From: Chitinophagaceae bacterium
GTDB taxonomy: Bacteria; Bacteroidota; Bacteroidia; Chitinophagales; Chitinophagaceae
Direction of reading: 5' to 3'
Assembly: GCA_019638615.1 (NCBI GenBank)
Contig: JAHBTL010000010.1
Span: 1 to 64,000, forward strand
DNA length: 64,000 bases
Shown here: positions 1 to 64,000 of the stretch, piece after piece
Layout of the letters: every line of letters starts with the position of its first letter
Position numbering within the stretch: position 1 is the first letter of the stretch
Position numbers and translations under genes: made by a program
The notes under the pieces: model-generated
Told to the model about the DNA's origin: nothing
What the model saw: only the letters and a program-made list of their open reading frames with translations
The model's database searches: none

Positions 1-190
1 TACCGCTATAGAGTTGTATTAAATTAAAAGTATGTTGGCGCGGGTGAAGCAGTCCCAACCTAAGTTCAATCGTTGAGATTGCTTCCCCCAACCGAAGGTC
101 GGGGTCGCAATGACGGTAATTTTTTTTCACTGCGATACCGCGATGGGGTTGCGTTAAATGAAGGATATGCTGGTGCCGGAGAAGCAGTCC
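1..190. repeat. dispersed intergenic repeats at the left edge
   Basis: No gene is visible here. Two direct copies of a degenerate repeat of about 55 bp lie at 1-54 and 136-190; both start with TACCGC, have an AT-rich middle and end in GAAGCAGTCC. A third copy lies inverted at about 48820-48872. Between the two copies, at 72-117, is a minus-strand copy of the common bacterial intergenic word (CGTCATTGCGA followed by GAAGCAATCTC); a weaker match is at about 17160-17225. Role unknown; they look like decayed mobile or REP-like sequence. Confidence 0.6.
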
Positions 191-192
191 AT

Positions 193-320
193 GTAGAAAT
201 TGCCGCAGACCTGTCCACTATAGGCAGATGCACATATTAAATCTGCGAATCTGTGGCTAAAAACCCACGGTATATCCCTTGTTTTGCAGACCTGCCTGCG
301 GGGCTAATTGGGAATACACC
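193..320 (-). mobile_element. decayed copy of the short inverted-repeat element
   Basis: This stretch aligns along nearly its whole length with the reverse complement of 38493-38622. Shared blocks include AGAAATTGCCGCAGACCTGT, GGCTAAAAA and GGTATATCCCTTGTTTTGC, and it ends in a degenerate version of the terminal repeat (GGGGCTAATTGGGAATACACC against GGGGCCAATTTGAAATGCGCC). The opposite end cannot be recognised and no flanking duplication was found, so it is probably an old or truncated copy. Confidence 0.6.
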
Positions 321-330
321 TCTCACCTTC

Positions 331-822
331 TTATGACCTCATATTCTCATATTGCAGGGGAATACCAAGATCCCAGCTTTTTGAAGCCTGGATCACGGTT
401 TGAAGATCGTCTATTTTTTTCCCGGTCACTCTTACCAGGTCGTCATTGATAGATGCCTGGACTTTCAGTCCGGAATCTTTTATTTGCTTTACTATTTTTT
501 TTGCATCATCCTGTTTGAGCCCGTTTCTTACACTTACCTCCTTCTTCCATACTTTTCCGCTCTGTGCTCCTTCCTTTGAAACATCAAAAGCCTCCGGCGC
601 TATACCTTGCTTATGAGCGCGGCTAATGAGCACATCTATCAATTGCCGCATTTGCATTTCTCCATCTGTTTCCAGGTTGAGCTTAAACTCTTTTTTATTC
701 AGGTCTATCACCACATGCGCTCCTTTAAAATCAAACCGGTTGGTAATTTCTTTACGGGTCACATTTACAGCATTATCCAGCGCCTGTGGATCTACTTTGC
801 TTACTATATCAAATGATGGCAT
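331..822 (-). CDS. yajQ: YajQ family nucleotide-binding protein
   Basis: 163-residue protein of the YajQ/UPF0234 family, a cytosolic protein with two ferredoxin-like folds that binds nucleotides (cyclic-di-GMP in some proteobacteria). The family N-terminus MPSFDIVSKVD and the conserved NRFDFKG (residues 28-34) are visible, and the length matches the family. I chose the ATG at 822 over an upstream in-frame start at 855, because the extra residues do not fit the family and that stretch holds a -7 promoter box (840-847). It is a single gene, with the divergent exported-protein gene starting at 976. The family assignment is firm; the physiological role here is not known. Confidence 0.93.
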   Translation of the reverse strand: MPSFDIVSKVDPQALDNAVNVTRKEITNRFDFKGAHVVIDLNKKEFKLNLETDGEMQMRQLIDVLISRAHKQGIAPEAFDVSKEGAQSGKVWKKEVSVRNGLKQDDAKKIVKQIKDSGLKVQASINDDLVRVTGKKIDDLQTVIQASKSWDLGIPLQYENMRS

Positions 823-839
823 AACATACAATTTCACAA

Positions 840-847
840 CAAATGTA
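840..847 (-). promoter_or_regulatory. -7 box of the yajQ promoter
   Basis: Read on the minus strand this is TACATTTG, a perfect match to the Bacteroidota TAnnTTTG consensus. It would start transcription about 12 nt before the ATG at 822. No clear -33 TTG is visible. Confidence 0.5.
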
Positions 848-975
848 AATATCACCTGAAAAATAAAAAAACAGAAACAAGCTGAAAACAGTATTTTTTA
901 TCTGTCAAACCATATACTGCTTATCTTTATACCTTCCATTCCTCAAACATTTGTTTACCCGTAAAACTTATTGTT

Positions 976-1704
976 ATGGAACACTTGCCAAAGTTCACTT
1001 TTTTCCTTGCCGCACTGATTGTGTTGGTTACTTTAACGTCTGTTCAAAAAGAAAATGCTATTTCCCCGTTGAATGGTGCCTGGAGCGCAATGGATGGAAA
1101 TACGGAACAGTTGCTGATTGTTGCTGACGGGTATTGTATGCTTACCCGCTTTGACCGGAACAATAAAAAATTTGAGAGCACGACCGGAGGTTCGTTTACC
1201 GTAGAAAAAAAACAAATTGTTTTAAAAACAGAATTCAACAGCGCTGATAAAGCCGCTGTAGGCAAAACCCGGCAATACGATTATTCTATAAAAGGCAATA
1301 CACTTACCACAAACATCGGAGGCATTGCATTGAATTATACCCGGTCTGACGATGGTAAGAGTGAGTTAGCCGGTAACTGGCGCATTACGCAGCGTAAACA
1401 GGACGATAAAATGGTAGACATTCCTTTGCGTGCCAGAAGAACGTTGAAGCTGCTATCCGGCAATCATTTTCAATGGGCTGCCATTAACATTGAAACCGGG
1501 GAGTTTTCGGGTACCGGTGGAGGAAAGTACACATTCCAGGACGGAAAGTACACGGAACACATCGAATTCTTTTCGAGGGACGACTCAAGAGTGGGCGCCT
1601 CGCTCAGCTTTGATGGCAAACTGGAGGATGGTAATTGGATTCATTCCGGGCTTAGCTCCAAAGGCGATCCTATTTATGAAATATGGTCAAGGTTTAAACC
1701 ATGA
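976..1704 (+). CDS. exported two-domain lipocalin-like protein
   Basis: 242 residues with a hydrophobic segment near residues 7-22 that is probably a signal peptide. The rest holds two similar beta-rich halves. Each opens with a lipocalin-like G-x-W motif (LNGAW at 32-36, LAGNW at 131-135) and continues with alternating polar and hydrophobic strands. This pattern is seen in Bacteroidota 'lipocalin-like' or 'membrane or secreted protein' families of unknown function. It lacks the Cys of a lipoprotein. It converges with the oxidoreductase gene at 1762, and a hairpin (1728-1759) separates them. No ligand or pathway can be assigned. Confidence 0.75.
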   Translation: MEHLPKFTFFLAALIVLVTLTSVQKENAISPLNGAWSAMDGNTEQLLIVADGYCMLTRFDRNNKKFESTTGGSFTVEKKQIVLKTEFNSADKAAVGKTRQYDYSIKGNTLTTNIGGIALNYTRSDDGKSELAGNWRITQRKQDDKMVDIPLRARRTLKLLSGNHFQWAAINIETGEFSGTGGGKYTFQDGKYTEHIEFFSRDDSRVGASLSFDGKLEDGNWIHSGLSSKGDPIYEIWSRFKP

Positions 1705-1727
1705 AGAACAGCTAAGCGGGTTCAACC

Positions 1728-1759
1728 GGCGCATTCAGGAGATAACACAATAATGCGCC
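1728..1759. terminator. hairpin between convergent genes
   Basis: GGCGCATT (1728-1735) pairs with AATGCGCC (1752-1759) across a 16-nt loop, in the 57-bp gap between two convergent genes. It may end transcription from both sides, but the flanking T runs are short. Confidence 0.4.
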
Positions 1760-1761
1760 CC

Positions 1762-2850
1762 TTATTTCATCATTACTACCTTACCGGAGGCTACCGATTC
1801 GTCGCAGGCAAATGCAATACGCAGGCTGTTTACCGCATCATCCATATGATCTGTTAAGTCAATATTTTCCCGGATGGCTTTCAGGAAATAGCGCTGCTCC
1901 CTGTTGCATAATTCCTGGTGATCCGGCTCATCGGTCAAATCAATCACAGTATCTTTTTTAGCAAACTGCTCATTACTGTCAAGCGCTGCATGATGGAACA
2001 GGAGAGATTCCGTTTTGGTATGTGCATCTATTGAATCCGATTTGCCGCTTCCGCCCGCCTCTTTCGCTACAATGGAAACCGAGCCTTTGGGACCAATGAC
2101 ATCCTTCACAAAAAAAGCAGTTTCACTGATCATAGGCCCCCAGCCGGCTTCATACCAGCCCACAGATCCATCTTCAAATCTTATCTGTAATTGCCCGTAA
2201 TTGTAATTTCCCGCAGGAATTTCCTCCGTTAGTCTCGCTCCAAAAGCATTTACCTGAACGGGCTTCGAACGGGTCATCTGGCACATCACATCAATATAAT
2301 GCACTCCGCAATCCACAATCGGGCTCAGACTTTTCATCAGGTTACGATGCAATGTCCACATCTTCCCGCTGCTCTGCTGGTTCAGGTTCATACGCATCAC
2401 GAGGGGTTTACCCAACTGGTGCGACAATTCAATAAACTTTTCCCACGAAGGATGATGCCTGAGAATATATCCAACCACCAGCTTTTTATTATATTTTTTG
2501 GCTGCCGCTACCACCCGTTCCCCACCTTCTACCGAATCGGCTATGGGTTTCTCAACAAATACGTGACAGCCGTTTTCAAATGCCTGTATAGCAAACTTTT
2601 CATGTGTATCGGGATAAGTAGAAATGCAGACTGCATCTGGTTTTGTTTCCAGTAACGCTTTTTCGTAATTGTCGTACAGGGTATATCCGCCCCCCAGCTT
2701 TTCATTCAATAGATTTTTGGTTTGCTTCGATGAAACCAGTCCGCATATTTCAAATCCGTCGAGCGTATGATACGCTGTAGCATGCGAAGAACCCATGTTA
2801 CCGCAACCCACCACTAATACTCTTAATTTTTTTGTAGTATCGGCCATCAT
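1762..2850 (-). CDS. Gfo/Idh/MocA family NAD(P)-dependent oxidoreductase
   Basis: 362 residues. The N-terminal Rossmann fold carries VVGCGNMG (about residues 13-20), followed by the family's cofactor-site EKP (100-102) and a DCGVHYID segment (180-187) whose H184 and D187 lie where the catalytic histidine and its partner sit. These enzymes oxidise or reduce sugars, inositols or their derivatives; the substrate cannot be told from sequence. No signal peptide is evident, so it is probably cytosolic. The start is one of two adjacent ATGs (2850 or 2847). It stands alone, unlike the second member of the family at 56986-58068, which is in a sugar operon. Confidence 0.88.
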   Translation of the reverse strand: MMADTTKKLRVLVVGCGNMGSSHATAYHTLDGFEICGLVSSKQTKNLLNEKLGGGYTLYDNYEKALLETKPDAVCISTYPDTHEKFAIQAFENGCHVFVEKPIADSVEGGERVVAAAKKYNKKLVVGYILRHHPSWEKFIELSHQLGKPLVMRMNLNQQSSGKMWTLHRNLMKSLSPIVDCGVHYIDVMCQMTRSKPVQVNAFGARLTEEIPAGNYNYGQLQIRFEDGSVGWYEAGWGPMISETAFFVKDVIGPKGSVSIVAKEAGGSGKSDSIDAHTKTESLLFHHAALDSNEQFAKKDTVIDLTDEPDHQELCNREQRYFLKAIRENIDLTDHMDDAVNSLRIAFACDESVASGKVVMMK

Positions 2851-3031
2851 TATATAGTTGAGTTATACAGCGAATATAAATTTCGATTCCAATATAACCA
2901 GCATAAACCGTATATATTTTGAAACTTTTGAGAAACGAGATGACTTACCCTTTTATAAAAAGAGGCGATAATAAAATATAGAATAAAAGACAGGTTGAAA
3001 TAATAAGGTCTGCAAGACCTGGACCGGCCGG

Positions 3032-3205
3032 TCACTTTTGATTTTCAGCAAGCGCGTTTCCTACGGCAAGGCCAATAGCAATTCCAAAGCTTATTCCGGC
3101 AGGCAGACATACAGCCATTTTACCGGTAATCAGACCAATTACTACTCCCAGCGTTGATCCTGTAGCGATACCAATCCAGATCGCCGTGGCAATTTTATTT
3201 TTCAT
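3032..3205 (-). CDS. small glycine-rich membrane protein
   Basis: 57 residues if started at the ATG at 3205 (MKNKIATAIW); an in-frame upstream start at 3250 adds a less convincing polar segment. The protein has two hydrophobic stretches dense in glycine and alanine with small-residue spacing (GIATGSTLGVVIGLITGK and GISFGIAIGLAVGNALAE). This suggests a two-helix hairpin with glycine-zipper packing in the inner membrane. Bacteroidota genomes hold many such short 'YtxH/glycine-zipper-like' proteins; no function can be claimed. It follows the oxidoreductase gene in position (180 bp apart) but probably has its own transcript. Confidence 0.6.
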   Translation of the reverse strand: MKNKIATAIWIGIATGSTLGVVIGLITGKMAVCLPAGISFGIAIGLAVGNALAENQK

Positions 3206-3250
3206 GCGGGAATGTTTTAAATGATAACCAATACTGACAAGCGGGATCAC

Positions 3251-3624
3251 AAAAGCATAGTATTCAGAGGGGGGCAGGTTATTGCACTAATTTAGTGAAT
3301 TTTAGCCGTTTTTACGAATTGGAAGTAATTTTTTATTGAAAATAATTTGCCCAATCGGGCGGTAAGACCAGCCATGGTACGTTTCAACGCTCATGTACCA
3401 TATCCGGATCATGATTAAAATAATTCCTATATACTTAACTTACTGCCAGACAATCTCATGAGGACAGCAGAGAAGTTGTTTTTCTTTGCGTTTCTCTAAT
3501 GGAATCATTAGGCATTTTGTTTTTAGCAGAATTTGGAATCCCTGCCTGTACCTGTTATCCGGGCGGCAGTCAGGCGGGCGCCTGCGGATATAACACAGGG
3601 TGCATATTGGGTGCATGGCAAACG
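3251..3624. other. gap with hairpins and no gene
   Basis: 374 bp with no credible reading frame. It holds an inverted repeat ATGGTAC / GTACCAT at 3374-3380 and 3395-3401, and a GC-rich patch at about 3545-3600 built of GGCAGTC and GGCGGGC words that resemble intergenic repeats elsewhere in the window (about 20105-20245). Confidence 0.5.
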
Positions 3625-4272
3625 TCAGTCTGCTCCCGAAATATTTGTAAGATGTAGTTTTTTCCCGTCAAAGTTGAAAACCCACCAAAATGCATGTTCG
3701 CAAATTTCGCTTGAATTTTCCGGTATCTCTTCTTCCGAAAGTTTTTTGCTTTTGTAAATTTTGTTTGAGCTCATATCCATTCTTAGTATTATGTTGTCAG
3801 TGGCTACCTCTATGCTATAAGAATAATAGCAAGGTTCAGTTTTAATATAAGCGCTATATTCTAAAGTGTCTTTGTATAGTAAGCTATCAACGTTAATATG
3901 TAGAAAAAGATTATTTACCTGGTCAACCAAAATGCTTTCAGAAATTTCTTTGAAATACTGCAGGAACATTGTCTTTGTCGTCTTATTATTATTTGTTTTT
4001 AACTTTTCAAAATATGCAGCATCGTCGATGTAAATACTAAAAGCAGTGTCTGAAATGGGGAACGGGAATATGTCTGCAATTTTTTCTTTGTCGTTAGAGG
4101 CAACAGTTTGTTGAAGTTCTTTTAATTCTTCAATTAAAATATGCCGTGCCCGTTTAGCCGTGTCAATACGTTGTTCTGCTGCCTGTGTGTCGTTTGCAGA
4201 TTTAGTTGTGTCAGAATTGTTGCAGGCAACTAACATTGCAGAAATTGCCAGAATAAAAAAAGCCTGTCTCAT
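3625..4272 (-). CDS. hypothetical lipoprotein
   Basis: 215 residues beginning with a lipoprotein signal: a short charged N-terminus, a hydrophobic stretch and a lipobox ending at C17 (AMLVAC), followed by a polar Asn/Asp/Ser linker. The rest is mixed alpha/beta and acidic with no motif I recognise. It would sit in the envelope, probably at the outer membrane. Its last codons run into the repeat-like DNA near 3600, so the C-terminus may have been altered by repeat insertion. It lies 63 bp from the DUF3467 gene on the same strand and may be cotranscribed with it. Confidence 0.7.
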   Translation of the reverse strand: MRQAFFILAISAMLVACNNSDTTKSANDTQAAEQRIDTAKRARHILIEELKELQQTVASNDKEKIADIFPFPISDTAFSIYIDDAAYFEKLKTNNNKTTKTMFLQYFKEISESILVDQVNNLFLHINVDSLLYKDTLEYSAYIKTEPCYYSYSIEVATDNIILRMDMSSNKIYKSKKLSEEEIPENSSEICEHAFWWVFNFDGKKLHLTNISGAD

Positions 4273-4335
4273 ACACTTGAAATAGGAAGTGGTGCCATTT
4301 TGCCTGCACCCAATTCCTGCATCTGCAAACTGTTT

Positions 4336-4644
4336 TTATGCCTGGGCCGTGGGGCCGCCAAAATTCATTGGGATCTGTATTTCTTCAATATCCTGTATTG
4401 TACCGTTGGCAGCTTCAAAACGCTTTACATTATCAACCAGGGCCTTCATAAAACGTTTGGCATGTTGCGGCGTAAGGATTAGACGCGACTTTACCTTGCT
4501 TTTTGGAGTTCCCGGCATTACATTCACAAAATCAACTACAAATTCTGCATGACTGTGCGTAATGATGGCAAGATTAGCATAAATACCTTCTGCTATTTCT
4601 TCCGAAATTTCTATATTCAGTTGATTGGGCTGCTGCTCTGCCAT
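4336..4644 (-). CDS. DUF3467 domain protein
   Basis: 102 residues matching the DUF3467 family of small cytosolic proteins, often annotated as hypothetical. The pattern includes EGIYANLAIITHSHAEFVVD, the segment MPGTPKSKVKSRLILTPQHAKR and the end IQIPMNFGGP. Length and N-terminus (MAEQQPNQLNIE) fit the family, so the ATG at 4644 is well supported. It has no signal peptide or membrane segment. Biological role is unknown; members are widespread in Bacteroidota and some other phyla. Confidence 0.85.
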   Translation of the reverse strand: MAEQQPNQLNIEISEEIAEGIYANLAIITHSHAEFVVDFVNVMPGTPKSKVKSRLILTPQHAKRFMKALVDNVKRFEAANGTIQDIEEIQIPMNFGGPTAQA

Positions 4645-4711
4645 AAGTGAGTTGTTTTGTGCAAATGTAGCAACTTAACAACGCGGGAAAAACTAAATTT
4701 GAACACCGCCT

Positions 4712-6754
4712 TTAAAACCGGGCAGAAAGCAGTATACGTATCTCGGATTTGCGGTTGCCCTGTATTTCGTCTAAGCCGCTGCCGATGGATGCGCGGTTGC
4801 TATAAATGGTTTGTCCCCACTTCAGCCACAATGAAAGCTGTTTGTTTATTGTGCAATTCACATTGATGCAATAGCGCGTTCCAGTATCGTAAAACACAGG
4901 AATGGCATAATAGTAGAGTACATCGTTTTCATATGCATAGAGCCTTGAATTATAACTGTCACTTTCAAAATATTGTAAACGGATGTTGAAGCTGAAAGGC
5001 TTTTGAACGGGTTTATAAAACAAATCAAAAAATACCAGGACGCCCTTTTCGTTCTCAGCCTTTTCGGGGATATACCACAAAAGCTCGAACCGCTGGCGTA
5101 TGCTGAATGCCGGGGATAACCGGTGATTGATCTGGGTACGCCAGGAGCGGTGATTAAAGGTGGTTACTTCATTCAAAGCACCCGCTTCATTATTGTAATT
5201 AATGGGTTTATACTGATTCCTGTAACGGGTATATATTTCAGTAAACCTGCCGGGTTTATAAGTAAGTTGTATAAAATATTCTCTTCCTTCAGCAGGCGCG
5301 TCCACCCTGTATTTTAACCACGGGAAACGGAACACATCCACATAAGTATCAAGTTTTAAAAAATATGCCGGCTTAAAGGAAATCCCGGCATACAATCCCC
5401 GTTCATTCGCAGGGTTTGTATTTGCGGTAAATGCGTTCCCGTAAAATGCCTGGTATGCTTTTGAAATATAACGATGCAGCAGTACAAAATCCATTTTTGT
5501 ATGTAAACCGGCAAGCATTCCGTGCACGGCTCCCATGCGCCTGTTTTTATCCATTGCCGTTTCCCCGAACAGGTGAATATTTTTATAGGTGTAATGATAA
5601 TTTACACTGTAGTTGCCCCAGTAATTTCCGTTTATGGCATACAGGTTTGCAGGAGTATATTTTTTTTGAACGTATTTACTGAAATGAAGATGCAACATAT
5701 TAAAACCGATCTGCCATTTACCCGATTGGTAGCGCATATTGCCCCCATAAGAAACAAGCTGCAAAGCTGCTTTGTCTTCCAGTTCTGAAGGGGTTCTGTG
5801 ATAGCCGGACATATGAATAGAAGTGACGACTTCGCCTGATGCTGTATCTTTCTCCAGGTTGGCATCGAGCTGACGCATCGAAGCAAAAAGCGTACCTTCC
5901 CAATTGCTTTTTTGAAGCGTAACGGCGGCTCCCCGGTTAAAATAAAATGAACCCGCCGAATTATAGGGGCGCAATACAGCGGATTGTCTTTTTATATTTA
6001 TTAAACCTGCCCCTTTGCCGAAAGCCAATCCCTGCCAGCATATAAGTCCCTGTCCGAGGTTAATGGTATAATCGCCCAGCGCTATCGTTTTTATTAACCC
6101 CGGTTGTCTGCTGAATAAATGAAAGGAATAAAAATCAAAACCCGCCTGGTTTTTCAGCGAAAAGAAACGTTCACCTGCATCTTTTGCCGCGGTGAACCCA
6201 TACTGCAATTGATTTTTATACTGATATTTCAGCCGCAACAACATTCTTGACCGGTCGCCAGTATAAAAGCTGGTCCCACTGTCGCGAGGATCATACCCTT
6301 TGGGTCTTTCAATATTACTTCCATAACGTGCAATGACAGAATAGGTTCCCTTTTTCAGGCTGTTTTTTATCCATTGCGGAGGCAATGCAGCGTCAGTCAC
6401 TGTTACATGCAAACGCAATTTCCGGATGGTTTCCACATCCCACGCCGGAATAGCCTGCAACTCGTATATGCTGATGAGCCTGCCCAGCAGCCGGCGGTAA
6501 TGCAGGAAATTTTCAATTTGCAACGCCGTTAACAGTTGAAGATTCTTAAGGTCGTCCTCCCCTGCCCTGTTTAGGTCCAACGGATTGGTTTTATAATATT
6601 CTATTTGCTGCAGCCAGGTGTCGTCGCTGCTCTCAGCATCTTCCACACTTTCCGTATAATCCTCCAGTTGTTGTTCCACAGTTGAGGAAGCAGGTTCCTG
6701 CGCCTGCACCGTGCAAGCGCCCAGCAGGCATATTATGAAGACCAGGCGCTTCAT
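4712..6754 (-). CDS. exported helix-hairpin-helix protein with outer-membrane barrel-like C-terminus
   Basis: 680 residues with an N-terminal signal peptide (cleavage likely after VQAQ, about residue 19). Residues about 58-130 form helix-hairpin-helix-type repeats related to ComEA (LDLNRAGEDDLKNL, then ISIYELQAIPAWD). The remaining 540 or so residues alternate aromatic and polar residues in short strands, like a large outer-membrane beta-barrel, and the protein ends in a hydrophobic SARF. The start ATG overlaps the stop of the upstream gene (7578-6751) by 4 bp, so the two are translationally coupled. HHH modules usually bind DNA, so a role in DNA uptake or binding at the surface is possible, but this is inference. 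Similar genes in Bacteroidota are usually annotated only as 'helix-hairpin-helix domain-containing protein'. Confidence 0.75.
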   Translation of the reverse strand: MKRLVFIICLLGACTVQAQEPASSTVEQQLEDYTESVEDAESSDDTWLQQIEYYKTNPLDLNRAGEDDLKNLQLLTALQIENFLHYRRLLGRLISIYELQAIPAWDVETIRKLRLHVTVTDAALPPQWIKNSLKKGTYSVIARYGSNIERPKGYDPRDSGTSFYTGDRSRMLLRLKYQYKNQLQYGFTAAKDAGERFFSLKNQAGFDFYSFHLFSRQPGLIKTIALGDYTINLGQGLICWQGLAFGKGAGLINIKRQSAVLRPYNSAGSFYFNRGAAVTLQKSNWEGTLFASMRQLDANLEKDTASGEVVTSIHMSGYHRTPSELEDKAALQLVSYGGNMRYQSGKWQIGFNMLHLHFSKYVQKKYTPANLYAINGNYWGNYSVNYHYTYKNIHLFGETAMDKNRRMGAVHGMLAGLHTKMDFVLLHRYISKAYQAFYGNAFTANTNPANERGLYAGISFKPAYFLKLDTYVDVFRFPWLKYRVDAPAEGREYFIQLTYKPGRFTEIYTRYRNQYKPINYNNEAGALNEVTTFNHRSWRTQINHRLSPAFSIRQRFELLWYIPEKAENEKGVLVFFDLFYKPVQKPFSFNIRLQYFESDSYNSRLYAYENDVLYYYAIPVFYDTGTRYCINVNCTINKQLSLWLKWGQTIYSNRASIGSGLDEIQGNRKSEIRILLSARF

Positions 6755-7578
6755 TCCGCCTTCTTTTTTCCATGCTCATATAAGAGTAAAATACCCGGGG
6801 AAAAGCCAAGCTGATGATGAAACCCCGCCGTCATATCAAGCCTGAATTGCCCGTATTGATAGCCTGCGCCTGCATACAGTATATTATTGCCGGCTATATA
6901 ACCCACCCTGGCAAAAAGTTGCTTAACAGGTTTGTACTGGAGCGCAACATGTATACCTGTAGCAGCATGGCTTTGCTTTATTATTTCAACCGTGGAAAGC
7001 AGGTTGCCAGAGATTTCATAGCCCAAACCGGCTTTATAAACTGATGAAAGTTTTTCGCCGGTATTTTTTCCCAGCTTACTTTGAAAGGGGTTATAAACCT
7101 GGATGCCGGCATGCAGTTGATCCGTAATATGAAAAACAGCGCCCAGTTCAAAATTGACTGAACCTGCGCTTCCATAGCTGCTCAGCCCGATATGATAGTA
7201 ATTCAACGCCAACCCGATATCAACTCCATCACCCAGCTTCCGGCCGTAGCCGATACTGACCTCCGACTCGTTATAGGCTGTATAGCCGAAATAGCGGGCT
7301 TTAAATGCAAAGTTCCCCGACGATGTGGGTATCCCCAGTACAGCGGTGTACATCGCAGTTTCTTTAAGCATGAACCGTCTTTCTCCTGTTATGCCGGCGC
7401 TAAAATTTTTGATAGATGCAAGCGCTGCAATGTGTGAGGCGCTGTTAAGCACATCCGAAAACTTACTGCTATAGGCGCCTGTTGAGAGATATGGTGCAGA
7501 GAGGGGTGATCGTATTTGCTGGGCCGCGGCGACCGGCAGGCAGCCAAACATCATGGCAAAGAGGTTAGCTAATTGCAT
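6751..7578 (-). CDS. PorV/PorQ-like outer-membrane beta-barrel protein
   Basis: 275 residues with a signal peptide (cleavage near AAAQQ, about residue 20). The rest has barrel-like alternation and the typical opening of PorV/PorQ-type or UPF0164-like proteins: an exposed Ser/Thr-rich start, an aromatic-glycine strand (FAFKARYFGYTAYNESEVS), then SIGYGRKLGDGVDIGLAL. Proteins of this kind sit in the outer membrane, and some serve T9SS secretion. It is the first gene of a two-gene unit with the HHH protein; the ATGA overlap argues that the two act together. Exact subfamily is uncertain. Confidence 0.65.
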   Translation of the reverse strand: MQLANLFAMMFGCLPVAAAQQIRSPLSAPYLSTGAYSSKFSDVLNSASHIAALASIKNFSAGITGERRFMLKETAMYTAVLGIPTSSGNFAFKARYFGYTAYNESEVSIGYGRKLGDGVDIGLALNYYHIGLSSYGSAGSVNFELGAVFHITDQLHAGIQVYNPFQSKLGKNTGEKLSSVYKAGLGYEISGNLLSTVEIIKQSHAATGIHVALQYKPVKQLFARVGYIAGNNILYAGAGYQYGQFRLDMTAGFHHQLGFSPGILLLYEHGKKKAE

Positions 7579-8170
7579 GAGCGGTGTTTTGCGTAAGATA
7601 ACCCTTTTTCTGATCTTAGCCTTATATATTTTAGCAACCGGCTGGAGACCCTGGTGCGACCTAACTGTTTAAGGTTGCCAACCTTGGAAATAAGCGTTAT
7701 CAAATTAAAAGCATCTTCTTAAAGGTTGGCAACCTTGCGAAAATGTTCGTCTCGCCGGGGTCTTCACTGCCGGGTAATTGTGCCCCGGCGAATCACGCAG
7801 CACCGGGGTCTCATGGCTACCCGCAATGGCTTTACATGAAGACCCCGGTGTGACCTAAAGTGTAACCCCTGACGGGGCAAATAAAACGGATAGTTCTTTT
7901 TACAAACAGGCAGCCGCTATGCGGCATGTTTCAAGGTATATCCTTCGTGAATGAAATACGTTTAGTTCAGTTGCCCCACCATATAAAATGCTGTTGATTA
8001 TACCGGATTTTCTGTGCCATCGGCACTGCCCTTTTCGTCTCGTTGGGGTCTTTCTGCCAGATAATTGTATAAGGGGTAAGACCCCGGTGCGACTTAGATG
8101 TAAACAAAAAGCCCGTTACCTTTGCAGATAACGGGACAGTAAGTTCATTCAGTATCAAAACAAAGAAGCG
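7579..8170. repeat. 592-bp gap filled with short inverted and direct repeats
   Basis: No convincing gene. AAGGTTGCCAACCTT (about 7670-7684) and AAGGTTGGCAACCTT (about 7722-7736) are two palindromes in a row. Two copies of a longer unit follow: GTCTCG..GGGGTCTT (7749-7765 and 8037-8054), with a following TGCC.G.TAATTGT word in both, and the inverted arms AAGACCCCGGTGYGAC (7838-7854 and 8077-8093). A third arm, GAGACCCTGGTGCGACCTA, lies near 7645-7665. Each unit could fold into a stem. Such clusters look like non-coding mobile repeats. Confidence 0.65.
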
Positions 8171-8617
8171 TTATTTTCCTCCCTTGCTTCCTTTTTTAGA
8201 TGCTTCGTATTTAGCATACGCCTCAGCATTCAGCACTTCGCCGCTGATTTTAAGCTCAAGGGGAGCGTCTATTCCCTGTAATTTTACATATACTGTTTTA
8301 TCAAAAGGCCCGGCGGCAGCGGCATTAAAGCCGGCTTTAATGGTATTGCTTTTACCTTTTGCTACCGGTTGCTGCGGCCATGTGGGGGTAGTACATCCGC
8401 ACGATGCCCAGGAGTTTTCAATTACAACCGGCTTATCGCTTACATTCTCAAATGTAAACTCATAGCTCACCGGCACCCCTTGTTTTACTTTTCCGAAATC
8501 ATGCTTCATTTCCTTAAAGCTGATAAAATTTTCAGCTTTTAACGGGCCTTCGGTTTTTTGTGCAATAGCAAATGTGGTAGCAATTACTGCAACGAATGTA
8601 AAAAGCAGTCTTTTCAT
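8171..8617 (-). CDS. DUF1573 domain exported protein
   Basis: 148 residues from the ATG at 8617, with a signal peptide (ATTFAIAQ, about residues 12-20). The body is a DUF1573/HYDIN-like Ig-type domain, recognisable from F-D/H-FG-K-V near the front and the ASCGCTTP motif about residue 75, followed by the AGFNAAAAGPFDKTVYV stretch. It ends in a Lys/Gly-rich tail. These are secreted or envelope proteins of unknown function, common in Bacteroidota. An upstream in-frame start at 8689 runs into the preceding gene and is unlikely. Only 2 bp separate it from its paralogue at 8620-9075, so the two form an operon. Confidence 0.88.
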   Translation of the reverse strand: MKRLLFTFVAVIATTFAIAQKTEGPLKAENFISFKEMKHDFGKVKQGVPVSYEFTFENVSDKPVVIENSWASCGCTTPTWPQQPVAKGKSNTIKAGFNAAAAGPFDKTVYVKLQGIDAPLELKISGEVLNAEAYAKYEASKKGSKGGK

Positions 8618-8619
8618 AT

Positions 8620-9075
8620 TTAACGGTTTATATTTTTTAATAATTGAATACTTGTGTTGGCGGGAGCAGGATCTGCAGGCACCTGCCATACATCTCCTTT
8701 AATAAAAAATTGTTTTGTTCGTCCGCCGTTATAAAAAACAGTGATAGCTTTTTCAAAAGGACCAAATGCTGCTGCATTATAGCCAACCGTAATTTTCTTT
8801 GATGCCCCCGGCGCTATCGGATCCCGGTTCCATTCGGGGGTGGTACATCCGCAGGAAGCCTGAACATTCTCAATAGTCAAAGATTCCTTACCTGTATTGG
8901 ATATTTCAAATACATGCGTAACCGGCTTACCCTGGGGTATTTTACCGAAATCGAATTTTGTCTCCACCAGCACAAGAGCATCCCTGTTAGAGAATGACTG
9001 CTTTGCTGCCTGCTGTGCCTGAACTGCACCACCCAGGAACGCTGCAATCAATAAAGTAATGAGTATTTTCACCAT
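8620..9075 (-). CDS. DUF1573 domain exported protein, paralogue
   Basis: 151 residues with a signal peptide (AFLGGAVQAQQ, cleavage about residue 21). It contains the same DUF1573 landmarks as its downstream neighbour: FDFGKIPQGKPV, ASCGCTTPEW and GYNAAAFGPFEKAITVF. This is the first gene of the tandem pair and a -7 box lies at 9107-9114. Both genes keep the two Cys of the CGC motif, so redox chemistry or metal contact at that site may matter, although nothing proves it. Function is unknown. Confidence 0.88.
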   Translation of the reverse strand: MVKILITLLIAAFLGGAVQAQQAAKQSFSNRDALVLVETKFDFGKIPQGKPVTHVFEISNTGKESLTIENVQASCGCTTPEWNRDPIAPGASKKITVGYNAAAFGPFEKAITVFYNGGRTKQFFIKGDVWQVPADPAPANTSIQLLKNINR

Positions 9076-9106
9076 CCGAAATATTTATGCCTGCTTAACG
9101 TATTTA

Positions 9107-9114
9107 CAAATCTA
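9107..9114 (-). promoter_or_regulatory. -7 box ahead of the DUF1573 operon
   Basis: Minus-strand TAGATTTG, a perfect TAnnTTTG match, about 32 bp before the ATG at 9075. No obvious -33 TTG is seen. Confidence 0.45.
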
Positions 9115-9229
9115 CATATTGTTGTTTAAATGTGTTAAAACCTGTATTTAAACTTATTGTTTTTTAACAACTTACCCCGTTAACTTGTGCTTTGCATTTT
9201 CCGGCTTATTTTAGCTAAAATAACCCTTT

Positions 9230-9733
9230 ATGAGGCATTTTCTTACCTTCTTGCTGACAATTGGCTCCATATTGCCCGGCTTTTCTCAAAAAGACACCAC
9301 CCATTCCCCGCCGGTATATGCTCAATACCCGCTCCCCCAGTTCTCTATTGTATTGCCCGACAGCACCACAATATATACCAAAGACCAGTTGCCCAAAGGG
9401 AAAAAAGTCATTTTAATACTTTTCAGCCCCGATTGCGATCATTGCAAGCATGAAACAGAGCGGATAAAAAAGAACATTGATTTATTTAAGAAATCACATA
9501 TCGTGATGATCTCTACCATGCCGTTTGAAAAAATCCGCGGCTTTTCCAAAGAATTCAGCCTGGATCAATACAAAAACATTGTAGTGGGCAGGGATCCCAA
9601 ATATTTCTTAGCCGGTTTTTACAAAATCCATTACCTGCCTTTTATTGCCGTATACGATAAAAAACAGCAATTTATCAAGTCGTTCGAAGGCAATCCCAAA
9701 TGGGAAGAATTTGAAAAAGCAGTGCGTAATTAA
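9230..9733 (+). CDS. thioredoxin-like exported protein
   Basis: 167 residues with a signal peptide (cleavage near GFSQK, about residue 20). The domain has the thioredoxin-like core: a strand (VILILFSP), then a CxxC pair C69-D-H-C72 (DCDHCKHE) at the start of a helix, and a cis-Pro-type YLPFIAVYD near the C-terminus. The family resembles TlpA/ResA-type periplasmic thiol:disulfide proteins, so it may reduce envelope disulfides. The ATG at 9230 is preceded by a possible promoter (TTG at 9185 and TATTTTAG at 9207, one mismatch). It diverges from the DUF1573 pair. Confidence 0.8.
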   Translation: MRHFLTFLLTIGSILPGFSQKDTTHSPPVYAQYPLPQFSIVLPDSTTIYTKDQLPKGKKVILILFSPDCDHCKHETERIKKNIDLFKKSHIVMISTMPFEKIRGFSKEFSLDQYKNIVVGRDPKYFLAGFYKIHYLPFIAVYDKKQQFIKSFEGNPKWEEFEKAVRN

Positions 9734-9778
9734 TGTAATCTCAGCTTTTAATCTGGGAATTGATTGAAGTTTGGTTTT

Positions 9779-9912
9779 GAGCGCATTTACCTTCGGTGAT
9801 AAAGTTCAATTTTTCACTCCACACATAACTGTCGGCCGTGGGAGGACAACAACCGGCAGAGGGGTTCTGCAGACGCGTGTCACCACCCCCCTCGAAAAAT
9901 TGAAACGCGCCC
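9779..9912. mobile_element. 134-bp inverted-repeat element with 9-bp target duplication
   Basis: The ends are GAGCGCATTT (left) and, reading inward from the right, GGGCGCGTTT. The element sits between two copies of TTTGGTTTT (9770-9778 and 9913-9921), as expected of a target-site duplication. The inner sequence aligns at both ends with the 20085-20469 element (GGGTGGTGAC near one end; CCCAC..CCG..AGTTATG and GAAAATTTGAA-like words near the other). It holds no coding frame. It ends 68 bp before mdh and may affect its expression. Confidence 0.75.
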
Positions 9913-9980
9913 TTTGGTTTTCAACCAAATACCCTTTACTTTGCTGATCATAAATTTTGAACCTCAAATACGATTGACTC

Positions 9981-10910
9981 ATGAAAGTAACCGTTGTTGG
10001 CGCTGGAGCAGTTGGCGCAACCTGTGCAGATAATATAGCCAGAGCCTCATTATGTGAAGAGCTTGTTTTACTTGATATTAAACAGGGACTTGCGGAAGGG
10101 AAAGCTATAGACATGATGCAGACAGCGGCATTGCTTGGCTTTGAAACAAAAATAACAGGCATTACCAACGATTATAGCAAAACGGCAGGAAGCGATGTTG
10201 TATTAATTACCTCGGGCATTCCCCGTAAGCCAGGCATGACCCGCGAAGAGCTTATAGGCATTAACGCGGGAATTGTGAAGAGCGTTACGCAAAACATACT
10301 GCAGCATTCACCCGATGCTGTCATTGTAATTATCAGCAATCCGATGGATACGATGACTTACCTGGCGCTTACTTCAAGCGGGTTGCCTAAAAATAAAGTC
10401 ATTGGCATGGGGGGAATACTGGACAGTTCCCGGTTTAAATATTATCTCAGCCAGGCCATTCCTGCATCTCCCAATGAGCTGCACGGTGTTGTAATAGGCG
10501 GGCATGGTGATACAACCATGATCCCTTTAACCAGGCTGGCAACTTACCAGGGTACGCCTGTAAGTTCCTATGTGTCTGCGGAAATATTGAAAAAGGTAGC
10601 TGCCGATACGATGGTAGGTGGCGCCACTTTAACCGGGTTGCTCGGCACATCGGCCTGGTATGCGCCGGGTGCATCAGGCGCAGACCTGGTTAAAGCAATT
10701 GTTCGTGATGAGAAAAGGCTGCTGCCCTGCTGTGTTCTGCTGGAAGGCGAATACGGGCAAAAGGATATTTGCCTGGGCGTACCTGTTATAATAGGAAAAA
10801 ACGGATGGGAAAAAATTGTAGATTTCAACCTGAATGATGAAGAAAAGTCTTTGTTTAATAAGTCTGCAGAAGCTGTTCGTAATATGAACAAAGTATTAAG
10901 TACGCTTTGA
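9981..10910 (+). CDS. mdh: malate dehydrogenase
   Basis: 309-residue NAD-dependent malate dehydrogenase of the LDH-like group, which interconverts malate and oxaloacetate in the TCA cycle. Visible are GAGAVG (7-12), D32 at the end of the second strand (NAD specificity), substrate arginines R82 (PRKPGMTRE), R88 and R151, catalytic N120 in SNPMDT, and catalytic H175 in GGHGDTT. The arginine in RKPGMTRE fits malate rather than lactate specificity. Length and ATG start fit the family. The mobile element at 9779-9912 lies just upstream, so a short promoter zone of about 68 bp remains. Confidence 0.95.
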   Translation: MKVTVVGAGAVGATCADNIARASLCEELVLLDIKQGLAEGKAIDMMQTAALLGFETKITGITNDYSKTAGSDVVLITSGIPRKPGMTREELIGINAGIVKSVTQNILQHSPDAVIVIISNPMDTMTYLALTSSGLPKNKVIGMGGILDSSRFKYYLSQAIPASPNELHGVVIGGHGDTTMIPLTRLATYQGTPVSSYVSAEILKKVAADTMVGGATLTGLLGTSAWYAPGASGADLVKAIVRDEKRLLPCCVLLEGEYGQKDICLGVPVIIGKNGWEKIVDFNLNDEEKSLFNKSAEAVRNMNKVLSTL

Positions 10911-11027
10911 TACCGGCAATTAGTACGAAAACCGGAATAATATTTAAGTTCCTGATTCCATGATGCAACCTTTCTGGCTCATTCAATATCCTTATTGAGT
11001 TTGTGATGTTAACTTAAATTCGTGTTT

Positions 11028-11594
11028 ATGAAGGTAATTCTACCCGTTGTTTTTTTTGCTCTTGTTTTTAGCTTACCCGCTTTCAGCCAGGTTCCTTCTT
11101 CCAGGAACCCGCAGATGAACAAGTCGTTAAGCCCTGTTGAAAACGAAAGGATAAGCCCTGAAAAGAACCTGAAAATCAACCCGCTTTTTAACTGGAATCT
11201 TAACCCTTACTTCAATGCGGCTATCAACCCTTCAAGCAATGCACTGATGGACCCCAAGCGAAACACCAAGATCAACCCCCATTTTAACCAGATGTTGAAT
11301 CCATTGCGCAGCTTAAGCCTTAATCCTTTAATGAACGGTAACTGGCTGGGATATTACGCTTTTGATAAATCGGGAAATCATACCGGCTATCTTGTGCGGG
11401 CAGATCAACAGGTGATGATCAGTTTTGATACCAAGGGAAAATGGAATGGTTATATAGTACTCACAGAAAACCAGACCTACCTTTATTACAACCTGCAGGA
11501 CGAATGGACCGGCATGTTTGCCTGCTCTGACGCAGACAGTGGCTTAAATATGTTTAATAAAGAGGGAGAGTGGACCGGCGAATATGCAAAGTGA
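11028..11594 (+). CDS. exported octapeptide-repeat protein
   Basis: 188 residues from the ATG at 11028; a GTG two codons upstream (11022) is also possible. A signal peptide ends near AFSQ (residue 21). Residues 27-106 are ten uninterrupted octapeptides with consensus [NSD]-P-x-x-[NS]-x-x-hydrophobic, for example NPLFNWNL, NPYFNAAI, NPSSNALM and DPKRNTKI. Every eighth residue is Asn/Ser/Asp, always followed by Pro. The C-terminal part (about 107-188) has four WG-like units ending in W-T/N-G (for example GKWNGYIV, DEWTGMFA, GEWTGEYA). Function is unknown; a repetitive surface or periplasmic solenoid is my guess. Confidence 0.85.
   Translation: MKVILPVVFFALVFSLPAFSQVPSSRNPQMNKSLSPVENERISPEKNLKINPLFNWNLNPYFNAAINPSSNALMDPKRNTKINPHFNQMLNPLRSLSLNPLMNGNWLGYYAFDKSGNHTGYLVRADQQVMISFDTKGKWNGYIVLTENQTYLYYNLQDEWTGMFACSDADSGLNMFNKEGEWTGEYAK
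11106..11345 (+). repeat. ten tandem octapeptide codon blocks
   Basis: 240 bp coding for ten exact eight-residue units inside the 11028-11594 gene. The period is 24 bp with no gaps; the DNA copies differ, so the repeat is kept at the protein level. Confidence 0.85.
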
Positions 11595-11619
11595 CGGGCA
11601 TGGCTTTCAATAATGTATT

Positions 11620-12789
11620 TTACCACCTGATTTCCGCCTCCTTTGTTTTAATGACCAGCTCCTGCTTTTCAGATGCTTCTACCCTGCCAATTACCTGCGC
11701 TTCTATCCCGAATTGAGCCGCTGCCTGGATAATGGAATGGGCATGAGCAGGAGGCGTATATACCTCCATTCTGCATCCCATATTGAAAACCTGGTACATT
11801 TCCCGGTCATCGGCTTTGCCTGCCTGCTGTATCAATTCAAACACCACAGGAGGTACAAATAAATTATCTTTCACAATTCTTACATTGCCGGGTACGTATT
11901 TCATACACTTGGTCTGCCCTCCTCCGCTGCAATGAATCAATCCGTGAATGGCATCAAAATGCTGTTCAAGCAATACTTTTAATACAGGGGCATAAGTACG
12001 TGTGGGCGATAATAAAAGTTTACCAATATTCGTTGAAAACCCTCCTGCTTCTATAGCGTCGGTCATTTTATACTGACCGATATATACCACCTTTTCATCC
12101 AATGCAGGTTCAAATGTCTCCGGGTATTTTTCAGCATAATATTTACTAAGTATATCGTGCCGCGCGCTTGTTAGCCCATTGCTGCCCAGCCCGCTGTTGT
12201 AATCCGGTTCGTACTGGCATTTGCCAAAGCTTGCAAAGCCTACGATCACATCCCCCGCCTGTATCTTTTCATTGGTAATGAGTTTTTGCTTAGGCCATCT
12301 TGATGTCATGGTTCCGTTCACAGCAATGGTTCTTACCACGTCGCCCACATCAGCCGTTTCCCCGCCCAGGTATTGAATATGTATGCCATAATTTTTCAAT
12401 CCGTCAAACAGTTCCTGCGACCCGTTGATCACCTGCTCCAGCACTTCACCCGGTATACGTTTTTTATTCCTGTCGATGGTAGAATTAAAAACAAGGTGGT
12501 CATACACCCCAACACACAAAAGGTCATCAAGATTCATAATAATGGCATCCTGCGCAATACCTTTCCATACCGACACATCTCCTGTTTCCTTCCAGTATAA
12601 ATAAGCCAGTATACTTTTGGTACCCGCGCCATCGGCATGCATAATATTCACAAACCGGTCGTCTCCGCCCAGGTAGTCAGGATACATCTTGCAAAATGCT
12701 TTGGGATACAATCCCGTATCGAGCTTTTTAATAGCCTCGTGTACTTCTTCTTTCTGTGCTGAAACACCCCTGTCGTTGTATAAACTCAT
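11620..12789 (-). CDS. purM: phosphoribosylformylglycinamidine cyclo-ligase (AIR synthase)
   Basis: 389 residues of the AIR synthase/PurM-like fold, in the form usual in Bacteroidota. It converts FGAM to AIR with ATP in purine biosynthesis. Visible are the N-terminal MSLYNDRGVSAQK, the ATP/metal region MHADGAGTKS, GGETADVGD, and C-terminal IHCSGGGQTK and QVFNMGCRME. The start at 12789 gives a family-like N-terminus. It is monocistronic here; ribF diverges on the other strand. The related purS gene is at 36095-36349, so the purine genes in this genome are scattered. Confidence 0.92.
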   Translation of the reverse strand: MSLYNDRGVSAQKEEVHEAIKKLDTGLYPKAFCKMYPDYLGGDDRFVNIMHADGAGTKSILAYLYWKETGDVSVWKGIAQDAIIMNLDDLLCVGVYDHLVFNSTIDRNKKRIPGEVLEQVINGSQELFDGLKNYGIHIQYLGGETADVGDVVRTIAVNGTMTSRWPKQKLITNEKIQAGDVIVGFASFGKCQYEPDYNSGLGSNGLTSARHDILSKYYAEKYPETFEPALDEKVVYIGQYKMTDAIEAGGFSTNIGKLLLSPTRTYAPVLKVLLEQHFDAIHGLIHCSGGGQTKCMKYVPGNVRIVKDNLFVPPVVFELIQQAGKADDREMYQVFNMGCRMEVYTPPAHAHSIIQAAAQFGIEAQVIGRVEASEKQELVIKTKEAEIRW

Positions 12790-12848
12790 GATAAATATTT
12801 AAACCGGTGCAAAAGTAAATATTCACAGGTCAATTATCAATTATCCAT

Positions 12849-12856
12849 TAGTTTTG
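12849..12856 (+). promoter_or_regulatory. -7 box ahead of ribF
   Basis: TAGTTTTG fits TAnnTTTG. Its last three bases are the only standard in-frame start codon (TTG at 12854) in front of ribF. If the box is used, that TTG lies before the transcript start and cannot be the real start codon. Confidence 0.5.
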
Positions 12857-12901
12857 CAGCCGCTATTTAGTATTAAACGGCTCCGGAAACAGGAATTTCT
12901 T

Positions 12902-13822
12902 CTGCAGGTACATCAAAACATATCAAATCTTCCTTCTTTTCGCAAAGCGGTGATTACCATCGGAACATTTGACGGCGTTCATACAGGACACCGGCAAATC
13001 ATAGCTCAGTTAAAAGAGGAAGCACGCCGTATTAACGGCGAAACGGTTATTATTACTTTTTTCCCGCACCCCCGTAAAATCATTGGCAAGGATGGCAATA
13101 TACAATTGCTCACCACGCAGGAAGAAAAAACAGAGCTTCTTGAGCAGCAGGGAATTGACCACCTGATAGTAATTCCTTTTACCCCGGAATTTGCCGAACA
13201 AACCGCACAAACCTATATATCGGATTTCCTGGTAGACAAAATTCATCCGCATACCATCATTATTGGCTACGATCACCGTTTTGGGAAAAACCGGGAAGGT
13301 GATTATCGCATGCTGGAAAAATTTGCTTCAGCCTGTGGCTACCAGGTAAAAGAAATTTCCGAAAGGCTGTTAAACGAAATAGCGGTAAGCTCTACCCGTG
13401 CAAGAAAGGCGTTATTGAACGGGGAAACGGAGATTGCCAACGAGCTGCTGGGCTACCCTTATTTTTTTGAAGGAATTGTTGTTGACGGTAATAAACTGGG
13501 CAGAACTTTAGGATACCCCACAGCGAATATAGAGCCCGGCAACCCGGAAAAGCTTATTCCCGGAAATGGCATCTATGCCGTGGAAATAACAGTTAATGGG
13601 GAATGCTTTAAGGGAATGATGAGCATTGGCATACGTCCCACCATCGGAGACTCGCCCAGGGTGATTGAAGTAAATATTTTCGATTTCGATAAAGATATAT
13701 ACGGACAAACCGTACGCGTATATGTGAAGTCTTTTTTAAGATCCGAAGAAAAATTCAATACCCTTGAAGAGCTGAAAGTACAGCTTGCTAAAGACAAAGA
13801 AGAATCTTTGAAAAGGTTATAG
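12902..13822 (+). CDS. ribF: bifunctional riboflavin kinase/FAD synthetase
   Basis: RibF makes FMN from riboflavin and FAD from FMN. The nucleotidyl-transferase motif GTFDGVHTGH and the downstream substrate segment GYDHRFGKNREGD are in the N-terminal half; the riboflavin-kinase segment LGYPTANIE is in the C-terminal half. Homologues begin with M-Q-V-H-like residues, which here are encoded from 12902, where the codon is CTG, with GGAA six bases upstream. The only standard in-frame start is TTG at 12854, inside a -7 promoter box, and it would add 16 residues absent from the family. I therefore place the start at 12902 (306 residues). It converges with yggS, 6 bp away. Confidence 0.87.
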   Translation: MQVHQNISNLPSFRKAVITIGTFDGVHTGHRQIIAQLKEEARRINGETVIITFFPHPRKIIGKDGNIQLLTTQEEKTELLEQQGIDHLIVIPFTPEFAEQTAQTYISDFLVDKIHPHTIIIGYDHRFGKNREGDYRMLEKFASACGYQVKEISERLLNEIAVSSTRARKALLNGETEIANELLGYPYFFEGIVVDGNKLGRTLGYPTANIEPGNPEKLIPGNGIYAVEITVNGECFKGMMSIGIRPTIGDSPRVIEVNIFDFDKDIYGQTVRVYVKSFLRSEEKFNTLEELKVQLAKDKEESLKRL

Positions 13823-13828
13823 CGTTTT

Positions 13829-14488
13829 TCAGCTTCTTGTGCCAAACAGTAAACTACCCACCCTCACAAGCGTGCTCCCCTCCTCGATAGCGATCCTATA
13901 ATCGCCGCTCATTCCCATCGACAAAGTAGTAAGAGGCAAGGTAAAAGGCGGGGACAATAACCGGTCGTATATTGATGTAAGGTACCGGAACTCCTGCCGC
14001 ACGGCTTTGTCATCGCTGGTAAAAGACGCCATTCCCATCAATCCTTTGATCTCAACGTTATGAAGGTCGTGCTTTTGCCCCAGCAATTCCATCAGCTCAT
14101 TTTCATCAAGCCCGAATTTTGTCTCTTCTTTTGCAATGTGCACCTGTAATAATACGGATATTATCCTGTTGCATTTGAGTGCTTGTTTGTTTACTTCTTT
14201 TAACAGTTTCAGGCTGTCAATACCATGTATCATGTATACAAACGGGGCAATGTATTTTACTTTATTGGTTTGCAGGTGACCGATAAAATGCCAGCGTATA
14301 TCTTCCGGCAAAGAACCATGCTTTTCCGTGATTTCCTGCACGTAGTTTTCACCAAAATCCCTTTGGCCCAGATCGTAAAGCGCTTTAATATCGTCTACCG
14401 GTTTGGTTTTAGAAACCGCTACCAGTGCAACATTTTGTTTTATCAAAAAATCTTTTAATTGTTTATACGCTGCTTCATTAACCGCCAT
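13829..14488 (-). CDS. YggS family pyridoxal-phosphate-binding protein
   Basis: 219 residues of the YggS/PLPBP family (fold III alanine racemase-like barrel), which handles PLP homeostasis. K27 in AVSKTKP is the PLP-linked lysine; HFIGHLQTNK and the SMGMSGD and GTRS phosphate-binding ends are present. It is the last gene of a three-gene unit: 1 bp separates it from the DUF5687 permease, which itself follows the ABC ATPase. There is no obvious functional link to the transporter. Confidence 0.93.
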   Translation of the reverse strand: MAVNEAAYKQLKDFLIKQNVALVAVSKTKPVDDIKALYDLGQRDFGENYVQEITEKHGSLPEDIRWHFIGHLQTNKVKYIAPFVYMIHGIDSLKLLKEVNKQALKCNRIISVLLQVHIAKEETKFGLDENELMELLGQKHDLHNVEIKGLMGMASFTSDDKAVRQEFRYLTSIYDRLLSPPFTLPLTTLSMGMSGDYRIAIEEGSTLVRVGSLLFGTRS

Positions 14489-14489
14489 G

Positions 14490-16151
14490 CTAAACTGCTA
14501 TTTTTTTCCAGGGCAAATTACGCAGATTTTGCTGGAGCAACCAACAGGCTGCTAATACTACAGGCAAAAGAACATACAATGCAGCAGGAACTTTAATAAC
14601 AAGATAATGCATTCCTACGAGCGCGGCTACGATCATCATCTGCAGGATAGCCAACAGAAAACGACCGGTTTGCTGACGCGTATTGGGCTGACGCGAAAAC
14701 GGCAGATACTGCTTACCAATACTTCCCAGTATCAGAAAACACAGATAATCATTCGCCAATCCAAATAAAAAATCGTCGAGTATTTTCCAGCCCCATATGT
14801 ATAAGCTGATGGCAAGCATTGCCATATAAATAAAAAGGAAATATTTTATGAACAGGGCAATCAGCCCACCCAGCAACAGTTCGCCTGGTTTTTTAACCGG
14901 CGCGCTCCGGTATATCCACGAAGCCGCAAAATTTTCATTATAAGTAATAAAAAGAAGGGCGTTGGCAACCGTAAACATAGGCAGATATATAAACCAAAGG
15001 AATTTGGTAGTGGAAGAAAGCTCATTCCATGAAGCGCCAACATTTCTTCCGCTGTTAAACACAAAGATGAAGATGAATACAAAAACATATCCAAGCGACG
15101 GGTAGAACTGGAGCTTGAAAGATTTGTCTCTTCCGGTAATATTCCACACCATTTCAAACCCCGCTTTTGACAGGTTCGTTCTCGTAAACCAGGACGACAG
15201 GCGGGTAATCAATGATTTTCTGACCACGCCCTGGTTCTTTTTGGAAACATCCCGCGCTTCTGTATTAATAGCAGAAAGCCGTGCAGTGAAAGAAGGGGCA
15301 AGGTATTTATTTAATATCCAGAAAAGCAACAGGGGCAGACTTACCGCTAAAATGATTACCAACAGATGAGTAAAATCTGCCTGCAAAGTATATACCGACT
15401 CCAAAGCAACCGCCATCCAAACCGGCGGCAACAGGTACGAATACCAATGCAGTTCAAACCTGTCGGCAAATTCAGACATGTTGATCATCCGGGGAATGAT
15501 TTGATAGCCGACGGCAAAAAAAACTGTCATGGCAATCTGGAACCAGGTTACAGCTTCCTTTGCTCTTGCTTCACTGCTGAACCTGAGAACAAGCAGGTAC
15601 AGGAAATAGGTGAAAAAAACCGCCAGCAATACGCTCAGCAGGGTGGTTATGGCTGCTGCCAGGCCAGTAAGAATACCGTATTTCAAACCCACACATACAA
15701 CAGGGATCAGGCACATGGCTATGGTAAACTGAAACAGGTATAGCAGAATATGCACCTGCCTTGCCATAAAAAGCGTACGGCTGTTTACCGGCTTGGGAAG
15801 AATGATCTGGTTGTCGGTGGTATCAAGGAGCACGGTGGAAAAATCGGTAATCAGCGTCATGGCCATCATAAAAATAATATAGGCATGCAGGAAAATCATG
15901 GCCAGGATAAACGAAGGAAGGAAGAAGATCATGGCTCCCATAAAAACACTGAAAAATCCATACACTGCCAGCACCATCAGCAGATGATTCTTATTGTCTG
16001 ACTGATCGCTTTGTCTCCAGTTCATGTATACCCGCCGCTTATCCAGGGTCATTTTGGTTTCGACAATGGCATACAGTTGGGAAATATCAATGCCCTGTCT
16101 CCGGAACACCCCGTCGAAAATATGAACGATCTTCAGCAGCCACTTTTCCAT
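14490..16151 (-). CDS. DUF5687 family multi-pass membrane protein, likely ABC permease
   Basis: 553 residues with about 10-12 hydrophobic segments and no signal peptide motif; the opening pattern (MEKWLLKIVHIFDGVFRRQG, then NWRQSDQSDN) fits DUF5687, a family of ABC-2-type permeases in Bacteroidota. It is directly followed (2 bp upstream in the operon) by the ATPase gene 16154-16924, so the two probably form one exporter. The substrate is unknown. The pairing of an ATPase with a DUF5687 protein is well known in this phylum. Confidence 0.85.
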   Translation of the reverse strand: MEKWLLKIVHIFDGVFRRQGIDISQLYAIVETKMTLDKRRVYMNWRQSDQSDNKNHLLMVLAVYGFFSVFMGAMIFFLPSFILAMIFLHAYIIFMMAMTLITDFSTVLLDTTDNQIILPKPVNSRTLFMARQVHILLYLFQFTIAMCLIPVVCVGLKYGILTGLAAAITTLLSVLLAVFFTYFLYLLVLRFSSEARAKEAVTWFQIAMTVFFAVGYQIIPRMINMSEFADRFELHWYSYLLPPVWMAVALESVYTLQADFTHLLVIILAVSLPLLLFWILNKYLAPSFTARLSAINTEARDVSKKNQGVVRKSLITRLSSWFTRTNLSKAGFEMVWNITGRDKSFKLQFYPSLGYVFVFIFIFVFNSGRNVGASWNELSSTTKFLWFIYLPMFTVANALLFITYNENFAASWIYRSAPVKKPGELLLGGLIALFIKYFLFIYMAMLAISLYIWGWKILDDFLFGLANDYLCFLILGSIGKQYLPFSRQPNTRQQTGRFLLAILQMMIVAALVGMHYLVIKVPAALYVLLPVVLAACWLLQQNLRNLPWKKIAV

Positions 16152-16153
16152 GC

Positions 16154-16924
16154 TCAGCTTTTTAATACGTCTACAAAAGCCCCGGCGGTAGTCTGATGCT
16201 GTTCATCGCCTGTAAGCGCCGTAAAAATATTTTCAAGCGATCCCCTGGCCGCATCGGCTTTCAGGGTTTCGAATGTACCATCCGCCAGGGTTTCGCCTTT
16301 ATTAATAATTACAATCCTGTCGCTGATCTTTTCAACAACATCCATAATATGTGAAGAATAAAAAAGCGTTTTACCCGCCTGCTTCAATTGTGCCAGGATC
16401 TCTTTTACAAGTATTACTGCATTGGCGTCAAGCCCGTTCAATGGTTCATCCAGGAAGATAATATCAGGGTTATGCATTAACCCGGATATGAGCAATACTT
16501 TTTGCCGCATGCCTTTGCTGAAGCCGGTCATGCGCATATTGGCTTTTTCGTCCAGCTCGAACAGCCGGAGCAACTCCCATGATTTTTTTTCGATAACAGC
16601 ATCCGGCAACTGATACAGGCGGCCGGTAAACCGAAGATATTCAAGAGGGGTAAGCACATCATACAGGGCAGCCTGCTCTGGAATATAGCCGATGCTTTGT
16701 TTTATCTGCAAAGCATCTTTTCTTACATCCATACCCAGTACAGTTGCTTCCCCTTCAAAACTATCTATAATACCTGCAAGAATTTTTATGGTAGTGCTTT
16801 TTCCCGCACCGTTGGGGCCGATATAGCCTATGATCTGCGGCTCGTCAATAACAAGGTTAATTCCCTTTAATACATAGGTGCCGTTATAATTTTTTTTCAG
16901 ATCGTGCAGCCGCAGGATATTCAT
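16154..16924 (-). CDS. ABC transporter ATP-binding protein
   Basis: 256 residues with a Walker A GPNGAGKST (36-44), a signature FSKGMRQK (about 135-142), Walker B IIFLDE (155-160) and the switch His in SSHIMD. It resembles ABC-2-type exporter ATPases and begins at the ATG at 16924. It is the first gene of the unit with the DUF5687 permease and YggS. It presumably energises the permease; the substrate cannot be told. Confidence 0.93.
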   Translation of the reverse strand: MNILRLHDLKKNYNGTYVLKGINLVIDEPQIIGYIGPNGAGKSTTIKILAGIIDSFEGEATVLGMDVRKDALQIKQSIGYIPEQAALYDVLTPLEYLRFTGRLYQLPDAVIEKKSWELLRLFELDEKANMRMTGFSKGMRQKVLLISGLMHNPDIIFLDEPLNGLDANAVILVKEILAQLKQAGKTLFYSSHIMDVVEKISDRIVIINKGETLADGTFETLKADAARGSLENIFTALTGDEQHQTTAGAFVDVLKS

Positions 16925-17259
16925 AAGATAATTGAGTTAATTGCCAAAAGAGCAATGCTCTTTTTACATATGGTTATTCAACCGATTGGAAAACAACTCA
17001 AATATAGTTAAAAGCGTTCAGGTTGCAATATACCTCCCGCAACGAGGCATATTTCAAACCGTTGGAGCAGGCTTGCCTGTAAATAAAGGATTGGGCGTGA
17101 GAATGGGTTATTTGTAACCTTGAATGATCGTGAAAATTACGGAGTCTTCAACCTCTTACCCGTCATGGCGAGCCCGCTTAAACAAATCCTGAAATATCTG
17201 GCTGCCTTGCGGGAGAAGCCATCCTCGTGGGGTTGCATTTTCCCATTGCTTTACCTCTT
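16925..17259. other. gap with a repeat-like patch
   Basis: 335 bp without a convincing gene. Around 17160-17225 lies CGTCATGGCGA followed by GCGGGAGAAGCCATCC, a weak copy of the intergenic word also seen at 72-117 and in the 1-190 repeats. Confidence 0.4.
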
Positions 17260-18414
17260 TTACTTCAGGATGCCCCTGCCTATCACGATACGCTGCACCT
17301 CGCTGGTTCCCTCATAGATCTGGGTGATCTTGGCGTCACGCATCAGCCTTTCTACATGATATTCTTTTACATAGCCGTATCCGCCGTGCACCTGTACCGC
17401 TTCCGTAGTAACCCACATCGCGGTTTCAGACGCGTATACCTTTGCCATAGAGCTGCTGAGTGTATAATCTAAATGATTGTCCTTTTCCCAGGCGGCACGC
17501 AGGCACAAAAGCCTGGCAGCTTCTATGCGGGTAGCCATATCCGCCAGTTTAAACTGTATTGCCTGGTGTTGCGCTATTTCTTTACCAAATGCCTTGCGCT
17601 GCTTTGCATAGTCCACCGCCCTTTCGTAAGCGCCCGAAGCGATGCCTAATGCCTGGGCAGCTATGCCAATCCTGCCGCCCGCCAGTGTTTTCATGGCAAA
17701 CGTAAAGCCAAATCCATCCGGGCCAATGCGGTTTTCCTTCGGCACTTTCACATCCTGGAACATGATGCTGTGTGTGTCGCTGCCGCGGATACCCAGCTTA
17801 TTCTCTTTAGCTCCCACTGTAATTCCTGGGGTATTTTTTTCAACAATAAATGTATTAATGCCTTTGCTGCCTTTGGTAATATCGGTTTGTGCCATTACCA
17901 GGTATACACTCGCACTATTGCCGTTGGTTATCCAGTTTTTAGTTCCGTTTAACAGGTAATAGTCACCTTTATCTTCGGCCGTTGTGTGTTGCGAAGTAGC
18001 GTCGCTGCCGGCTTCGGGCTCGCTCAATAAAAACGCGCCTATATGCAGCTTACCGTCTTTTCTTCCCCGGGCAAGCGGCGTTAAGTATTTTTCCTTCTGT
18101 TCTTTATTCCCAAATTCTTCCAGTCCCCAGCACACCAAGCTGTTGTTTACGCTCATTGACACGCTCACACTGGCGTCTATCTTACTCAGCTCTTCCATGG
18201 CAAGTACATAGCTGATCGTATCCATTCCTGCTCCCCCGTATTCGGGTTTTACCATCATGCCCATAAACCCCAATTCAGCAAGTTTGGCAACCTGTTCTCC
18301 CGGAAATTGTTGTTTCTCGTCTCGTTCTATTACCCCCGGCAGGCATTCGTTTTGGGCAAAATCGCGCGCAGCATCGCGTATCATCAATTGTTCCTCTGTG
18401 AACTGAAATTGCAT
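17260..18414 (-). CDS. acyl-CoA dehydrogenase
   Basis: 384-residue FAD-dependent acyl-CoA dehydrogenase of the short/medium-chain type, forming trans-2-enoyl-CoA in fatty acid or branched amino acid breakdown. E368 in QIYEGTSEVQ is at the usual catalytic base position; LSEPEAGSD and KNWITNG near the middle and the FAD-binding QVHGGYGY near the C-terminus match the family. The start at 18414 (MQFQFTEEQ) is family-like. It is monocistronic, with no electron-transfer flavoprotein or thiolase genes next to it. Confidence 0.93.
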   Translation of the reverse strand: MQFQFTEEQLMIRDAARDFAQNECLPGVIERDEKQQFPGEQVAKLAELGFMGMMVKPEYGGAGMDTISYVLAMEELSKIDASVSVSMSVNNSLVCWGLEEFGNKEQKEKYLTPLARGRKDGKLHIGAFLLSEPEAGSDATSQHTTAEDKGDYYLLNGTKNWITNGNSASVYLVMAQTDITKGSKGINTFIVEKNTPGITVGAKENKLGIRGSDTHSIMFQDVKVPKENRIGPDGFGFTFAMKTLAGGRIGIAAQALGIASGAYERAVDYAKQRKAFGKEIAQHQAIQFKLADMATRIEAARLLCLRAAWEKDNHLDYTLSSSMAKVYASETAMWVTTEAVQVHGGYGYVKEYHVERLMRDAKITQIYEGTSEVQRIVIGRGILK

Positions 18415-18598
18415 ATGGGTAGTTTAAAGTAAACAAAAGTAAAGGATATAACGCATCAAGCTAACAGTTGTTATTTCTTTTTTCAAGCCTGCTTGCAAAC
18501 CATCCGTTAACAACAGTAAGTTAACGAGCTATTAATACGCCAACCCGATGATCCTGCGTAATTCTGTGTAAACAATTTATTAAAACAAAAATACAGTC

Positions 18599-18841
18599 AT
18601 GAAAAAATTATTTCTTGCCCTTGCTGTTCTGATTACAGGAGCCGGGGTCTCCTCTGCGCAAACCAATAATACAACCAGGCCGCCACAGGAAAAAACAAAA
18701 CATATAAAAAAAGAGGTCAACAGTACGGCTGATAAAACAACCGTAGCTGCCAACACAACCGCTTCCAAAGCGGTTGCTTCCACCAAGGGAGGAAAGCATC
18801 ATAAAAAAACAAAAAAGGCAAAAGCTCAATCCGGAAAATAA
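18599..18841 (+). CDS. small exported lysine-rich protein
   Basis: 80 residues with a signal peptide (VSSAQ, about residue 21) followed by a basic, low-complexity region of Lys, Thr, Ala and Asn, ending KHHKKTKKAKAQSGK. It has no Cys and no folded-domain pattern. A clear intrinsic terminator follows at 18908-18941, which supports a real short gene. It might bind nucleic acid or anionic envelope polymers, but nothing shows this. Confidence 0.65.
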   Translation: MKKLFLALAVLITGAGVSSAQTNNTTRPPQEKTKHIKKEVNSTADKTTVAANTTASKAVASTKGGKHHKKTKKAKAQSGK

Positions 18842-18907
18842 AATAACCAACAGAACAGTTTCTTTATGATGATCAGAACCTGACGGAACAAACACAGGGG
18901 TGCATGT

Positions 18908-18941
18908 AAAACCCGGCTGGTATAACAAACCGCCGGGTTTT
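18908..18941 (+). terminator. intrinsic terminator
   Basis: AAAACCCGGC (18908-18917) pairs perfectly with GCCGGGTTTT (18932-18941) across a 14-nt loop and leads into a T-rich end, 66 bp after the lysine-rich protein gene. Confidence 0.75.
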
Positions 18942-18966
18942 TATATTATACTTTCGCCAGGAGCAA

Positions 18967-18996
18967 TTGTCTTGTAAATCATATAAAATATCTTTG
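18967..18996 (+). promoter_or_regulatory. promoter of the cation efflux gene
   Basis: TTG (18967-18969), 19 bp, then TATCTTTG (18989-18996), a textbook Bacteroidota -33/-7 pair. The predicted start of transcription is about 10 bp before the TTG start codon at 19014. Confidence 0.6.
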
Positions 18997-19013
18997 AACG
19001 AAAATCTATTATA

Positions 19014-20006
19014 TTGTCTGTTGCACAGATTAATTTACGATTACAGAAAACAGTTACGATTGTTGCAGTGGTTTTATTCATCATTAAGATCGCCGCCTGG
19101 TATCTTACAAAATCGGTTTCTATATTAACGGATGCCCTTGAAAGTACAGTGAACGTAATTGCGGGATTTATCAGTCTTTTCAGCTTATACATTGCAGCCA
19201 AGCCCCGCGACAGCAATCACCCTTATGGGCATGGCAAAGCCGAATTTTTATCGGCAGCAGTCGAGGGAAGCCTGATCATTGTTGCAGGCTTTATTATTAT
19301 ATACGAGGCCATAGACAATTTCGTACATCCACACCATCTCGGTCAGTTGGATTGGGGTATATTGCTGGTAAGTATTACGGCGCTGATCAACTTTATTACA
19401 GGCAACTATTGCATACGTTTGGGCAAACACAACAATTCACTGGCATTGATCGCCACCGGCAAGCACCTGAAAAGCGATACATGGTCAACATTAGGCATTA
19501 TTATCGGGCTGGTTCTGATATGGATCACTGAATTGCGATGGCTGGATGGCGCAGTGGCAATTGCATTTGCTTTTTTTATCATTTTTACAGGCTATCATAT
19601 TTTGCGCACTTCTATAGCGGGCATCATGGATGAGGCCGACAAAGCTTTGCTTGAAAAAATGGTAAAGCTGCTCAATACGAACAGAAGAATAAACTGGATA
19701 GACCTCCACAACCTGCGTATTATTAAATTCGGAAACGTACTGCACACCGACTGTCATCTTACTGTACCCTGGTATTTAAATGTAAAAGAAGCACATGAAG
19801 AGATAGACGCCCTTACCTCGCTGGTACAAAAAGAATTCGGCGAAGCAGTAGAGGTTTTTGTACACGCAGATGGTTGCCTGGATTTCTCATGCAGGATATG
19901 CAGCAAACAGGATTGCCCGGTCAGGAAGTTCAGCTTTGAGAAGCTGATACCGTGGAATGTTGAAAACATCTCAGAAAACAGGCGGCACAACGTATTAAGT
20001 AAATAA
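19014..20006 (+). CDS. cation diffusion facilitator family transporter with cysteine-rich tail
   Basis: 330 residues, a CDF metal exporter with six predicted membrane helices (about 15-190) and a cytosolic C-terminal domain. TM2 carries TDALESTVNV with the acidic metal-site pair, the loop has NHPYGHGKAEFLSA, and TM5 has KSDTWSTLG with the second Asp. The start is TTG at 19014. The C-terminal tail contains four cysteines spaced C-x4-C-x2-C-x4-C (about residues 296-309), an unusual extra metal-binding-like cluster. It likely exports Zn, Fe or Mn from the cytosol. A metal-uptake-like trio follows at 22.1-25.4 kb. Confidence 0.88.
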   Translation: MSVAQINLRLQKTVTIVAVVLFIIKIAAWYLTKSVSILTDALESTVNVIAGFISLFSLYIAAKPRDSNHPYGHGKAEFLSAAVEGSLIIVAGFIIIYEAIDNFVHPHHLGQLDWGILLVSITALINFITGNYCIRLGKHNNSLALIATGKHLKSDTWSTLGIIIGLVLIWITELRWLDGAVAIAFAFFIIFTGYHILRTSIAGIMDEADKALLEKMVKLLNTNRRINWIDLHNLRIIKFGNVLHTDCHLTVPWYLNVKEAHEEIDALTSLVQKEFGEAVEVFVHADGCLDFSCRICSKQDCPVRKFSFEKLIPWNVENISENRRHNVLSK

Positions 20007-20084
20007 AGATTTATATGCAATCAAATAAACATCACAACAATTCTATTTTTGGAATAAACATATCATTCAGAACTATAAAGCAAT

Positions 20085-20469
20085 GGGTGCATTTCAAATT
20101 TTCGCAGGCGGGTGGTGACCTGCCTACCATGCCTACGGCAGGTAAACCGGCAGGCACCCGCCTGTGGAGCCCGCTACCGGTCGGTGTCCCACAATTGCCG
20201 TCAACTTAAGCCCTCCGGGCTTGAACCGTGCCTGCGGCAGGCAGGTTTGAATAGCCGTGAGTGAAACTCACGGTAAAAATGTCAAAATTTTTGTTGAACC
20301 CTGCAAGGGTTCAATATCAAAACGGTTTCATTTGTCCACCGGTTGCACCGGTGGCTATTTAGATTAAACCCCATTCGGGGTATTTTATCGCTTAGGTTCC
20401 TAAAGTTGACGCACATGGTGTCCCACCGACCGGAAAGTTATGCAGGGGGCGAAAATTTGAAATGCGCAC
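20085..20469. mobile_element. 385-bp inverted-repeat element with 9-bp target duplication
   Basis: The ends are GGGTGCATTTCAAATTTTCGC (20085-20105) and its inverse GCGAAAATTTGAAATGCGCAC (20449-20469), with two mismatches over 21 bp. TAAAGCAAT flanks it exactly on both sides (20076-20084 and 20470-20478). The inside holds four hairpins in a row: CCGTGAGT/ACTCACGG (20255-20273), TTGAACCCT/AGGGTTCAA (20294-20314), CCACCGGT/ACCGGTGG (20336-20354), ACCCC/GGGGT (20368-20381). No coding frame. It lies 42 bp upstream of the 20512 gene and just before its -7 box (20500-20507). Confidence 0.85.
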
Positions 20470-20499
20470 TAAAGCAATATCCGCTACCATCAAATTTAT

Positions 20500-20507
20500 T
20501 ATTTTTG
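20500..20507 (+). promoter_or_regulatory. -7 box ahead of the 20512 gene
   Basis: TATTTTTG, a perfect TAnnTTTG, four bases before the ATG at 20512. Transcription starting 5-7 nt on would leave little or no leader. Confidence 0.5.
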
Positions 20508-20511
20508 CTTC

Positions 20512-21033
20512 ATGAATCTTGAATACAAATCACTTTTGCCTGAAGGATTTCACGATTCTTCAAGAGTATGGATATACCAGAGCAGCAGGATGTTTACATT
20601 GTCGGAAGTATTGAACCTGGAACACATGTTAAACACCTTTGCTGCTCAATGGCATGCGCATGGCGATGCGGTAAAAGGATTTGCTACTGTGTTCTTTGGG
20701 CAGTTCATTGTTATAATGGCCGACGAAACGCAAACAGGTGTAAGCGGATGCAGCACCGACAGTTCAGTAAGAATGATCAAAGAAATTGAAAAACAATTCA
20801 ATGTACATTTATTCGATCGGCAGTCACTGGCATTTGTAGTAAAAGACAAAATCCAGCTATTGCCACTCAGTCAGTTAAACTACGCGGTTCAAAACGGGTT
20901 TGTTACGCCTGATACGCTTTATTTCAACAACACAATTCTCACCAAAAAGGAACTTGAAACAAGCTGGATCAGACCTGTTAAGAATAGCTGGCTTTCAAAA
21001 AAAATAAACTTTCCCGCTTCTTCCATTCATTAA
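20512..21033 (+). CDS. conserved hypothetical protein
   Basis: 173 residues, probably cytosolic: no signal peptide or membrane segment. It is a Bacteroidota conserved protein sometimes mis-annotated as 'ABC transporter ATPase'. I see no Walker motifs, so that label is not justified. The pattern SSRVWIYQSSRMFTL and FGQFIVIMADETQTGVSGCS is family-like. It is the gene nearest the 20085-20469 element and may share a transcript with the SlyD-like gene 37 bp downstream. Confidence 0.8.
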   Translation: MNLEYKSLLPEGFHDSSRVWIYQSSRMFTLSEVLNLEHMLNTFAAQWHAHGDAVKGFATVFFGQFIVIMADETQTGVSGCSTDSSVRMIKEIEKQFNVHLFDRQSLAFVVKDKIQLLPLSQLNYAVQNGFVTPDTLYFNNTILTKKELETSWIRPVKNSWLSKKINFPASSIH

Positions 21034-21070
21034 TGGTTTAGCTATACCTTTATTACTTAATTGAAGCCTG

Positions 21071-21601
21071 ATGATAGTAGAAAAAAATAAAATTGTAAGT
21101 ATACAATACAACGCGGAAGATGACAATGGCAACATTGTAGATACCAATATGGATTTTGAGCCACTTGAATATTTACATGGACACAACAATATTTTGCCAG
21201 GCCTGGAAAATGAACTCACCGGATTACAGGTGGACGAAGAAAAGAAGGTGGTATTGAACGCAGCGCAGGCATACGGTGAATTTAATCCTGAACTGGTAAT
21301 TGAAGTAAGCCGCGATCAATTTCCCGAAGGCGCTGACAACCTGCAGTTAGGCACTATGGTGCAATCGTCTGACGGGCTGGAATTGATTGTAACGGATATA
21401 GACCATGAGAAAATCATTCTTGATGGCAATCACCCGCTTGCCGGCAAAACACTTCATTTTACAGTTACCATTAAGGGCATACGGGAGGCTACAGGCGAAG
21501 AAATTACGCACGGACACGCGCACAATGCACATACACACCATCATCATTCGCACAACCAGGCTGACGGCAGTTGCGGCCACGGCTGTGGCTGCTCACACTG
21601 A
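21071..21601 (+). CDS. SlyD-like FKBP-type peptidyl-prolyl isomerase
   Basis: 176 residues. The FKBP domain carries FEPLEYLHGHNNILPG and the IF-domain region that follows (residues about 60-130), and the C-terminus from about 147 is a His/Cys-rich tail (HGHAHNAHTHHHH then GCGCSH), as in E. coli SlyD. It folds proteins and, through its tail, binds Ni, Zn or other metals. It lies near a CDF exporter (19014) and the small His/Cys-rich protein at 22070, hinting at a metal-handling neighbourhood. It converges with the 21673 gene. Confidence 0.9.
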   Translation: MIVEKNKIVSIQYNAEDDNGNIVDTNMDFEPLEYLHGHNNILPGLENELTGLQVDEEKKVVLNAAQAYGEFNPELVIEVSRDQFPEGADNLQLGTMVQSSDGLELIVTDIDHEKIILDGNHPLAGKTLHFTVTIKGIREATGEEITHGHAHNAHTHHHHSHNQADGSCGHGCGCSH

Positions 21602-21646
21602 TTTTTGTGCGTGCAATAAATGAAGCACCAGGAGAGCACAAAAAAA

Positions 21647-21660
21647 CCTTTTATAAAAGG
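21647..21660. terminator. palindrome between convergent genes
   Basis: CCTTTTATAAAAGG, a perfect 14-bp palindrome after an A run, lies between two convergent genes and may end transcription on both strands. With no loop it is weak evidence. Confidence 0.3.
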
Positions 21661-21672
21661 AGAATCGCTGTT

Positions 21673-21906
21673 TTAGAACCCCGGATATAGTTTTTTGATC
21701 CTGCCGATCCATTCATGAATGGCATCCGAAGAAACATTTGTATCAAAATTAGCAAGACTAAAGCGAACTGTCCGCTGAGCAGCGTTAGAAATGAAAATGA
21801 AATTACCGCCAATATAAACTGAGTAACCTTCCGGCGCATTGATCTGCGTAAACCTTCCTGTATTCACTACCTGGTCAAAATCTGTCAGCACACTAATATT
21901 TTCCAT
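21673..21906 (-). CDS. small conserved hypothetical protein
   Basis: 77 residues from the ATG at 21906 (MENISVLTDFDQ); an in-frame upstream start at 21924 is less likely. It has no signal peptide and is acidic to neutral with a mixed alpha/beta pattern (GYSVYIGGNFIFIS). I do not recognise the family. It is monocistronic and convergent with the SlyD-like gene. Confidence 0.5.
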   Translation of the reverse strand: MENISVLTDFDQVVNTGRFTQINAPEGYSVYIGGNFIFISNAAQRTVRFSLANFDTNVSSDAIHEWIGRIKKLYPGF

Positions 21907-22069
21907 GGCCGCAAAAATAAGCAAACGGTCAACAAAAAACTAACACAAGAATTTTATCCTCAGTGAAAATATCTGCATTGTTTTGAGCAGAAATACATAA
22001 ATTTGCAACACAGTGTCAAATTAAATTCTGACAGTCAAACAAACCATACGATCATTTTCCGCACTGGCA

Positions 22070-22366
22070 ATGGTGTTGATCCTGGCCTTCAGCATCACAC
22101 CTAAAAAGTTTCTGCATGATCTCGTAGCAGATCATACAGACAATATTACTATTGCCGTAAACGATGGGCATGATCATATAGACCACCGGGGCTTTAATTG
22201 CAACTGCGATAACCTGGTTGCTACTTCACCATTTACAGAGCAGCATGAAGGCATACAATTTCATACGCCTGTAAGGCTGAATGATTACTTTCCGGTATAT
22301 GTTTCGGGAATTAAAAGTATTATCCATTCCTTTTTTGCTTTACGGGGCCCTCCCGCTTTAGGTTAA
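22070..22366 (+). CDS. small His/Cys-rich exported protein
   Basis: 98 residues from the ATG at 22070. A hydrophobic stretch (SALAMVLILAFSITP) continues upstream in frame to just after a stop (TVKQTIRSFSALAM), so the real start may be earlier, at CTG 22028 or ATT 22025; no standard start is visible there. After the signal comes a metal-binding-looking DGHDHIDHRGFNCNCDNL (about residues 32-49) with four His/Asp pairs and two Cys. The ZnuD-like TonB receptor begins 86 bp downstream. I suggest an extracytoplasmic metal-binding partner, but this is inference. Confidence 0.6.
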   Translation: MVLILAFSITPKKFLHDLVADHTDNITIAVNDGHDHIDHRGFNCNCDNLVATSPFTEQHEGIQFHTPVRLNDYFPVYVSGIKSIIHSFFALRGPPALG

Positions 22367-22452
22367 TATATCTCTTCACGAAAGAAACAGGAAGTGAATT
22401 CCTGGCTTCGCTTTGTTTATTTTTTGGTTGATGTTATTCAAATTTCATTCCG

Positions 22453-24807
22453 TTGAAATATTTTTTCGTTTTGCTGTTAAGTATATCCGGTACGTTCTGC
22501 TCATTTTCGCAGGATTGCGACCTCCGTATTTCGGGGCATGTAGAGGATGCGGATACGAAAGAAAAGCTATACGCGGCAACCGTATTGCTTAAGGAATTGA
22601 ACAAGGAAATCACTACCAACGAAAACGGGGATTTTGTTTTTACCCTGCTTTGTCCCGGTGAATATACATTGTATATCAGCCATATAAGCTGCGATCCTGT
22701 TGAGCAAAAAATCAGGCTTGACCGCAACAGGCACCAGGATATTTTTTTAGATCATGCCCGTAAAACCCTGGGAGCAGTAGTGGTAGAAGCGCAAAAAGGA
22801 ATTCCCAATACAGGGTTTAAGCAGGAGCTTGCGGGTAAAATGCTGGATGAATCCAAAGGTCAATCGCTCGCCCAGGCATTGAGCAAGCTGAATGGAGTGA
22901 GCATGTTGCAAACAGGCTCTACTGTTTCAAAGCCCGTTATTCACGGACTGCACAGCAACCGCATCCTCACCATCAATAATGGCGTAAGGCAGGAAGGGCA
23001 GCAATGGGGCAATGAACACGCACCGGAAATTGATCCGTTCATAGCAGACAAGCTCACCGTAATCAAAGGAGTGGATGAATTGAAATACGGTTCGGACGCG
23101 ATTGCAGGCGTTATACTGGTAAACCCCAAGCCCCTTCGGCATACGGCAGGCTATTACGGGGAACTGAATACAGGTTACTTCAGCAACGACAGGCAATATT
23201 ACGCGTCGCTCCTATTTGAGCAGCAATTAAAAAAAATTTCTGCTTTCAGCTATCGCATGCAGGGCACTTTTAAAAAAGCAGCTAATATAAGCACGCCCGA
23301 TTACCGGCTGAACAATACCGCCTTGCAGGAAGCTAACTTTTCTTTAACTGCCGGCTGGAAAAAAAGAGATTATGACATCGAAGCTTTTTACAGCCAGTTC
23401 AATACACAGATCGGTATTTTTTCGGGCGCTCATGTAGGCAACCTTACAGATCTCAGATACGCGATCTCGGCGGCCCGCCCCAACGATATCTACCTTGGCG
23501 AAGACACTTATAAAACCGGCCGTCCCTACCAGGATGTAACCCATCGTCTTTTCAAGATCAAATCCAACATTGTGTCTGGTTTTGGTAAGTTTCACATTCA
23601 GGTTGCCGCACAGCACAACCGCAGGCAGGAATACGATATAGTAAGAGACGCGGAAAGAAAAGGCGCCCAGATGAGACTGGCTGTGCTCACTTTGTCGGAA
23701 GACATTTCGTGGGACCATCCTTCTACCGGGAACCTGAATGGCACGGTTGGAATTTCGGCAATGCAGCAGGATAATTCGTACGGGGGACGTTATTTTATTC
23801 CCGCATATACTTCATCGGTAATGGGTGGTTACTGGATTGAGAAATGGGCAAAGCACAAATGGGAAATCCAGGGGGGTATTCGATATGATTACAAGAATAT
23901 CAACACAACCCGGTACCCTTACAACAGCGATCCCCTGTCTTATAGTTTTAATTATTCCACCGTAGGCGCTTCTTTTAATACCATCTATAAAATAAAAGAC
24001 CAGTTTAAAATAAACGCCGGTGTAACAATGGCAACAAGAGCTCCCTATGTAAATGAACTGCTCAGCGATGGCATACACCAGGGCACAGGCTTTTACGAAA
24101 CAGGTTTTATTGACAGAAACACGATTTCTATCCCGGAGGTAAAACCGGAACAATCCTTTAATGTAATGGCAGGGATGAGCTTCGGCAACAAAGCCAGCAC
24201 TTTTTCTGCAGAGGTCACTTTGTATAACAATATGATCAATCATTTTATTTATCTCCAGCCCTCCCCGGGCGATACCATGGTAACCGTGGCAGGTACCTTT
24301 TTGCAGGCAAAGTGGAAACAAACCGATGCACGCCTCACGGGTGTGGATCTGGCGCTGAACTACCGTCTTTCAAAGCAAATAACGCTTGCTTCCAGAACGT
24401 CCCTGCTCAGGGCTTATAACCGTACGCTTGATGACTGGCAGATAGGGATGCCCGCTGACAGAACCACACCGGAAATAACGTACGACTTTAACGACAAAGG
24501 AATTTTTTCAAAAACATATATATCTGTTGAAGCGCCTGTTGTATTCAAACAGACCAGGGTTCCCGACGAGCGCAAGCATGGTGTACAGGACTACAAGGCT
24601 CCGCCGGCAGGGTATGTATTGATGAACCTGAATGCCTCTACCACCATCCGTATTGGCAAAACTATCCCGATAACGATCGGCCTGTCTGCCAGGAATTTGC
24701 TCAACAAGTCGTACCGCGAGTATATGAACAGCTTTCGCTATTTCACCGATGAAATGGGAAGGAATATAGGGATACGGCTGAAAGTACCGTTGGAAAAAAC
24801 ATCGTAA
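22453..24807 (+). CDS. TonB-dependent receptor, ZnuD-like
   Basis: 784 residues, start codon TTG at 22453, signal peptide ending near CSFSQ (residue 20). It has a carboxypeptidase-regulatory-like N-terminal domain (about 25-95: ISGHVEDADTKEKLYAATV), a plug domain (about 115-230) and a 22-strand-type barrel ending in a hydrophobic segment. The plug motif KPVIHGLHSNRILTINNGVR and the following GNEHAPEIDPF resemble ZnuD-like receptors for zinc or related metals, rather than SusC. It would import a metal complex across the outer membrane with TonB. A lipoprotein follows 29 bp downstream. The substrate is inference. Confidence 0.88.
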   Translation: MKYFFVLLLSISGTFCSFSQDCDLRISGHVEDADTKEKLYAATVLLKELNKEITTNENGDFVFTLLCPGEYTLYISHISCDPVEQKIRLDRNRHQDIFLDHARKTLGAVVVEAQKGIPNTGFKQELAGKMLDESKGQSLAQALSKLNGVSMLQTGSTVSKPVIHGLHSNRILTINNGVRQEGQQWGNEHAPEIDPFIADKLTVIKGVDELKYGSDAIAGVILVNPKPLRHTAGYYGELNTGYFSNDRQYYASLLFEQQLKKISAFSYRMQGTFKKAANISTPDYRLNNTALQEANFSLTAGWKKRDYDIEAFYSQFNTQIGIFSGAHVGNLTDLRYAISAARPNDIYLGEDTYKTGRPYQDVTHRLFKIKSNIVSGFGKFHIQVAAQHNRRQEYDIVRDAERKGAQMRLAVLTLSEDISWDHPSTGNLNGTVGISAMQQDNSYGGRYFIPAYTSSVMGGYWIEKWAKHKWEIQGGIRYDYKNINTTRYPYNSDPLSYSFNYSTVGASFNTIYKIKDQFKINAGVTMATRAPYVNELLSDGIHQGTGFYETGFIDRNTISIPEVKPEQSFNVMAGMSFGNKASTFSAEVTLYNNMINHFIYLQPSPGDTMVTVAGTFLQAKWKQTDARLTGVDLALNYRLSKQITLASRTSLLRAYNRTLDDWQIGMPADRTTPEITYDFNDKGIFSKTYISVEAPVVFKQTRVPDERKHGVQDYKAPPAGYVLMNLNASTTIRIGKTIPITIGLSARNLLNKSYREYMNSFRYFTDEMGRNIGIRLKVPLEKTS

Positions 24808-24836
24808 ACATTCTGCTCATTATAAAAACAGTAATT

Positions 24837-25403
24837 ATGAAAATGAATCTATTCTCGGGAACAGCAGTAATTGCCGGTTTTATTTCACTGGCTGTTGTAT
24901 CGTGCAAAAAAGAATCGGCCAAGCCGGAAGACAACGACAATGAAGTGATCACTACTGTAGAATTACATTTTACGGAACAGGGTACAAGCAATGTGAAGAC
25001 TTTCAAATGGGAAGACCTGGACGGCGATGGCGGCAATGCGCCGGTGATTGAAGAAATCACGCTCACGCCTGATAAAGTGTATGATGTCCATATCAAACTA
25101 TTGGACAAAACAAAAACGCCTGTTGAAGATGTTACAGAGGAAGTGGAAGAAGAATCTCAGGATCACCGTTTTTATTTTATTCCTACAGCAGGATCCAATA
25201 TCACCATTGATAACCTGGACAACGATGACAATGACATTCCTTTAGGATTAACCAGTACCTGGACAACCGCAGCAGCAGCCACCGGTTCCGTGAATGTTGT
25301 ATTGCGCCACTACCCCAATGGCGGTAAAGCGGAAGGCGACCCGGTAAACAGCAGCAAATCATCATCTGATGTAGATGTAACATTCAACACCAAACTTCAA
25401 TAA
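24837..25403 (+). CDS. hypothetical lipoprotein downstream of TonB receptor
   Basis: 188 residues with a lipoprotein signal (lipobox ending at C23, VVSCKK). The mature protein is acidic, rich in Asp and Glu, with a likely beta-sandwich and an acidic-turn region (DNLDNDDNDIP). It lies only 29 bp after the TonB receptor gene and is followed by a strong terminator, so it belongs to that transcript and may be a surface-exposed partner of the receptor. It is not SusD-like. No family is recognised. Confidence 0.75.
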   Translation: MKMNLFSGTAVIAGFISLAVVSCKKESAKPEDNDNEVITTVELHFTEQGTSNVKTFKWEDLDGDGGNAPVIEEITLTPDKVYDVHIKLLDKTKTPVEDVTEEVEEESQDHRFYFIPTAGSNITIDNLDNDDNDIPLGLTSTWTTAAAATGSVNVVLRHYPNGGKAEGDPVNSSKSSSDVDVTFNTKLQ

Positions 25404-25444
25404 ATTCAAGCAGGGCTATTATTGTTAGTGTAATCACTAAAACC

Positions 25445-25479
25445 GGGACTGACTAAAAAGGTCATTTTTAGTCAGTCCC
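25445..25479 (+). terminator. strong intrinsic terminator
   Basis: GGGACTGACTAAAAA (25445-25459) pairs perfectly with TTTTTAGTCAGTCCC (25465-25479), a 15-bp stem with a 5-nt loop, then TTTATTTT. It ends the TonB receptor/lipoprotein transcript. Confidence 0.85.
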
Positions 25480-25521
25480 CTTTATTTTGCAACACAAGCC
25501 TTCCTTCCGGGTTGCTGTCGC

Positions 25522-25551
25522 TTTGCAATTCAACATATCCGCTTACATTTG
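25522..25551 (+). promoter_or_regulatory. promoter of rarA
   Basis: TTTG (25522-25525), 18 bp, then TACATTTG (25544-25551). The ATG at 25557 starts five bases after the -7 box, so the transcript has a very short or no leader. This also rules out the upstream TTG at 25512. Confidence 0.6.
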
Positions 25552-25556
25552 CCCTT

Positions 25557-26819
25557 ATGGCAGCCCCATTGGCAGAACGACTACGTCCACGCTCGCTGGA
25601 TGACCTGATAGGACAGGAACATCTTACAGGCAAAGGGAGCGTATTGCGCAAAGCGATTGATGCAGGAAAAATTCCATCGATGATTCTGTGGGGACCTCCG
25701 GGGGTGGGCAAAACCACTATTGCTAACATCATTGCACATACACTCAATGTGCCTTTTTATACATTAAGCGCCATCAGCTCAGGCGTAAAAGAAGTAAGGG
25801 AAGTAATTGAAAAGGCCAGGCTTTTGCCAGAAAGCATTTTATTTATTGATGAAATACACCGTTTTAATAAAGGGCAGCAGGACGCACTATTGGGCGCGGT
25901 GGAAAAAGGCACCATTACATTAATAGGCGCTACCACGGAAAATCCTTCTTTTGAGGTGAACGCCGCTTTGCTGAGCCGTTGCCTTGTATATGTATTGAAA
26001 CCACTGGATGAAGGCGCATTAAAAAGGCTGCTGCAACAGGCAATTGAAAAAGATGAATGGCTGAAGAGCAGAAAAGTGGAACTGCGTGAAACAAACGCTT
26101 TACTGAACATATCGGGAGGAGATGCCAGGAAATTACTGAACCTGCTGGAAATAGTGGCAGAAGCCCTGCCGGAAAGCAAACCGGCGGTTATTACGAATGA
26201 AGTGGTCATGGAGATCGCGCAGAGAAGAATTGCACTGTACGATAAAAGCGGCGAACAACATTATGATATCATTTCAGCATTCATAAAATCAATCAGGGGC
26301 AGTGATCCCAATGCGGCGGTGTACTGGCTTGCAAGAATGATAGAAGGCGGAGAAGATGTAAAATTTATTGCCCGGAGGCTGGTTATACTTGCAAGCGAAG
26401 ACATCGGCAATGCAAATGCCAATGCCCTTCTGCTGGCTAACGCTGCTTTCGAAGCAGTAAACAAGATCGGCTATCCCGAATCAAGGATCATACTTGCCCA
26501 ATGCACTACTTACCTGGCAGCTTCGCCCAAAAGCAATGCTTCCTACATGGCCATCAACAATGCGATAGCGGCAGTACACCAGCATGGAGATCTTCCTGTT
26601 CCGCTGCATATAAGGAACGCGCCAACCAAACTGATGAAAAACCTTGATTATGGCAAAGGCTATCAGTATTCGCACGATTATGAAAAAAGCTTTTCGCCAC
26701 AGGAATATTTGCCCGATGAAATAAAAGGTACTGCTTTTTATAACCCTGGTAAAAATGCAAGAGAAGAAGAATTAAGGAAATGGCTGAAAAGCTTATGGAA
26801 AGATAAATACCATTATTAG
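25557..26819 (+). CDS. rarA: replication-associated recombination protein A (MgsA/RarA AAA+ ATPase)
   Basis: 420 residues from the ATG at 25557. It carries Walker A GPPGVGKT (46-53), Walker B ILFIDEIHRF (about 97-106), sensor-1 region IGATTENPS, and the C-terminal MgsA-type region KYHY. The protein is a clamp-loader-like AAA+ ATPase that acts at stalled replication forks. An upstream TTG in frame at 25512 is excluded by the promoter. It has the family's usual length. The next gene (26876) is a separate acetyltransferase, possibly cotranscribed. Confidence 0.95.
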   Translation: MAAPLAERLRPRSLDDLIGQEHLTGKGSVLRKAIDAGKIPSMILWGPPGVGKTTIANIIAHTLNVPFYTLSAISSGVKEVREVIEKARLLPESILFIDEIHRFNKGQQDALLGAVEKGTITLIGATTENPSFEVNAALLSRCLVYVLKPLDEGALKRLLQQAIEKDEWLKSRKVELRETNALLNISGGDARKLLNLLEIVAEALPESKPAVITNEVVMEIAQRRIALYDKSGEQHYDIISAFIKSIRGSDPNAAVYWLARMIEGGEDVKFIARRLVILASEDIGNANANALLLANAAFEAVNKIGYPESRIILAQCTTYLAASPKSNASYMAINNAIAAVHQHGDLPVPLHIRNAPTKLMKNLDYGKGYQYSHDYEKSFSPQEYLPDEIKGTAFYNPGKNAREEELRKWLKSLWKDKYHY

Positions 26820-26875
26820 CGATATAAAGCCGTGTAACCTATCCCTGTTATTTTGTTATCATACATCAAATTATT

Positions 26876-27322
26876 ATGGCACTACAATGGACGCTTATGC
26901 CTTTTGAAAAACTTTCAAATGAAAAGCTATACAAGATACTACAGCTGAGAATGGAGGTTTTTATTGTTGAACAACAATGTGCATTCCAGGATGCAGATGA
27001 TAAAGATCAGAAAGCCCATCATTTATGTGCATGGGAAGGTGACCGGCTGGTGGCATATACCCGCATTTTACCGCCTGGAGTTTCTTACAAAGAAGCCTCC
27101 ATAGGAAGGGTGGTAAATTCGGCTTCCGTAAGAGGCTCCGGCATAGGCAGAGAGTTGATGAAGCGTTCTATTGATGCTGTATACCAGCTTTTTGGAAAAA
27201 CACCTGTCAGGATAGGCGCACAGCTTTACCTGAAAAAATTCTATGAGAGTTTTGGTTTTGTACAGGACAGCGACATCTATCTTGAAGATCATATTGAACA
27301 TATAAAAATGATACTGGAATAA
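26876..27322 (+). CDS. GNAT family N-acetyltransferase, ElaA-type
   Basis: 148 residues, the ElaA type of GNAT enzyme: LRMEVFIVEQQC near the N-terminus, the acetyl-CoA-binding GRVVNSASVRGSGIGRELM (about 80-98) and a C-terminal FYESFGFVQDSD. It transfers an acetyl group from acetyl-CoA to an unidentified amine. It starts 56 bp after rarA in the same direction. ATG at 26876 is family-like. Confidence 0.88.
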   Translation: MALQWTLMPFEKLSNEKLYKILQLRMEVFIVEQQCAFQDADDKDQKAHHLCAWEGDRLVAYTRILPPGVSYKEASIGRVVNSASVRGSGIGRELMKRSIDAVYQLFGKTPVRIGAQLYLKKFYESFGFVQDSDIYLEDHIEHIKMILE

Positions 27323-27457
27323 ATTTTCTTCTTCTTTTATACTTCCTCAGCTCATTTCTGTAACTCCCCCTAGCTCCGGAGTTTCATAATATTTTACCCT
27401 GTCCTCCGTTTAATAAGTCAGTCCAATACTTTTTTGAAAGCAATCAAATCCGCTCTC

Positions 27458-28438
27458 ATGATAAAAAATATACCTAACCTGACTTTTCGTGCCTGTATCT
27501 TAATGGCAATCAGTCTTCTGTCTGTACAATCATACGGCCAGTATCAATTTTTCGGCAAACCCGTTTATGAAATAGGGCTCAATGTAGGCCCCTCCAACCT
27601 GTTGGGTGATCTTGGCGGACGCCAGGGTGTTGGAACCACTTTTATCAAGGACAATAATATCCAGATGACCCAACTGATAAAGGGCGCTTATTTCTCCGTT
27701 CGTCCAAGTGAATTTTTTGGTGTGTCGCTCGCAGTAAACTTTACCACGTTAGAAGGCGCAGACAGCATTATTGTTGATAAAGGCGGAGCAGAAGTAGCCC
27801 GCAAAAACAGGAATCTTTCTGTTCAAACACCTATATCGGAAGCTATATTAACTGCCGAGATTTATCCTACTGTTTTATTCGAAGCAGACGACAAAGATGT
27901 ATATCATAAATTTCGTCCTTATGGTATCCTGGGTGTTGGCGTATTTAAATTCAACCCGAAAGCTGTGTACACTGCGCCGGATGGTTCCAGGCAAATGGTT
28001 GCACTACAGCCGCTCCGTACCGAAGGACAGGGAATGCCCCAATATCCCGACCGGAAGGAATACAGCCTTACACAAATAAACATTCCTTATGGTGTGGGTA
28101 TCCGCTACTATTTCTCCGAAAGATTGAGCGGCGCACTCGAAGTAGTAAACAGGAAAACATTCACTGACTATATAGACGACATCGGGACCAATTATATTTC
28201 GGACAGCGATTTTGACAATTATTTTGGCCCGGGATCAACCACAGCCGAAATAGCCAAACAAATGGCGAATAAATCGGCGGAGGTAAGTCCGGGTGTAAGA
28301 ATACCGGGTTATAATGCCGGCGATAAAAGAGGTACAGGCACCAGAATGGATTCCTATTACTCTATTTCATTTAAACTGGGCTTCAGGTTCGGAGGAGGTT
28401 ACTCCAACGGATCATTACCTTGTCCTGTAAGATTCTAA
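27458..28438 (+). CDS. DUF6089-type outer-membrane beta-barrel protein
   Basis: 326 residues from the ATG at 27458, with a signal peptide (VQSYGQ about residue 27). It has an outer-membrane barrel pattern: VYEIGLNVGPSNLLGDLGG near the N-terminus and a final glycine-aromatic FKLGFRFGGGYS. These features match the DUF6089 family common in Bacteroidota gliding/T9SS genomes. An in-frame upstream start at 27434 is possible. Function is unknown; it is probably structural or a transport partner in the outer membrane. Confidence 0.8.
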   Translation: MIKNIPNLTFRACILMAISLLSVQSYGQYQFFGKPVYEIGLNVGPSNLLGDLGGRQGVGTTFIKDNNIQMTQLIKGAYFSVRPSEFFGVSLAVNFTTLEGADSIIVDKGGAEVARKNRNLSVQTPISEAILTAEIYPTVLFEADDKDVYHKFRPYGILGVGVFKFNPKAVYTAPDGSRQMVALQPLRTEGQGMPQYPDRKEYSLTQINIPYGVGIRYYFSERLSGALEVVNRKTFTDYIDDIGTNYISDSDFDNYFGPGSTTAEIAKQMANKSAEVSPGVRIPGYNAGDKRGTGTRMDSYYSISFKLGFRFGGGYSNGSLPCPVRF

Positions 28439-28513
28439 CACGATGACAACAGGAATGAAATACACCAACTAAATTACCTATTGTTAATTCAATCATCCTA
28501 TAAAACTAAAGCC

Positions 28514-28603
28514 ATGAAAAAGAAACGCTCCGTTAACATTGTAGTGATAAGAGTAACCGTAATCGCTTTCGCCATTCTTTACACGCTTATCGCCAATGCG
28601 TAA
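28514..28603 (+). CDS. 29-residue membrane peptide
   Basis: A short gene of 30 codons: a basic start (MKKKRSVN) and one hydrophobic helix (IVVIRVTVIAFAILYTLIA), then NA and a stop. A good terminator (28627-28648) follows 23 bp later and the gene stands 75 bp after the DUF6089 gene, so it looks like a real transcript. Its type is a single-pass small protein; function unknown. Confidence 0.55.
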   Translation: MKKKRSVNIVVIRVTVIAFAILYTLIANA

Positions 28604-28626
28604 TCAATAAAAAGCATTATTTCAGA

Positions 28627-28656
28627 AGTCCTGCTAAACAGCAGGGCTTTTTTTTT
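28627..28656 (+). terminator. intrinsic terminator
   Basis: AGTCCTGCT (28627-28635) pairs with AGCAGGGCT (28640-28648), with one G-T pair, across an AAAC loop, followed by a run of nine T. It ends the DUF6089 and small-peptide transcript. Confidence 0.8.
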
Positions 28657-28672
28657 ACACGTTTTGCAAAGG

Positions 28673-29758
28673 TTAATCAATTGAAAATTCAAACTCGTCA
28701 TAAGGAGCGGTGCGCCATGCATATTGCTGTGTGGCAGGCGATATGGCAAACAACGGGGAGAATGTTTTTACCTTCACTGTTTTCCCGTCTGGTAAAAATT
28801 CCAGTATACGCAGCCAGCCGTCTCCCCCATTTCCGTGCCAGCCCCCGCCCATTGCCTGCGCATTAAATACCATCTGGCTTACTTTTCTTCCTGTCGCATT
28901 TTTATCTGTTCTGAAACCAACATGCGCCCTGGCATCATTTTCACCTCCTATATGTCCGGAAAATACCAGTTGAAAATTGGTCGAGGGCTCCACCAGTTTT
29001 TTCCAGATCGCCTCGCCATAATTGCCATCGGTCACGGGATAATTCTCCTTTTGTATGCGTGCATTTTCTGAATTGAGATACGAATGCGTAAGAATAGCGG
29101 CAGTATGGTTTTTATACTTTTCCTGCGCAGCTACTTTTTTTGCCCATGCCAAAACTGTATCACGCGGCGCAAACTCCAATGTAAAAAACAAAAAATTTCT
29201 TCCTGCGGGAGCAACAAATTCATAGGCAGCATTCTCCAATGTGGGGATTCCTTCCGCATTCAAAGCTACCTCTCTTACCATCTGCTGTGTAAGGAAATTT
29301 TTATCTACCGGGAAATAGGTATTATAATTAGACCTGCGAACGCTGATATTAGAATAACCGTAGTCATGATTGCCGGCAGCCAGTATATAGGGAACTTTTC
29401 CATCAAGCCTGTTAAACGCCCTGGCTACCGAAGCCCATTGCTTTCTGCTGGGCTGATCTGCCGCAATACCGTTTGGATTGATCATTTCATTTTGCTCTAC
29501 AAGATCGCCCGTACAAATTACCAGTTGTATATTCAGCCTTTTAATATTATCGCTTATCCATGCGGTCATCAGCTCGAATAAAGGCTGGTTACGCTCAAAC
29601 TTCTGGTAAGTTTGCGGGTCGGGCAGCATAATAACAGACCAGGACCGGGGATCGGATAATGCAGGAGCCCTGAACCGGGACTGCTGTGCGTTAACAGATG
29701 CAACGACCCAGCCTGAAAAAAAGAGGATGCTTAGCGCTTTGATTAAAATTGCTTTCAT
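28673..29758 (-). CDS. exported calcineurin-like metallophosphoesterase
   Basis: 361 residues with a signal peptide (ASVNAQQS, about residue 24). The calcineurin-type signature motifs are visible: DPQ (in MLPDPQTY), GDLVEQN, GNHD (AAGNHDYG), and histidines in THSY and GHIGG near the C-terminus. It is a dinuclear metal hydrolase of phosphate esters, exported. It is the last of three tandem exported phosphohydrolase genes (31361, 29774, 28673), all minus strand, with a 15-bp gap to its neighbour. Substrate unknown. Confidence 0.88.
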   Translation of the reverse strand: MKAILIKALSILFFSGWVVASVNAQQSRFRAPALSDPRSWSVIMLPDPQTYQKFERNQPLFELMTAWISDNIKRLNIQLVICTGDLVEQNEMINPNGIAADQPSRKQWASVARAFNRLDGKVPYILAAGNHDYGYSNISVRRSNYNTYFPVDKNFLTQQMVREVALNAEGIPTLENAAYEFVAPAGRNFLFFTLEFAPRDTVLAWAKKVAAQEKYKNHTAAILTHSYLNSENARIQKENYPVTDGNYGEAIWKKLVEPSTNFQLVFSGHIGGENDARAHVGFRTDKNATGRKVSQMVFNAQAMGGGWHGNGGDGWLRILEFLPDGKTVKVKTFSPLFAISPATQQYAWRTAPYDEFEFSID

Positions 29759-29773
29759 ACAGGTTCTTATACT

Positions 29774-31315
29774 TTATTGAACAATATGCGATGCCTGAAC
29801 AGAATGAATATACCGGTGATTTTTCCATTCCACCGTTTCCATTGTAACAGTATATCGCCCGCTATCATATTTTGCCGTTGCACTTGTTTTTGATCTCCTG
29901 GCAGAAGCATCTGTTCCTGCCTTATTCCCGGTCATCAGTTCTTCAAGCACTCTTCCCTGCATTTGAGAAGGGATGGGTATGCCATGTAAGCGCAGAACAG
30001 TAGGAATCATATCTATGTTAGACGAGGGTATATTACTGGTGCAGGATGTTTTAAATGAAGGCCCGGAGGCAATAAAAGGGATATGAATTTCATACCGGCT
30101 TGATCCGCCATGCCCGGCCACCCCCTCCTGCATTGCAGTTCCCGGGTATCCGTATCCGTTGCTATCATCATTCCAGTTCTCCGAAACAATAATATCAGGC
30201 ATTCTGGCGGCATGACCGGCATTGATACTTTCAACCGACAGTGTTCCCTCCACAAATCCTTTGGGTGAACCGGGCGTAACAGCCCTGGTAAATAATCCGC
30301 CTGCCCACTCCTGCTTTTGCAAAGCAGCAACTATTTTCCTGATAAGCGTTGTATCGCGCTTTTTTACATGAATACCGCTGCCTGCAACCACAACATCTGC
30401 AGAAGCCGCGCTTTGTTTTAATCCCTGTTTCACCAGGAAATCAACGATGCTTTCACTGCCGGTATATGTTATAAACCCGTGATCGGTGGATACCAGGATA
30501 TTAAACGACTGATCCAACCCACGCACTTTCATGGTGTCCAATATCCGCCCGAACTGGGTATCAACCATTTTCAGTGATTCATTGGCGAGAGGCACGCCAA
30601 TACCAAATTCGTGCGCAGTCGCGTCAGGGTCAGAAAACCAGATAGCGCTCACCATTGGTGCATTGTCCTGTAAGGTATACAAACACAGTGCATCTGTTAT
30701 CCATGTATGCCTGCCAATATTTGGGGCAGCATCGGCAGGCGGCTCACCTAGCTTAGCTATAATTTCCGGTCTGAACGAGGCCGGCAATATCATATCGGGA
30801 TTAATTACTGCTCCATTCACTTTATGATTTTGCAAAAGCGCCTGCCCTGTACTGCCCGAACTGTACACAAATAATTTTTGCCCCGACTTTTGCAATATCT
30901 CTCCCAAAGAAACAGTTGTAAGCAGGTTCCCGCCTGTTATTGCTTCCACTTTTAAAAGCTGGTCGGCTTTGCCTGTATTTTGTGGTTTAAGCGAATCCAG
31001 TTGCGGAATAAACAATGCGTTGTCCATCAATCCATGCCGTGCAGGATAAGAACCTGTTGCATAGGAAGCCGCGTTTACCCTGGTAACGGTGGGGAATACA
31101 CTGTGATGGTCGTTTCCGTAAGCGCCAGCCTTTTTAAAAGCATACAAACGGGGCATTAATACGGGCGTAATGTAATCAGGACGCAATCCGTCAAACATAA
31201 TAATAAGCGTGCGCAACTTTCCCGTATCAGCCTGCAAAAAGCTTCCTGCCCGGGACGGCGCCCCAAAGCCACCTACCGCCTGGAAAATAAAACAGGTAAA
31301 CAACAGGATTTTCAT
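29774..31315 (-). CDS. exported alkaline phosphatase superfamily phosphodiesterase
   Basis: 513 residues with a signal peptide. It belongs to the nucleotide pyrophosphatase/phosphodiesterase branch of the alkaline phosphatase superfamily: IIMFDGLRPDYI (first metal Asp), nucleophile Thr in FPTVTRVN, DPDATAHEFG, STDHGF and a C-terminal GHGGSSRYE metal region. It probably splits phosphodiesters or nucleotides in the periplasm. The gene sits between a calcineurin-like phosphoesterase and an EEP-type nuclease; together they could release phosphate from nucleic acids. Confidence 0.88.
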   Translation of the reverse strand: MKILLFTCFIFQAVGGFGAPSRAGSFLQADTGKLRTLIIMFDGLRPDYITPVLMPRLYAFKKAGAYGNDHHSVFPTVTRVNAASYATGSYPARHGLMDNALFIPQLDSLKPQNTGKADQLLKVEAITGGNLLTTVSLGEILQKSGQKLFVYSSGSTGQALLQNHKVNGAVINPDMILPASFRPEIIAKLGEPPADAAPNIGRHTWITDALCLYTLQDNAPMVSAIWFSDPDATAHEFGIGVPLANESLKMVDTQFGRILDTMKVRGLDQSFNILVSTDHGFITYTGSESIVDFLVKQGLKQSAASADVVVAGSGIHVKKRDTTLIRKIVAALQKQEWAGGLFTRAVTPGSPKGFVEGTLSVESINAGHAARMPDIIVSENWNDDSNGYGYPGTAMQEGVAGHGGSSRYEIHIPFIASGPSFKTSCTSNIPSSNIDMIPTVLRLHGIPIPSQMQGRVLEELMTGNKAGTDASARRSKTSATAKYDSGRYTVTMETVEWKNHRYIHSVQASHIVQ

Positions 31316-31360
31316 ACCCTGAAAATAGTAAAACTTACCTACCGATTCAACGAATCATAT

Positions 31361-32203
31361 TTAATTAATGATGGCTTTTATCATTACAGGCTGGTGATCT
31401 GACGGATAGCGCTGATCCTTTGAATCAGTCAAAACGCCATATTTCTGCACTGCAATGCCTGCGCTCACAAATATGTAATCTATCCTGTATTTCATAGATG
31501 CGTCAAACTTAAATGCATTAAAAGTACCCTCCGGCCCGTAAGGCGGCGTTTGAGTTGCGTTGTATGAATCTTTCAGGATAGTTTGCATTTCTTTTATCTG
31601 TTCGGTATCGGGGGTAGAATTGAAGTCGCCTGTGCAAATAACAGGAGCATTACCGGCTATTTCCTTTATCTTTTTTACCATTAATTTTCCCGACTGGCGT
31701 CTTGCTTCTACTCCCTGGTGATCAAAATGAACACAAAAAAAGTAGAACTCCCTGCTGGTAAGCAGATCTTTGAATTTTGCCCAGGAGCAAATACGGTTAC
31801 AGCATTTCGCGTCCCACCCCTTACCGGGTTTGTCGGGAGTTTCGCTTAACCAGAAGTTGCCAGACTGCAGCAATCTGAACCTTTCCTTTTTATAGAAGAT
31901 CGCTGAATGTTCGCCTGCGTCTTTGCCATCATCGCGCCCCACACCAATACGTGCAAACTCGCTCATCTCTTCCAATCCTTTGATCTGGTGAATCAGCCCT
32001 TCCTGTGTGCCGAATATATCAAAATCATGAAACCGTATCAATGCTTTCACATTCTCTTTCCTGTAGGGCCAGGCATTCAGACTATCATCCGGATTATCAT
32101 AGCGGATATTGTATGAAGCAATCGTAACCGGAACATTCTTTTGAGCGAAGGAGCTGTTCACAATAAAGGAAAAGCAGCACAATACAAATAATACCCTTGT
32201 CAT
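31361..32203 (-). CDS. exported endonuclease/exonuclease/phosphatase family protein
   Basis: 280 residues with a signal peptide (NSSFAQK, about residue 20). EEP-type motifs are present: ASYNIRYDN, GTQEG (metal Glu), GDFNSTPDT and PSDHQPVM at the C-terminus. Such enzymes cleave nucleic acids or phosphoesters with a divalent metal. It is the first of three exported hydrolases after the M1 peptidase (35-bp gap), in one probable transcript. Confidence 0.88.
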   Translation of the reverse strand: MTRVLFVLCCFSFIVNSSFAQKNVPVTIASYNIRYDNPDDSLNAWPYRKENVKALIRFHDFDIFGTQEGLIHQIKGLEEMSEFARIGVGRDDGKDAGEHSAIFYKKERFRLLQSGNFWLSETPDKPGKGWDAKCCNRICSWAKFKDLLTSREFYFFCVHFDHQGVEARRQSGKLMVKKIKEIAGNAPVICTGDFNSTPDTEQIKEMQTILKDSYNATQTPPYGPEGTFNAFKFDASMKYRIDYIFVSAGIAVQKYGVLTDSKDQRYPSDHQPVMIKAIIN

Positions 32204-32238
32204 TATATATATTTTTTAAAAGCAATGAAGATAGAAAG

Positions 32239-34176
32239 TTACCAGGTCAGTTCCAGCTTATTGTTCTTACGGTCTGTATCCGCCATTCGGGCCGTTGGAT
32301 CTATTTCAACAGAACGCAGGTTGGTCAGTCGCTGGCTTATTTCAAATACATAAGTCGGGTGCGTCCACTTCCAGGGTTCGTGCACAGTACGCGAAGTGGA
32401 ATCTTCAGGTGGCTTCTGCCCAAACATGATCAACTGGGGGATGTAAGCAATTTCTTTGCTGCCGTCTTTATACTGCAGCATAATATCCAGCGGCATGGGC
32501 ATTTTACCAATCATACGCAGGCGGATTTTGGTTTTTCCTCCTTCTTCCCACAAGCTGTCAATACCATAATCAATTGTTTTGGTAGTATTGATCCAGTACT
32601 CTTTGTACCAATCCAACTGCATATCACTCACCATTTCGGCTATGCGAATAAAATCATTTACGTTGGGATGCCTGAAGCGCCATTGCTTATAGTATTCAAG
32701 CAACACCCTGTCTCTTTGCGCCGCACCAATGATATAACCCAGTTGCTCCAGGAACACTTCTCCTTTCGAGTAGGCCGCCCTGCTATAAGCAAAATTGGTA
32801 TTAAAATGATCAGCATGCGTTGTTAAGGGCTCTTCCAGCCCGCTTTTGACCAAACTAAAATAAGAGGCGTACGCATTTGCATGATGCAGGGGCAGCTCAT
32901 CAGCAGGCAGGTTATTACCTGCCGGCCCCGTTGAAACCGGGTTGCCCGCCACCTGTTTCTTTTTTTGTTCACGATAATAAGCCGATACCAGCGCTTCGCC
33001 ATAGCTTGTAAAGCCTTCATCCATCCAGGCATACAGAGACTCATTGGTAGCAAGCATCATCTGGTACCAGCTATGCATCCACTCGTGGAAAGCAGTTCCC
33101 AACCCTGGCCCGCTTACCAAAGTAGCCATAGGATATTCCATACCTCCATCACCCCCATGTATAAACGAATATTGCTTATAGGGATATTCGCCAAATCGCT
33201 TCTCAATAAAAGGCAACACTGCTACAGCAGCGTCTGCTACTTCCTTCCAGGCATTATCGTTGGCACTGTCGTTGGGTTTGTTTTTATACAGTACATGAAT
33301 GGTACGTCCTCCCGAAACATTCCGGGTTAAATGCCTGAACTGGGGATCAGCGGCCCACATAAAATCGTGCACATTGGGCGCTACAAAATGCCAGGTCAAT
33401 GTATTGCCGGCGGGCCTTGTTACCTTGGCCCCGGCAGCCTCGTAGCCATAGCCAATCTGGTCAGGGTTCTGCAAATAACCCGTTCCGCCGATAATATAAG
33501 CTTTATCCAGAGTGATCTTTACTTCGTAATCGCCCCATACACCATAGAACTCACGGGCCACATACGGGGTAGGATGCCATCCTTCATAATCGTATTCGCA
33601 TAATTTAGGATACCACTGGCTCATGGAATAACGCACGCCGGTATTGGGATTGTCTCTCCCCGAACGCCTTACCTGCAGGGGAACCTGGGCTTCAAAATCC
33701 ATATCAAATACAACCTTTGACCTGGGCAGGATCGGCTTTGTAAGATGTACCTCAAGAATGGTTTCGTATACTTTAAACTCCTGCGGTACGCCATTCATCT
33801 TTAACGATAGTATCTTCTGATATCCGATTTCATCCGGTTTCAGGTTGAGTATCCGGTCCTGCACACGTGTATCCCAATCGCGGATCACCTGGTTGCCCCT
33901 GCCCTGAAATACAGTATTGCCCAATTCACGGCTCCTCGCGTCCATCATGCTATTGGGCTGAAAGGCATTCCAGTACAAATGATAAAACACTTTCCGCAAG
34001 GTATCAGGTGAATGATTCCAGTACTCGAGCTTTTGCTTTCCTTTGAATTGATTGGTCTGTACGTTCAGATCAATGTCCATTACATATTTTACTTTTTGCT
34101 GCCACCGGTCGGGCTGGCTTATAGCAACCTGGGTAAGGGCAAAACAGAGCAGGGAAATAATAAATGAACGCATCAT
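32239..34176 (-). CDS. M1 family zinc metallopeptidase
   Basis: 645 residues with a signal peptide (TQVAISQ, about residue 20). The zinc site is HEWMH followed 18 residues later by the third ligand in MDEGFTSYGE, giving HEXXH-x18-E. The exopeptidase motif GGMEYP lies upstream. Between are the typical M1 domains (about residues 30-200 N-terminal beta domain). It is an aminopeptidase-type enzyme, exported, that may digest peptides in the envelope. It sits first in the minus-strand run with the phosphohydrolases. Confidence 0.92.
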   Translation of the reverse strand: MMRSFIISLLCFALTQVAISQPDRWQQKVKYVMDIDLNVQTNQFKGKQKLEYWNHSPDTLRKVFYHLYWNAFQPNSMMDARSRELGNTVFQGRGNQVIRDWDTRVQDRILNLKPDEIGYQKILSLKMNGVPQEFKVYETILEVHLTKPILPRSKVVFDMDFEAQVPLQVRRSGRDNPNTGVRYSMSQWYPKLCEYDYEGWHPTPYVAREFYGVWGDYEVKITLDKAYIIGGTGYLQNPDQIGYGYEAAGAKVTRPAGNTLTWHFVAPNVHDFMWAADPQFRHLTRNVSGGRTIHVLYKNKPNDSANDNAWKEVADAAVAVLPFIEKRFGEYPYKQYSFIHGGDGGMEYPMATLVSGPGLGTAFHEWMHSWYQMMLATNESLYAWMDEGFTSYGEALVSAYYREQKKKQVAGNPVSTGPAGNNLPADELPLHHANAYASYFSLVKSGLEEPLTTHADHFNTNFAYSRAAYSKGEVFLEQLGYIIGAAQRDRVLLEYYKQWRFRHPNVNDFIRIAEMVSDMQLDWYKEYWINTTKTIDYGIDSLWEEGGKTKIRLRMIGKMPMPLDIMLQYKDGSKEIAYIPQLIMFGQKPPEDSTSRTVHEPWKWTHPTYVFEISQRLTNLRSVEIDPTARMADTDRKNNKLELTW

Positions 34177-34313
34177 CCGGGTAAATTCAATATTAATAAT
34201 TAATATTTATATACAATACCGTCAAAGGTAGGGGAATGCATGCTTAATAAAAAGCAAAAGGGCGACAGCATATTTCACATATACCATTCACCCTTTTATA
34301 CTTTATGTTACAA

Positions 34314-34760
34314 TTACAGTGTCAGGTTGTCCTTTAGCAATTTCCCTGATTCATTGAATAACAGGTTCTTTTGCTGAACGCTTGTTTTAGCCACATGCAC
34401 GCGGTATTGTATTTTATCTTCCGGCAACTCAATCCTGTGCAGCGACTTTATCTCCCAATCCGCGTATTTACTTTTCCCCAAGCCTTCTTTTACATTATCC
34501 GTAAGATCGTCTATATCCAGCTCATTTTCCGTATTCAGCCACTCCCCTTTTTTATTAAAGCGTGCTTCGTATTTATTTCCATCCAGCTCAAAGGCTGCAA
34601 CAAAATTGCTCAGCTTATCTTTCCATTCCACATTTTTTGCGTCTGCATATTTTTCGGAGAACGCATTGGTCACTTCAGCAGGGATTTTTCGGATCTGGGC
34701 ATTGGACGTATAAGTTGATCCTGCAACAATAACGAGTATCAAAAACAATACTTTTTTCAT
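34314..34760 (-). CDS. PepSY-like exported protein
   Basis: 148 residues with a signal peptide (YTSNAQ, about residue 22). It has two PepSY-like repeats, each with FSEKYADAKNVEW- and KYADWEIKSLHRIEL-type patterns, as in the 'PepSY-like'/DUF2874 family of Bacteroidota. Such proteins are periplasmic and may bind peptides or sense envelope status. It is monocistronic, divergent from the interrupted lipoprotein gene at 34852. Confidence 0.85.
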   Translation of the reverse strand: MKKVLFLILVIVAGSTYTSNAQIRKIPAEVTNAFSEKYADAKNVEWKDKLSNFVAAFELDGNKYEARFNKKGEWLNTENELDIDDLTDNVKEGLGKSKYADWEIKSLHRIELPEDKIQYRVHVAKTSVQQKNLLFNESGKLLKDNLTL

Positions 34761-34851
34761 AAATTACATTTGTTAAGAATGAATGCAATTTCGTGCCATG
34801 CATGGGTTGCCCGGATAAAAAAGTTTATAAAAATTTCTTAATACTTTACCG

Positions 34852-35376
34852 ATGAAATGTATGCGTGTTATTACCGTTACGCTGGTTGTCCTGCAGTTTG
34901 CCTCCTGTTCAAGGTTATACGATGCCTGCGTCAGAAATATCACCAATGAAGTAGCAGTAATTGATGTATTCCTGCTTGATAAAACCGATATGAAAACCCT
35001 GCCCAATAAAATCAGGATGACTAATCATATAGTAGACCTGAAAAAAGGATATAAAAAATATCTTGACAGCGTTCAAAATGTTACATGAATAGATGTAAAC
35101 CATTTCCAGCTCCATATACAACCGCTTACTACGGTTGACCTTTCTGATATGGCAGGGAAGTTTATCAACAGCAGCCCGAGAGGGGATGCCATGGTAACGG
35201 TTACATCCAATCATCAAACAGATACCCTGGTCAATGGAAGACATCATTTCAAAAGCTCAAAATTTAATTATTATGGCAACTTTTTCTCATCCAGGCTATG
35301 CTATGATATCAAACCTCAGGAAGCGCCTTCCACTACTACCACAATTTCGCCCTTCACTGCTTTGGCGGAAAAATGA
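34852..35376 (+). pseudogene. lipoprotein gene interrupted by an in-frame TGA
   Basis: The frame opens with a lipoprotein signal (lipobox near LQFASC, Cys about residue 19) and reads 78 residues to TGA at 35086-35088. The same frame then continues, coding-like, for 96 more codons (IDVNHFQLHIQPLTTVDLSD, RGDAMVTVTSNHQTD, FSSRLCYDIKPQ) to 35376. The context VT-stop-IDVNHF fits an original TGG (Trp) or similar. The last 61 bp overlap the 3' end of rsmI on the other strand. TGA is a normal stop elsewhere in this window (mdh and slyD end in it), so recoding is not the easy explanation. Confidence 0.7.
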
Positions 35377-36044
35377 TCGCATACTTCACGCAACGTCCCC
35401 CGCTTGTTTTCTTCAAACATTTTAGTAAGCTCCCTGCTAACGCAACACTGTCGTTCTTCCCCAAAATACTGAATGCATTCATTCAGGGTTTTCACCAGTC
35501 GCATGGGCGATTCATAAAACACAATGGTACGTTCTTCTACCGCCAGCTTTTTGAACAAAGTCTGCCGTCCCTTTTTGAGGGGCAAAAAACCTTCAAAACA
35601 AAACCTGTTGATGGGCAGTCCGCTGTTTACCAATGCGGGCACAAAAGCGGTGGCGCCCGGCAGGCACTCCACTTTTACATTCAGCTTTACACATTCGCGC
35701 ACCAGTAAAAACGCGGGATCCGAAATACCCGGCGTACCGGCATCGGTAAGCAGGGCCATGGTTTTACCTGCCTGCAACTGTTCCGCCAAATGCGCAACCA
35801 CTTTGTGTTCGTTGTGCTGGTGGTAGGGCGTGACAGGCTTTTGTATACCATAATGTTTGAGCAGCACCGAAGACGTCCTTGTATCTTCAGCCAGTACCAG
35901 GTCTACCGATTGTAATACTTCAACCGCCCTGAAAGTAAGGTCGGCCAGGTTGCCTATAGGCGTGGGCACTATATACAAAAAAGTGGCTGCTCCGCCCGCA
36001 GCGGTTGAATGATTGTTTGCCTCAGCATTTACCGGGTCGCTCAA
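35316..36044 (-). CDS. rsmI: 16S rRNA (cytidine(1402)-2'-O)-methyltransferase
   Basis: 242 residues of the RsmI family: PTPIGNLADLT near the N-terminus, AEDTRTS, TDAGTPGISDP and PGATAFVPAL. With SAM it methylates the 2'-OH of C1402 in 16S rRNA. The last gene of the pepP-pssA-purS-rsmI run (50-bp gap after purS). Its 3' end overlaps the tail of the interrupted lipoprotein frame by 61 bp. The start at 36044 gives an N-terminal extension of about 20 residues ahead of the family core. Confidence 0.92.
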   Translation of the reverse strand: MSDPVNAEANNHSTAAGGAATFLYIVPTPIGNLADLTFRAVEVLQSVDLVLAEDTRTSSVLLKHYGIQKPVTPYHQHNEHKVVAHLAEQLQAGKTMALLTDAGTPGISDPAFLLVRECVKLNVKVECLPGATAFVPALVNSGLPINRFCFEGFLPLKKGRQTLFKKLAVEERTIVFYESPMRLVKTLNECIQYFGEERQCCVSRELTKMFEENKRGTLREVCDHFSAKAVKGEIVVVVEGAS

Positions 36045-36094
36045 AACAGGAAGGACAGTTTAATGATGAAGGAAAATATATATAAATATTACGC

Positions 36095-36349
36095 TTATTG
36101 CGCCGGCATAACGGAAATTTCAAAATATTCCATCACCTGGTTGGCCAATAATTTCTGCGCGGCTTCCTCGGCAATCTTCCCGGCTTCCGCTTCGGATGGC
36201 GCTGCTATTTGTAATGTAATATGCTTTCCAATGCGCACATCCTCAATCCCCTTTAACCCCAGGTTGCCGAGTCCGCCCATTACGGCTTTCCCCTGGGGAT
36301 CAAGCAATTCTTTTAAAGGCATTACATTGATATGAACAGCGTAGGTCAT
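36095..36349 (-). CDS. purS: phosphoribosylformylglycinamidine synthase subunit PurS
   Basis: 84 residues matching PurS: VMPLKELLDPQGKAV, GLKGIEDVRIGKHI and the final YFEISVMP. PurS bridges PurQ and PurL in FGAM synthesis, so this genome should use the three-part enzyme instead of the long PurL. It lies 4 bp after pssA, in the same unit, away from the other pur genes. The start at 36349 is family-like. Confidence 0.9.
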   Translation of the reverse strand: MTYAVHINVMPLKELLDPQGKAVMGGLGNLGLKGIEDVRIGKHITLQIAAPSEAEAGKIAEEAAQKLLANQVMEYFEISVMPAQ

Positions 36350-36353
36350 GATG

Positions 36354-37112
36354 CTATTTTATTTTGAGCAGCAAAGATAACAGAATGTAAGTGATAAAAA
36401 TAAGTGGAACAGCCGCCCATTTAAACACGATGATGAACAGCACCGACAATCCTGCCAGTACCAGCTTCGGCAGGTTGTTTTTTACCGTATAGTCTTTGAA
36501 TTTCATAGCCATGATGGGTATATCGCTGATCATAAGATAGCTTAATAGCGCCACGATGCCATACCAGATCCATTTATTCAGGAACAGGTCTATTATACCG
36601 GGGGTAACCGTGTGCCAGAAGATAAGAGGGAAGGATGCTACCAGTATCCCTACAGCCGGGGTGGGCACGCCCCTGAATGAATAACGCTGCGTATCGTCAA
36701 CATTAAACTTTGCCAAACGCCACGCTGCCGCACAGGGCAATAACAATGCGGGCAGCAGCCAAACAATGGAAGCGTCCAGCCCATCCTCACCGCGCGCCAC
36801 AGACAACCGGAGGAACTGGTAAATGATCATCCCCGGCGCTACTCCAAAACTTACCACATCCGCCAGCGAATCCAGCTCTTTTCCCATGGCAGACTGGGCG
36901 TCAAACAACCTTGCTACAAAGCCATCCAGGAAGTCAACAACACCGGCAAGACCAATAAAGAGCGCCGCCATAAATATTTTTTCCGGCATATTCAACATCT
37001 GGCCTCCAGCTTCGGTTGACACAAGCACGATACCGGTTTGTAATATGACTATAATAGCCAGGCATCCAAAAAACAGGTTTAACAGGGTAAAAATATTAGG
37101 AATCTGTTTCAT
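36354..37112 (-). CDS. pssA: CDP-diacylglycerol--serine O-phosphatidyltransferase
   Basis: 252 residues with about seven or eight membrane segments and the CDP-alcohol phosphotransferase motif D-G-x2-A-R-x8-G-x3-D-x3-D (DFLDGFVARLFDAQSAMGKE, then DSLADVVSFG). It makes phosphatidylserine, the precursor of phosphatidylethanolamine, in the inner membrane. The gene sits between pepP (21-bp gap) and purS (4-bp gap). Length and start fit. Confidence 0.93.
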   Translation of the reverse strand: MKQIPNIFTLLNLFFGCLAIIVILQTGIVLVSTEAGGQMLNMPEKIFMAALFIGLAGVVDFLDGFVARLFDAQSAMGKELDSLADVVSFGVAPGMIIYQFLRLSVARGEDGLDASIVWLLPALLLPCAAAWRLAKFNVDDTQRYSFRGVPTPAVGILVASFPLIFWHTVTPGIIDLFLNKWIWYGIVALLSYLMISDIPIMAMKFKDYTVKNNLPKLVLAGLSVLFIIVFKWAAVPLIFITYILLSLLLKIK

Positions 37113-37133
37113 GTTTATATATATAAATCTTGC

Positions 37134-38423
37134 TTATTGTTTCATCAACGATTCAATTTCCTCTGCGGTAATCGGTATCTTTTTCATAAGATCTTTATTG
37201 CTGTTTTTACCGATCCAAAAATTATTTTCGATGCGGACGCCCATTTGTTCTTCCTGGATATAAATACCCGGCTCAACGGTAAACACCATCCCTGCCGTAA
37301 CCGGCGTTACGCGCGGCCCCAGGTCATGCACATCCACACCCAGGTGATGCGATATCCCATGGTACAGGTATTTTCTATAGGCACGGTTGTCTTTGTCTTC
37401 GTTCTTTATATCCTGCTTTGTCAATAACCCGATTTTAATAAATTGCCTGGTCGCTTCTTCTCCTACTTTGTCAGTATAATCGGCAAGCAATATACCCGGT
37501 CTTAAAATGGAAGCGGCATACCTGTGCAAATGCAAACATGCATCGTACACCTGTTTCTGGCGTTTGGTAAATTTTCCATTCACCGGAACCGTGCGGGTAA
37601 GATCGGCACAATATCCCCCGTATTCGGCGCCAAAATCCATCAATACCAGTTCTCCATCTTTGCATTCTTCACTGTTGGACACATAATGCAATGTTCGTGC
37701 GCGGTCGCCGCTGGCAATGATAGAACCATATGCAGGCCCTGTAGCGCGGTTCCTTAAAAATTCATGGTAGATCTCGGCTTCAATTTCATATTCCATTACG
37801 CCCGGCCGGATAAACGATAACAGCCGGCGAAAAGCTTTTTCGGTAATATCAGTAGCCTGCTGCATTACTTCCACTTCCTGCGGCGTTTTGATACCCCGCA
37901 ATTCTTTTAAAATTACTGCGCTGCGTTTATAGTTGTGCAGGGGATAACGCTCCCGCATTTCACGGGCATAGCGGTAATCACGAACGGGGATAAGGCTCGC
38001 CTTCCGGTCGTTTTCATTTGTATTAAGATAAATACCGGATGCGCTGTGGATCCACTGTTGCAGCAACCCGTCGAGTGAATCAAGCCATACAATATTATCA
38101 ATGCCCGAAATAGCCGTTGCTTCTTTGGCTCTTAAACGCCTGCCGTCCCATTTTTCTTTTAATTCATTAGGGCGAACCAGCACCAGCACCTCCCTGTATT
38201 TTTTATCGGGATTATCCGGAAAAAGTATCAGCATGGTATCTTCCTGCTCAATACCGGTCAGCCAGTACAAGTCGGCATTTTGCTTGAATTTATACAGGGC
38301 GTCCCCGTTCATGGGTAACTCATCATTACTATTGAATACAGCAATTGATTTTTTTTCCATGCGACCTGTAAACCTCTTCCTGTTCCGGATAAATATTTCC
38401 GGATTTAATGGCAGATATTTCAT
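37134..38423 (-). CDS. pepP: Xaa-Pro aminopeptidase (M24)
   Basis: 429 residues. All five metal ligands of M24 are visible: D in MDFGAEYGGY, D in CADLTRT, H in HGISHHLGVD, E in TVEPGIY and E in RIENNFW. It removes the N-terminal residue before proline. It is the first gene of the pepP-pssA-purS-rsmI unit. This intact site contrasts with the M24-fold protein at 62963, which has lost most ligands. Confidence 0.93.
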   Translation of the reverse strand: MKYLPLNPEIFIRNRKRFTGRMEKKSIAVFNSNDELPMNGDALYKFKQNADLYWLTGIEQEDTMLILFPDNPDKKYREVLVLVRPNELKEKWDGRRLRAKEATAISGIDNIVWLDSLDGLLQQWIHSASGIYLNTNENDRKASLIPVRDYRYAREMRERYPLHNYKRSAVILKELRGIKTPQEVEVMQQATDITEKAFRRLLSFIRPGVMEYEIEAEIYHEFLRNRATGPAYGSIIASGDRARTLHYVSNSEECKDGELVLMDFGAEYGGYCADLTRTVPVNGKFTKRQKQVYDACLHLHRYAASILRPGILLADYTDKVGEEATRQFIKIGLLTKQDIKNEDKDNRAYRKYLYHGISHHLGVDVHDLGPRVTPVTAGMVFTVEPGIYIQEEQMGVRIENNFWIGKNSNKDLMKKIPITAEEIESLMKQ

Positions 38424-38846
38424 AATAAACCGCTTTTACTGCTTATTAAGGTTGCAATATCGTATAAAATAACTGTTACAGCGAATGAAATCGGGCGCAT
38501 TTCAAATTGGCCCCGCTGGCACAAGCCCGCAAAACAAGGGATATACCTTTTTTAGCCGCAGATGCACAGATTTGATCTGCGCATCTGCCTACGGCGAACA
38601 GGTCTGCGGCAATTTCTATATATGGGGATATATAATTTTCGTGCTGTGCAAATTGAAATGCGCCCATGAAATATGCGGACTAATTTCTACAAATCTGACC
38701 AGATTGTACCCCAAATAAATCTGCCACGACTTTAATATGCAATGTATAGGCTCCTGAACCTGCCTGAAACAAACTTACCGGGAGTGGAATGACATTGTAA
38801 ACAATACTGGTTTCGTCTTTGTTTTATATACGGCAAAGCGTTCAAT
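38424..38846. other. intergenic region with a mobile element
   Basis: 423 bp between divergent pepP and the receiver gene, no gene seen. It holds the inverted-repeat element at 38493-38665. A region of about 180 bp remains between the element and the ATG at 38847, without a clear -7 box. Confidence 0.4.
38493..38665. mobile_element. 173-bp inverted-repeat element
   Basis: Left end GGGCGCATTTCAAATTGG (38493-38510), right end reads inward as GGGCGCATTTCAATTTGC (38665-38648). These fit the terminal repeats of the 20085 element (GGGTGCATTTCAAATTTTCG). ATGAAAT flanks it on the left (38485-38491) and right (38666-38672), one base off from being directly abutting on the left, so the duplication is imperfect. 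Most of the inner part reappears inverted at 193-320. No coding frame. Confidence 0.7.
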
Positions 38847-39254
38847 ATGACAACGGATCGTGACAGAAAGATACGGGTGTTGTTCGCCGACGACGATGAA
38901 GATCTATTCAGGCTCGTAAAAATGAAATTAAGCAGCCAGGGTTTCCTGGTAAGCCTTTCACTCAATGGAGAAAGGATAAAAGAAATGGTATTAAGTGAGC
39001 GTCCTGATATTATTTTACTGGATGTAACAATGAACGGAAACGATGGCAGGGATATTTGCTCACATCTTAAAGAGGATCCTCAAACCAAAGCTATTCCCGT
39101 AATACTTCTTTCGGCCGATGAAGGGCTTGATGCAATAGCAGATCAATGCGGGGCAGATGCCTGGGTGACAAAACCTTTTGATGCTGTATCAGTAAAAAAC
39201 AAGATTAAAGATTTGCTCAGCAAGCGCTCTCCCGCCAACCATGATTTGCTTTAG
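38847..39254 (+). CDS. stand-alone response regulator receiver protein
   Basis: 135 residues, a single receiver domain with no output domain. Acidic pocket D15-D16-D17, phospho-acceptor D59 (LLDVTMNG), S89 (LLSADEG) and K109 (TKPFD) are at the usual places. It may receive phosphate from a histidine kinase encoded elsewhere. Nothing in the window shows a partner kinase. It lies close to a mobile element and has a hairpin and a terminator-like stem downstream (39338-39469). Confidence 0.88.
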   Translation: MTTDRDRKIRVLFADDDEDLFRLVKMKLSSQGFLVSLSLNGERIKEMVLSERPDIILLDVTMNGNDGRDICSHLKEDPQTKAIPVILLSADEGLDAIADQCGADAWVTKPFDAVSVKNKIKDLLSKRSPANHDLL

Positions 39255-39337
39255 CAACACTGCTCCATGGGACAATATTCTTCATTTCCATCCTTGCAGC
39301 CGGTAACTCAAAACACCCCCGGGTAAGCTGCTGGTTC

Positions 39338-39369
39338 TTTCGCCGAAGATTTCAGCCATTTCGGCGAAA
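39338..39369. other. inverted repeat
   Basis: TTTCGCCGAA (39338-39347) pairs with TTCGGCGAAA (39360-39369), a 10-bp stem with a 12-nt loop, in the gap after the receiver gene. It lacks a T run, so it is not an obvious terminator; it could be an operator or part of an RNA. Confidence 0.45.
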
Positions 39370-39449
39370 TTGAATATTCAAAATATAAATCACAATGTTT
39401 TATTTCTATCTTTATACCGGTTTTTCATAGGATATTGGATTTAGAAACG

Positions 39450-39475
39450 GGGTGCATTTCCATGCACCCTTTTTT
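39450..39475 (+). terminator. terminator-like hairpin
   Basis: GGGTGCAT (39450-39457) pairs with ATGCACCC (39462-39469), loop TTCC, then TTTTTT. It is 196 bp after the receiver gene, so it either ends that transcript or a small RNA lying in between (about 39380-39475). The remainder of 39255-39655 has no gene. Confidence 0.6.
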
Positions 39476-39655
39476 ATTTTAAAAGTATATAAGATACAAA
39501 TCAACAATGCAATAGCGTTGTATATATTTTCTGACACCTTCAAAGATATAATTACTCATCCAGGCGCTTAACGACCAGCACGCAAAACCAAAACCCTCCC
39601 GGAAACCCGGTTTGGAGAAAGTGAAATGATTTAACTTTATATTGAAAGTTTTCTT

Positions 39656-41593
39656 ATGAAACAATCTGTCGTGCTCCTTTTATTATCGGCATGTGGCATT
39701 GTACATGCACAAAAACAGCCAACGGTTCACAGCCACTGGCAATACTACGGTGGCGATGCGGGCGGCATGCGCTATTCTGACTTAAAACAGGTAAATGATA
39801 AAAATGTAGGTAAGCTAAAAACAGCCTGGACTTACAGAACGGGAGAGCTGGATACCTACAAAAATTCGAAAATCATAGAAAAGGCCGCTTTTGAAGCAAC
39901 GCCTGTGCTGATAGACAATGTTTTGTTCTTCAGCACGCCTACCAGCCGGGTAATAGCAGTAGATGCTTCTACGGGAAAGGAAAAATGGACATTTGATCCG
40001 GGCATTAACTTAAATGCAGATTATTCGGAAGTTACTTCCCGTGGCGTGTCGGTGTGGATCCCCCCGGCAGACATGGGCAATGTTCCAAAAAGGATTTTTA
40101 TCGCCACACTGGATGGCAGGCTGATAGCCCTCAGCGCTGCAAACGGCTCGCCCATTATTTCTTTTGGCAGGAATGGAACGGTCAACCTTCGTGAAGGCTT
40201 TAATAAGGAATGGAGCATTACCTCTCCACCCGCCATTGTTGGAAATACTGTTGTGATCGGATCTTCCATGGGCGATAATCAACGCATTGATTACCCGAGA
40301 GGAACCGTACGGGGATTTGATGCACGCTCAGGTAAGCTTTTATGGAGCTGGGATCCTGTTCCTGATGATAGTAGCAGGGCTGCCTGGAAAACATGGGAAA
40401 ACAACAGCGCAGCAGTCACCGGGGCAGCCAATGCCTGGGCCGTGATTTCTGCAGATGCAGCACGAAACCTTGTATTTATTCCAACTTCAAGTCCGGCCCC
40501 CGATTATTACGGAGGGCAGCGCAAAGGTGATAATTTATATAGCAACGCTATCGTTGCCTTACAGGCATCTACAGGCAAAATGATATGGCATTACCAGGTA
40601 GTGCATCACGATCTGTGGGACTATGATATTGCAGCGCAGCCGGTTTTATTTTCAGTACAGCAACAAGGAAAATCAATACCGGCAGTAGCAGTCGGTACTA
40701 AAATGGGCCATATTTTTGTGTTGAACAGAGAGACAGGCGTTCCGTTATTCCCGGTAGAAGAAAGAACGGTTCCGGTATCTGACATTGCCGGTGAAGCAAC
40801 CGCCCAAACACAACCCTTTCCTGTTTTACCCGAACCGGTAGGGTTACAGCGCATATCCGTTGCCGATGCGTGGGGATTGACTCCGATAGAAAAAGAAGAA
40901 TCCGTCCAAAGGATTTCAAAATACAGGAATGAAGGTATTTTCACTCCGCCTTCGCAGCAGGGTACGCTGGTAACGCCCGGCAATGCAGGAGGTATCCATT
41001 GGGGAGGCATGTGTTATGATGTAAAAAAACAATTGCTCATCACCAATATCAACAGGCTTGCAGCGATTGTAAGGCTGATCCCGAGGGAAAAAATCCAACA
41101 ATTTGAAAAGGAAGACGCTTCCATACTGCGCTCGGAGACCGGCAGGCAACAAGGCACTCCGTACATCATGAAGCGCGACTACCCTTTTAAAAAAACAACA
41201 ACAGGACTGTTAATGCAAACATCCCCTCCGTGGGGTACCCTGTTAGCAATAGATATGAAGACCGGCGTAAAAAAATGGGAAGTTCCGCTTGGTTACATGC
41301 TTGATCCCGTCCTTCATCCGGAGGCGCCCCAATGGGGATCTCTCAATTTTGGAGGAGCGATCGCAACAGCAGGCAATCTTGTATTTGTTGCAGCAACTTT
41401 AGATAACCGGTTTCGCGCATTCCATACCGATACAGGACAACAACTCTGGGAAACAGAACTTCCTGCCGGCGGGCAGGCTACTCCCATGACCTATGCAATA
41501 AAAGGAAAACAATACATTGTAATTGCTGCCGGTGGTCATGGCAAGCTTGGCACCAAACAGGGCGATTATCTTGTTGCGTATGCATTGGAATAG
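39656..41593 (+). CDS. PQQ-dependent dehydrogenase-like protein
   Basis: 645 residues with a signal peptide (GIVHAQ, about residue 18; a lipobox-like LLSAC at 13 is also possible). The mature part is a PQQ-type beta-propeller with repeated W-x-Y-x-T/V blades, for example LKTAWTYRTGELD, GKEKWTFDPG, GKLLWSWDPVPD, GKMIWHYQVVHHDLWDYD. The family includes membrane-bound glucose and quinoprotein dehydrogenases that oxidise alcohols or sugars in the periplasm. The protein has no N-terminal membrane anchor beyond the signal. No PQQ-synthesis genes occur in the window, so cofactor must come from elsewhere. Substrate is not deducible. Confidence 0.85.
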   Translation: MKQSVVLLLLSACGIVHAQKQPTVHSHWQYYGGDAGGMRYSDLKQVNDKNVGKLKTAWTYRTGELDTYKNSKIIEKAAFEATPVLIDNVLFFSTPTSRVIAVDASTGKEKWTFDPGINLNADYSEVTSRGVSVWIPPADMGNVPKRIFIATLDGRLIALSAANGSPIISFGRNGTVNLREGFNKEWSITSPPAIVGNTVVIGSSMGDNQRIDYPRGTVRGFDARSGKLLWSWDPVPDDSSRAAWKTWENNSAAVTGAANAWAVISADAARNLVFIPTSSPAPDYYGGQRKGDNLYSNAIVALQASTGKMIWHYQVVHHDLWDYDIAAQPVLFSVQQQGKSIPAVAVGTKMGHIFVLNRETGVPLFPVEERTVPVSDIAGEATAQTQPFPVLPEPVGLQRISVADAWGLTPIEKEESVQRISKYRNEGIFTPPSQQGTLVTPGNAGGIHWGGMCYDVKKQLLITNINRLAAIVRLIPREKIQQFEKEDASILRSETGRQQGTPYIMKRDYPFKKTTTGLLMQTSPPWGTLLAIDMKTGVKKWEVPLGYMLDPVLHPEAPQWGSLNFGGAIATAGNLVFVAATLDNRFRAFHTDTGQQLWETELPAGGQATPMTYAIKGKQYIVIAAGGHGKLGTKQGDYLVAYALE

Positions 41594-41742
41594 CTCACTG
41601 CCAATGACAGATGATGGCAACTATGCTGAACAACAGTATAAGTGATGATCGATGTGCCATTGCTTCATGCCGGGCCCACAGGGAGAGACATCTGCCTGAA
41701 CACCTTATTATTTCAGCAGTTACGTCCCCCCGTTTCTTTCCT

Positions 41743-41750
41743 TATTTTTG
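41743..41750 (+). promoter_or_regulatory. -7 box ahead of recG
   Basis: TATTTTTG, a perfect TAnnTTTG. It covers a TTG at 41748 that would otherwise look like the start codon and supports a start at 41790. Confidence 0.5.
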
Positions 41751-41789
41751 TCGTTAAACTATTTTTTTATAAGCAATTACAATTCCATA

Positions 41790-43880
41790 TTGTCCAATCC
41801 GATTGAATACCTGAAAGGGGTCGGTCCCCTTAAGGGCGACCTTTTAAAAAAAGAACTGCAAATATTTACTTTTAATGATCTGCTGCAACATTTCCCTTAC
41901 AGGCATATTGATAAAACAGAAGTAAAGAAGATCAGTGATATTTCTCCTGCTACAGAATACATCCAGGTGGCGGGCAAAGTGATTTCGTGCGAAATAATGG
42001 GTGAAAAAAGAGGCAAACGGCTGGTAGCTGAAATATCCGATGGTACCGGCACATTGGAGCTCACCTGGTTCCAGGGCATCAACTGGGTGCAAAAAAACAT
42101 TCAGACAGGAGAATGGCTGCTGGTTTTCGGTAAGCTTTCTTTTTTTATGGGCCGCCCGCAAATCACCCACCCCGAAACAGAAATTTTTACTGCTGAAAAA
42201 AGAGAGGGAAAAGCATTCCTCGAACCGATCTACCCTACTACGGAAAAATTAAAGGCGCGTGGACTGAACGGCCGGCAAATCGGCAAGCTGGTATATACAT
42301 TAACGGGATTACTTCACGAAAAAGACATTCCGGAAAACCTGCCCGACCACGTTTTGCATTCATTACAACTGATATCGCGTTACCAGGCATACCTGCATAT
42401 CCATTTCCCCCCCGATACCGACTGCTATGAAAAAGCACTGAACCGTCTGAAGTTTGAAGAATTGTTTTTGGCACAGGTACGGCTGGGGCTTATAAAGAGC
42501 AATCGTCACCGGTATGGAAAAGGAATTGTTTTTACACAGGTAGGAAATCTGTTCAATACATTTTACGAAAAATACCTTCCGTTTGCATTAACCGGTGCGC
42601 AAAAACGCGTTTTGAAAGAAATAAGACATGATACGGCTAAGGGTCACCAGATGAACCGCCTGCTGCAAGGAGATGTGGGGAGCGGTAAAACCATTGTAGC
42701 GCTTCTGAGCATGTTACTTGCTGCCGACAACGGCTATCAGTGCTGCATGATGGCGCCTACAGAAATACTGGCGCAGCAACATTACTCCGGTATAAGAAGC
42801 CTGCTGAAAGATATGCCGGTAGAGATAGCATTGCTGACCGGCTCAACCAAAAAAGCGCAACGAAAAGAAGTGCTGCATAAAACGGCCGATGGTACGATCG
42901 ATATATTAATCGGCACCCATGCTTTAATTGAAGACCAGGTATTGTTTAACCGGCTGGGATTTGCAGTGGTGGATGAGCAGCACAGGTTTGGGGTAGCGCA
43001 ACGGGCCAAGCTCTGGAAAAAAAGTGACATCCCTCCACATGTACTGGTAATGACGGCTACTCCTATACCCAGAACATTGGCCATGACAGCGTATGGAGAC
43101 CTGGATTACAGCATCATGGATGAGCTGCCCCCGGGCAGGCAACCCGTTACAACCGTGCACAGGTACGAGAACACAAGGAGCCAGGTAATGGACTTTATCA
43201 GGGCTGAAATAAAAAAAGGAAGACAGGCCTATATCATCTTTCCGTTAATTGAAGAAAGTGATAAACTGGATTACGAGAACCTGATGAAAGGCTATGAAAA
43301 TGTAAAAGCTTATTTTCCGGAACCGGCTTACTGGATCAGTATGGTGCATGGAAAGATGAGCAACGAACAAAAAGAAGCCAACATGCAACGGTTTGTACAA
43401 AACGACACTCAGATCATGGTATCAACCACAGTTATTGAAGTAGGTGTGAATGTGCCCAATGCATCTGTAATGGTAATTGAAAGCGCAGAAAAATTCGGAT
43501 TATCGCAATTGCACCAGTTGCGCGGCAGAGTGGGCCGGGGATCAGAAAAAAGCTACTGTATACTTCTTTCCGGGAACAAATTGACTGCAGATGCCAGGGA
43601 GCGCCTGAAGATGATGTGCGCAACCAATAATGGCTTTGCCATAGCAGAAAAGGATCTGGAGCTGAGAGGACCCGGCGATATCGAAGGTACCCGGCAAAGC
43701 GGTATGCTTAATTTTAAATTGGCGAGCATTGTAAAAGATAAACATATGGTAGATTTAGCCAAACAGTTTTCAGAAGTGTTATTAAATGAAGATCCCGATC
43801 TTATATTGCCCGTTAATTTGAAGTTAAAAACCTTTCTTCAACAGCAAAAAGGACAAACCCTGTGGAGCAAGATATCGTAA
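41790..43880 (+). CDS. recG: ATP-dependent DNA helicase RecG
   Basis: 696 residues from the TTG at 41790 (MSNPIEYLKGVGP), the family-like N-terminus. RecG remodels stalled forks and Holliday junctions. Visible are the N-terminal wedge/OB domain (about 60-150), Walker A GDVGSGKT, the DEQH box (VVDEQHRFG), TATPIPRT and the C-terminal QLRGRVGRG. An upstream TTG at 41748 lies inside the -7 promoter box, so it is unlikely to be used. It is followed after 56 bp by the T9SS cargo-like gene but is probably a separate unit. Confidence 0.95.
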   Translation: MSNPIEYLKGVGPLKGDLLKKELQIFTFNDLLQHFPYRHIDKTEVKKISDISPATEYIQVAGKVISCEIMGEKRGKRLVAEISDGTGTLELTWFQGINWVQKNIQTGEWLLVFGKLSFFMGRPQITHPETEIFTAEKREGKAFLEPIYPTTEKLKARGLNGRQIGKLVYTLTGLLHEKDIPENLPDHVLHSLQLISRYQAYLHIHFPPDTDCYEKALNRLKFEELFLAQVRLGLIKSNRHRYGKGIVFTQVGNLFNTFYEKYLPFALTGAQKRVLKEIRHDTAKGHQMNRLLQGDVGSGKTIVALLSMLLAADNGYQCCMMAPTEILAQQHYSGIRSLLKDMPVEIALLTGSTKKAQRKEVLHKTADGTIDILIGTHALIEDQVLFNRLGFAVVDEQHRFGVAQRAKLWKKSDIPPHVLVMTATPIPRTLAMTAYGDLDYSIMDELPPGRQPVTTVHRYENTRSQVMDFIRAEIKKGRQAYIIFPLIEESDKLDYENLMKGYENVKAYFPEPAYWISMVHGKMSNEQKEANMQRFVQNDTQIMVSTTVIEVGVNVPNASVMVIESAEKFGLSQLHQLRGRVGRGSEKSYCILLSGNKLTADARERLKMMCATNNGFAIAEKDLELRGPGDIEGTRQSGMLNFKLASIVKDKHMVDLAKQFSEVLLNEDPDLILPVNLKLKTFLQQQKGQTLWSKIS

Positions 43881-43936
43881 TATCTTCATGATGAGGTAAT
43901 TTCGCCTTAAATCTGTACATTTAATAAGAAAACAAA

Positions 43937-46900
43937 TTGAAATTCAATTCCAACATATTTCTCTTTTTTTCATGCCTTTTCTGCACGCTGCCGGCCCTGG
44001 CACAACAACCTGTTGAATTTGTAGAAAACAAGGGGCAGTGGGACAATTCAGTGTTATTTAAAGGTGAAATTACAAATGGCGCTTTTTTCCTTCAGCGCGA
44101 AGGTTTTACAGTGCTGCTCAATAACCAGGATGACATGCAGAAAATCGCCTACGTATCTCATGGGCATTTGCATGAAAACATTCCGGCAACGCCTGGTACA
44201 GAAGCCAGCAAAAGAAGCGCATATCCCAGGCCGGGAACAAAACCGCCAGGTCCGGATGATTCGCTGGTATTGCGAAGCCATGCATACAACATGCGTTTTA
44301 GCGGCAGCAATCCAAACCCGGTCACCGAAAAGGAAAAACCGGTAAGCTCTTATGCCAATTACCTGCTGGGCAACGATCCTTCCAAATGGGCGTCTGAATG
44401 CAAAATTTACCAGGCCGTTACTTACAAAAATATTTACCCCAATATTGATGTAAGATATTATGCAAATGGCAGTGATTTGAAATATGACATAGTCGTATAC
44501 CCCGGCGCCAACGTCAACAATATTGTGATGACATATGAAGGCGCCGATAAGCTACTCATTAAAAACAAAGAACTGATCATAAAAACATCTGTGGGCGATG
44601 TGAAGGAATTAGCTCCTTATTCTTACCAGCTAAACGACCAGGGCAAAACGGAAGTAGATTGCAAATATGTGATTGAAGAAAAAAATACGGTAAAATTTAA
44701 GATCAGGAATTATGACCCATCCGCTATACTGGTAATTGATCCCACCCTCATTTTTTCAACATTTACCGGCAGCCAGGCAGATCAATGGGGCTTTACCGCT
44801 ACTTACGGAGCCAACGGCAGCCTGTACTCGGGGGGGATTGTATTCGGCTCAGGATTTCCTGTATCACCGGGCGCTTTCCAGACAAATTTTGGCGGCGGAG
44901 GCGGAAGCAGGCCATTTGATATAGGCATCATGAAATTTAATAAAAGCGGTTCTGTAAGGGAATATGCAACTTATATTGGCGGTTCGGGCGAAGATCAGCC
45001 TCACAGCTTAATTGAAGACAGCCATGGCAACCTGGTAATATTAGGCAGAACCAATTCCCCCCTCAACGGATCCGGGGCTTACCCGCTTCTACCTTCCGGT
45101 AATACTGAAGGACCCTGTGGAAGTTATGATATTGTGGTTACAAAGCTCAATGCCAGCGGCAGCAATCTGGTAGGTTCCAAAAGGATGGGCGGTACAGGAA
45201 ATGATGGCGTAAATGTTTCTGCAGACAGATCAGGCCCCTCAAGCATTAAGCTTTTTTATGGCGATGATTCACGTAGTGAAGTGATAGTGGACGCCAGCGA
45301 TAATATATATTTTGTTGGTTCTACCCAATCTACTTCCGGTACTGCCAGTAGCAGGTTTCCTACCACTACAGGCGCTGCCCAAAGTACTCCCGGCGGCGCC
45401 CAGGATGGTGTAGTAGCAAAGCTTTCACCGGATGTGAATACACTTATCTTCAGTACTTTTTTGGGCGGCGGCGGCGATGATGGCGCTTATGTTCTGGCAC
45501 TGAACCCCGTTAACAATAATCTCTACGTAGCCGGAACCACCAAAAGCAGTGCCGGGTTACCGGGTGTTCCATCTTCCGGGGTAGTCGGGCCCAGCTACCG
45601 GGGCGGAGAAATGGATGGTTTCATCAGTATATTCAGCAACAGCGGTTCCCTTCAAAAAACAACTTACGTCGGCACCAACTCGCTTGACGCCATTTATGGA
45701 ATAAAATTTGACCCCAGCGGGTATCCCTACATCACGGGCGTTACGCTTGGTAGTTGGAACGTTTATCCTTCGGGTATATACAGCAATCCCAATTCCAAAC
45801 AATTTATAGTAAAATTAAGTACCGATCTTTCAACAGTTATATATTCAACCGTGTATGGTAACGGTTCCCCCCGGTACAATATATCACCCATAGCCTTTGC
45901 TGTAGACAAATGTGAAAATGTATATGTAGGCGGATGGGGCGGTAGGCTTACGCCCAATGCCCCGGACCCATTTAGAACAGCAGGTACGCTAGGTATGCCT
46001 ACCAGAGACTGTAATGTGCTTCCAAACGGGTGCGCTACCGATGGGAATGATTTTTACTTTTTTGTATTGGAAAAAAACGCACAGAATATTTTATTTGGAG
46101 CATTTTTTGGTTTACAGGGAGGCTGGGGCGATCATGTAGACGGTGGCACCAGTCGTTTTGATGAAACCGGGATTATTTACCAGGCCATGTGCGCTGCCTG
46201 CTTTATAGGCAGCAATCCGCCTTCTCCTTTCCCTACTACTCCCGGCGTATGGAGTCCTAAGTCCGGTAACTCAAGGGCATGCAACCTTGCAGCCATTAAA
46301 ATAGAAATGGATTTTTCAGGCGTGATCAACGGGGTACGGCCTTCCATAGAAGGTGTTCCGAATAAGAACTATGGCTGCGCTCCCTTAACGGTCGATTTTG
46401 TAGATACCTTACAAAGAGGTAAAATGTATATCTGGGACTTTGGAGATGGTCATAAGGACACTACAACCACTCCCCGCACGAGCTATACTTACAATAACCT
46501 GGGGAATTACCAGGTATCCCTGATTACAGTTGATTCAAGTAAATGCGTGATGGCAGACACTTCTTATACCAATATCAGGGTAAGGCAGGATCGCGCCATC
46601 GTAGACTGGGATTATAATAAATTCGGACCCTGTGCAAGCCTGGGCTATCAATTCCACAACAATTCTGTAGCGCCTCCCGGCAAACCTTTCACCAATACTT
46701 CTTTTCAGTGGGATTTCGGGGATGGCTCTCCTCCCATTATTGTAGGAAATGGTGTTCAAACGCATCACTATGCCGCACCGGGTACCTATAACGTTATTCT
46801 CACCCTGCTTGATACCAATTATTGCAATGGTCCCGACAGTGATACCATGTTATTAAGAATAGCTACTACGACCAAAGCTATTTTTGAAACTGATCCCAGC

Positions 46901-47626
46901 GGATGTGTTCCGCATACTGCGGTCTTTAACAACGTATCTGAAGGAGGGCGAACCTATTTCTGGGATTTTGGCGATGGAGCAACCTCAACTGATTTTGCAC
47001 CTGTTCATGAATATACTTCCGTTGGAACTTATACTGTCAGGCTGGTAGTTACCGATCCCAATACCTGTAATGTAGTAGACGAGACCACGAGAATCATTAC
47101 TGTACATGGCAGGCCAACAGCCGGCTTTACATTCAGCCCGGTACAACCGGAGGAAAACACGCCCGCTTCGTTTACCAATACCTCGATAGGTGCCGTACGA
47201 TACACCTGGGAATTCGGAGATGGCGACACTTCGGTACTTGTTAACCCGGTACACCAATACAACAGGACTGATACGTACAATGTTTGCCTGATCGCTTACA
47301 ATGAACACGGATGTGCCGATACTATATGTCAGCCCGTGCCGGCATTGGTATCTCCTCTCATTGCTGTTCCCACTGCTTTTTCACCTAATGGAGACGGTGT
47401 GAATGATTATGTGTATGTAAGAGGATATGCGATCCAGCGGATGGTATTTCGCATTTATAACCGTTGGGGGCAGCTCGTTTTCCAAACCAACGATCCCAAT
47501 AAAGGATGGGATGGCAAATACAAAGGTGTTCTGCAGCCGATGGATGCATATGCGTATACGCTGGAAGTAGAATATTCTGATGGAACAAGAGCAAGCAGGA
47601 AAGGAGATATTACCTTGTTGCGATAA
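43937..47626 (+). CDS. large PKD-repeat protein with T9SS CHU_C C-terminus
   Basis: 1229 residues, start codon TTG at 43937, signal peptide ending PALAQQ (about 22). The first part (30-270) is a DUF7948-like N-terminal domain (PVEFVENKGQWD), followed by repetitive beta-propeller-like SBBP repeats (about 270-810), then several PKD domains (820-1130; repeated W-D-FGDG). The final 85 or so residues are a gliding motility-associated C-terminal (CHU_C) domain (AFSPNGDGVND, ending GDITLLR), a T9SS sorting signal. It should be exported by type IX secretion and sit on the cell surface, perhaps for adhesion. The PorP/SprF-like protein follows 41 bp downstream, a usual pairing. Confidence 0.92.
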   Translation: MKFNSNIFLFFSCLFCTLPALAQQPVEFVENKGQWDNSVLFKGEITNGAFFLQREGFTVLLNNQDDMQKIAYVSHGHLHENIPATPGTEASKRSAYPRPGTKPPGPDDSLVLRSHAYNMRFSGSNPNPVTEKEKPVSSYANYLLGNDPSKWASECKIYQAVTYKNIYPNIDVRYYANGSDLKYDIVVYPGANVNNIVMTYEGADKLLIKNKELIIKTSVGDVKELAPYSYQLNDQGKTEVDCKYVIEEKNTVKFKIRNYDPSAILVIDPTLIFSTFTGSQADQWGFTATYGANGSLYSGGIVFGSGFPVSPGAFQTNFGGGGGSRPFDIGIMKFNKSGSVREYATYIGGSGEDQPHSLIEDSHGNLVILGRTNSPLNGSGAYPLLPSGNTEGPCGSYDIVVTKLNASGSNLVGSKRMGGTGNDGVNVSADRSGPSSIKLFYGDDSRSEVIVDASDNIYFVGSTQSTSGTASSRFPTTTGAAQSTPGGAQDGVVAKLSPDVNTLIFSTFLGGGGDDGAYVLALNPVNNNLYVAGTTKSSAGLPGVPSSGVVGPSYRGGEMDGFISIFSNSGSLQKTTYVGTNSLDAIYGIKFDPSGYPYITGVTLGSWNVYPSGIYSNPNSKQFIVKLSTDLSTVIYSTVYGNGSPRYNISPIAFAVDKCENVYVGGWGGRLTPNAPDPFRTAGTLGMPTRDCNVLPNGCATDGNDFYFFVLEKNAQNILFGAFFGLQGGWGDHVDGGTSRFDETGIIYQAMCAACFIGSNPPSPFPTTPGVWSPKSGNSRACNLAAIKIEMDFSGVINGVRPSIEGVPNKNYGCAPLTVDFVDTLQRGKMYIWDFGDGHKDTTTTPRTSYTYNNLGNYQVSLITVDSSKCVMADTSYTNIRVRQDRAIVDWDYNKFGPCASLGYQFHNNSVAPPGKPFTNTSFQWDFGDGSPPIIVGNGVQTHHYAAPGTYNVILTLLDTNYCNGPDSDTMLLRIATTTKAIFETDPSGCVPHTAVFNNVSEGGRTYFWDFGDGATSTDFAPVHEYTSVGTYTVRLVVTDPNTCNVVDETTRIITVHGRPTAGFTFSPVQPEENTPASFTNTSIGAVRYTWEFGDGDTSVLVNPVHQYNRTDTYNVCLIAYNEHGCADTICQPVPALVSPLIAVPTAFSPNGDGVNDYVYVRGYAIQRMVFRIYNRWGQLVFQTNDPNKGWDGKYKGVLQPMDAYAYTLEVEYSDGTRASRKGDITLLR

Positions 47627-47656
47627 TTTATTTTGTTTGTTGTGATTGAAAATACT

Positions 47657-47666
47657 AAGGAGGTGG
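47657..47666 (+). promoter_or_regulatory. strong Shine-Dalgarno sequence before the PorP-like gene
   Basis: AAGGAGGTGG one base before the ATG at 47668; the core AGGAGG is four bases away from the ATG. Bacteroidota rarely use strong Shine-Dalgarno sites, and this one selects the 47668 start over internal ATGs at 47740 or 47755. Confidence 0.55.
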
Positions 47667-47667
47667 T

Positions 47668-48786
47668 ATGATAATATTACATATTTTTAACCCGGCAGGT
47701 AAACCAACCATGTTGTTACGATCCAAGCAAAGCACAGCAATGCGGGGCATTTCAATGGCGCAGCTTCGGAAATGCACAGTCCTATTGCTGCTGGCCGGCT
47801 GTATTCCTTTTTTTACGTGGTCGCAGGACCTTCATTTTTCTCAATTCTTTAATTCGCCGTTAACCACCAACCCTGCAAATACCGGCTTCCTGCCCGAGCA
47901 TGATTACAGGCTGGGAGCAAATTATCGCCAGCAATGGGCCAATCTTTCTGCCCAGTTTAAAACCATGAGCATATTTGGCGATGCACAGGTGCTTCGCGAT
48001 CAGTTTGAAACCGGGTGGGTTGGATTAGGTGGTGTTATTTTGCACGATGTAGCAGGCAGCGGCAACCTTACTTCTACAAAGATTTATGGGTCTGCAGCCT
48101 ACCATCAAATGCTGGGAAGCACAGGTTTGCTGTCAGCAGGATTTAATGTAGGCTGGGCCAATAAAAGGGTAGATGTTACCAAGTTTACATACGACAACCA
48201 GTGGAACGGAAAATTTTTTGATGCAGGCGCCCCGAGTGGTGAAAATTTTGCGTCTACCAACATCAATTATCTCGATGTACAGGTTGGGCTCAATTATGCT
48301 TATTTTCCTACCGATAATGTGTATATGCATGCCGGCGTTTCAGTTCATCATGTAAACGCTCCTAAAGAAACTTTTTTTAATACGCCCGGCTACGATTATG
48401 AGATTGCAAGAAGATATATAGCTTTTGCGGACGCCGTATTAAAAATAAATGACCGGGTAATTATTAGTCCCGGGGCGTATTTTACCTCCCAGGCAAAAGC
48501 AAAAGAACTTACACTTGGTTTACACGGTAATTATAATTTATCGGGCGATGGAGAAACACAGGTGATCGGCGGAATATATTACCGGGCGGGAGATGCAGTC
48601 ATTCCAATGCTCGGGTTTCAATGGAAGTCGGTCAGACTGATGTTTACTTACGATGCCACTACCTCTTCATTAAAGAACTACAATAACATGAGGGGAGCGT
48701 CTGAGTTTGCCTTGTTGTATAATGGTTATTATAACCAGTTCAATCAGAACATGCGGCAAATCCAGTGCCCTGTACCCCGGTTTTAA
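47668..48786 (+). CDS. PorP/SprF family type IX secretion membrane protein
   Basis: 372 residues. The signal-like hydrophobic stretch (CTVLLLLAGCIPFFTWSQ, about 35-53) is preceded by a long N-terminus if the Shine-Dalgarno-supported ATG at 47668 is right. Family landmarks are QDLHFSQFFNSPLTTNPANTG right after cleavage, YRLGANYRQQWA, and repeated barrel strands. PorP/SprF proteins help hold or secrete CHU_C cargo; here it directly follows the large CHU_C protein. Ends in a short Cys-containing segment (QIQCPVPRF). Confidence 0.92.
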   Translation: MIILHIFNPAGKPTMLLRSKQSTAMRGISMAQLRKCTVLLLLAGCIPFFTWSQDLHFSQFFNSPLTTNPANTGFLPEHDYRLGANYRQQWANLSAQFKTMSIFGDAQVLRDQFETGWVGLGGVILHDVAGSGNLTSTKIYGSAAYHQMLGSTGLLSAGFNVGWANKRVDVTKFTYDNQWNGKFFDAGAPSGENFASTNINYLDVQVGLNYAYFPTDNVYMHAGVSVHHVNAPKETFFNTPGYDYEIARRYIAFADAVLKINDRVIISPGAYFTSQAKAKELTLGLHGNYNLSGDGETQVIGGIYYRAGDAVIPMLGFQWKSVRLMFTYDATTSSLKNYNNMRGASEFALLYNGYYNQFNQNMRQIQCPVPRF

Positions 48787-49297
48787 CGAGGGTTTCCAAC
48801 CTTTGGAAGGTTCTGCGGAACTGCTTCTCCCGCACTAACATACCTTTAATTCAATACAAACCTATCGCGGGTTGCCAATGACATATCATCCAGTTTGCTA
48901 TTTATCAACTGGTTATGAACTTCAATTTGTTGTTCCACAAACCCGGTTTTCCTTTCAACTACAATCCCTCCGCTTTTTTCTGTTACTTTTTTGCGGAAAA
49001 AAGTAACCAAAAAGCCGCCGGGAAATTATTACCGCAATTTCCCGCAACGCTCTGATGAAGCTTTAGTACTACTGTGAATTCAGCAACAGAGCCCTGATAC
49101 GTTTGCTGATAACTTAGCCGACTTAGGATACTTACAAATCAGAAAGCTGTGACAAACAAATGCAACTTGTCACGGCGCAATGATGGAGGCGCCGCCTAAT
49201 TAGTAACTCGCAGTGACCTTTGCAAAAGATCCGTTATCTCGACCAAAATTATTTTTTGTCCTCCTCCCTGCAAACTCTGCAACCAACCCGATAGCTC
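48787..49297. repeat. 511-bp gap with repeats and hairpins
   Basis: No gene. Inverted copy of the 1-190 repeat at about 48820-48872, and AACCTTTGGAAGGTT just upstream of it. A perfect stem GTTACTTTTTT / AAAAAAGTAAC (48982-48992 and 48997-49007, loop GCGG) follows. Direct word TGTGACA/TTGTCAC pairs near 49150-49175. Nothing coding is seen. Confidence 0.5.
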
Positions 49298-50119
49298 TTA
49301 TATTAGTTCCCGCTCTCTTTCCCGCAAATATTCACGTTCATTCGATTGCAGCTTAAAATTGTTCCGTTCTTCAAAGTACTCGCCGTACTTATTTTTGTAT
49401 TTCTTATTTATCTTTTGAGATTGCCGTTCTCCATTTATATACAACCTTCCTTCTTTTATTTCAATTGTATACGATGCGCCTTTTTTGATCAGCCCGTCTT
49501 TTTCCAGGTCATCTTTAAAGCTTCTCAGCTTCTGCAGCTTTTCGTTCGCCTTCTTCATATGATCCTTTGCTTTTTCGAGATTCATCCTCACTTTACTTTC
49601 CAGCTCCAGGTTAAGGTTATGGTTGTAATTAGACGCCAGCTGCTGCGCCCTGTCCAGTTGTAGCTGCATATCCCTAAGATGTTTATTATTTTCAATATTG
49701 ACACGTCGCATGGCCCTGTCGTATTGTGCCTGCGCCCTTAACAGCGAGGACTTTGTTTCATCCTTTAATTGTTTAAAATCTATTCTGTCTGATAACAGGT
49801 TATCATTTCCAGGTGCAGGCCTTGCTACAAAACGTTTGCTCAATTCCGCTTCTAACCGGCCGAGCTTTTCTTCCACACGCTGCAGGGTTTCCTCAATTTG
49901 TCGCTCTATGGCTCTGTAGTCAGCCATATTTGTATCATCCAGGGAACTTCCCTGCCGTGCCTTTCTTTTGGGCAGGGTATCGTTCTCACTTTGTATCCCC
50001 GGTTTGCAAAACCCGTGAAAGGAACGACCGGAGCTCTCCCCTTTCTCCGTAAATGAAAATAAAGCAAAGAGTACAATAATACAACCGGCACTGCGGTAAG
50101 CAAATCTTGTTTTCAACAT
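49298..50119 (-). CDS. exported coiled-coil protein
   Basis: 273 residues from the ATG at 50119 (MLKTRFAYRSAGCIIVLF); an in-frame upstream start at 50176 is less likely. After a hydrophobic N-terminal segment comes a long charged helix region (about 80-225) with heptad-like Glu, Lys and Leu spacing, so a coiled coil is likely. The C-terminal part carries SYTIEIKEGRLYINGERQS, a segment known from exported Bacteroidota proteins near M56-type peptidases. Function is unknown. Confidence 0.7.
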   Translation of the reverse strand: MLKTRFAYRSAGCIIVLFALFSFTEKGESSGRSFHGFCKPGIQSENDTLPKRKARQGSSLDDTNMADYRAIERQIEETLQRVEEKLGRLEAELSKRFVARPAPGNDNLLSDRIDFKQLKDETKSSLLRAQAQYDRAMRRVNIENNKHLRDMQLQLDRAQQLASNYNHNLNLELESKVRMNLEKAKDHMKKANEKLQKLRSFKDDLEKDGLIKKGASYTIEIKEGRLYINGERQSQKINKKYKNKYGEYFEERNNFKLQSNEREYLRERERELI

Positions 50120-50382
50120 ACAAACAGGTTTAAATGATGAATAACTTACGATAAATTTCGTACAATTATACGACAAATTTCGTATTTAAAAAATTTTCCT
50201 GCCTCCCTGCTATTTTGTTTGTCCTGTTTCTATATGGCCTTATTCGGCCCGACAGCAGCAACCATAATTTTTAACATAAAATGAAGCCAGAGAAGTTTAT
50301 TTTGCAATGCAATCCGTTCAACCACATCTTAACATTACACAGAAAAATGGATTGTATTTGCACTAAACCAAAAATAAAACAG

Positions 50383-50958
50383 ATGAAAAAATATTGGCTG
50401 CTGGGAATGTTTTTAGCTACTGCTTTTGTGCATGTACAGGCACAGGAAGAAGATGAGCCAGCACCGCCGGCACAAAGAGGATTTGACAAATCAAAATTAT
50501 TTTTTGGCGGGAATTTCGGGTTGAGCTTTGGCAACAGCACATTTATCAATATTTCACCCCAGATAGGTTACAGGTTCAATCAATACCTGGCGGCAGGTGC
50601 AGGAGTTAACTTTAATTACAGAAGCTTAAAGACCGAATACACCGGCGGAGTAACAGAAAGAGAAAAATATGGCTATGGCGGATTAAATATTTTCGGCCGG
50701 CTCTATCCCATTCAATATATACTTATCCAGGCGCAGCCGGAAATAAATTACAACTGGGCTTCTTACAGCATTACGGGTGCTCCTACTCAAAAATTGCCCG
50801 GACTGCTCGTTCCGTCCCTGTTGCTGGGAGCCGGAGGGGTGATCCCTGCAGGTGGGAGAAACGGGGCATTGATCCTTATGCTCCAGTATGACGTGATACA
50901 GGCGGCAAGAAATCCTTACGGCAATAAAGTATTTTTTTCATTCGGGTATAATTTCTAA
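50383..50958 (+). CDS. small outer-membrane beta-barrel protein
   Basis: 191 residues from the ATG at 50383 with a signal peptide ending HVQAQ (about residue 20), then an Asp/Glu/Pro linker and a porin-like barrel with glycine-rich strands (LFFGGNFGLSFGNSTF, ISPQIGYRFNQYLAAGAG) and a C-terminal FFSFGYNF. It resembles the 'outer membrane beta-barrel protein' families of Bacteroidota. A much longer in-frame start at 50281 is unlikely. Function unknown. Confidence 0.75.
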   Translation: MKKYWLLGMFLATAFVHVQAQEEDEPAPPAQRGFDKSKLFFGGNFGLSFGNSTFINISPQIGYRFNQYLAAGAGVNFNYRSLKTEYTGGVTEREKYGYGGLNIFGRLYPIQYILIQAQPEINYNWASYSITGAPTQKLPGLLVPSLLLGAGGVIPAGGRNGALILMLQYDVIQAARNPYGNKVFFSFGYNF

Positions 50959-51111
50959 CGCTGCCCGGAGAGTAAAGTCTTCACGCACAAAACAGTATGA
51001 TATGCAGCGTAAAAAAGTCGCTTTCGCTACAGCGCATTTTTATATGCACGATGTTTGCTGTTCTATTTTATTGTTCACATTTATTGCCGGCCCCTGTAAA
51101 TTGTACACGAT

Positions 51112-51876
51112 ATGAAAAATAAGTGGCTGGTTTTTTATGTATGCACAAGCCTGCTGACAGGCAATAGCTTTGCCCAAAGCGTTTTAAAAGGAAAAGTAGT
51201 AGACGACCTGTACGATCGGGTGGTAATGGGAGCCAATGTCAAAAATTTATCGGATAACAAGATTTCCCAGGCTGATATGGGCGGTAATTACAAAATCAAC
51301 GCAAAGCCGGGCGATAAAATCGCTTTCTCCAGCATTGGATACTTACCCGATACCATTGTTGTAACCTCGCACATGCTTGCAGGTACATACGATATTGCTT
51401 TAAACAGGAATGTGATTGAGCTGGAGGAAGTGGCTGTGGGCGAACTGAATGCTTACCAGGTAGATTCCATCAGCAGGATAGAAGAATTTGGCGATGTACT
51501 GAACAAGCCCCGAAACAAGCTCGTAGGCGGTAAAGGAAATACTCCTACGGATGGAGTGGGCGTGGCTTTCAGCCCGTTATCGCATTTCTCAAAAGAGGAA
51601 AAGAACCGCAGGCGGTTTATAAAACGTTTTGATGAGCAGGAAAAGGAATATTACATCGATTATAAATTTCCCTACACGTATGTTTCAAAAATAACAGGAT
51701 TAACAGGAGATTCCTTACGCACTTTTATGTTCAAATACCGCCCCTCCTATGAGTTTTGCCGGCAGAATGCCCGCGAAGGAATGCTGGTGTATATTAACGA
51801 TAGTTACCGGGATTACATGGACAGGAAAACTCCGGGATCGGAGAAGCAGAACAAAACAAAAAAAGTTGGCAATTAG
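51112..51876 (+). CDS. carboxypeptidase-regulatory-like domain protein
   Basis: 254 residues with a signal peptide (NSFAQS, about residue 23). The domain at about 24-110 resembles the carboxypeptidase-regulatory-like fold (VLKGKVVDDLYDRVVMGANV, GDKIAFSSIGYLPDTI). The C-terminal half is mostly helical and basic. Such proteins are often found with TonB receptors and anchor or stabilise envelope parts. It lies 1 bp from the convergent gene ending at 51877. Confidence 0.75.
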   Translation: MKNKWLVFYVCTSLLTGNSFAQSVLKGKVVDDLYDRVVMGANVKNLSDNKISQADMGGNYKINAKPGDKIAFSSIGYLPDTIVVTSHMLAGTYDIALNRNVIELEEVAVGELNAYQVDSISRIEEFGDVLNKPRNKLVGGKGNTPTDGVGVAFSPLSHFSKEEKNRRRFIKRFDEQEKEYYIDYKFPYTYVSKITGLTGDSLRTFMFKYRPSYEFCRQNAREGMLVYINDSYRDYMDRKTPGSEKQNKTKKVGN

Positions 51877-52770
51877 TTAAGCCCTGCCAGGTATCGACAG
51901 TAATTTCCTTCCACTCAAAAAAAGGGGAATCGCCAGGTGCATTACTTCCCAGTACTTAATGCGCATGACCCAAATATCTGCGATCAAAAAAATAAAGAAT
52001 AAAATCAGCAGCAAACGGTCTGCTTTTTTTGTAAAAAATCCTATTATAAAAAAAAGCTCCAGCAATGTAGCAGCCAGGTACAACAAATACCCTGTTACAG
52101 GATGATTGATCAGCCAGTAATACATTTCAGCCAGAAAAGAAGAAGGCGCAGTAACCAGTAGCTGTGAATGCTGGAGCAACAGCACGCCACTCATCTGCTC
52201 GGGGTTAAACACTCCCCCATTGCGTATTTTCCAGATACCGGCAGAGGCAAAGAAGAACAGGAATATAAAACGGATTACCTGCAGGGCAAAACTGAAATTG
52301 ACCAGTTTGTGGCATATCAGCACTATGGGAAATAACATCCAGCCAATATGCCCCTCGATTGAGTTCGAGGGATAAAGCGTATAACATTGCGCATACACAA
52401 AATTGAAAACAAGGATGCAACAGCCTGTAATTATTTTCGCTTTCACATAGTGCTTTGTATGCAATATGGTATACAGTATAGGCAAACCAATTAACAGCAG
52501 GTCTGCACACAGGCAGGCTGTATGACTGCTGATAAACAGTTCATGAATGCCCGTAAACATCAACGCCCATACAGTTACATTCATAGGCGTTATAAAAAAA
52601 GAAGGATGCAGTTGCGACAATAACATGCCATTCCACCATCTGTCGGCAAACAATAATACGGATACAAACAGGTACAGGTAAATGATGCGCGTTTGCAACC
52701 TCCCTGCTATTGCATCTGTTGAAACAGTACTATGGAGTCTGCTGCCGGCTGCAGTTGTCGCCCATCCCAT
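51877..52770 (-). CDS. multi-pass membrane protein, possibly HTTM-like
   Basis: 297 residues with about seven or eight predicted membrane segments (from about residue 27). It starts inside the previous gene on the strand (64-bp overlap with 52707-53237). A TTG at 52698 with GGGAGG directly upstream is an alternative start that removes the overlap. Patterns such as IRFIFLFFFASAGIWKIRNG recall HTTM or vitamin-K carboxylase-like membrane proteins, but weakly. Function is unknown. Confidence 0.6.
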   Translation of the reverse strand: MGWATTAAGSRLHSTVSTDAIAGRLQTRIIYLYLFVSVLLFADRWWNGMLLSQLHPSFFITPMNVTVWALMFTGIHELFISSHTACLCADLLLIGLPILYTILHTKHYVKAKIITGCCILVFNFVYAQCYTLYPSNSIEGHIGWMLFPIVLICHKLVNFSFALQVIRFIFLFFFASAGIWKIRNGGVFNPEQMSGVLLLQHSQLLVTAPSSFLAEMYYWLINHPVTGYLLYLAATLLELFFIIGFFTKKADRLLLILFFIFLIADIWVMRIKYWEVMHLAIPLFLSGRKLLSIPGRA

Positions 52771-53237
52771 TGATAGTTTTGTTTTATGATCCGGATATTT
52801 GTTACCGGGTGCTGTGAAAATGTTGAAAGATATTTCGGATACCAGTTATAAAAAGCGGCTTCGTTGAAATATTTATTTTCAAAAAAGCAGTTGTTTTCCT
52901 GAAGCGTTGTCAGTCGCATTTTCGAGAGCAAACGGTTTCTAAATTCAACCATCGATTCGTTCACTGTATCTTTGGAATAAAACAGGTAAACAGGCACATA
53001 TATTTTATCCCATTCCTGGATACTGTAATCATCGCCTTTTAACAGTACCCCATTCACATACAGCTTGTATATTTCATATTGAGGCTTGGGTAAAATCCTG
53101 TCGGAATACATGCCGTAATTAAAAAAAGGAGTGGCTACAGCGCCCTGCTTATAAAAGATAACAAGCTGTATCAAACAGGCGGCTACAGCCAGTGCAAAAA
53201 GACTACGCCTGTAATGATACAGCTTTACAAAAAACAT
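52707..53237 (-). CDS. conserved hypothetical membrane-anchored protein
   Basis: 176 residues with one N-terminal hydrophobic helix (LFALAVAACLIQLVIFY, about 13-29) and a polar domain of about 140 residues rich in Tyr, Asn and Lys. I do not recognise the family. It overlaps the multi-pass membrane gene by 64 bp, suggesting that the two are translated together and work as a pair. It follows the M42 peptidase by 15 bp. Confidence 0.65.
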   Translation of the reverse strand: MFFVKLYHYRRSLFALAVAACLIQLVIFYKQGAVATPFFNYGMYSDRILPKPQYEIYKLYVNGVLLKGDDYSIQEWDKIYVPVYLFYSKDTVNESMVEFRNRLLSKMRLTTLQENNCFFENKYFNEAAFYNWYPKYLSTFSQHPVTNIRIIKQNYQWDGRQLQPAADSIVLFQQMQ

Positions 53238-53252
53238 ACGAAAATGTTTAAC

Positions 53253-54362
53253 TTACAGATAACTCAATTTTGTTTTGGACGTTAATTCCAGTAAAGTTTC
53301 GTACATCAATTTAATAGTATTTTCAATATCATCCTTATGCAGCATTTCTACTGTAGTATGCATATACCGCAACGGGATGGATATTAATACGGAAGGACAG
53401 CCATCGTTTGCGTAAGCAAAAGACTCTGTGTCGGTTCCGGTACTTCGACTCACCGTTCTTAACTGTACGGGAATTTTATTATCGGCTGCGATTTTCTGTA
53501 CAAAATCAAGCAATTTATTGTGTACTGCAGGCCCATACGCCAATGAAGGGCCTTTACCGCAAGCCACATCCCCTTCTATGATTTTATTGATCATTGGGGT
53601 AGTGGTATCGTGTGTTACATCCGTAATGATCGCTACGTCGGGCTTAATACGACGGGCAATCATTTCAGCCCCCCGCAACCCAATTTCTTCCTGAACGGCA
53701 TTCACTATATATAGACCAAAAGGCAATTTTTTCCTGTTTTCTTTCAGTAATCTCGCTACTTCTGCGATCATAAACCCACCAATACGATTGTCCATGGCCC
53801 TGCCTATATAATAGTTATACGCCAGTTCATCAAACCCTTCTTCGTAAGTAGCTACCGCGCCGATATGTATGCCTAAATCTTCTACTTCTTTTTTGCTTCT
53901 TGCGCCTGCATCCAGGAACAGGTTTTCTACTTTTGGCTGGGTTTCCTTTTCACCCCCTCCCAAACGGGTATGAATGGCCGGCCAACCAAATACTGCTTTT
54001 ACGGTTCCCTTTTTCCCATGAATAATGACCCGTTTGCCCGGCGCTATCTGGTGATCAACACCACCATTACGCTTCAGGTAAATCAACCCATCGTTGGTAA
54101 TATAATTAACAAACCAGCTGATTTCATCTGCATGGGCTTCTATTACTACTTTAAATTTCTCATCCGGGTTGATTACCCCGACAGCCGTACCGTAAGGATC
54201 AACAAAACTCCTGTCAATATAAGGCTTCAGGTATTCCAGCCATAGTTTTTGTCCGCTGCTTTCAAAACCGGTAGGGGAAGCGTTATTAATATAGTTTCTC
54301 AGGAATGTGTGCGATTCGGGATTAAGTATGGATTTTTGTTTGCTTTTGGTTTGTTTCGCCAT
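53253..54362 (-). CDS. M42 family aminopeptidase
   Basis: 369 residues from the ATG at 54362 (MAKQTKSKQK); the upstream start at 54386 is less likely. The two-metal site of M42/M18-type peptidases is visible: H in EAHADEI, D in RAMDNRIGG, E-E in VQEEIGLRG, D in IITDVTHD and H in RYMHTTVEM. It is a cytosolic cobalt/zinc aminopeptidase or endoglucanase-like protein (the 'M42 glutamyl aminopeptidase'). The same unit holds the UbiA-like gene 30 bp upstream. Confidence 0.92.
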   Translation of the reverse strand: MAKQTKSKQKSILNPESHTFLRNYINNASPTGFESSGQKLWLEYLKPYIDRSFVDPYGTAVGVINPDEKFKVVIEAHADEISWFVNYITNDGLIYLKRNGGVDHQIAPGKRVIIHGKKGTVKAVFGWPAIHTRLGGGEKETQPKVENLFLDAGARSKKEVEDLGIHIGAVATYEEGFDELAYNYYIGRAMDNRIGGFMIAEVARLLKENRKKLPFGLYIVNAVQEEIGLRGAEMIARRIKPDVAIITDVTHDTTTPMINKIIEGDVACGKGPSLAYGPAVHNKLLDFVQKIAADNKIPVQLRTVSRSTGTDTESFAYANDGCPSVLISIPLRYMHTTVEMLHKDDIENTIKLMYETLLELTSKTKLSYL

Positions 54363-54392
54363 GTGTTCAATTATTATTATTGCCAAAAATAC

Positions 54393-55244
54393 TTAAATCC
54401 TTAACAACAATAGTAAAAGGGCTGATAACATCATCAGCCCGTCCAGCACAAAATAATAAAAGTAGTCGCTGAAATGAGCAGTGGCATAACGATACAACGC
54501 CGCCACGATACCTATTGGAACCAACAGCGGCAAAACTTGTAAGGTGCTTATCCGGCCAAAAAGCAACAATGTAAAAAAAGCAGACAGCGCCAATGACAGA
54601 AGGAATATCCGTTTTACATTTTTATCGCTTACCCAGGTTATAATACTTTTAACGCCCTGCTGACGGTCTGTTTCCCGGTCGCGGTAATCAAAAAGTATAC
54701 AAATAGCATAAATCAGGAAATACCGGCCGATACAATAAAAAGTATGCGATGCCGTCCATGAGCTACCCGCTACCAGGATGGGCAACGTCGAAGTAACGTA
54801 CATCCATACGAATGAAAGAAAGATGGTTTTACCAACAGCGATCCTTGATAACCAACCGAACGGACGTAAAGGTATTTTGGGCGCAGAATACAAGAAGGTA
54901 GCTGCAATCCCTACCCCTATTGATAGCCAGTGCTGCCTGAGCTGCCAACCATATACCAGGGATATGCCAAGTCCCGCCATAAAGAAGAACAGAAGCAGGT
55001 TCCTGAACCTGTCATTCCATTGGATACGTGGGGAAGCTGATACCTGCAAAGGAGTTAAATACCAATGAAAATCATAACTGCAGAGGGTAGCTCCAAAAAC
55101 AAAAGCAAAAAAAACAAAATGATCGTATTGAAGAGAAAAGAGGTAATTGGTCTGATCGATCATCAGCAAGGCACAGCCTGCTATATACAGGTTTGTATAC
55201 AGAAAGAAATCAAAAAGGGAACTTTGTATAGTCTTTCCTATGAT
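54393..55244 (-). CDS. UbiA-like prenyltransferase family membrane protein
   Basis: 283 residues if started at 55244; the only standard in-frame start is TTG at 55169 (258 residues). The extension reads SSLFDFFLYTNLYIAGCALLM, which looks like the missing first helix of the family. Its start overlaps the stop of the upstream gene as TAATC, one base from the usual TAATG. About eight membrane helices follow. The second UbiA motif is intact (FDYRDRETDRQQ, DxxDxxxD), the first is degenerate (SYDFHWY). It would transfer a prenyl chain to an aromatic or similar acceptor, or be a relative without that activity. Confidence 0.75.
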   Translation of the reverse strand: MIGKTIQSSLFDFFLYTNLYIAGCALLMIDQTNYLFSLQYDHFVFFAFVFGATLCSYDFHWYLTPLQVSASPRIQWNDRFRNLLLFFFMAGLGISLVYGWQLRQHWLSIGVGIAATFLYSAPKIPLRPFGWLSRIAVGKTIFLSFVWMYVTSTLPILVAGSSWTASHTFYCIGRYFLIYAICILFDYRDRETDRQQGVKSIITWVSDKNVKRIFLLSLALSAFFTLLLFGRISTLQVLPLLVPIGIVAALYRYATAHFSDYFYYFVLDGLMMLSALLLLLLRI

Positions 55245-55732
55245 TAAAGAGCTTTTTCAATAGTAATGGGTGGCGCTGTAACCGTATCACTCATATTGCC
55301 GGCCTGGTCTTTAAACCAGAATTTAAATACGGCCTGTTCTACTGTATCCGAAGGATTGCATTTAATCCTTGCAAAATACTGTTCTTTAATAATAATTGTA
55401 ATTTCACCTTTCTGATTCACTGTTGGAGGCACTTCTTCCGATATTGTAAAACTCGAACTATCTGTATACGACACTTCTATGGTAGGATCCGGGTCACAGG
55501 GCGATTTAGATGAGTTTTTTTGTACCCATATCGGCACGCCGGCTATATCTCCTTCTGCATCTGTATATTCCAGCACATATTGTATCATAGGATTCCCTAC
55601 CCTCGGTGCATAATTTCCTATCATCTCTTTTAACTTCAACGTAGGTTTTGATTCAAACTTATCTTTGCTGCAGGAAACAGCCAGTGCCAGAAACAAAATG
55701 ATGACCGGTATTGGTTTCATATATTTATTCAT
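55244..55732 (-). CDS. hypothetical lipoprotein
   Basis: 162 residues from the ATG at 55732 (MNKYMKPIPVI); the next ATG is at 55720. A lipobox ends at C21 (LAVSCSKD). The mature protein has Ig-like beta features (YVLEYTDAEGDIAGVPIW, then FTISEEVPPTVNQKGEIT) and two Cys (DPDP region and KCNPSD). No family is recognised. It directly overlaps the UbiA-like gene and diverges from the LuxE-like gene. Confidence 0.7.
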   Translation of the reverse strand: MNKYMKPIPVIILFLALAVSCSKDKFESKPTLKLKEMIGNYAPRVGNPMIQYVLEYTDAEGDIAGVPIWVQKNSSKSPCDPDPTIEVSYTDSSSFTISEEVPPTVNQKGEITIIIKEQYFARIKCNPSDTVEQAVFKFWFKDQAGNMSDTVTAPPITIEKAL

Positions 55733-55755
55733 TAAAACAAATGTAGATATTCCCA

Positions 55756-56766
55756 TTGAAAAATCTCCCATCTCATATCAACATTGCCCGGCACATCTTT
55801 GATTTTAACATTTCTGACTTTACTTCCCGGGTATTGGAGGTATTTCATTTTCAATATAATAACAATATAATTTACCAGCAATATTGCAGGGCATTGGGGA
55901 TAAAGGCGGATGCCGTAAAAAAAATTGTGAACATACCGTTTTTACCTGTCAGCTTCTTTAAAACCCATGCTGTAAAAACAGCCGGCTTCAGCGCCGGAAC
56001 GGTTTTTGAAAGCAGCGGCACTACCCAAACCATTAACAGCAAACATTACATTAAGGACCTATCCCTATATACGCAAAGCTTCAGCAAGACGTTTGAGCTT
56101 TTTTACGGTAAACCACAAGATTGGTGCATCATCGCCCTCCTCCCCTCCTATCTTGAACGCCGGCATTCATCGCTCGTAATGATGGCGGATGCATTGATGA
56201 AGGCCAGCAAGCACCCCGATAGCGGCTTTTACCTGCACAACCACGAGCAGCTTGCAGCAACGCTTGTAAAACTGGAACAACAAAAGCAAAAAACATTGTT
56301 GCTGGGTGTAACTTTCGGACTCCTAGATTTTGCCGAACAATATGCCATGCCTTTGCACTATACTACCATCATGGAAACCGGTGGCATGAAAGGGCGCAGG
56401 GAAGAAATGACCCGCGAGGAAGTGCATGGTATTCTGAAACACGCATTCGGGGTAAAAAATATCCATTCGGAATATGGCATGACGGAATTGTTATCGCAGG
56501 CATACTCAAAACAAAATGGTGTGTTTTATTGCCCACCCTGGATGAAGGTTTTAATGAGAAATGAAGATGACCCGCTCGCTACAGAACTTGCCCCAACCGG
56601 CAAACCGTTGAATGGCGTTATCAATATCATTGATCTTGCCAATATTTATTCCTGCTCATTCATTGCTACGGAAGATGCAGGCAAACTCTACCCCGACGGA
56701 AGCTTTGAAGTACTCGGAAGAATAGACAACAGTGATATACGCGGCTGCAGCCTGATGGTGGTGTAG
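55756..56766 (+). CDS. LuxE/PaaK-like acyltransferase
   Basis: 336 residues from the TTG at 55756. It resembles LuxE-type acyl-protein synthetases of the ANL fold: N-terminal helix region, then PFLPVSFFKTH, an ATP-loop-like SSGTTQT (about 87-93), TTIMETGGMKGRREEMT, the SEYGMTELLSQAY motif and the C-terminal GRIDNSDIRG. It would activate a fatty acid with ATP and pass it to a protein or other acceptor. In Bacteroidota such genes are often alone and their targets are not known. The downstream 56767-56985 region is repetitive. Confidence 0.85.
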   Translation: MKNLPSHINIARHIFDFNISDFTSRVLEVFHFQYNNNIIYQQYCRALGIKADAVKKIVNIPFLPVSFFKTHAVKTAGFSAGTVFESSGTTQTINSKHYIKDLSLYTQSFSKTFELFYGKPQDWCIIALLPSYLERRHSSLVMMADALMKASKHPDSGFYLHNHEQLAATLVKLEQQKQKTLLLGVTFGLLDFAEQYAMPLHYTTIMETGGMKGRREEMTREEVHGILKHAFGVKNIHSEYGMTELLSQAYSKQNGVFYCPPWMKVLMRNEDDPLATELAPTGKPLNGVINIIDLANIYSCSFIATEDAGKLYPDGSFEVLGRIDNSDIRGCSLMVV

Positions 56767-56985
56767 CAGGTTGCAGGTTTCAGGAGATTTGAAATTTGAA
56801 ATTCGAGATTTGATGGCTGTTACAGGTTACAAGTTTCAAGTTGCAGGCTACAGGTTTATAATTTGGAGTTTCGGGTTTGTGGTTTGAGGTTTATAGTTTA
56901 TGGCAGTCTACATAACTTCAAACAATAAACCATAAACCACAAACATAGCTGAAAGACTGATTGCTCATAGCCCACCGCTCATTGC
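56767..56985. repeat. degenerate word repeats
   Basis: 219 bp composed of near-repeats such as AGGTTGCAGGTTTCAGG, ACAGGTTACAAGTTTCAAGTTGCAGG, GTTTGTGGTTTGAGGTTTATAGTTTATGG and, inverted, CCATAAACCACAAAC, then GCTCATAGC / GCTCATTGCTCACAGC. The style recalls degenerate, slippage-born sequence. No gene is visible; the end of the oxidoreductase gene lies inside the same kind of sequence. Confidence 0.55.
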
Positions 56986-58068
56986 TCACAGCCGATAGCC
57001 TACATCCATTAAACCCGTGCATGGAATGGTTCTTTTTTCCTGGTTACTTTGTATGGCAAGCTCCATGATGCGGATGGTATTATAGCCATGTTCCGGTTTT
57101 TCGCGCAGCGGCGCGCCATGAACAATGGTTTGATAAAGCTCAAGATAATAATCCGCATAGCTTCCTTTATGGGAAGGATATTTTTGTTTTATGATTTCGC
57201 CGTTGATAACAGTATGCAGCATCCCGAAAGTATCTTCTTTTTCCTGCCCCCAGTCATCGCCCAAAGGCAGCTCGCCTGCACGCAAACGCGCTTCCTGGGG
57301 GTCTTCGCCATATTTTATGAATGAACCCAGTGTGCCCTGTATCATATACCTGGGCCCTGGCTCACGTACCAGCATACCCGCATGCAGGATCACTTTATTA
57401 AAACCGTAATCGAGCCAGATGTTAAAATAGTCATCCACCCGCGCATGCGGACGCTGCAAACGAATATCAGCAGTAATATTATGGGGCATCCCGAAAAAAT
57501 AAAGCACCTGGTCTATGATATGCGCGCCCAGATCGTACAATATGCCGCTTCCGGGAAGAAGCGCTTCCCGCCATGCATGGGGCCGCTCTTCCATCCTGTA
57601 ACGGTCGTAATGAGCTTCAAACTCATGTACTTCACCCAGCAACTTCTTATCCAGGATTTCTTTGATGGTCCTGAAATCGCTTACATATCTCCGGTTTTGG
57701 TAAACACTCAATATTTTACCCGAAGCTTTTGCTATTTTCACCAGTTGCCTCCCTTCTTCCGAGGTATTGGCAAAGGGCTTTTCCAGTACCACATGCTTTC
57801 CTGCTTCCAAAGCCATTTTAGTGTAAGGAAAATGCGTGTCATTGGGCGTAGTGATCACCACCAGGTCAATCCCGGGATCCGCTATCATTTCGTCTATAGT
57901 GCGCACTATTTTAGCCTGTGGGAATTGCATTTTGGCTTCATCGCCTTTGCGTTGCAGGATACTCACGAGTTCATATTGCTCAGGCAAGGCTGTAATAAAA
58001 GGAAGATGAAAAACTTTCGCGGAAATACCAAAACCTACAACTCCCACCTTAATTTTTTGCTGCGCCAT
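56986..58068 (-). CDS. Gfo/Idh/MocA family oxidoreductase
   Basis: 360 residues from the ATG at 58068 (MAQQKIKVGVVGFG); an in-frame earlier start at 58107 overlaps the upstream gene. Rossmann motif GVVGFGISAKVFH (8-20), EKPFAN (about 99-104), LGAHIIDQ near the middle. The pattern is of inositol/scyllo-inositol or sugar dehydrogenases (IolW/YvaA-like). It is the last gene of a seven-gene operon with a rhamnose-type transporter and mutarotase, so its substrate may be a deoxy-sugar derivative. Confidence 0.9.
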   Translation of the reverse strand: MAQQKIKVGVVGFGISAKVFHLPFITALPEQYELVSILQRKGDEAKMQFPQAKIVRTIDEMIADPGIDLVVITTPNDTHFPYTKMALEAGKHVVLEKPFANTSEEGRQLVKIAKASGKILSVYQNRRYVSDFRTIKEILDKKLLGEVHEFEAHYDRYRMEERPHAWREALLPGSGILYDLGAHIIDQVLYFFGMPHNITADIRLQRPHARVDDYFNIWLDYGFNKVILHAGMLVREPGPRYMIQGTLGSFIKYGEDPQEARLRAGELPLGDDWGQEKEDTFGMLHTVINGEIIKQKYPSHKGSYADYYLELYQTIVHGAPLREKPEHGYNTIRIMELAIQSNQEKRTIPCTGLMDVGYRL

Positions 58069-58103
58069 TGTAATGTTTTGGGTGAAGATAAAGGAAAAAC
58101 GAC

Positions 58104-59642
58104 TCATTCTGCCTGTTCTCCCTTCACATGAAGAATCGTATTAAGCAGCGTTAATGTAAATAGCATTGACCTTTTTAAAGAAGATATACGTCCGCCATCA
58201 TTAAACCTGCCTTCTATTGCTTCAAGTTGCCGAAGTTGGGATACAAGGGCTTTCTTATATAACAGTCTGCCTCTTCCATCCAGATAGACAGGATTACTTA
58301 GATAACCTGCGGGACCTGGCGAGTCTCCGAAAAGATTGTCCATATAAAACTCACCCGCAGGGCGGGTCTTCCAATACTTTTTAAACTTTTCAGTAGCATC
58401 TCCCCATTGGTCAAAATAGGCCTGCTCAGCTTCCATGTAAATCCTTACCAGCTTTTGAGCGGCTTCCGGAGACTTAGGGCGATACAACTGCTCAATCACG
58501 TTTGATAAAACCGCTTTAATATCCCGCGATGGGTCGGCAGCCATTAACCCTCCACATGCGATGTTCACTTCTGTGCCGGGATTATTTACAGGCCCCTGGT
58601 AGTGCATAATACCACGTACCCCCTGGGCATATTGCCTGCTGATCGCTGTTGCCTGCTGCTGCATATGTGGAATAAAGAAAGACTGTCTGTCCCATCTTTG
58701 AGCAGGATACACCCATCTTCCACCTGAAGTTCCATAGGTACAATGCAGTTGCCTGATAAAAGCAGCCCTTTCCGACTCCGGTATATAGGTACCGTGCCAG
58801 CCCTGATCATAAAACCCATCAATATGATGACTTAATTCAATAATATGTTTTTTATCCGATTCCGTAAACCGTTCATTACTGTCCATAGCCCAACCGATGG
58901 GAATTACATTAATGAGCTTGTCCGGCCATTGCCTGCGAATGTACCTGGCTGTTTTTTCGTTTATCCTGCAATGGTATTCTACAATGCCGGCTTTACCGGC
59001 GCAGTATGGACAAAAGCACCCTCCCTGATCGAATGACTCCAGATGCACACCATCAAAGTCAAACTCGGTCAATACAAAATCAAGAATTTTTTTTACCCAT
59101 TCAAACGAACGGCTATTGGCATCGCACAAAGCCTTTGTATTAGGAGAACCCTCCCGGCTCCTTGCCGCAAGGGCGGGATCGTTCTCGATAATTTTTTCGT
59201 ATCCCCAACTATAGGTTCCCATGCCATAAATCACTTTTATATTTCTTTGATGCGCGGCATTAATAATTTCTTTTACCCGGCGTCTGCGGTCTAACTCAAC
59301 GCCTGCGCCAATATTTAAAGGCCAGGAGGTAGTGGCGAGCAATCCCCATGCATCCAGCCAGTTATATCCGAAACTGCTTTGTACATCCAGGGCTTTTACA
59401 ACGCCCTGTACCGTCTTTTCATCCATATGAGGCGCAGGCCATTCTTCCAGTGCCAAAGGCTCAAGCCTCATATCGTTTACCCAACATCCATAAGCAATCC
59501 GATAGTCAAACCCTTGTTTTGCAAAAATGGGCGAAAAAGAATTTGCAATTACACCCTGCTCCTTCCGCTGAACAAAAGCAAGACCGGAACCGGCCGTGGC
59601 GGTGGTCAGGAAATCTCTCCGGCTTATTTTCTTTAATTTCAT
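58104..59642 (-). CDS. Tat-exported TIM-barrel glycosidase-like protein
   Basis: 512 residues. A twin-arginine signal (KKISRRDFLTTATAGSG, about 4-20) shows Tat export. The body resembles a glycoside hydrolase-like TIM barrel: YGCWVNDMRLEP, YGMGTYSWGYEK, FDFDGVHLESFDQGG (a candidate acid residue at the strand end), GCFCPYC with two Cys pairs, and GWAMDSNER. No CAZy family is claimed. Its place between the RhaT-like transporter and the oxidoreductase points to sugar release in the periplasm. Confidence 0.75.
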   Translation of the reverse strand: MKLKKISRRDFLTTATAGSGLAFVQRKEQGVIANSFSPIFAKQGFDYRIAYGCWVNDMRLEPLALEEWPAPHMDEKTVQGVVKALDVQSSFGYNWLDAWGLLATTSWPLNIGAGVELDRRRRVKEIINAAHQRNIKVIYGMGTYSWGYEKIIENDPALAARSREGSPNTKALCDANSRSFEWVKKILDFVLTEFDFDGVHLESFDQGGCFCPYCAGKAGIVEYHCRINEKTARYIRRQWPDKLINVIPIGWAMDSNERFTESDKKHIIELSHHIDGFYDQGWHGTYIPESERAAFIRQLHCTYGTSGGRWVYPAQRWDRQSFFIPHMQQQATAISRQYAQGVRGIMHYQGPVNNPGTEVNIACGGLMAADPSRDIKAVLSNVIEQLYRPKSPEAAQKLVRIYMEAEQAYFDQWGDATEKFKKYWKTRPAGEFYMDNLFGDSPGPAGYLSNPVYLDGRGRLLYKKALVSQLRQLEAIEGRFNDGGRISSLKRSMLFTLTLLNTILHVKGEQAE

Positions 59643-59662
59643 AGCTTGTAAATAATTTTATA

Positions 59663-60706
59663 TTAAATACCTGCCATATTATTACCCGCACCTATCAGTA
59701 TAACGGAAAGTATCAATGCGAGGATACCCAACCACAGGTAGAACTTTGTCTTTTTGCTGACAGCCTTCCATTCTTTCAATACCACTCCCCATAAATTGCT
59801 GAAGATGATAATTGATGCCATGTGAATACTCCAACTGGCAAAATCATACTGTCCCATTTTGGTGGAGCCCATGCCATAGAAAAAGAACTGACCATACCAC
59901 ATCAGCCCGCTTAATAAAGCCAGCAGGTAATTTTTGTAGAGCACCTTTTTTGGCTTAATGGTATAATCACCAAAAGTTTTGTTTTTAAAGCTGGTGATAA
60001 GATTATAAATAAGATTGGAAGTAAAGCCACCGGCCAGCGCCAAAACAAAAATGGGAATATTTACGAATACTGCATCAGTACCCATTTGAGCTGCCTGTTG
60101 GGCAATGGGGGTACCGGCTGTTATGGCAAAAGCCATGCAGGCGCTTAATACCCCTCCCATCAAAGCCATTACAAACCCTTTGAATGCCGAAAATTCTTTT
60201 ACGGATGCTTTTTTATCTGCCTCAGAAAGCACCTGGTCTTTCAGTATACCGGCGTACCCGCAAAACGCCACGCCTGCAATGCAAACAATAAATCCAGTTA
60301 GTATCACAAACCCGGAAGATGTGGTAAAAAGCAACATGATTTTATGCTGCATTACTGCCGGGACGATGGTACCAACAATAGCCGATACACCAAGGCAAAT
60401 AGATTGCCCCAGCGCCAGGCCAAGATATCGTAGTCCCAGCCCCGCCAGCAAACCACCGAAACCCCATAAAAATCCATAAATGTATGTCCACACCCTGGCG
60501 CTAAGAGAACTGGTTGAAAGGATTTCCCATAAAGCCGGTGATGTGATCATTCCTCCAATAGTAGGCATGATCATCCAGGCAACAAACCCTAATACGATCC
60601 AATAGGTACCCCAGGACCATTTTTTTACCCCATTATAGGGAACATAAAAACTCGCAGAAGAAAATCCGCCAATTGAATGATAAATTATACCAAGTAATTG
60701 TTCCAT
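59663..60706 (-). CDS. RhaT-like L-rhamnose/proton symporter
   Basis: 347 residues with ten predicted membrane helices, matching the RhaT family of proton-driven sugar importers: HSIGGFSSASFYVPYNGVKK at the N-terminus, WSWGTYWI, CLGVSAIVGTIVPA and NIPIFVLALAGGFTSN near the middle. It brings a sugar (rhamnose or a related one) into the cytosol. With L-rhamnose mutarotase in the same operon (61704), the substrate is likely an L-rhamnose-type sugar, but no rhaA/rhaB/rhaD genes are in the window. Confidence 0.9.
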   Translation of the reverse strand: MEQLLGIIYHSIGGFSSASFYVPYNGVKKWSWGTYWIVLGFVAWMIMPTIGGMITSPALWEILSTSSLSARVWTYIYGFLWGFGGLLAGLGLRYLGLALGQSICLGVSAIVGTIVPAVMQHKIMLLFTTSSGFVILTGFIVCIAGVAFCGYAGILKDQVLSEADKKASVKEFSAFKGFVMALMGGVLSACMAFAITAGTPIAQQAAQMGTDAVFVNIPIFVLALAGGFTSNLIYNLITSFKNKTFGDYTIKPKKVLYKNYLLALLSGLMWYGQFFFYGMGSTKMGQYDFASWSIHMASIIIFSNLWGVVLKEWKAVSKKTKFYLWLGILALILSVILIGAGNNMAGI

Positions 60707-60751
60707 GATAAATCAAGCCTTTTAATTACTTATATGTGTATTCGAAAAATG

Positions 60752-61696
60752 CTAAAAAAGACTGTAGCGTGTTTCAACGTCTACGGACATCACTGTACCC
60801 TGTTGTATTAGTTCCGGACAACCTCCAACAGCCTCAATTTCCATAAAGTTTGAACTGTCGTTATAAACACTGTATCGAACTCCCCTGGGAGTAGGTATAC
60901 ATTGCGGATCAGCATCACTTATATCAATATAGGATTGTGAAGAAGGAATAACCGATGCGCTACGTTTGACGCGTAGATTTTGTTGAACGTGGTGAAATTC
61001 TATCCATGAAACAGATGGGGCTAACCCGACCTGGAACCTTTTTTTTCCGTCCGCAGGAATTTCCATTATATCACCATGAAGAATACATTGCGGAACGATG
61101 GTATCATCATACAGGTCCCAAATGCAGGCTTCATTTTGGAAAGGAAAAACTACTTTATTGCCATGATCAGTATCAAACTGGCACAGTGTCCAGGGTGCTA
61201 TAAGGATTTCCGAGGCTTTTAATTTTTCTTTACCAGTGTAGGTAACAGACTCTCTTACGCACACTGTTACTTCATCTCCTTCTTGTGATACACTAATATC
61301 CCGGCTGAATACAGTAGGCAATCCTATTCCACTATTATTAATAAGATCAACCTCTGCTTCGACCAAAGCGTGTCGTTCCTCATGCTGTTTTACCTGATAA
61401 TGTGCAAACCTGATTGCCGGTGATACCCGCCATTTTCCTGTTGCATACTGATAACCGAGCATGGTTCCTTCGGGTGCCGGCCATAAAACATCTCCACCCG
61501 GATTATAATAAGTCGATTGATCACTCCAAAAACGGATAGCATCCAGGTTTACCCTATTAATAACTTCTTCATTCCAGATAGTAAAAAGCCGCCCTTCCAT
61601 ATCAAGCGCAACGAGCACCCCAGCCTTTGCATCTCCTATAAAATGAGTTCTTTTACCGGCCCTATCAAATGCCGCCTGCAGATCCTTTACATGCAT
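60752..61696 (-). CDS. DUF6786 family protein (aldose epimerase-like fold)
   Basis: 314 residues with a galactose-mutarotase-like beta-sandwich pattern, as in the DUF6786 family (aldose-1-epimerase-related): YNPGGDVLWPAPEGTMLGYQ near residues 63-82, APWTLCQFD, GLAPSVSWIEF and the C-terminal IEAVGGCPEL. It might bind or epimerise the sugar taken up by the RhaT-like transporter. 7 bp from rhaM. Confidence 0.7.
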   Translation of the reverse strand: MHVKDLQAAFDRAGKRTHFIGDAKAGVLVALDMEGRLFTIWNEEVINRVNLDAIRFWSDQSTYYNPGGDVLWPAPEGTMLGYQYATGKWRVSPAIRFAHYQVKQHEERHALVEAEVDLINNSGIGLPTVFSRDISVSQEGDEVTVCVRESVTYTGKEKLKASEILIAPWTLCQFDTDHGNKVVFPFQNEACIWDLYDDTIVPQCILHGDIMEIPADGKKRFQVGLAPSVSWIEFHHVQQNLRVKRSASVIPSSQSYIDISDADPQCIPTPRGVRYSVYNDSSNFMEIEAVGGCPELIQQGTVMSVDVETRYSLF

Positions 61697-61703
61697 TGTT
61701 CAT

Positions 61704-62024
61704 TTATTTCAGGTGAAAAATCTCTGTCAGCATTTCTTCCTTCGCCTTATCACTGCTTTCCGATTCACTTTCTAAAAATGATGTCATGAACTTCCACCAT
61801 CGTTTACATACATTCTGCTCCGCCAGGCGTGAAAACAATGCTTCATCTTTTACTTCCATATATCCAAATAATTGCTGAGTGTCTGCTCTGTGAAAAATGG
61901 TATAATTTGAAACGCCATGTTCTCTGAGTGTTTCTTCGAGCTCAGGCCAAATGGGATTGTGCTGCTTTATATAGTCAGTCAGCTTTCCCCCTTTTGCATG
62001 AATTACGAATGCTTTTCTGATCAT
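61704..62024 (-). CDS. rhaM: L-rhamnose mutarotase
   Basis: 106 residues. Y18, H22 and the IWPE motif (YIKQHNPIWPEL), and W76-W77 (CKRWWKFM), match the known active-site positions of the E. coli enzyme. It interconverts the alpha and beta anomers of L-rhamnose or related deoxy-sugars. It is the third gene of the operon, 2 bp after the polysaccharide deacetylase and 7 bp before DUF6786. Confidence 0.93.
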   Translation of the reverse strand: MIRKAFVIHAKGGKLTDYIKQHNPIWPELEETLREHGVSNYTIFHRADTQQLFGYMEVKDEALFSRLAEQNVCKRWWKFMTSFLESESESSDKAKEEMLTEIFHLK

Positions 62025-62026
62025 AA

Positions 62027-62953
62027 TTATTTCATCTGTTTTTCTTTGAATTCCCGTGCCAACTGACCGGCAGTTATAAAGCGCCCCCCGCGATCAAGCA
62101 ATAAACCGCATAACGCGTCCAGCCCGGATATCGCTTTGTCGCCACAATTTTCTACGATGAAAGGCAATGGAGTAACCGAGCACTCACCAAAATCGAGAGC
62201 GCCCTGGGGCATAGGATAAAACTCCCAGGGATGAAAATAAAAACACAATACCGGCCTTTCCCCTTTATTCCGCACATAACGCAAAAAACCCTCTGCCTTT
62301 TCCATTACCGCGCCGGAAGATTTTGTTCGGAATAAAGGCCATTGATCGCGATCCCGCTGAAATGGATCTTTGCTTTCCATTTCCAGGTCGCAGAAGTTGG
62401 GAATCTCTACAATATTCATTGTCCCCTTCTTTGTCCAGTCCTCATTGGAAGGATGATAAGGAACAAATGGCTCTCCATAAAAATATAAAGGAAGTGAGGC
62501 ATCAGATATATAGCCTAAAGACTCCAGCACATTTACCACCTGCGTGCTACCCCATAAACGGGGACAACGAAAACTTACAGGTTGCTCGCCTGTGATGTCA
62601 GAAATGATCTTAGTCGCATCCTTTAGCCTTCCTTCCACTTCATAGGGCAGTATAGGCCAATTGTTTGGCAACGGGAAGATTGGATCTCCAAGCGTTTCGT
62701 GTAGTAACCCGTGACAGCCTGTTTCATGACCGGCTTGTTTCACTTTCAATACCCATTCAGGATTATGCATCGCCGCGTGACCAGTCCAGTAAAAAGTAGC
62801 TCCGAGATTGTATTTTTTCAAGATCTCCAGGATAGGGTCGGTTCCTTTCTGAACGCCGTCATAGTACGTGGTATAAGATCCGATGTCTGTTTCCATATCG
62901 AAACCAAGCACCACATCAAATGATGTTTCGTTTTCTTCTTGTAGTGTATGCAC
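62027..62953 (-). CDS. polysaccharide deacetylase family protein
   Basis: 308 residues of the NodB-homology fold: GFDMETDIGSY (D19, E21, D23), GHETGCHGLLHE (H81 and H85, the HxxxH pair), RCPRLWGST and HPWEFYP. Such enzymes remove acetyl or related groups from sugars or amides. No signal peptide is visible, so it may act in the cytosol on small molecules, as allantoinase-type relatives do. It stands 9 bp after the M24-fold gene and 2 bp before rhaM. Confidence 0.87.
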   Translation of the reverse strand: MHTLQEENETSFDVVLGFDMETDIGSYTTYYDGVQKGTDPILEILKKYNLGATFYWTGHAAMHNPEWVLKVKQAGHETGCHGLLHETLGDPIFPLPNNWPILPYEVEGRLKDATKIISDITGEQPVSFRCPRLWGSTQVVNVLESLGYISDASLPLYFYGEPFVPYHPSNEDWTKKGTMNIVEIPNFCDLEMESKDPFQRDRDQWPLFRTKSSGAVMEKAEGFLRYVRNKGERPVLCFYFHPWEFYPMPQGALDFGECSVTPLPFIVENCGDKAISGLDALCGLLLDRGGRFITAGQLAREFKEKQMK

Positions 62954-62962
62954 GACTAAAAT

Positions 62963-64000
62963 TTAATCGTTGAGAAAATAAGCATCCATGTACGGACTGA
63001 GCGGAACGATGCCATTGTCGTTTACTTCATAACCCGTTTCAATTCTTAAACCGTGAAATTCGGGATGCCCAAAAAAACTGATGTCCACACATATCATCAT
63101 TCCGGGTTCCAGCACATCCTTGCTGTGTGGTCCGAAAAAAGGAGATTCGGCTTCGTGTAAACCAATGGTATGCACAAACGGACATACCAGGTATTGTGAG
63201 AGTTGTTGTTCTTCGAAATAAGCGCGCGCAGGGGCATCCAGTTCTTTTCCTGTTTTTCCGATCTTTAAGCCTTCCCGGGTTCTCTTAAATGCCTCCTTCA
63301 GGTGATTCACTGCTATTTGCTGCCTATCCGTATACTTTCCTGAAACCGGGAATACATCTCCCACCACCCCCGCATATCCGTTCACTTTGGGAGAGATGCC
63401 GATCATCACGAGCTCCCCGTCTTCCAATAATTTTGAACTGGCCGTAGGAACCACGGCGTTAGAGCGCGCGCCGCTGCCAACAATCGTTCCAAATCCAAAG
63501 CCGCTGGCGCTCCTGCTTCTTACAGCATACTCGCCTGCAGCCGCCACTTCAATTTCGGATACTCCTTTGGTCGTTTTTGCTTTCATCGCGTCATACGCGG
63601 CATCTGCCAGTTTAAAGGCAGCCCTTATTTGCTCTCTTTCCCATTCCGACTTTATATATCGCAGCCGGACATATGCATCGGTAATATCCACCAGCTCAAC
63701 CCCGCTGAAGCCTTCCAAGATTTGCTGGTAACCTGCCGCGGGCATTCGTCCCGCACCTACCAGCCCAACGCGTTTGATATTACCCAGCCTGCCGGTCAAC
63801 TCTTCAAATAATTTTTTAAAATCAATGATAGTGGCATTGGGATATTCCTCATCAGGTACCATAAAAACGGTAAAATTCCTCGTCTCGGTGATCATGCTGT
63901 CCAGTTTGGCGAATGGCTCGCTTTCCGGTCCTCCCAGTATCATGGGTTCTCCCTGCCTGGGTACGAGTACGGCCCCGCTTTCAAACTGGGGGCACCAGCC
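62963..64000 (-). CDS. M24-fold (Xaa-Pro peptidase/creatinase-like) protein, partial, metal ligands missing
   Basis: The reading frame continues open to the window edge (346 codons visible; upstream part missing), ending at 62963. The fold is M24: N-terminal segment, GAGRMPAAG, YAVRSRSASGFGFGTIVGSG, HTIGLHEAESP and RIETGYEVND. The usual metal-binding Asp pair is absent: where pepP has MDFG..GYCADLTRT, this protein has MIGISPKVNGYAGVVGDV. The third Glu is replaced (CVDISFF), while the His and last Glu persist. Creatinase has the same fold without metal, so a non-metallo hydrolase is a fair guess. First visible gene of the operon. Confidence 0.87.
   Translation of the reverse strand, partial: GWCPQFESGAVLVPRQGEPMILGGPESEPFAKLDSMITETRNFTVFMVPDEEYPNATIIDFKKLFEELTGRLGNIKRVGLVGAGRMPAAGYQQILEGFSGVELVDITDAYVRLRYIKSEWEREQIRAAFKLADAAYDAMKAKTTKGVSEIEVAAAGEYAVRSRSASGFGFGTIVGSGARSNAVVPTASSKLLEDGELVMIGISPKVNGYAGVVGDVFPVSGKYTDRQQIAVNHLKEAFKRTREGLKIGKTGKELDAPARAYFEEQQLSQYLVCPFVHTIGLHEAESPFFGPHSKDVLEPGMMICVDISFFGHPEFHGLRIETGYEVNDNGIVPLSPYMDAYFLND

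Follow-up and report, generated by a model that had tools for sequence, protein, structure and literature searches.

A probable three-layer nest of non-autonomous transposons ahead of a 173-aa gene in a Chitinophagaceae bacterium

Background

Terminal inverted repeats that start with GGG are a trait of the ISKra4 and ISLre2 families. In the MIC231 mobile insertion cassettes, the transposase is replaced by passengers. MITEs, IS4-family ISs that target REP palindromes, and REP arrays accompanied by Y1 genes are all already known. For IS231, Table 1 of PMC2266710 gives the end pattern CAT-------AA--TAA--- and duplications of 10-12 bp, and the part of that paper drawn on here also reports passenger genes in IS231 elements. 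ISRm22 and other ISs insert into REP palindromes, as stated in the portion of Tobes and Pareja 2006 (PMC1525189) cited here.

The current work concerns a 385-bp stretch in a window of 64,000 nucleotides (the whole stretch of DNA that was analysed) from the genome of a Chitinophagaceae bacterium (G000; 7.18 Mb, 87 contigs). This stretch is very probably a non-coding nest of three layers: two non-autonomous transposons, one inside the other, and a REP-type hairpin array carried by the inner one. As with ISRm22, an IS4-family element is involved and copies lie in repeated palindromes; in contrast to the insertions described in the cited part of that paper, hairpins of another MITE serve as targets here as well, and copies that are non-autonomous insert in the same way (PMC1525189). 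The innermost layer is like REP/BIME arrays, and like the REPINs that go with RAYT/TnpA_REP, in that short scattered palindromes lie beside Y1 genes, and unlike them in being packaged between IS4-type ends (PMC2817692, PMC3116915).

Structure of the nested element

The element occupies 20085-20469. Its 21-bp inverted ends agree at 19 of 21 positions and share a perfect 17-bp core, and direct 9-bp copies of TAAAGCAAT abut it on both sides, as the initial annotation had described. It is located between a gene for a cation-efflux protein upstream and a 173-aa gene downstream; the distance from its 3' limit to the ATG at 20512 is 42 bp, also in agreement with that description. The internal stem arrays proposed earlier are real, the plus strand (scored over 20086-20470) folding 9.65 standard deviations below its shuffles. 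With up to 3 mismatches allowed, the window has four occurrences of the 17-bp core, versus 0.62 expected by shuffling, and the 385-bp element is the only two-ended copy at this limit. Both target duplications and the anatomy of the nest can be read directly in the following parts.

20076..20084, no strand: outer target duplication, left copy TAAAGCAAT (sequence and copy comparison)
20085..20105, plus strand: layer 1 left terminal inverted repeat GGGTGCATTTCAAATTTTCGC (inverted-repeat and end searches)
20106..20163, plus strand: layer 1 hairpin 1, AGGCGGGTG GTGA ... CACCCGCCT (read against insert-free copies such as L079)
20119-20154, plus strand: 36-nt hairpin in the loop of hairpin 1, without duplication, presumably added as an insert
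20177..20183, plus strand: layer 1 hairpin 2, 5' stem CCGGTCG (sequence and copy comparison)
20184..20192, no strand: layer 2 target duplication, left copy GTGTCCCAC
20193..20417, plus strand: layer 2, a 225-bp MITE with mutated IS4/IS231-like ends and a REP-type hairpin array inside (consensus ends are those of the L299/L309 IS)
20208..20222, plus strand: array hairpin a, AAGCCC TCC GGGCTT
20226..20245, plus strand: 20-nt extra palindrome CCGTGCCTGCGGCAGGCAGG, in 8 of 40 aligned copies with small variants
20255..20273, plus strand: array hairpin c, CCGTGAGT GAA ACTCACGG; both stem sides vary between copies
20294..20314, plus strand: array hairpin d, TTGAACCCT GCA AGGGTTCAA
20336..20354, plus strand: array hairpin e, CCACCGGT TGC ACCGGTGG
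20368..20381, plus strand: array hairpin f, ACCCC ATTC GGGGT
20418..20426, no strand: layer 2 target duplication, right copy GTGTCCCAC
20427..20433, plus strand: layer 1 hairpin 2, 3' stem CGACCGG
20449..20469, minus strand: layer 1 right terminal inverted repeat GCGAAAATTTGAAATGCGCAC
20470..20478, no strand: outer target duplication, right copy TAAAGCAAT
20500..20507, plus strand: TATTTTTG, beyond the element; may be the Bacteroidota -7 box of the gene that follows
20512..21033, plus strand: downstream gene, 173 aa, no Pfam match, present in 22 of 22 genomes searched

The outer MITE and its probable transposase

Layer 1 is a MITE with ends GGGYGYATTYCAAATTKTCGC and target duplications of 8-9 bp. 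A genome-wide search for the ends, a check named beforehand in the initial annotation, revealed many copies in G000: the 17-bp end has 80 matches at up to 2 mismatches, against one for a reversed control. The 385-bp element has at least 65 BLAST matches in this genome, with 40 of the 127 first-look candidates scored. The analysis covered 80 stretches of G000 around element or end matches. Two-ended copies in this genome extend from about 77 bp up to several hundred bp, and the short ones share one plan: end, hairpin 1 (AGGTGGGTG GTGA CACCCACCT), hairpin 2 (CCGGTCGGTG TCT CACCGACCGG), end.

A set of 103 two-ended copies was assembled, 43 from G000 and related genomes and 60 from public contigs, with copies having identical 14-base flanks on both sides merged. 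An exact direct repeat of 7-9 bp flanks 38 of the 103 (8 bp in 23, 9 bp in 13, 7 bp in 2) and is absent in the other 65; shuffled flanks give about 0.4 per run. With up to 1 mismatch, the end is found in 12 of 12 genomes of the genus, G000 included, and in 0 of 26 non-genus genomes among the relatives searched. The exact end occurs in at least 114 stretches of public genomes, and all listed titles name Bacteroidota. Among the matches listed, the hosts belong to Chitinophagaceae, Saprospiraceae, Cyclobacteriaceae, Flammeovirgaceae and Pedobacter, and also to Bacteroidales such as Tannerella and Prevotellaceae.

Further insertions can be observed within layer 1 copies. In L068, L074 and L023, hairpin 1 is filled or replaced by an element whose ends resemble GGGGCTGACCAAAAAGGT. 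Hairpin loops contain small hairpins of about 27-36 nt, without duplication, in the window element and in L046, L052, L066 and L078; by eye, the clearer cases of such inserts are at GA^CAC.

A probable transposase of layer 1 was traced from a partial frame at a contig edge (L097), which adjoins an exact layer 1 end and resembles ISKra4 and ISLre2 transposases. When 58 genomes were searched with this frame, two carriers were found, G006 and G009, both of the same genus as G000. The G006 element (L242) is 1275 bp long, has both layer 1 ends with 1 mismatch each, and is flanked by an 8-bp duplication AGGCAGCA; its transposase frame holds two stops. In G009 (L241) the frame is intact at 338 aa, the left end has 2 mismatches and the right end 5, and no target duplication is seen. 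Against the ISKra4 model NF033572, the full frame reaches 189.5 bits; because this is below the curated cut-off of 205, the enzyme is named ISKra4/ISLre2-like here. It is above the Pfam UPF0236 cut-off. The transposase has no match in G000 at E 0.001, and in the collected contig loci no transposase between a long pair of layer 1 ends was confirmed. The proposed search for a transposase with matching inverted repeats was therefore answered within the genus by L242, and less cleanly by L241, and not within G000 itself.

Layer 1 is short and non-coding, has terminal inverted repeats and duplications at many sites, and has a transposase-bearing partner with the same ends, which places it among MITEs. 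The earlier view of a mobile element holds, given the many copies with their own duplications and the transposase element in the same genus; its composite nature, with a second MITE of another transposase family making up most of the length, had been missed. Layer 1 is like ISKra4/ISLre2 MITEs in that its ends begin with GGG, in its 8-9 bp duplications and small size, and in sharing its ends with an element bearing an ISKra4-like transposase frame. It is unlike them in that this transposase stays below the ISKra4 cut-off, the ends span several Bacteroidota families, and the window copy holds a second MITE.

The inner MITE and its IS4-family partner

Layer 2 splits hairpin 2 of layer 1 at the loop and is flanked on both sides by GTGTCCCAC. 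Its ends in the window have 6 mismatches over 32 positions. Elsewhere it is about 204-206 bp long, has ends CATAGCCGTCAACTTAAG, and is located in the same hairpin of other layer 1 copies, in other hairpins, and at a few sites that do not extend into a hairpin. Searches with layer 2 DNA detected it in 10 of 12 genomes of the genus (in G009 as a 22-bp fragment only) and, beyond the genus, as weak fragments only in 2 of 46 other genomes. A search for its ends in 294 genomes of the family gave matches in 14, distributed over 8 of 101 genera.

The same ends, exactly CATAGCCGTCAACTTAAG, bound a 1563-bp IS in G136 (L299/L309), whose frame of about 500 aa encodes an IS4-family transposase. Its duplication, GTGAGACAC, lies inside GGTTC...GAACC. 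The L299 transposase reaches 240 bits with the IS4 model NF033592 against a curated cut-off of 115, so it belongs to the IS4 family, and the Y(2)R(3)E(6)K (YREK) motif is present in 9 of 9 IS4 frames checked. Related copies with ends CATAGTCGTTAAGCTAAG were found in the same genus, one in G002, one in G006 and five in G007, and their frames are 32-34% identical to the L299-type frame. Six of these seven copies have a clean 10-bp repeat, with an outer stem of at least 3 pairs in five of the six; L323 has no clean 10-bp repeat. The G006 copy (L317) sits in hairpin 1 of a layer 1 MITE that has lost its right end. The IS4 transposase has no match in G000 at 1e-20. Transposase-bearing elements with matching ends thus exist in relatives for both layers.

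Another interpretation of layer 2, a REP array in the bare palindrome CGTCAAC...GTTGACG, was rejected, since empty palindromes are not above control level. Other elements of related build were also noticed. Several copies of another layer 2 type, about 335 bp long with ends CATAGGCG, are present in G002 and appear, by eye, to carry palindromes like those beside the Y1 gene L245. In G191 and G115 (L295, L296, L306, L307), repeated ends CATACGCGTCAACTTAAG occur, many close to contig edges; they probably belong to another IS with the same end type. At L214 653-1701 (G001:C51), four layer 2-like arrays stand in a row with layer 1 half elements between them.

The history of the two layers was examined in 19 composites. 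Their layer 2 copies are 96-100% identical inside outer copies that are only 64-80% identical; for example, L047 and L067 share 100% in layer 2 and 69% in the outer element, and L020 and L068 share 98% and 79%. Near-identical inner copies in divergent outer copies imply that layer 2 entered layer 1 hairpins repeatedly and independently, and the same hairpin site has been used repeatedly. An alternative is that layer 2 was inserted once and then spread inside layer 1, the composite moving as a unit. Several composites do have clean outer duplications, and L214 and L236 are similar in both layers (0.91 outer, 0.93 layer 2); this pair may reflect a unit move or a shared ancestor. The identities within the 19 composites argue against the alternative, as do the variety of hairpins that layer 2 occupies and its occurrence in either orientation relative to layer 1. 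Unit movement as a general rule is rejected by this comparison, and we regard it as an unlikely origin of the nest; a few unit moves may have occurred.

Target sites of the inner layer

The targets of layer 2-type elements were collected as 73 end pairs, copies with identical 14-base flanks on both sides being counted once (12-base flanks in the initial layer 2 listing). Direct repeats with at most 1 mismatch were found in 36 of the 73, of 9 bp in 20 and of 10 bp in 16, and no other lengths between 7 and 13 bp were seen. The remaining pairs comprise 5 with an inverted repeat and 32 with no clean repeat, part of which are chance pairings or recombinants. Target motifs were studied in a set of 36 (at most 1 repeat mismatch) that is without the window copy and includes the L062 pair, split in the 73-pair set. 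The left copies read GTG-N3-CAC or GTG-N4-CAC in 21 cases and CGC-TTT-GCG in 2, and are imperfect in 13; the repeat of L321 lies one base off the palindrome centre.

In 21 of the 36 targets the palindrome extends at least 3 exact pairs outside the duplication, a count that rises to 31 under a lax test allowing one mismatch. By comparison, such an outer stem is present at 1 of 12 GTG-N3/4-CAC sites in the window. By a simple letter test, 12 of the 36 targets resemble hairpin 2, and 13 of the other 24 have the outer stem. Some targets, such as L064, L213, L218, L234 and L235, have no extended hairpin. Because many targets are related and palindromes lie in harmless places, survivorship can account for part of the palindrome excess.

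These data suggest that the IS4 enzyme is guided by the hairpin or by its GTG...CAC half-sites; the enzyme may recognise either half-sites at two spacings or the shape of the hairpin, and both fit. Tentatively, the IS4-type transposase might read DNA shape and cut three bases on either side of the hairpin loop, a possibility to which we give less than even weight. A three-base loop would then yield a 9-bp duplication and a four-base loop a 10-bp one. Each inserted palindrome would give new loops, hairpins would grow within hairpins, and the whole would fold as one.

In the 40-copy layer 2 alignment, three-base loops appear in both orientations in nearly identical copies (AAA/TTT, GTA/TAC). Some layer 2 duplications are inverted rather than direct (L024, L047, L228, L275, L284), as if loops flip.

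Both CATAGCCGTCAACTTAAG and CATAGTCGTTAAGCTAAG fit by eye the IS231 end pattern tabulated in PMC2266710, and the L299-type IS is like IS231 in its YREK motif, single frame and length of about 1.55 kb. The 9-bp (20/36) or 10-bp (16/36) duplications are unlike the 10-12 bp that the same table gives for IS231 (PMC2266710), and for this reason L299-type elements are called IS231-like and not IS231. The target, GTG-N3/4-CAC, and the passenger, a REP-type array or a Y1 transposase gene, also differ from those of IS231 and MIC231.

The REP-type array and Y1 genes

Five hairpins, of which three lie within a longer stem, make up the array inside layer 2. In G000, two genes identified by Pfam as Y1 transposases, L247 and L248, have related palindromes on both sides in inverted order. 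In single-locus nhmmer searches, the arrays flanking L247 gave E values of 1e-14 and 7e-12; those flanking L248 gave 5e-12 and 5e-11, and another array, about 0.9 kb off, gave 1e-15. Such palindromes are found, too, around a frame in L231 that looks Y1-like by eye. In G010, such arrays enclose an intact Y1 gene of 147 aa in an 876-bp relative of layer 2 (L270), which itself sits inside a layer 1 MITE with both ends. Related palindromes flanking a Y1 gene, which characterise REP/BIME arrays, are therefore present at L247, L248 and L270. Unlike the RAYT proteins of REP/BIME/REPIN systems, the Y1 protein here is above the IS200/IS605 cut-off and resembles the REP-transposase model only weakly.

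The association of the array with Y1 genes, and the Y1 gene inside L270, could mean that a Y1/TnpA_REP enzyme, not an IS4 transposase, moves layer 2. The printed flanks of L247 and L248 are without CATAGCC ends, however, and the IS4 element has exactly the ends of layer 2 and the same kind of duplication. To our knowledge, Y1 elements make no 9-10 bp duplications. A Y1 mover consequently seems hardly credible, and an IS4-type transposase is preferred.

The hairpin array could also be read as a functional non-coding RNA or mRNA-control element under selection, with the repeats at its edges incidental. The strong fold (z -9.65) would suit such a role; stem c is changed on both sides, with pairing kept, in about 11 of 40 copies, and at least one paired change is found in 8 of 51 base pairs. 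Against this, copies lie at many places, each with its own duplications, and covariation contributes little (-1.85 of -51.86 kcal/mol). Stem c also varies among the arrays beside Y1 genes (L231, L247), which makes swapping between REP types an alternative explanation of its changes. No Rfam match was found in the window at gathering thresholds. A selected RNA is considered highly improbable, and a mobile origin of the array is favoured.

The downstream gene

The closest orthologue of the 173-aa gene is in G002 (82% identity). By eye, what seems to be the same upstream gene ends much closer to the orthologue in G002, and the element is absent. In G005 and G004 (L333, L334), apparent layer 1 end remnants were noticed by eye ahead of the same gene; the gap before it may accordingly have been hit more than once.

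Sigma-70 patterns suit Bacteroidota poorly. A scan of the element for sigma-70-type promoters, the only promoter type scanned, found no match (1.3 in shuffles), and terminator-like matches are about as frequent as in shuffles (1 versus 0.8). In 6 of 10 orthologue rows, the sequence TATTTTTG recurs shortly ahead of the gene, the L331 and L336 rows being uninformative, as they are not anchored at the gene start. Matched to TAnnTTTG, which we take to be the Bacteroidota -7 consensus, it is likely the -7 box of the downstream gene, judging from the sequence. The regulatory effect on this gene suggested by the initial annotation is possible; the present scans do not support it.

Conclusions

From these comparisons we infer the following order of events and movement by transposases of the partner types. 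An ISKra4/ISLre2-like MITE would have entered between the cation-efflux gene and the 173-aa gene, duplicating TAAAGCAAT; a DDE transposase that was not detected in G000 would have moved it in trans. A MITE with IS4-family (IS231-like) ends would then have entered the centre of layer 1 hairpin 2, duplicating GTGTCCCAC and bringing with it a REP/BIME-like array of the kind located beside Y1 (TnpA_REP/RAYT-like) genes in the genus. As neither DDE transposase was found in G000, the window copy is probably immobile now, and a stranded nest of selfish elements is the simplest account.

No report of three-layer nesting, hairpin-loop landing sites or the 9/10-bp rule was found in the literature searched, which lies mostly outside subscription journals. 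Among parts that are otherwise known, what looks new is the nesting, together with the target rule of two spacings.

Hairpin loops serve repeatedly as landing pads in these genomes, and the probable enzymes can be named. In this way, anonymous palindromes that form a large class in Bacteroidota genomes are assigned likely enzymes. Between the ends of another transposon family, REP-type arrays and a Y1 transposase gene ride as passengers. The natural set of insertion sites at two spacings makes hairpin targeting by a DDE transposase, and the control of duplication length, directly testable.
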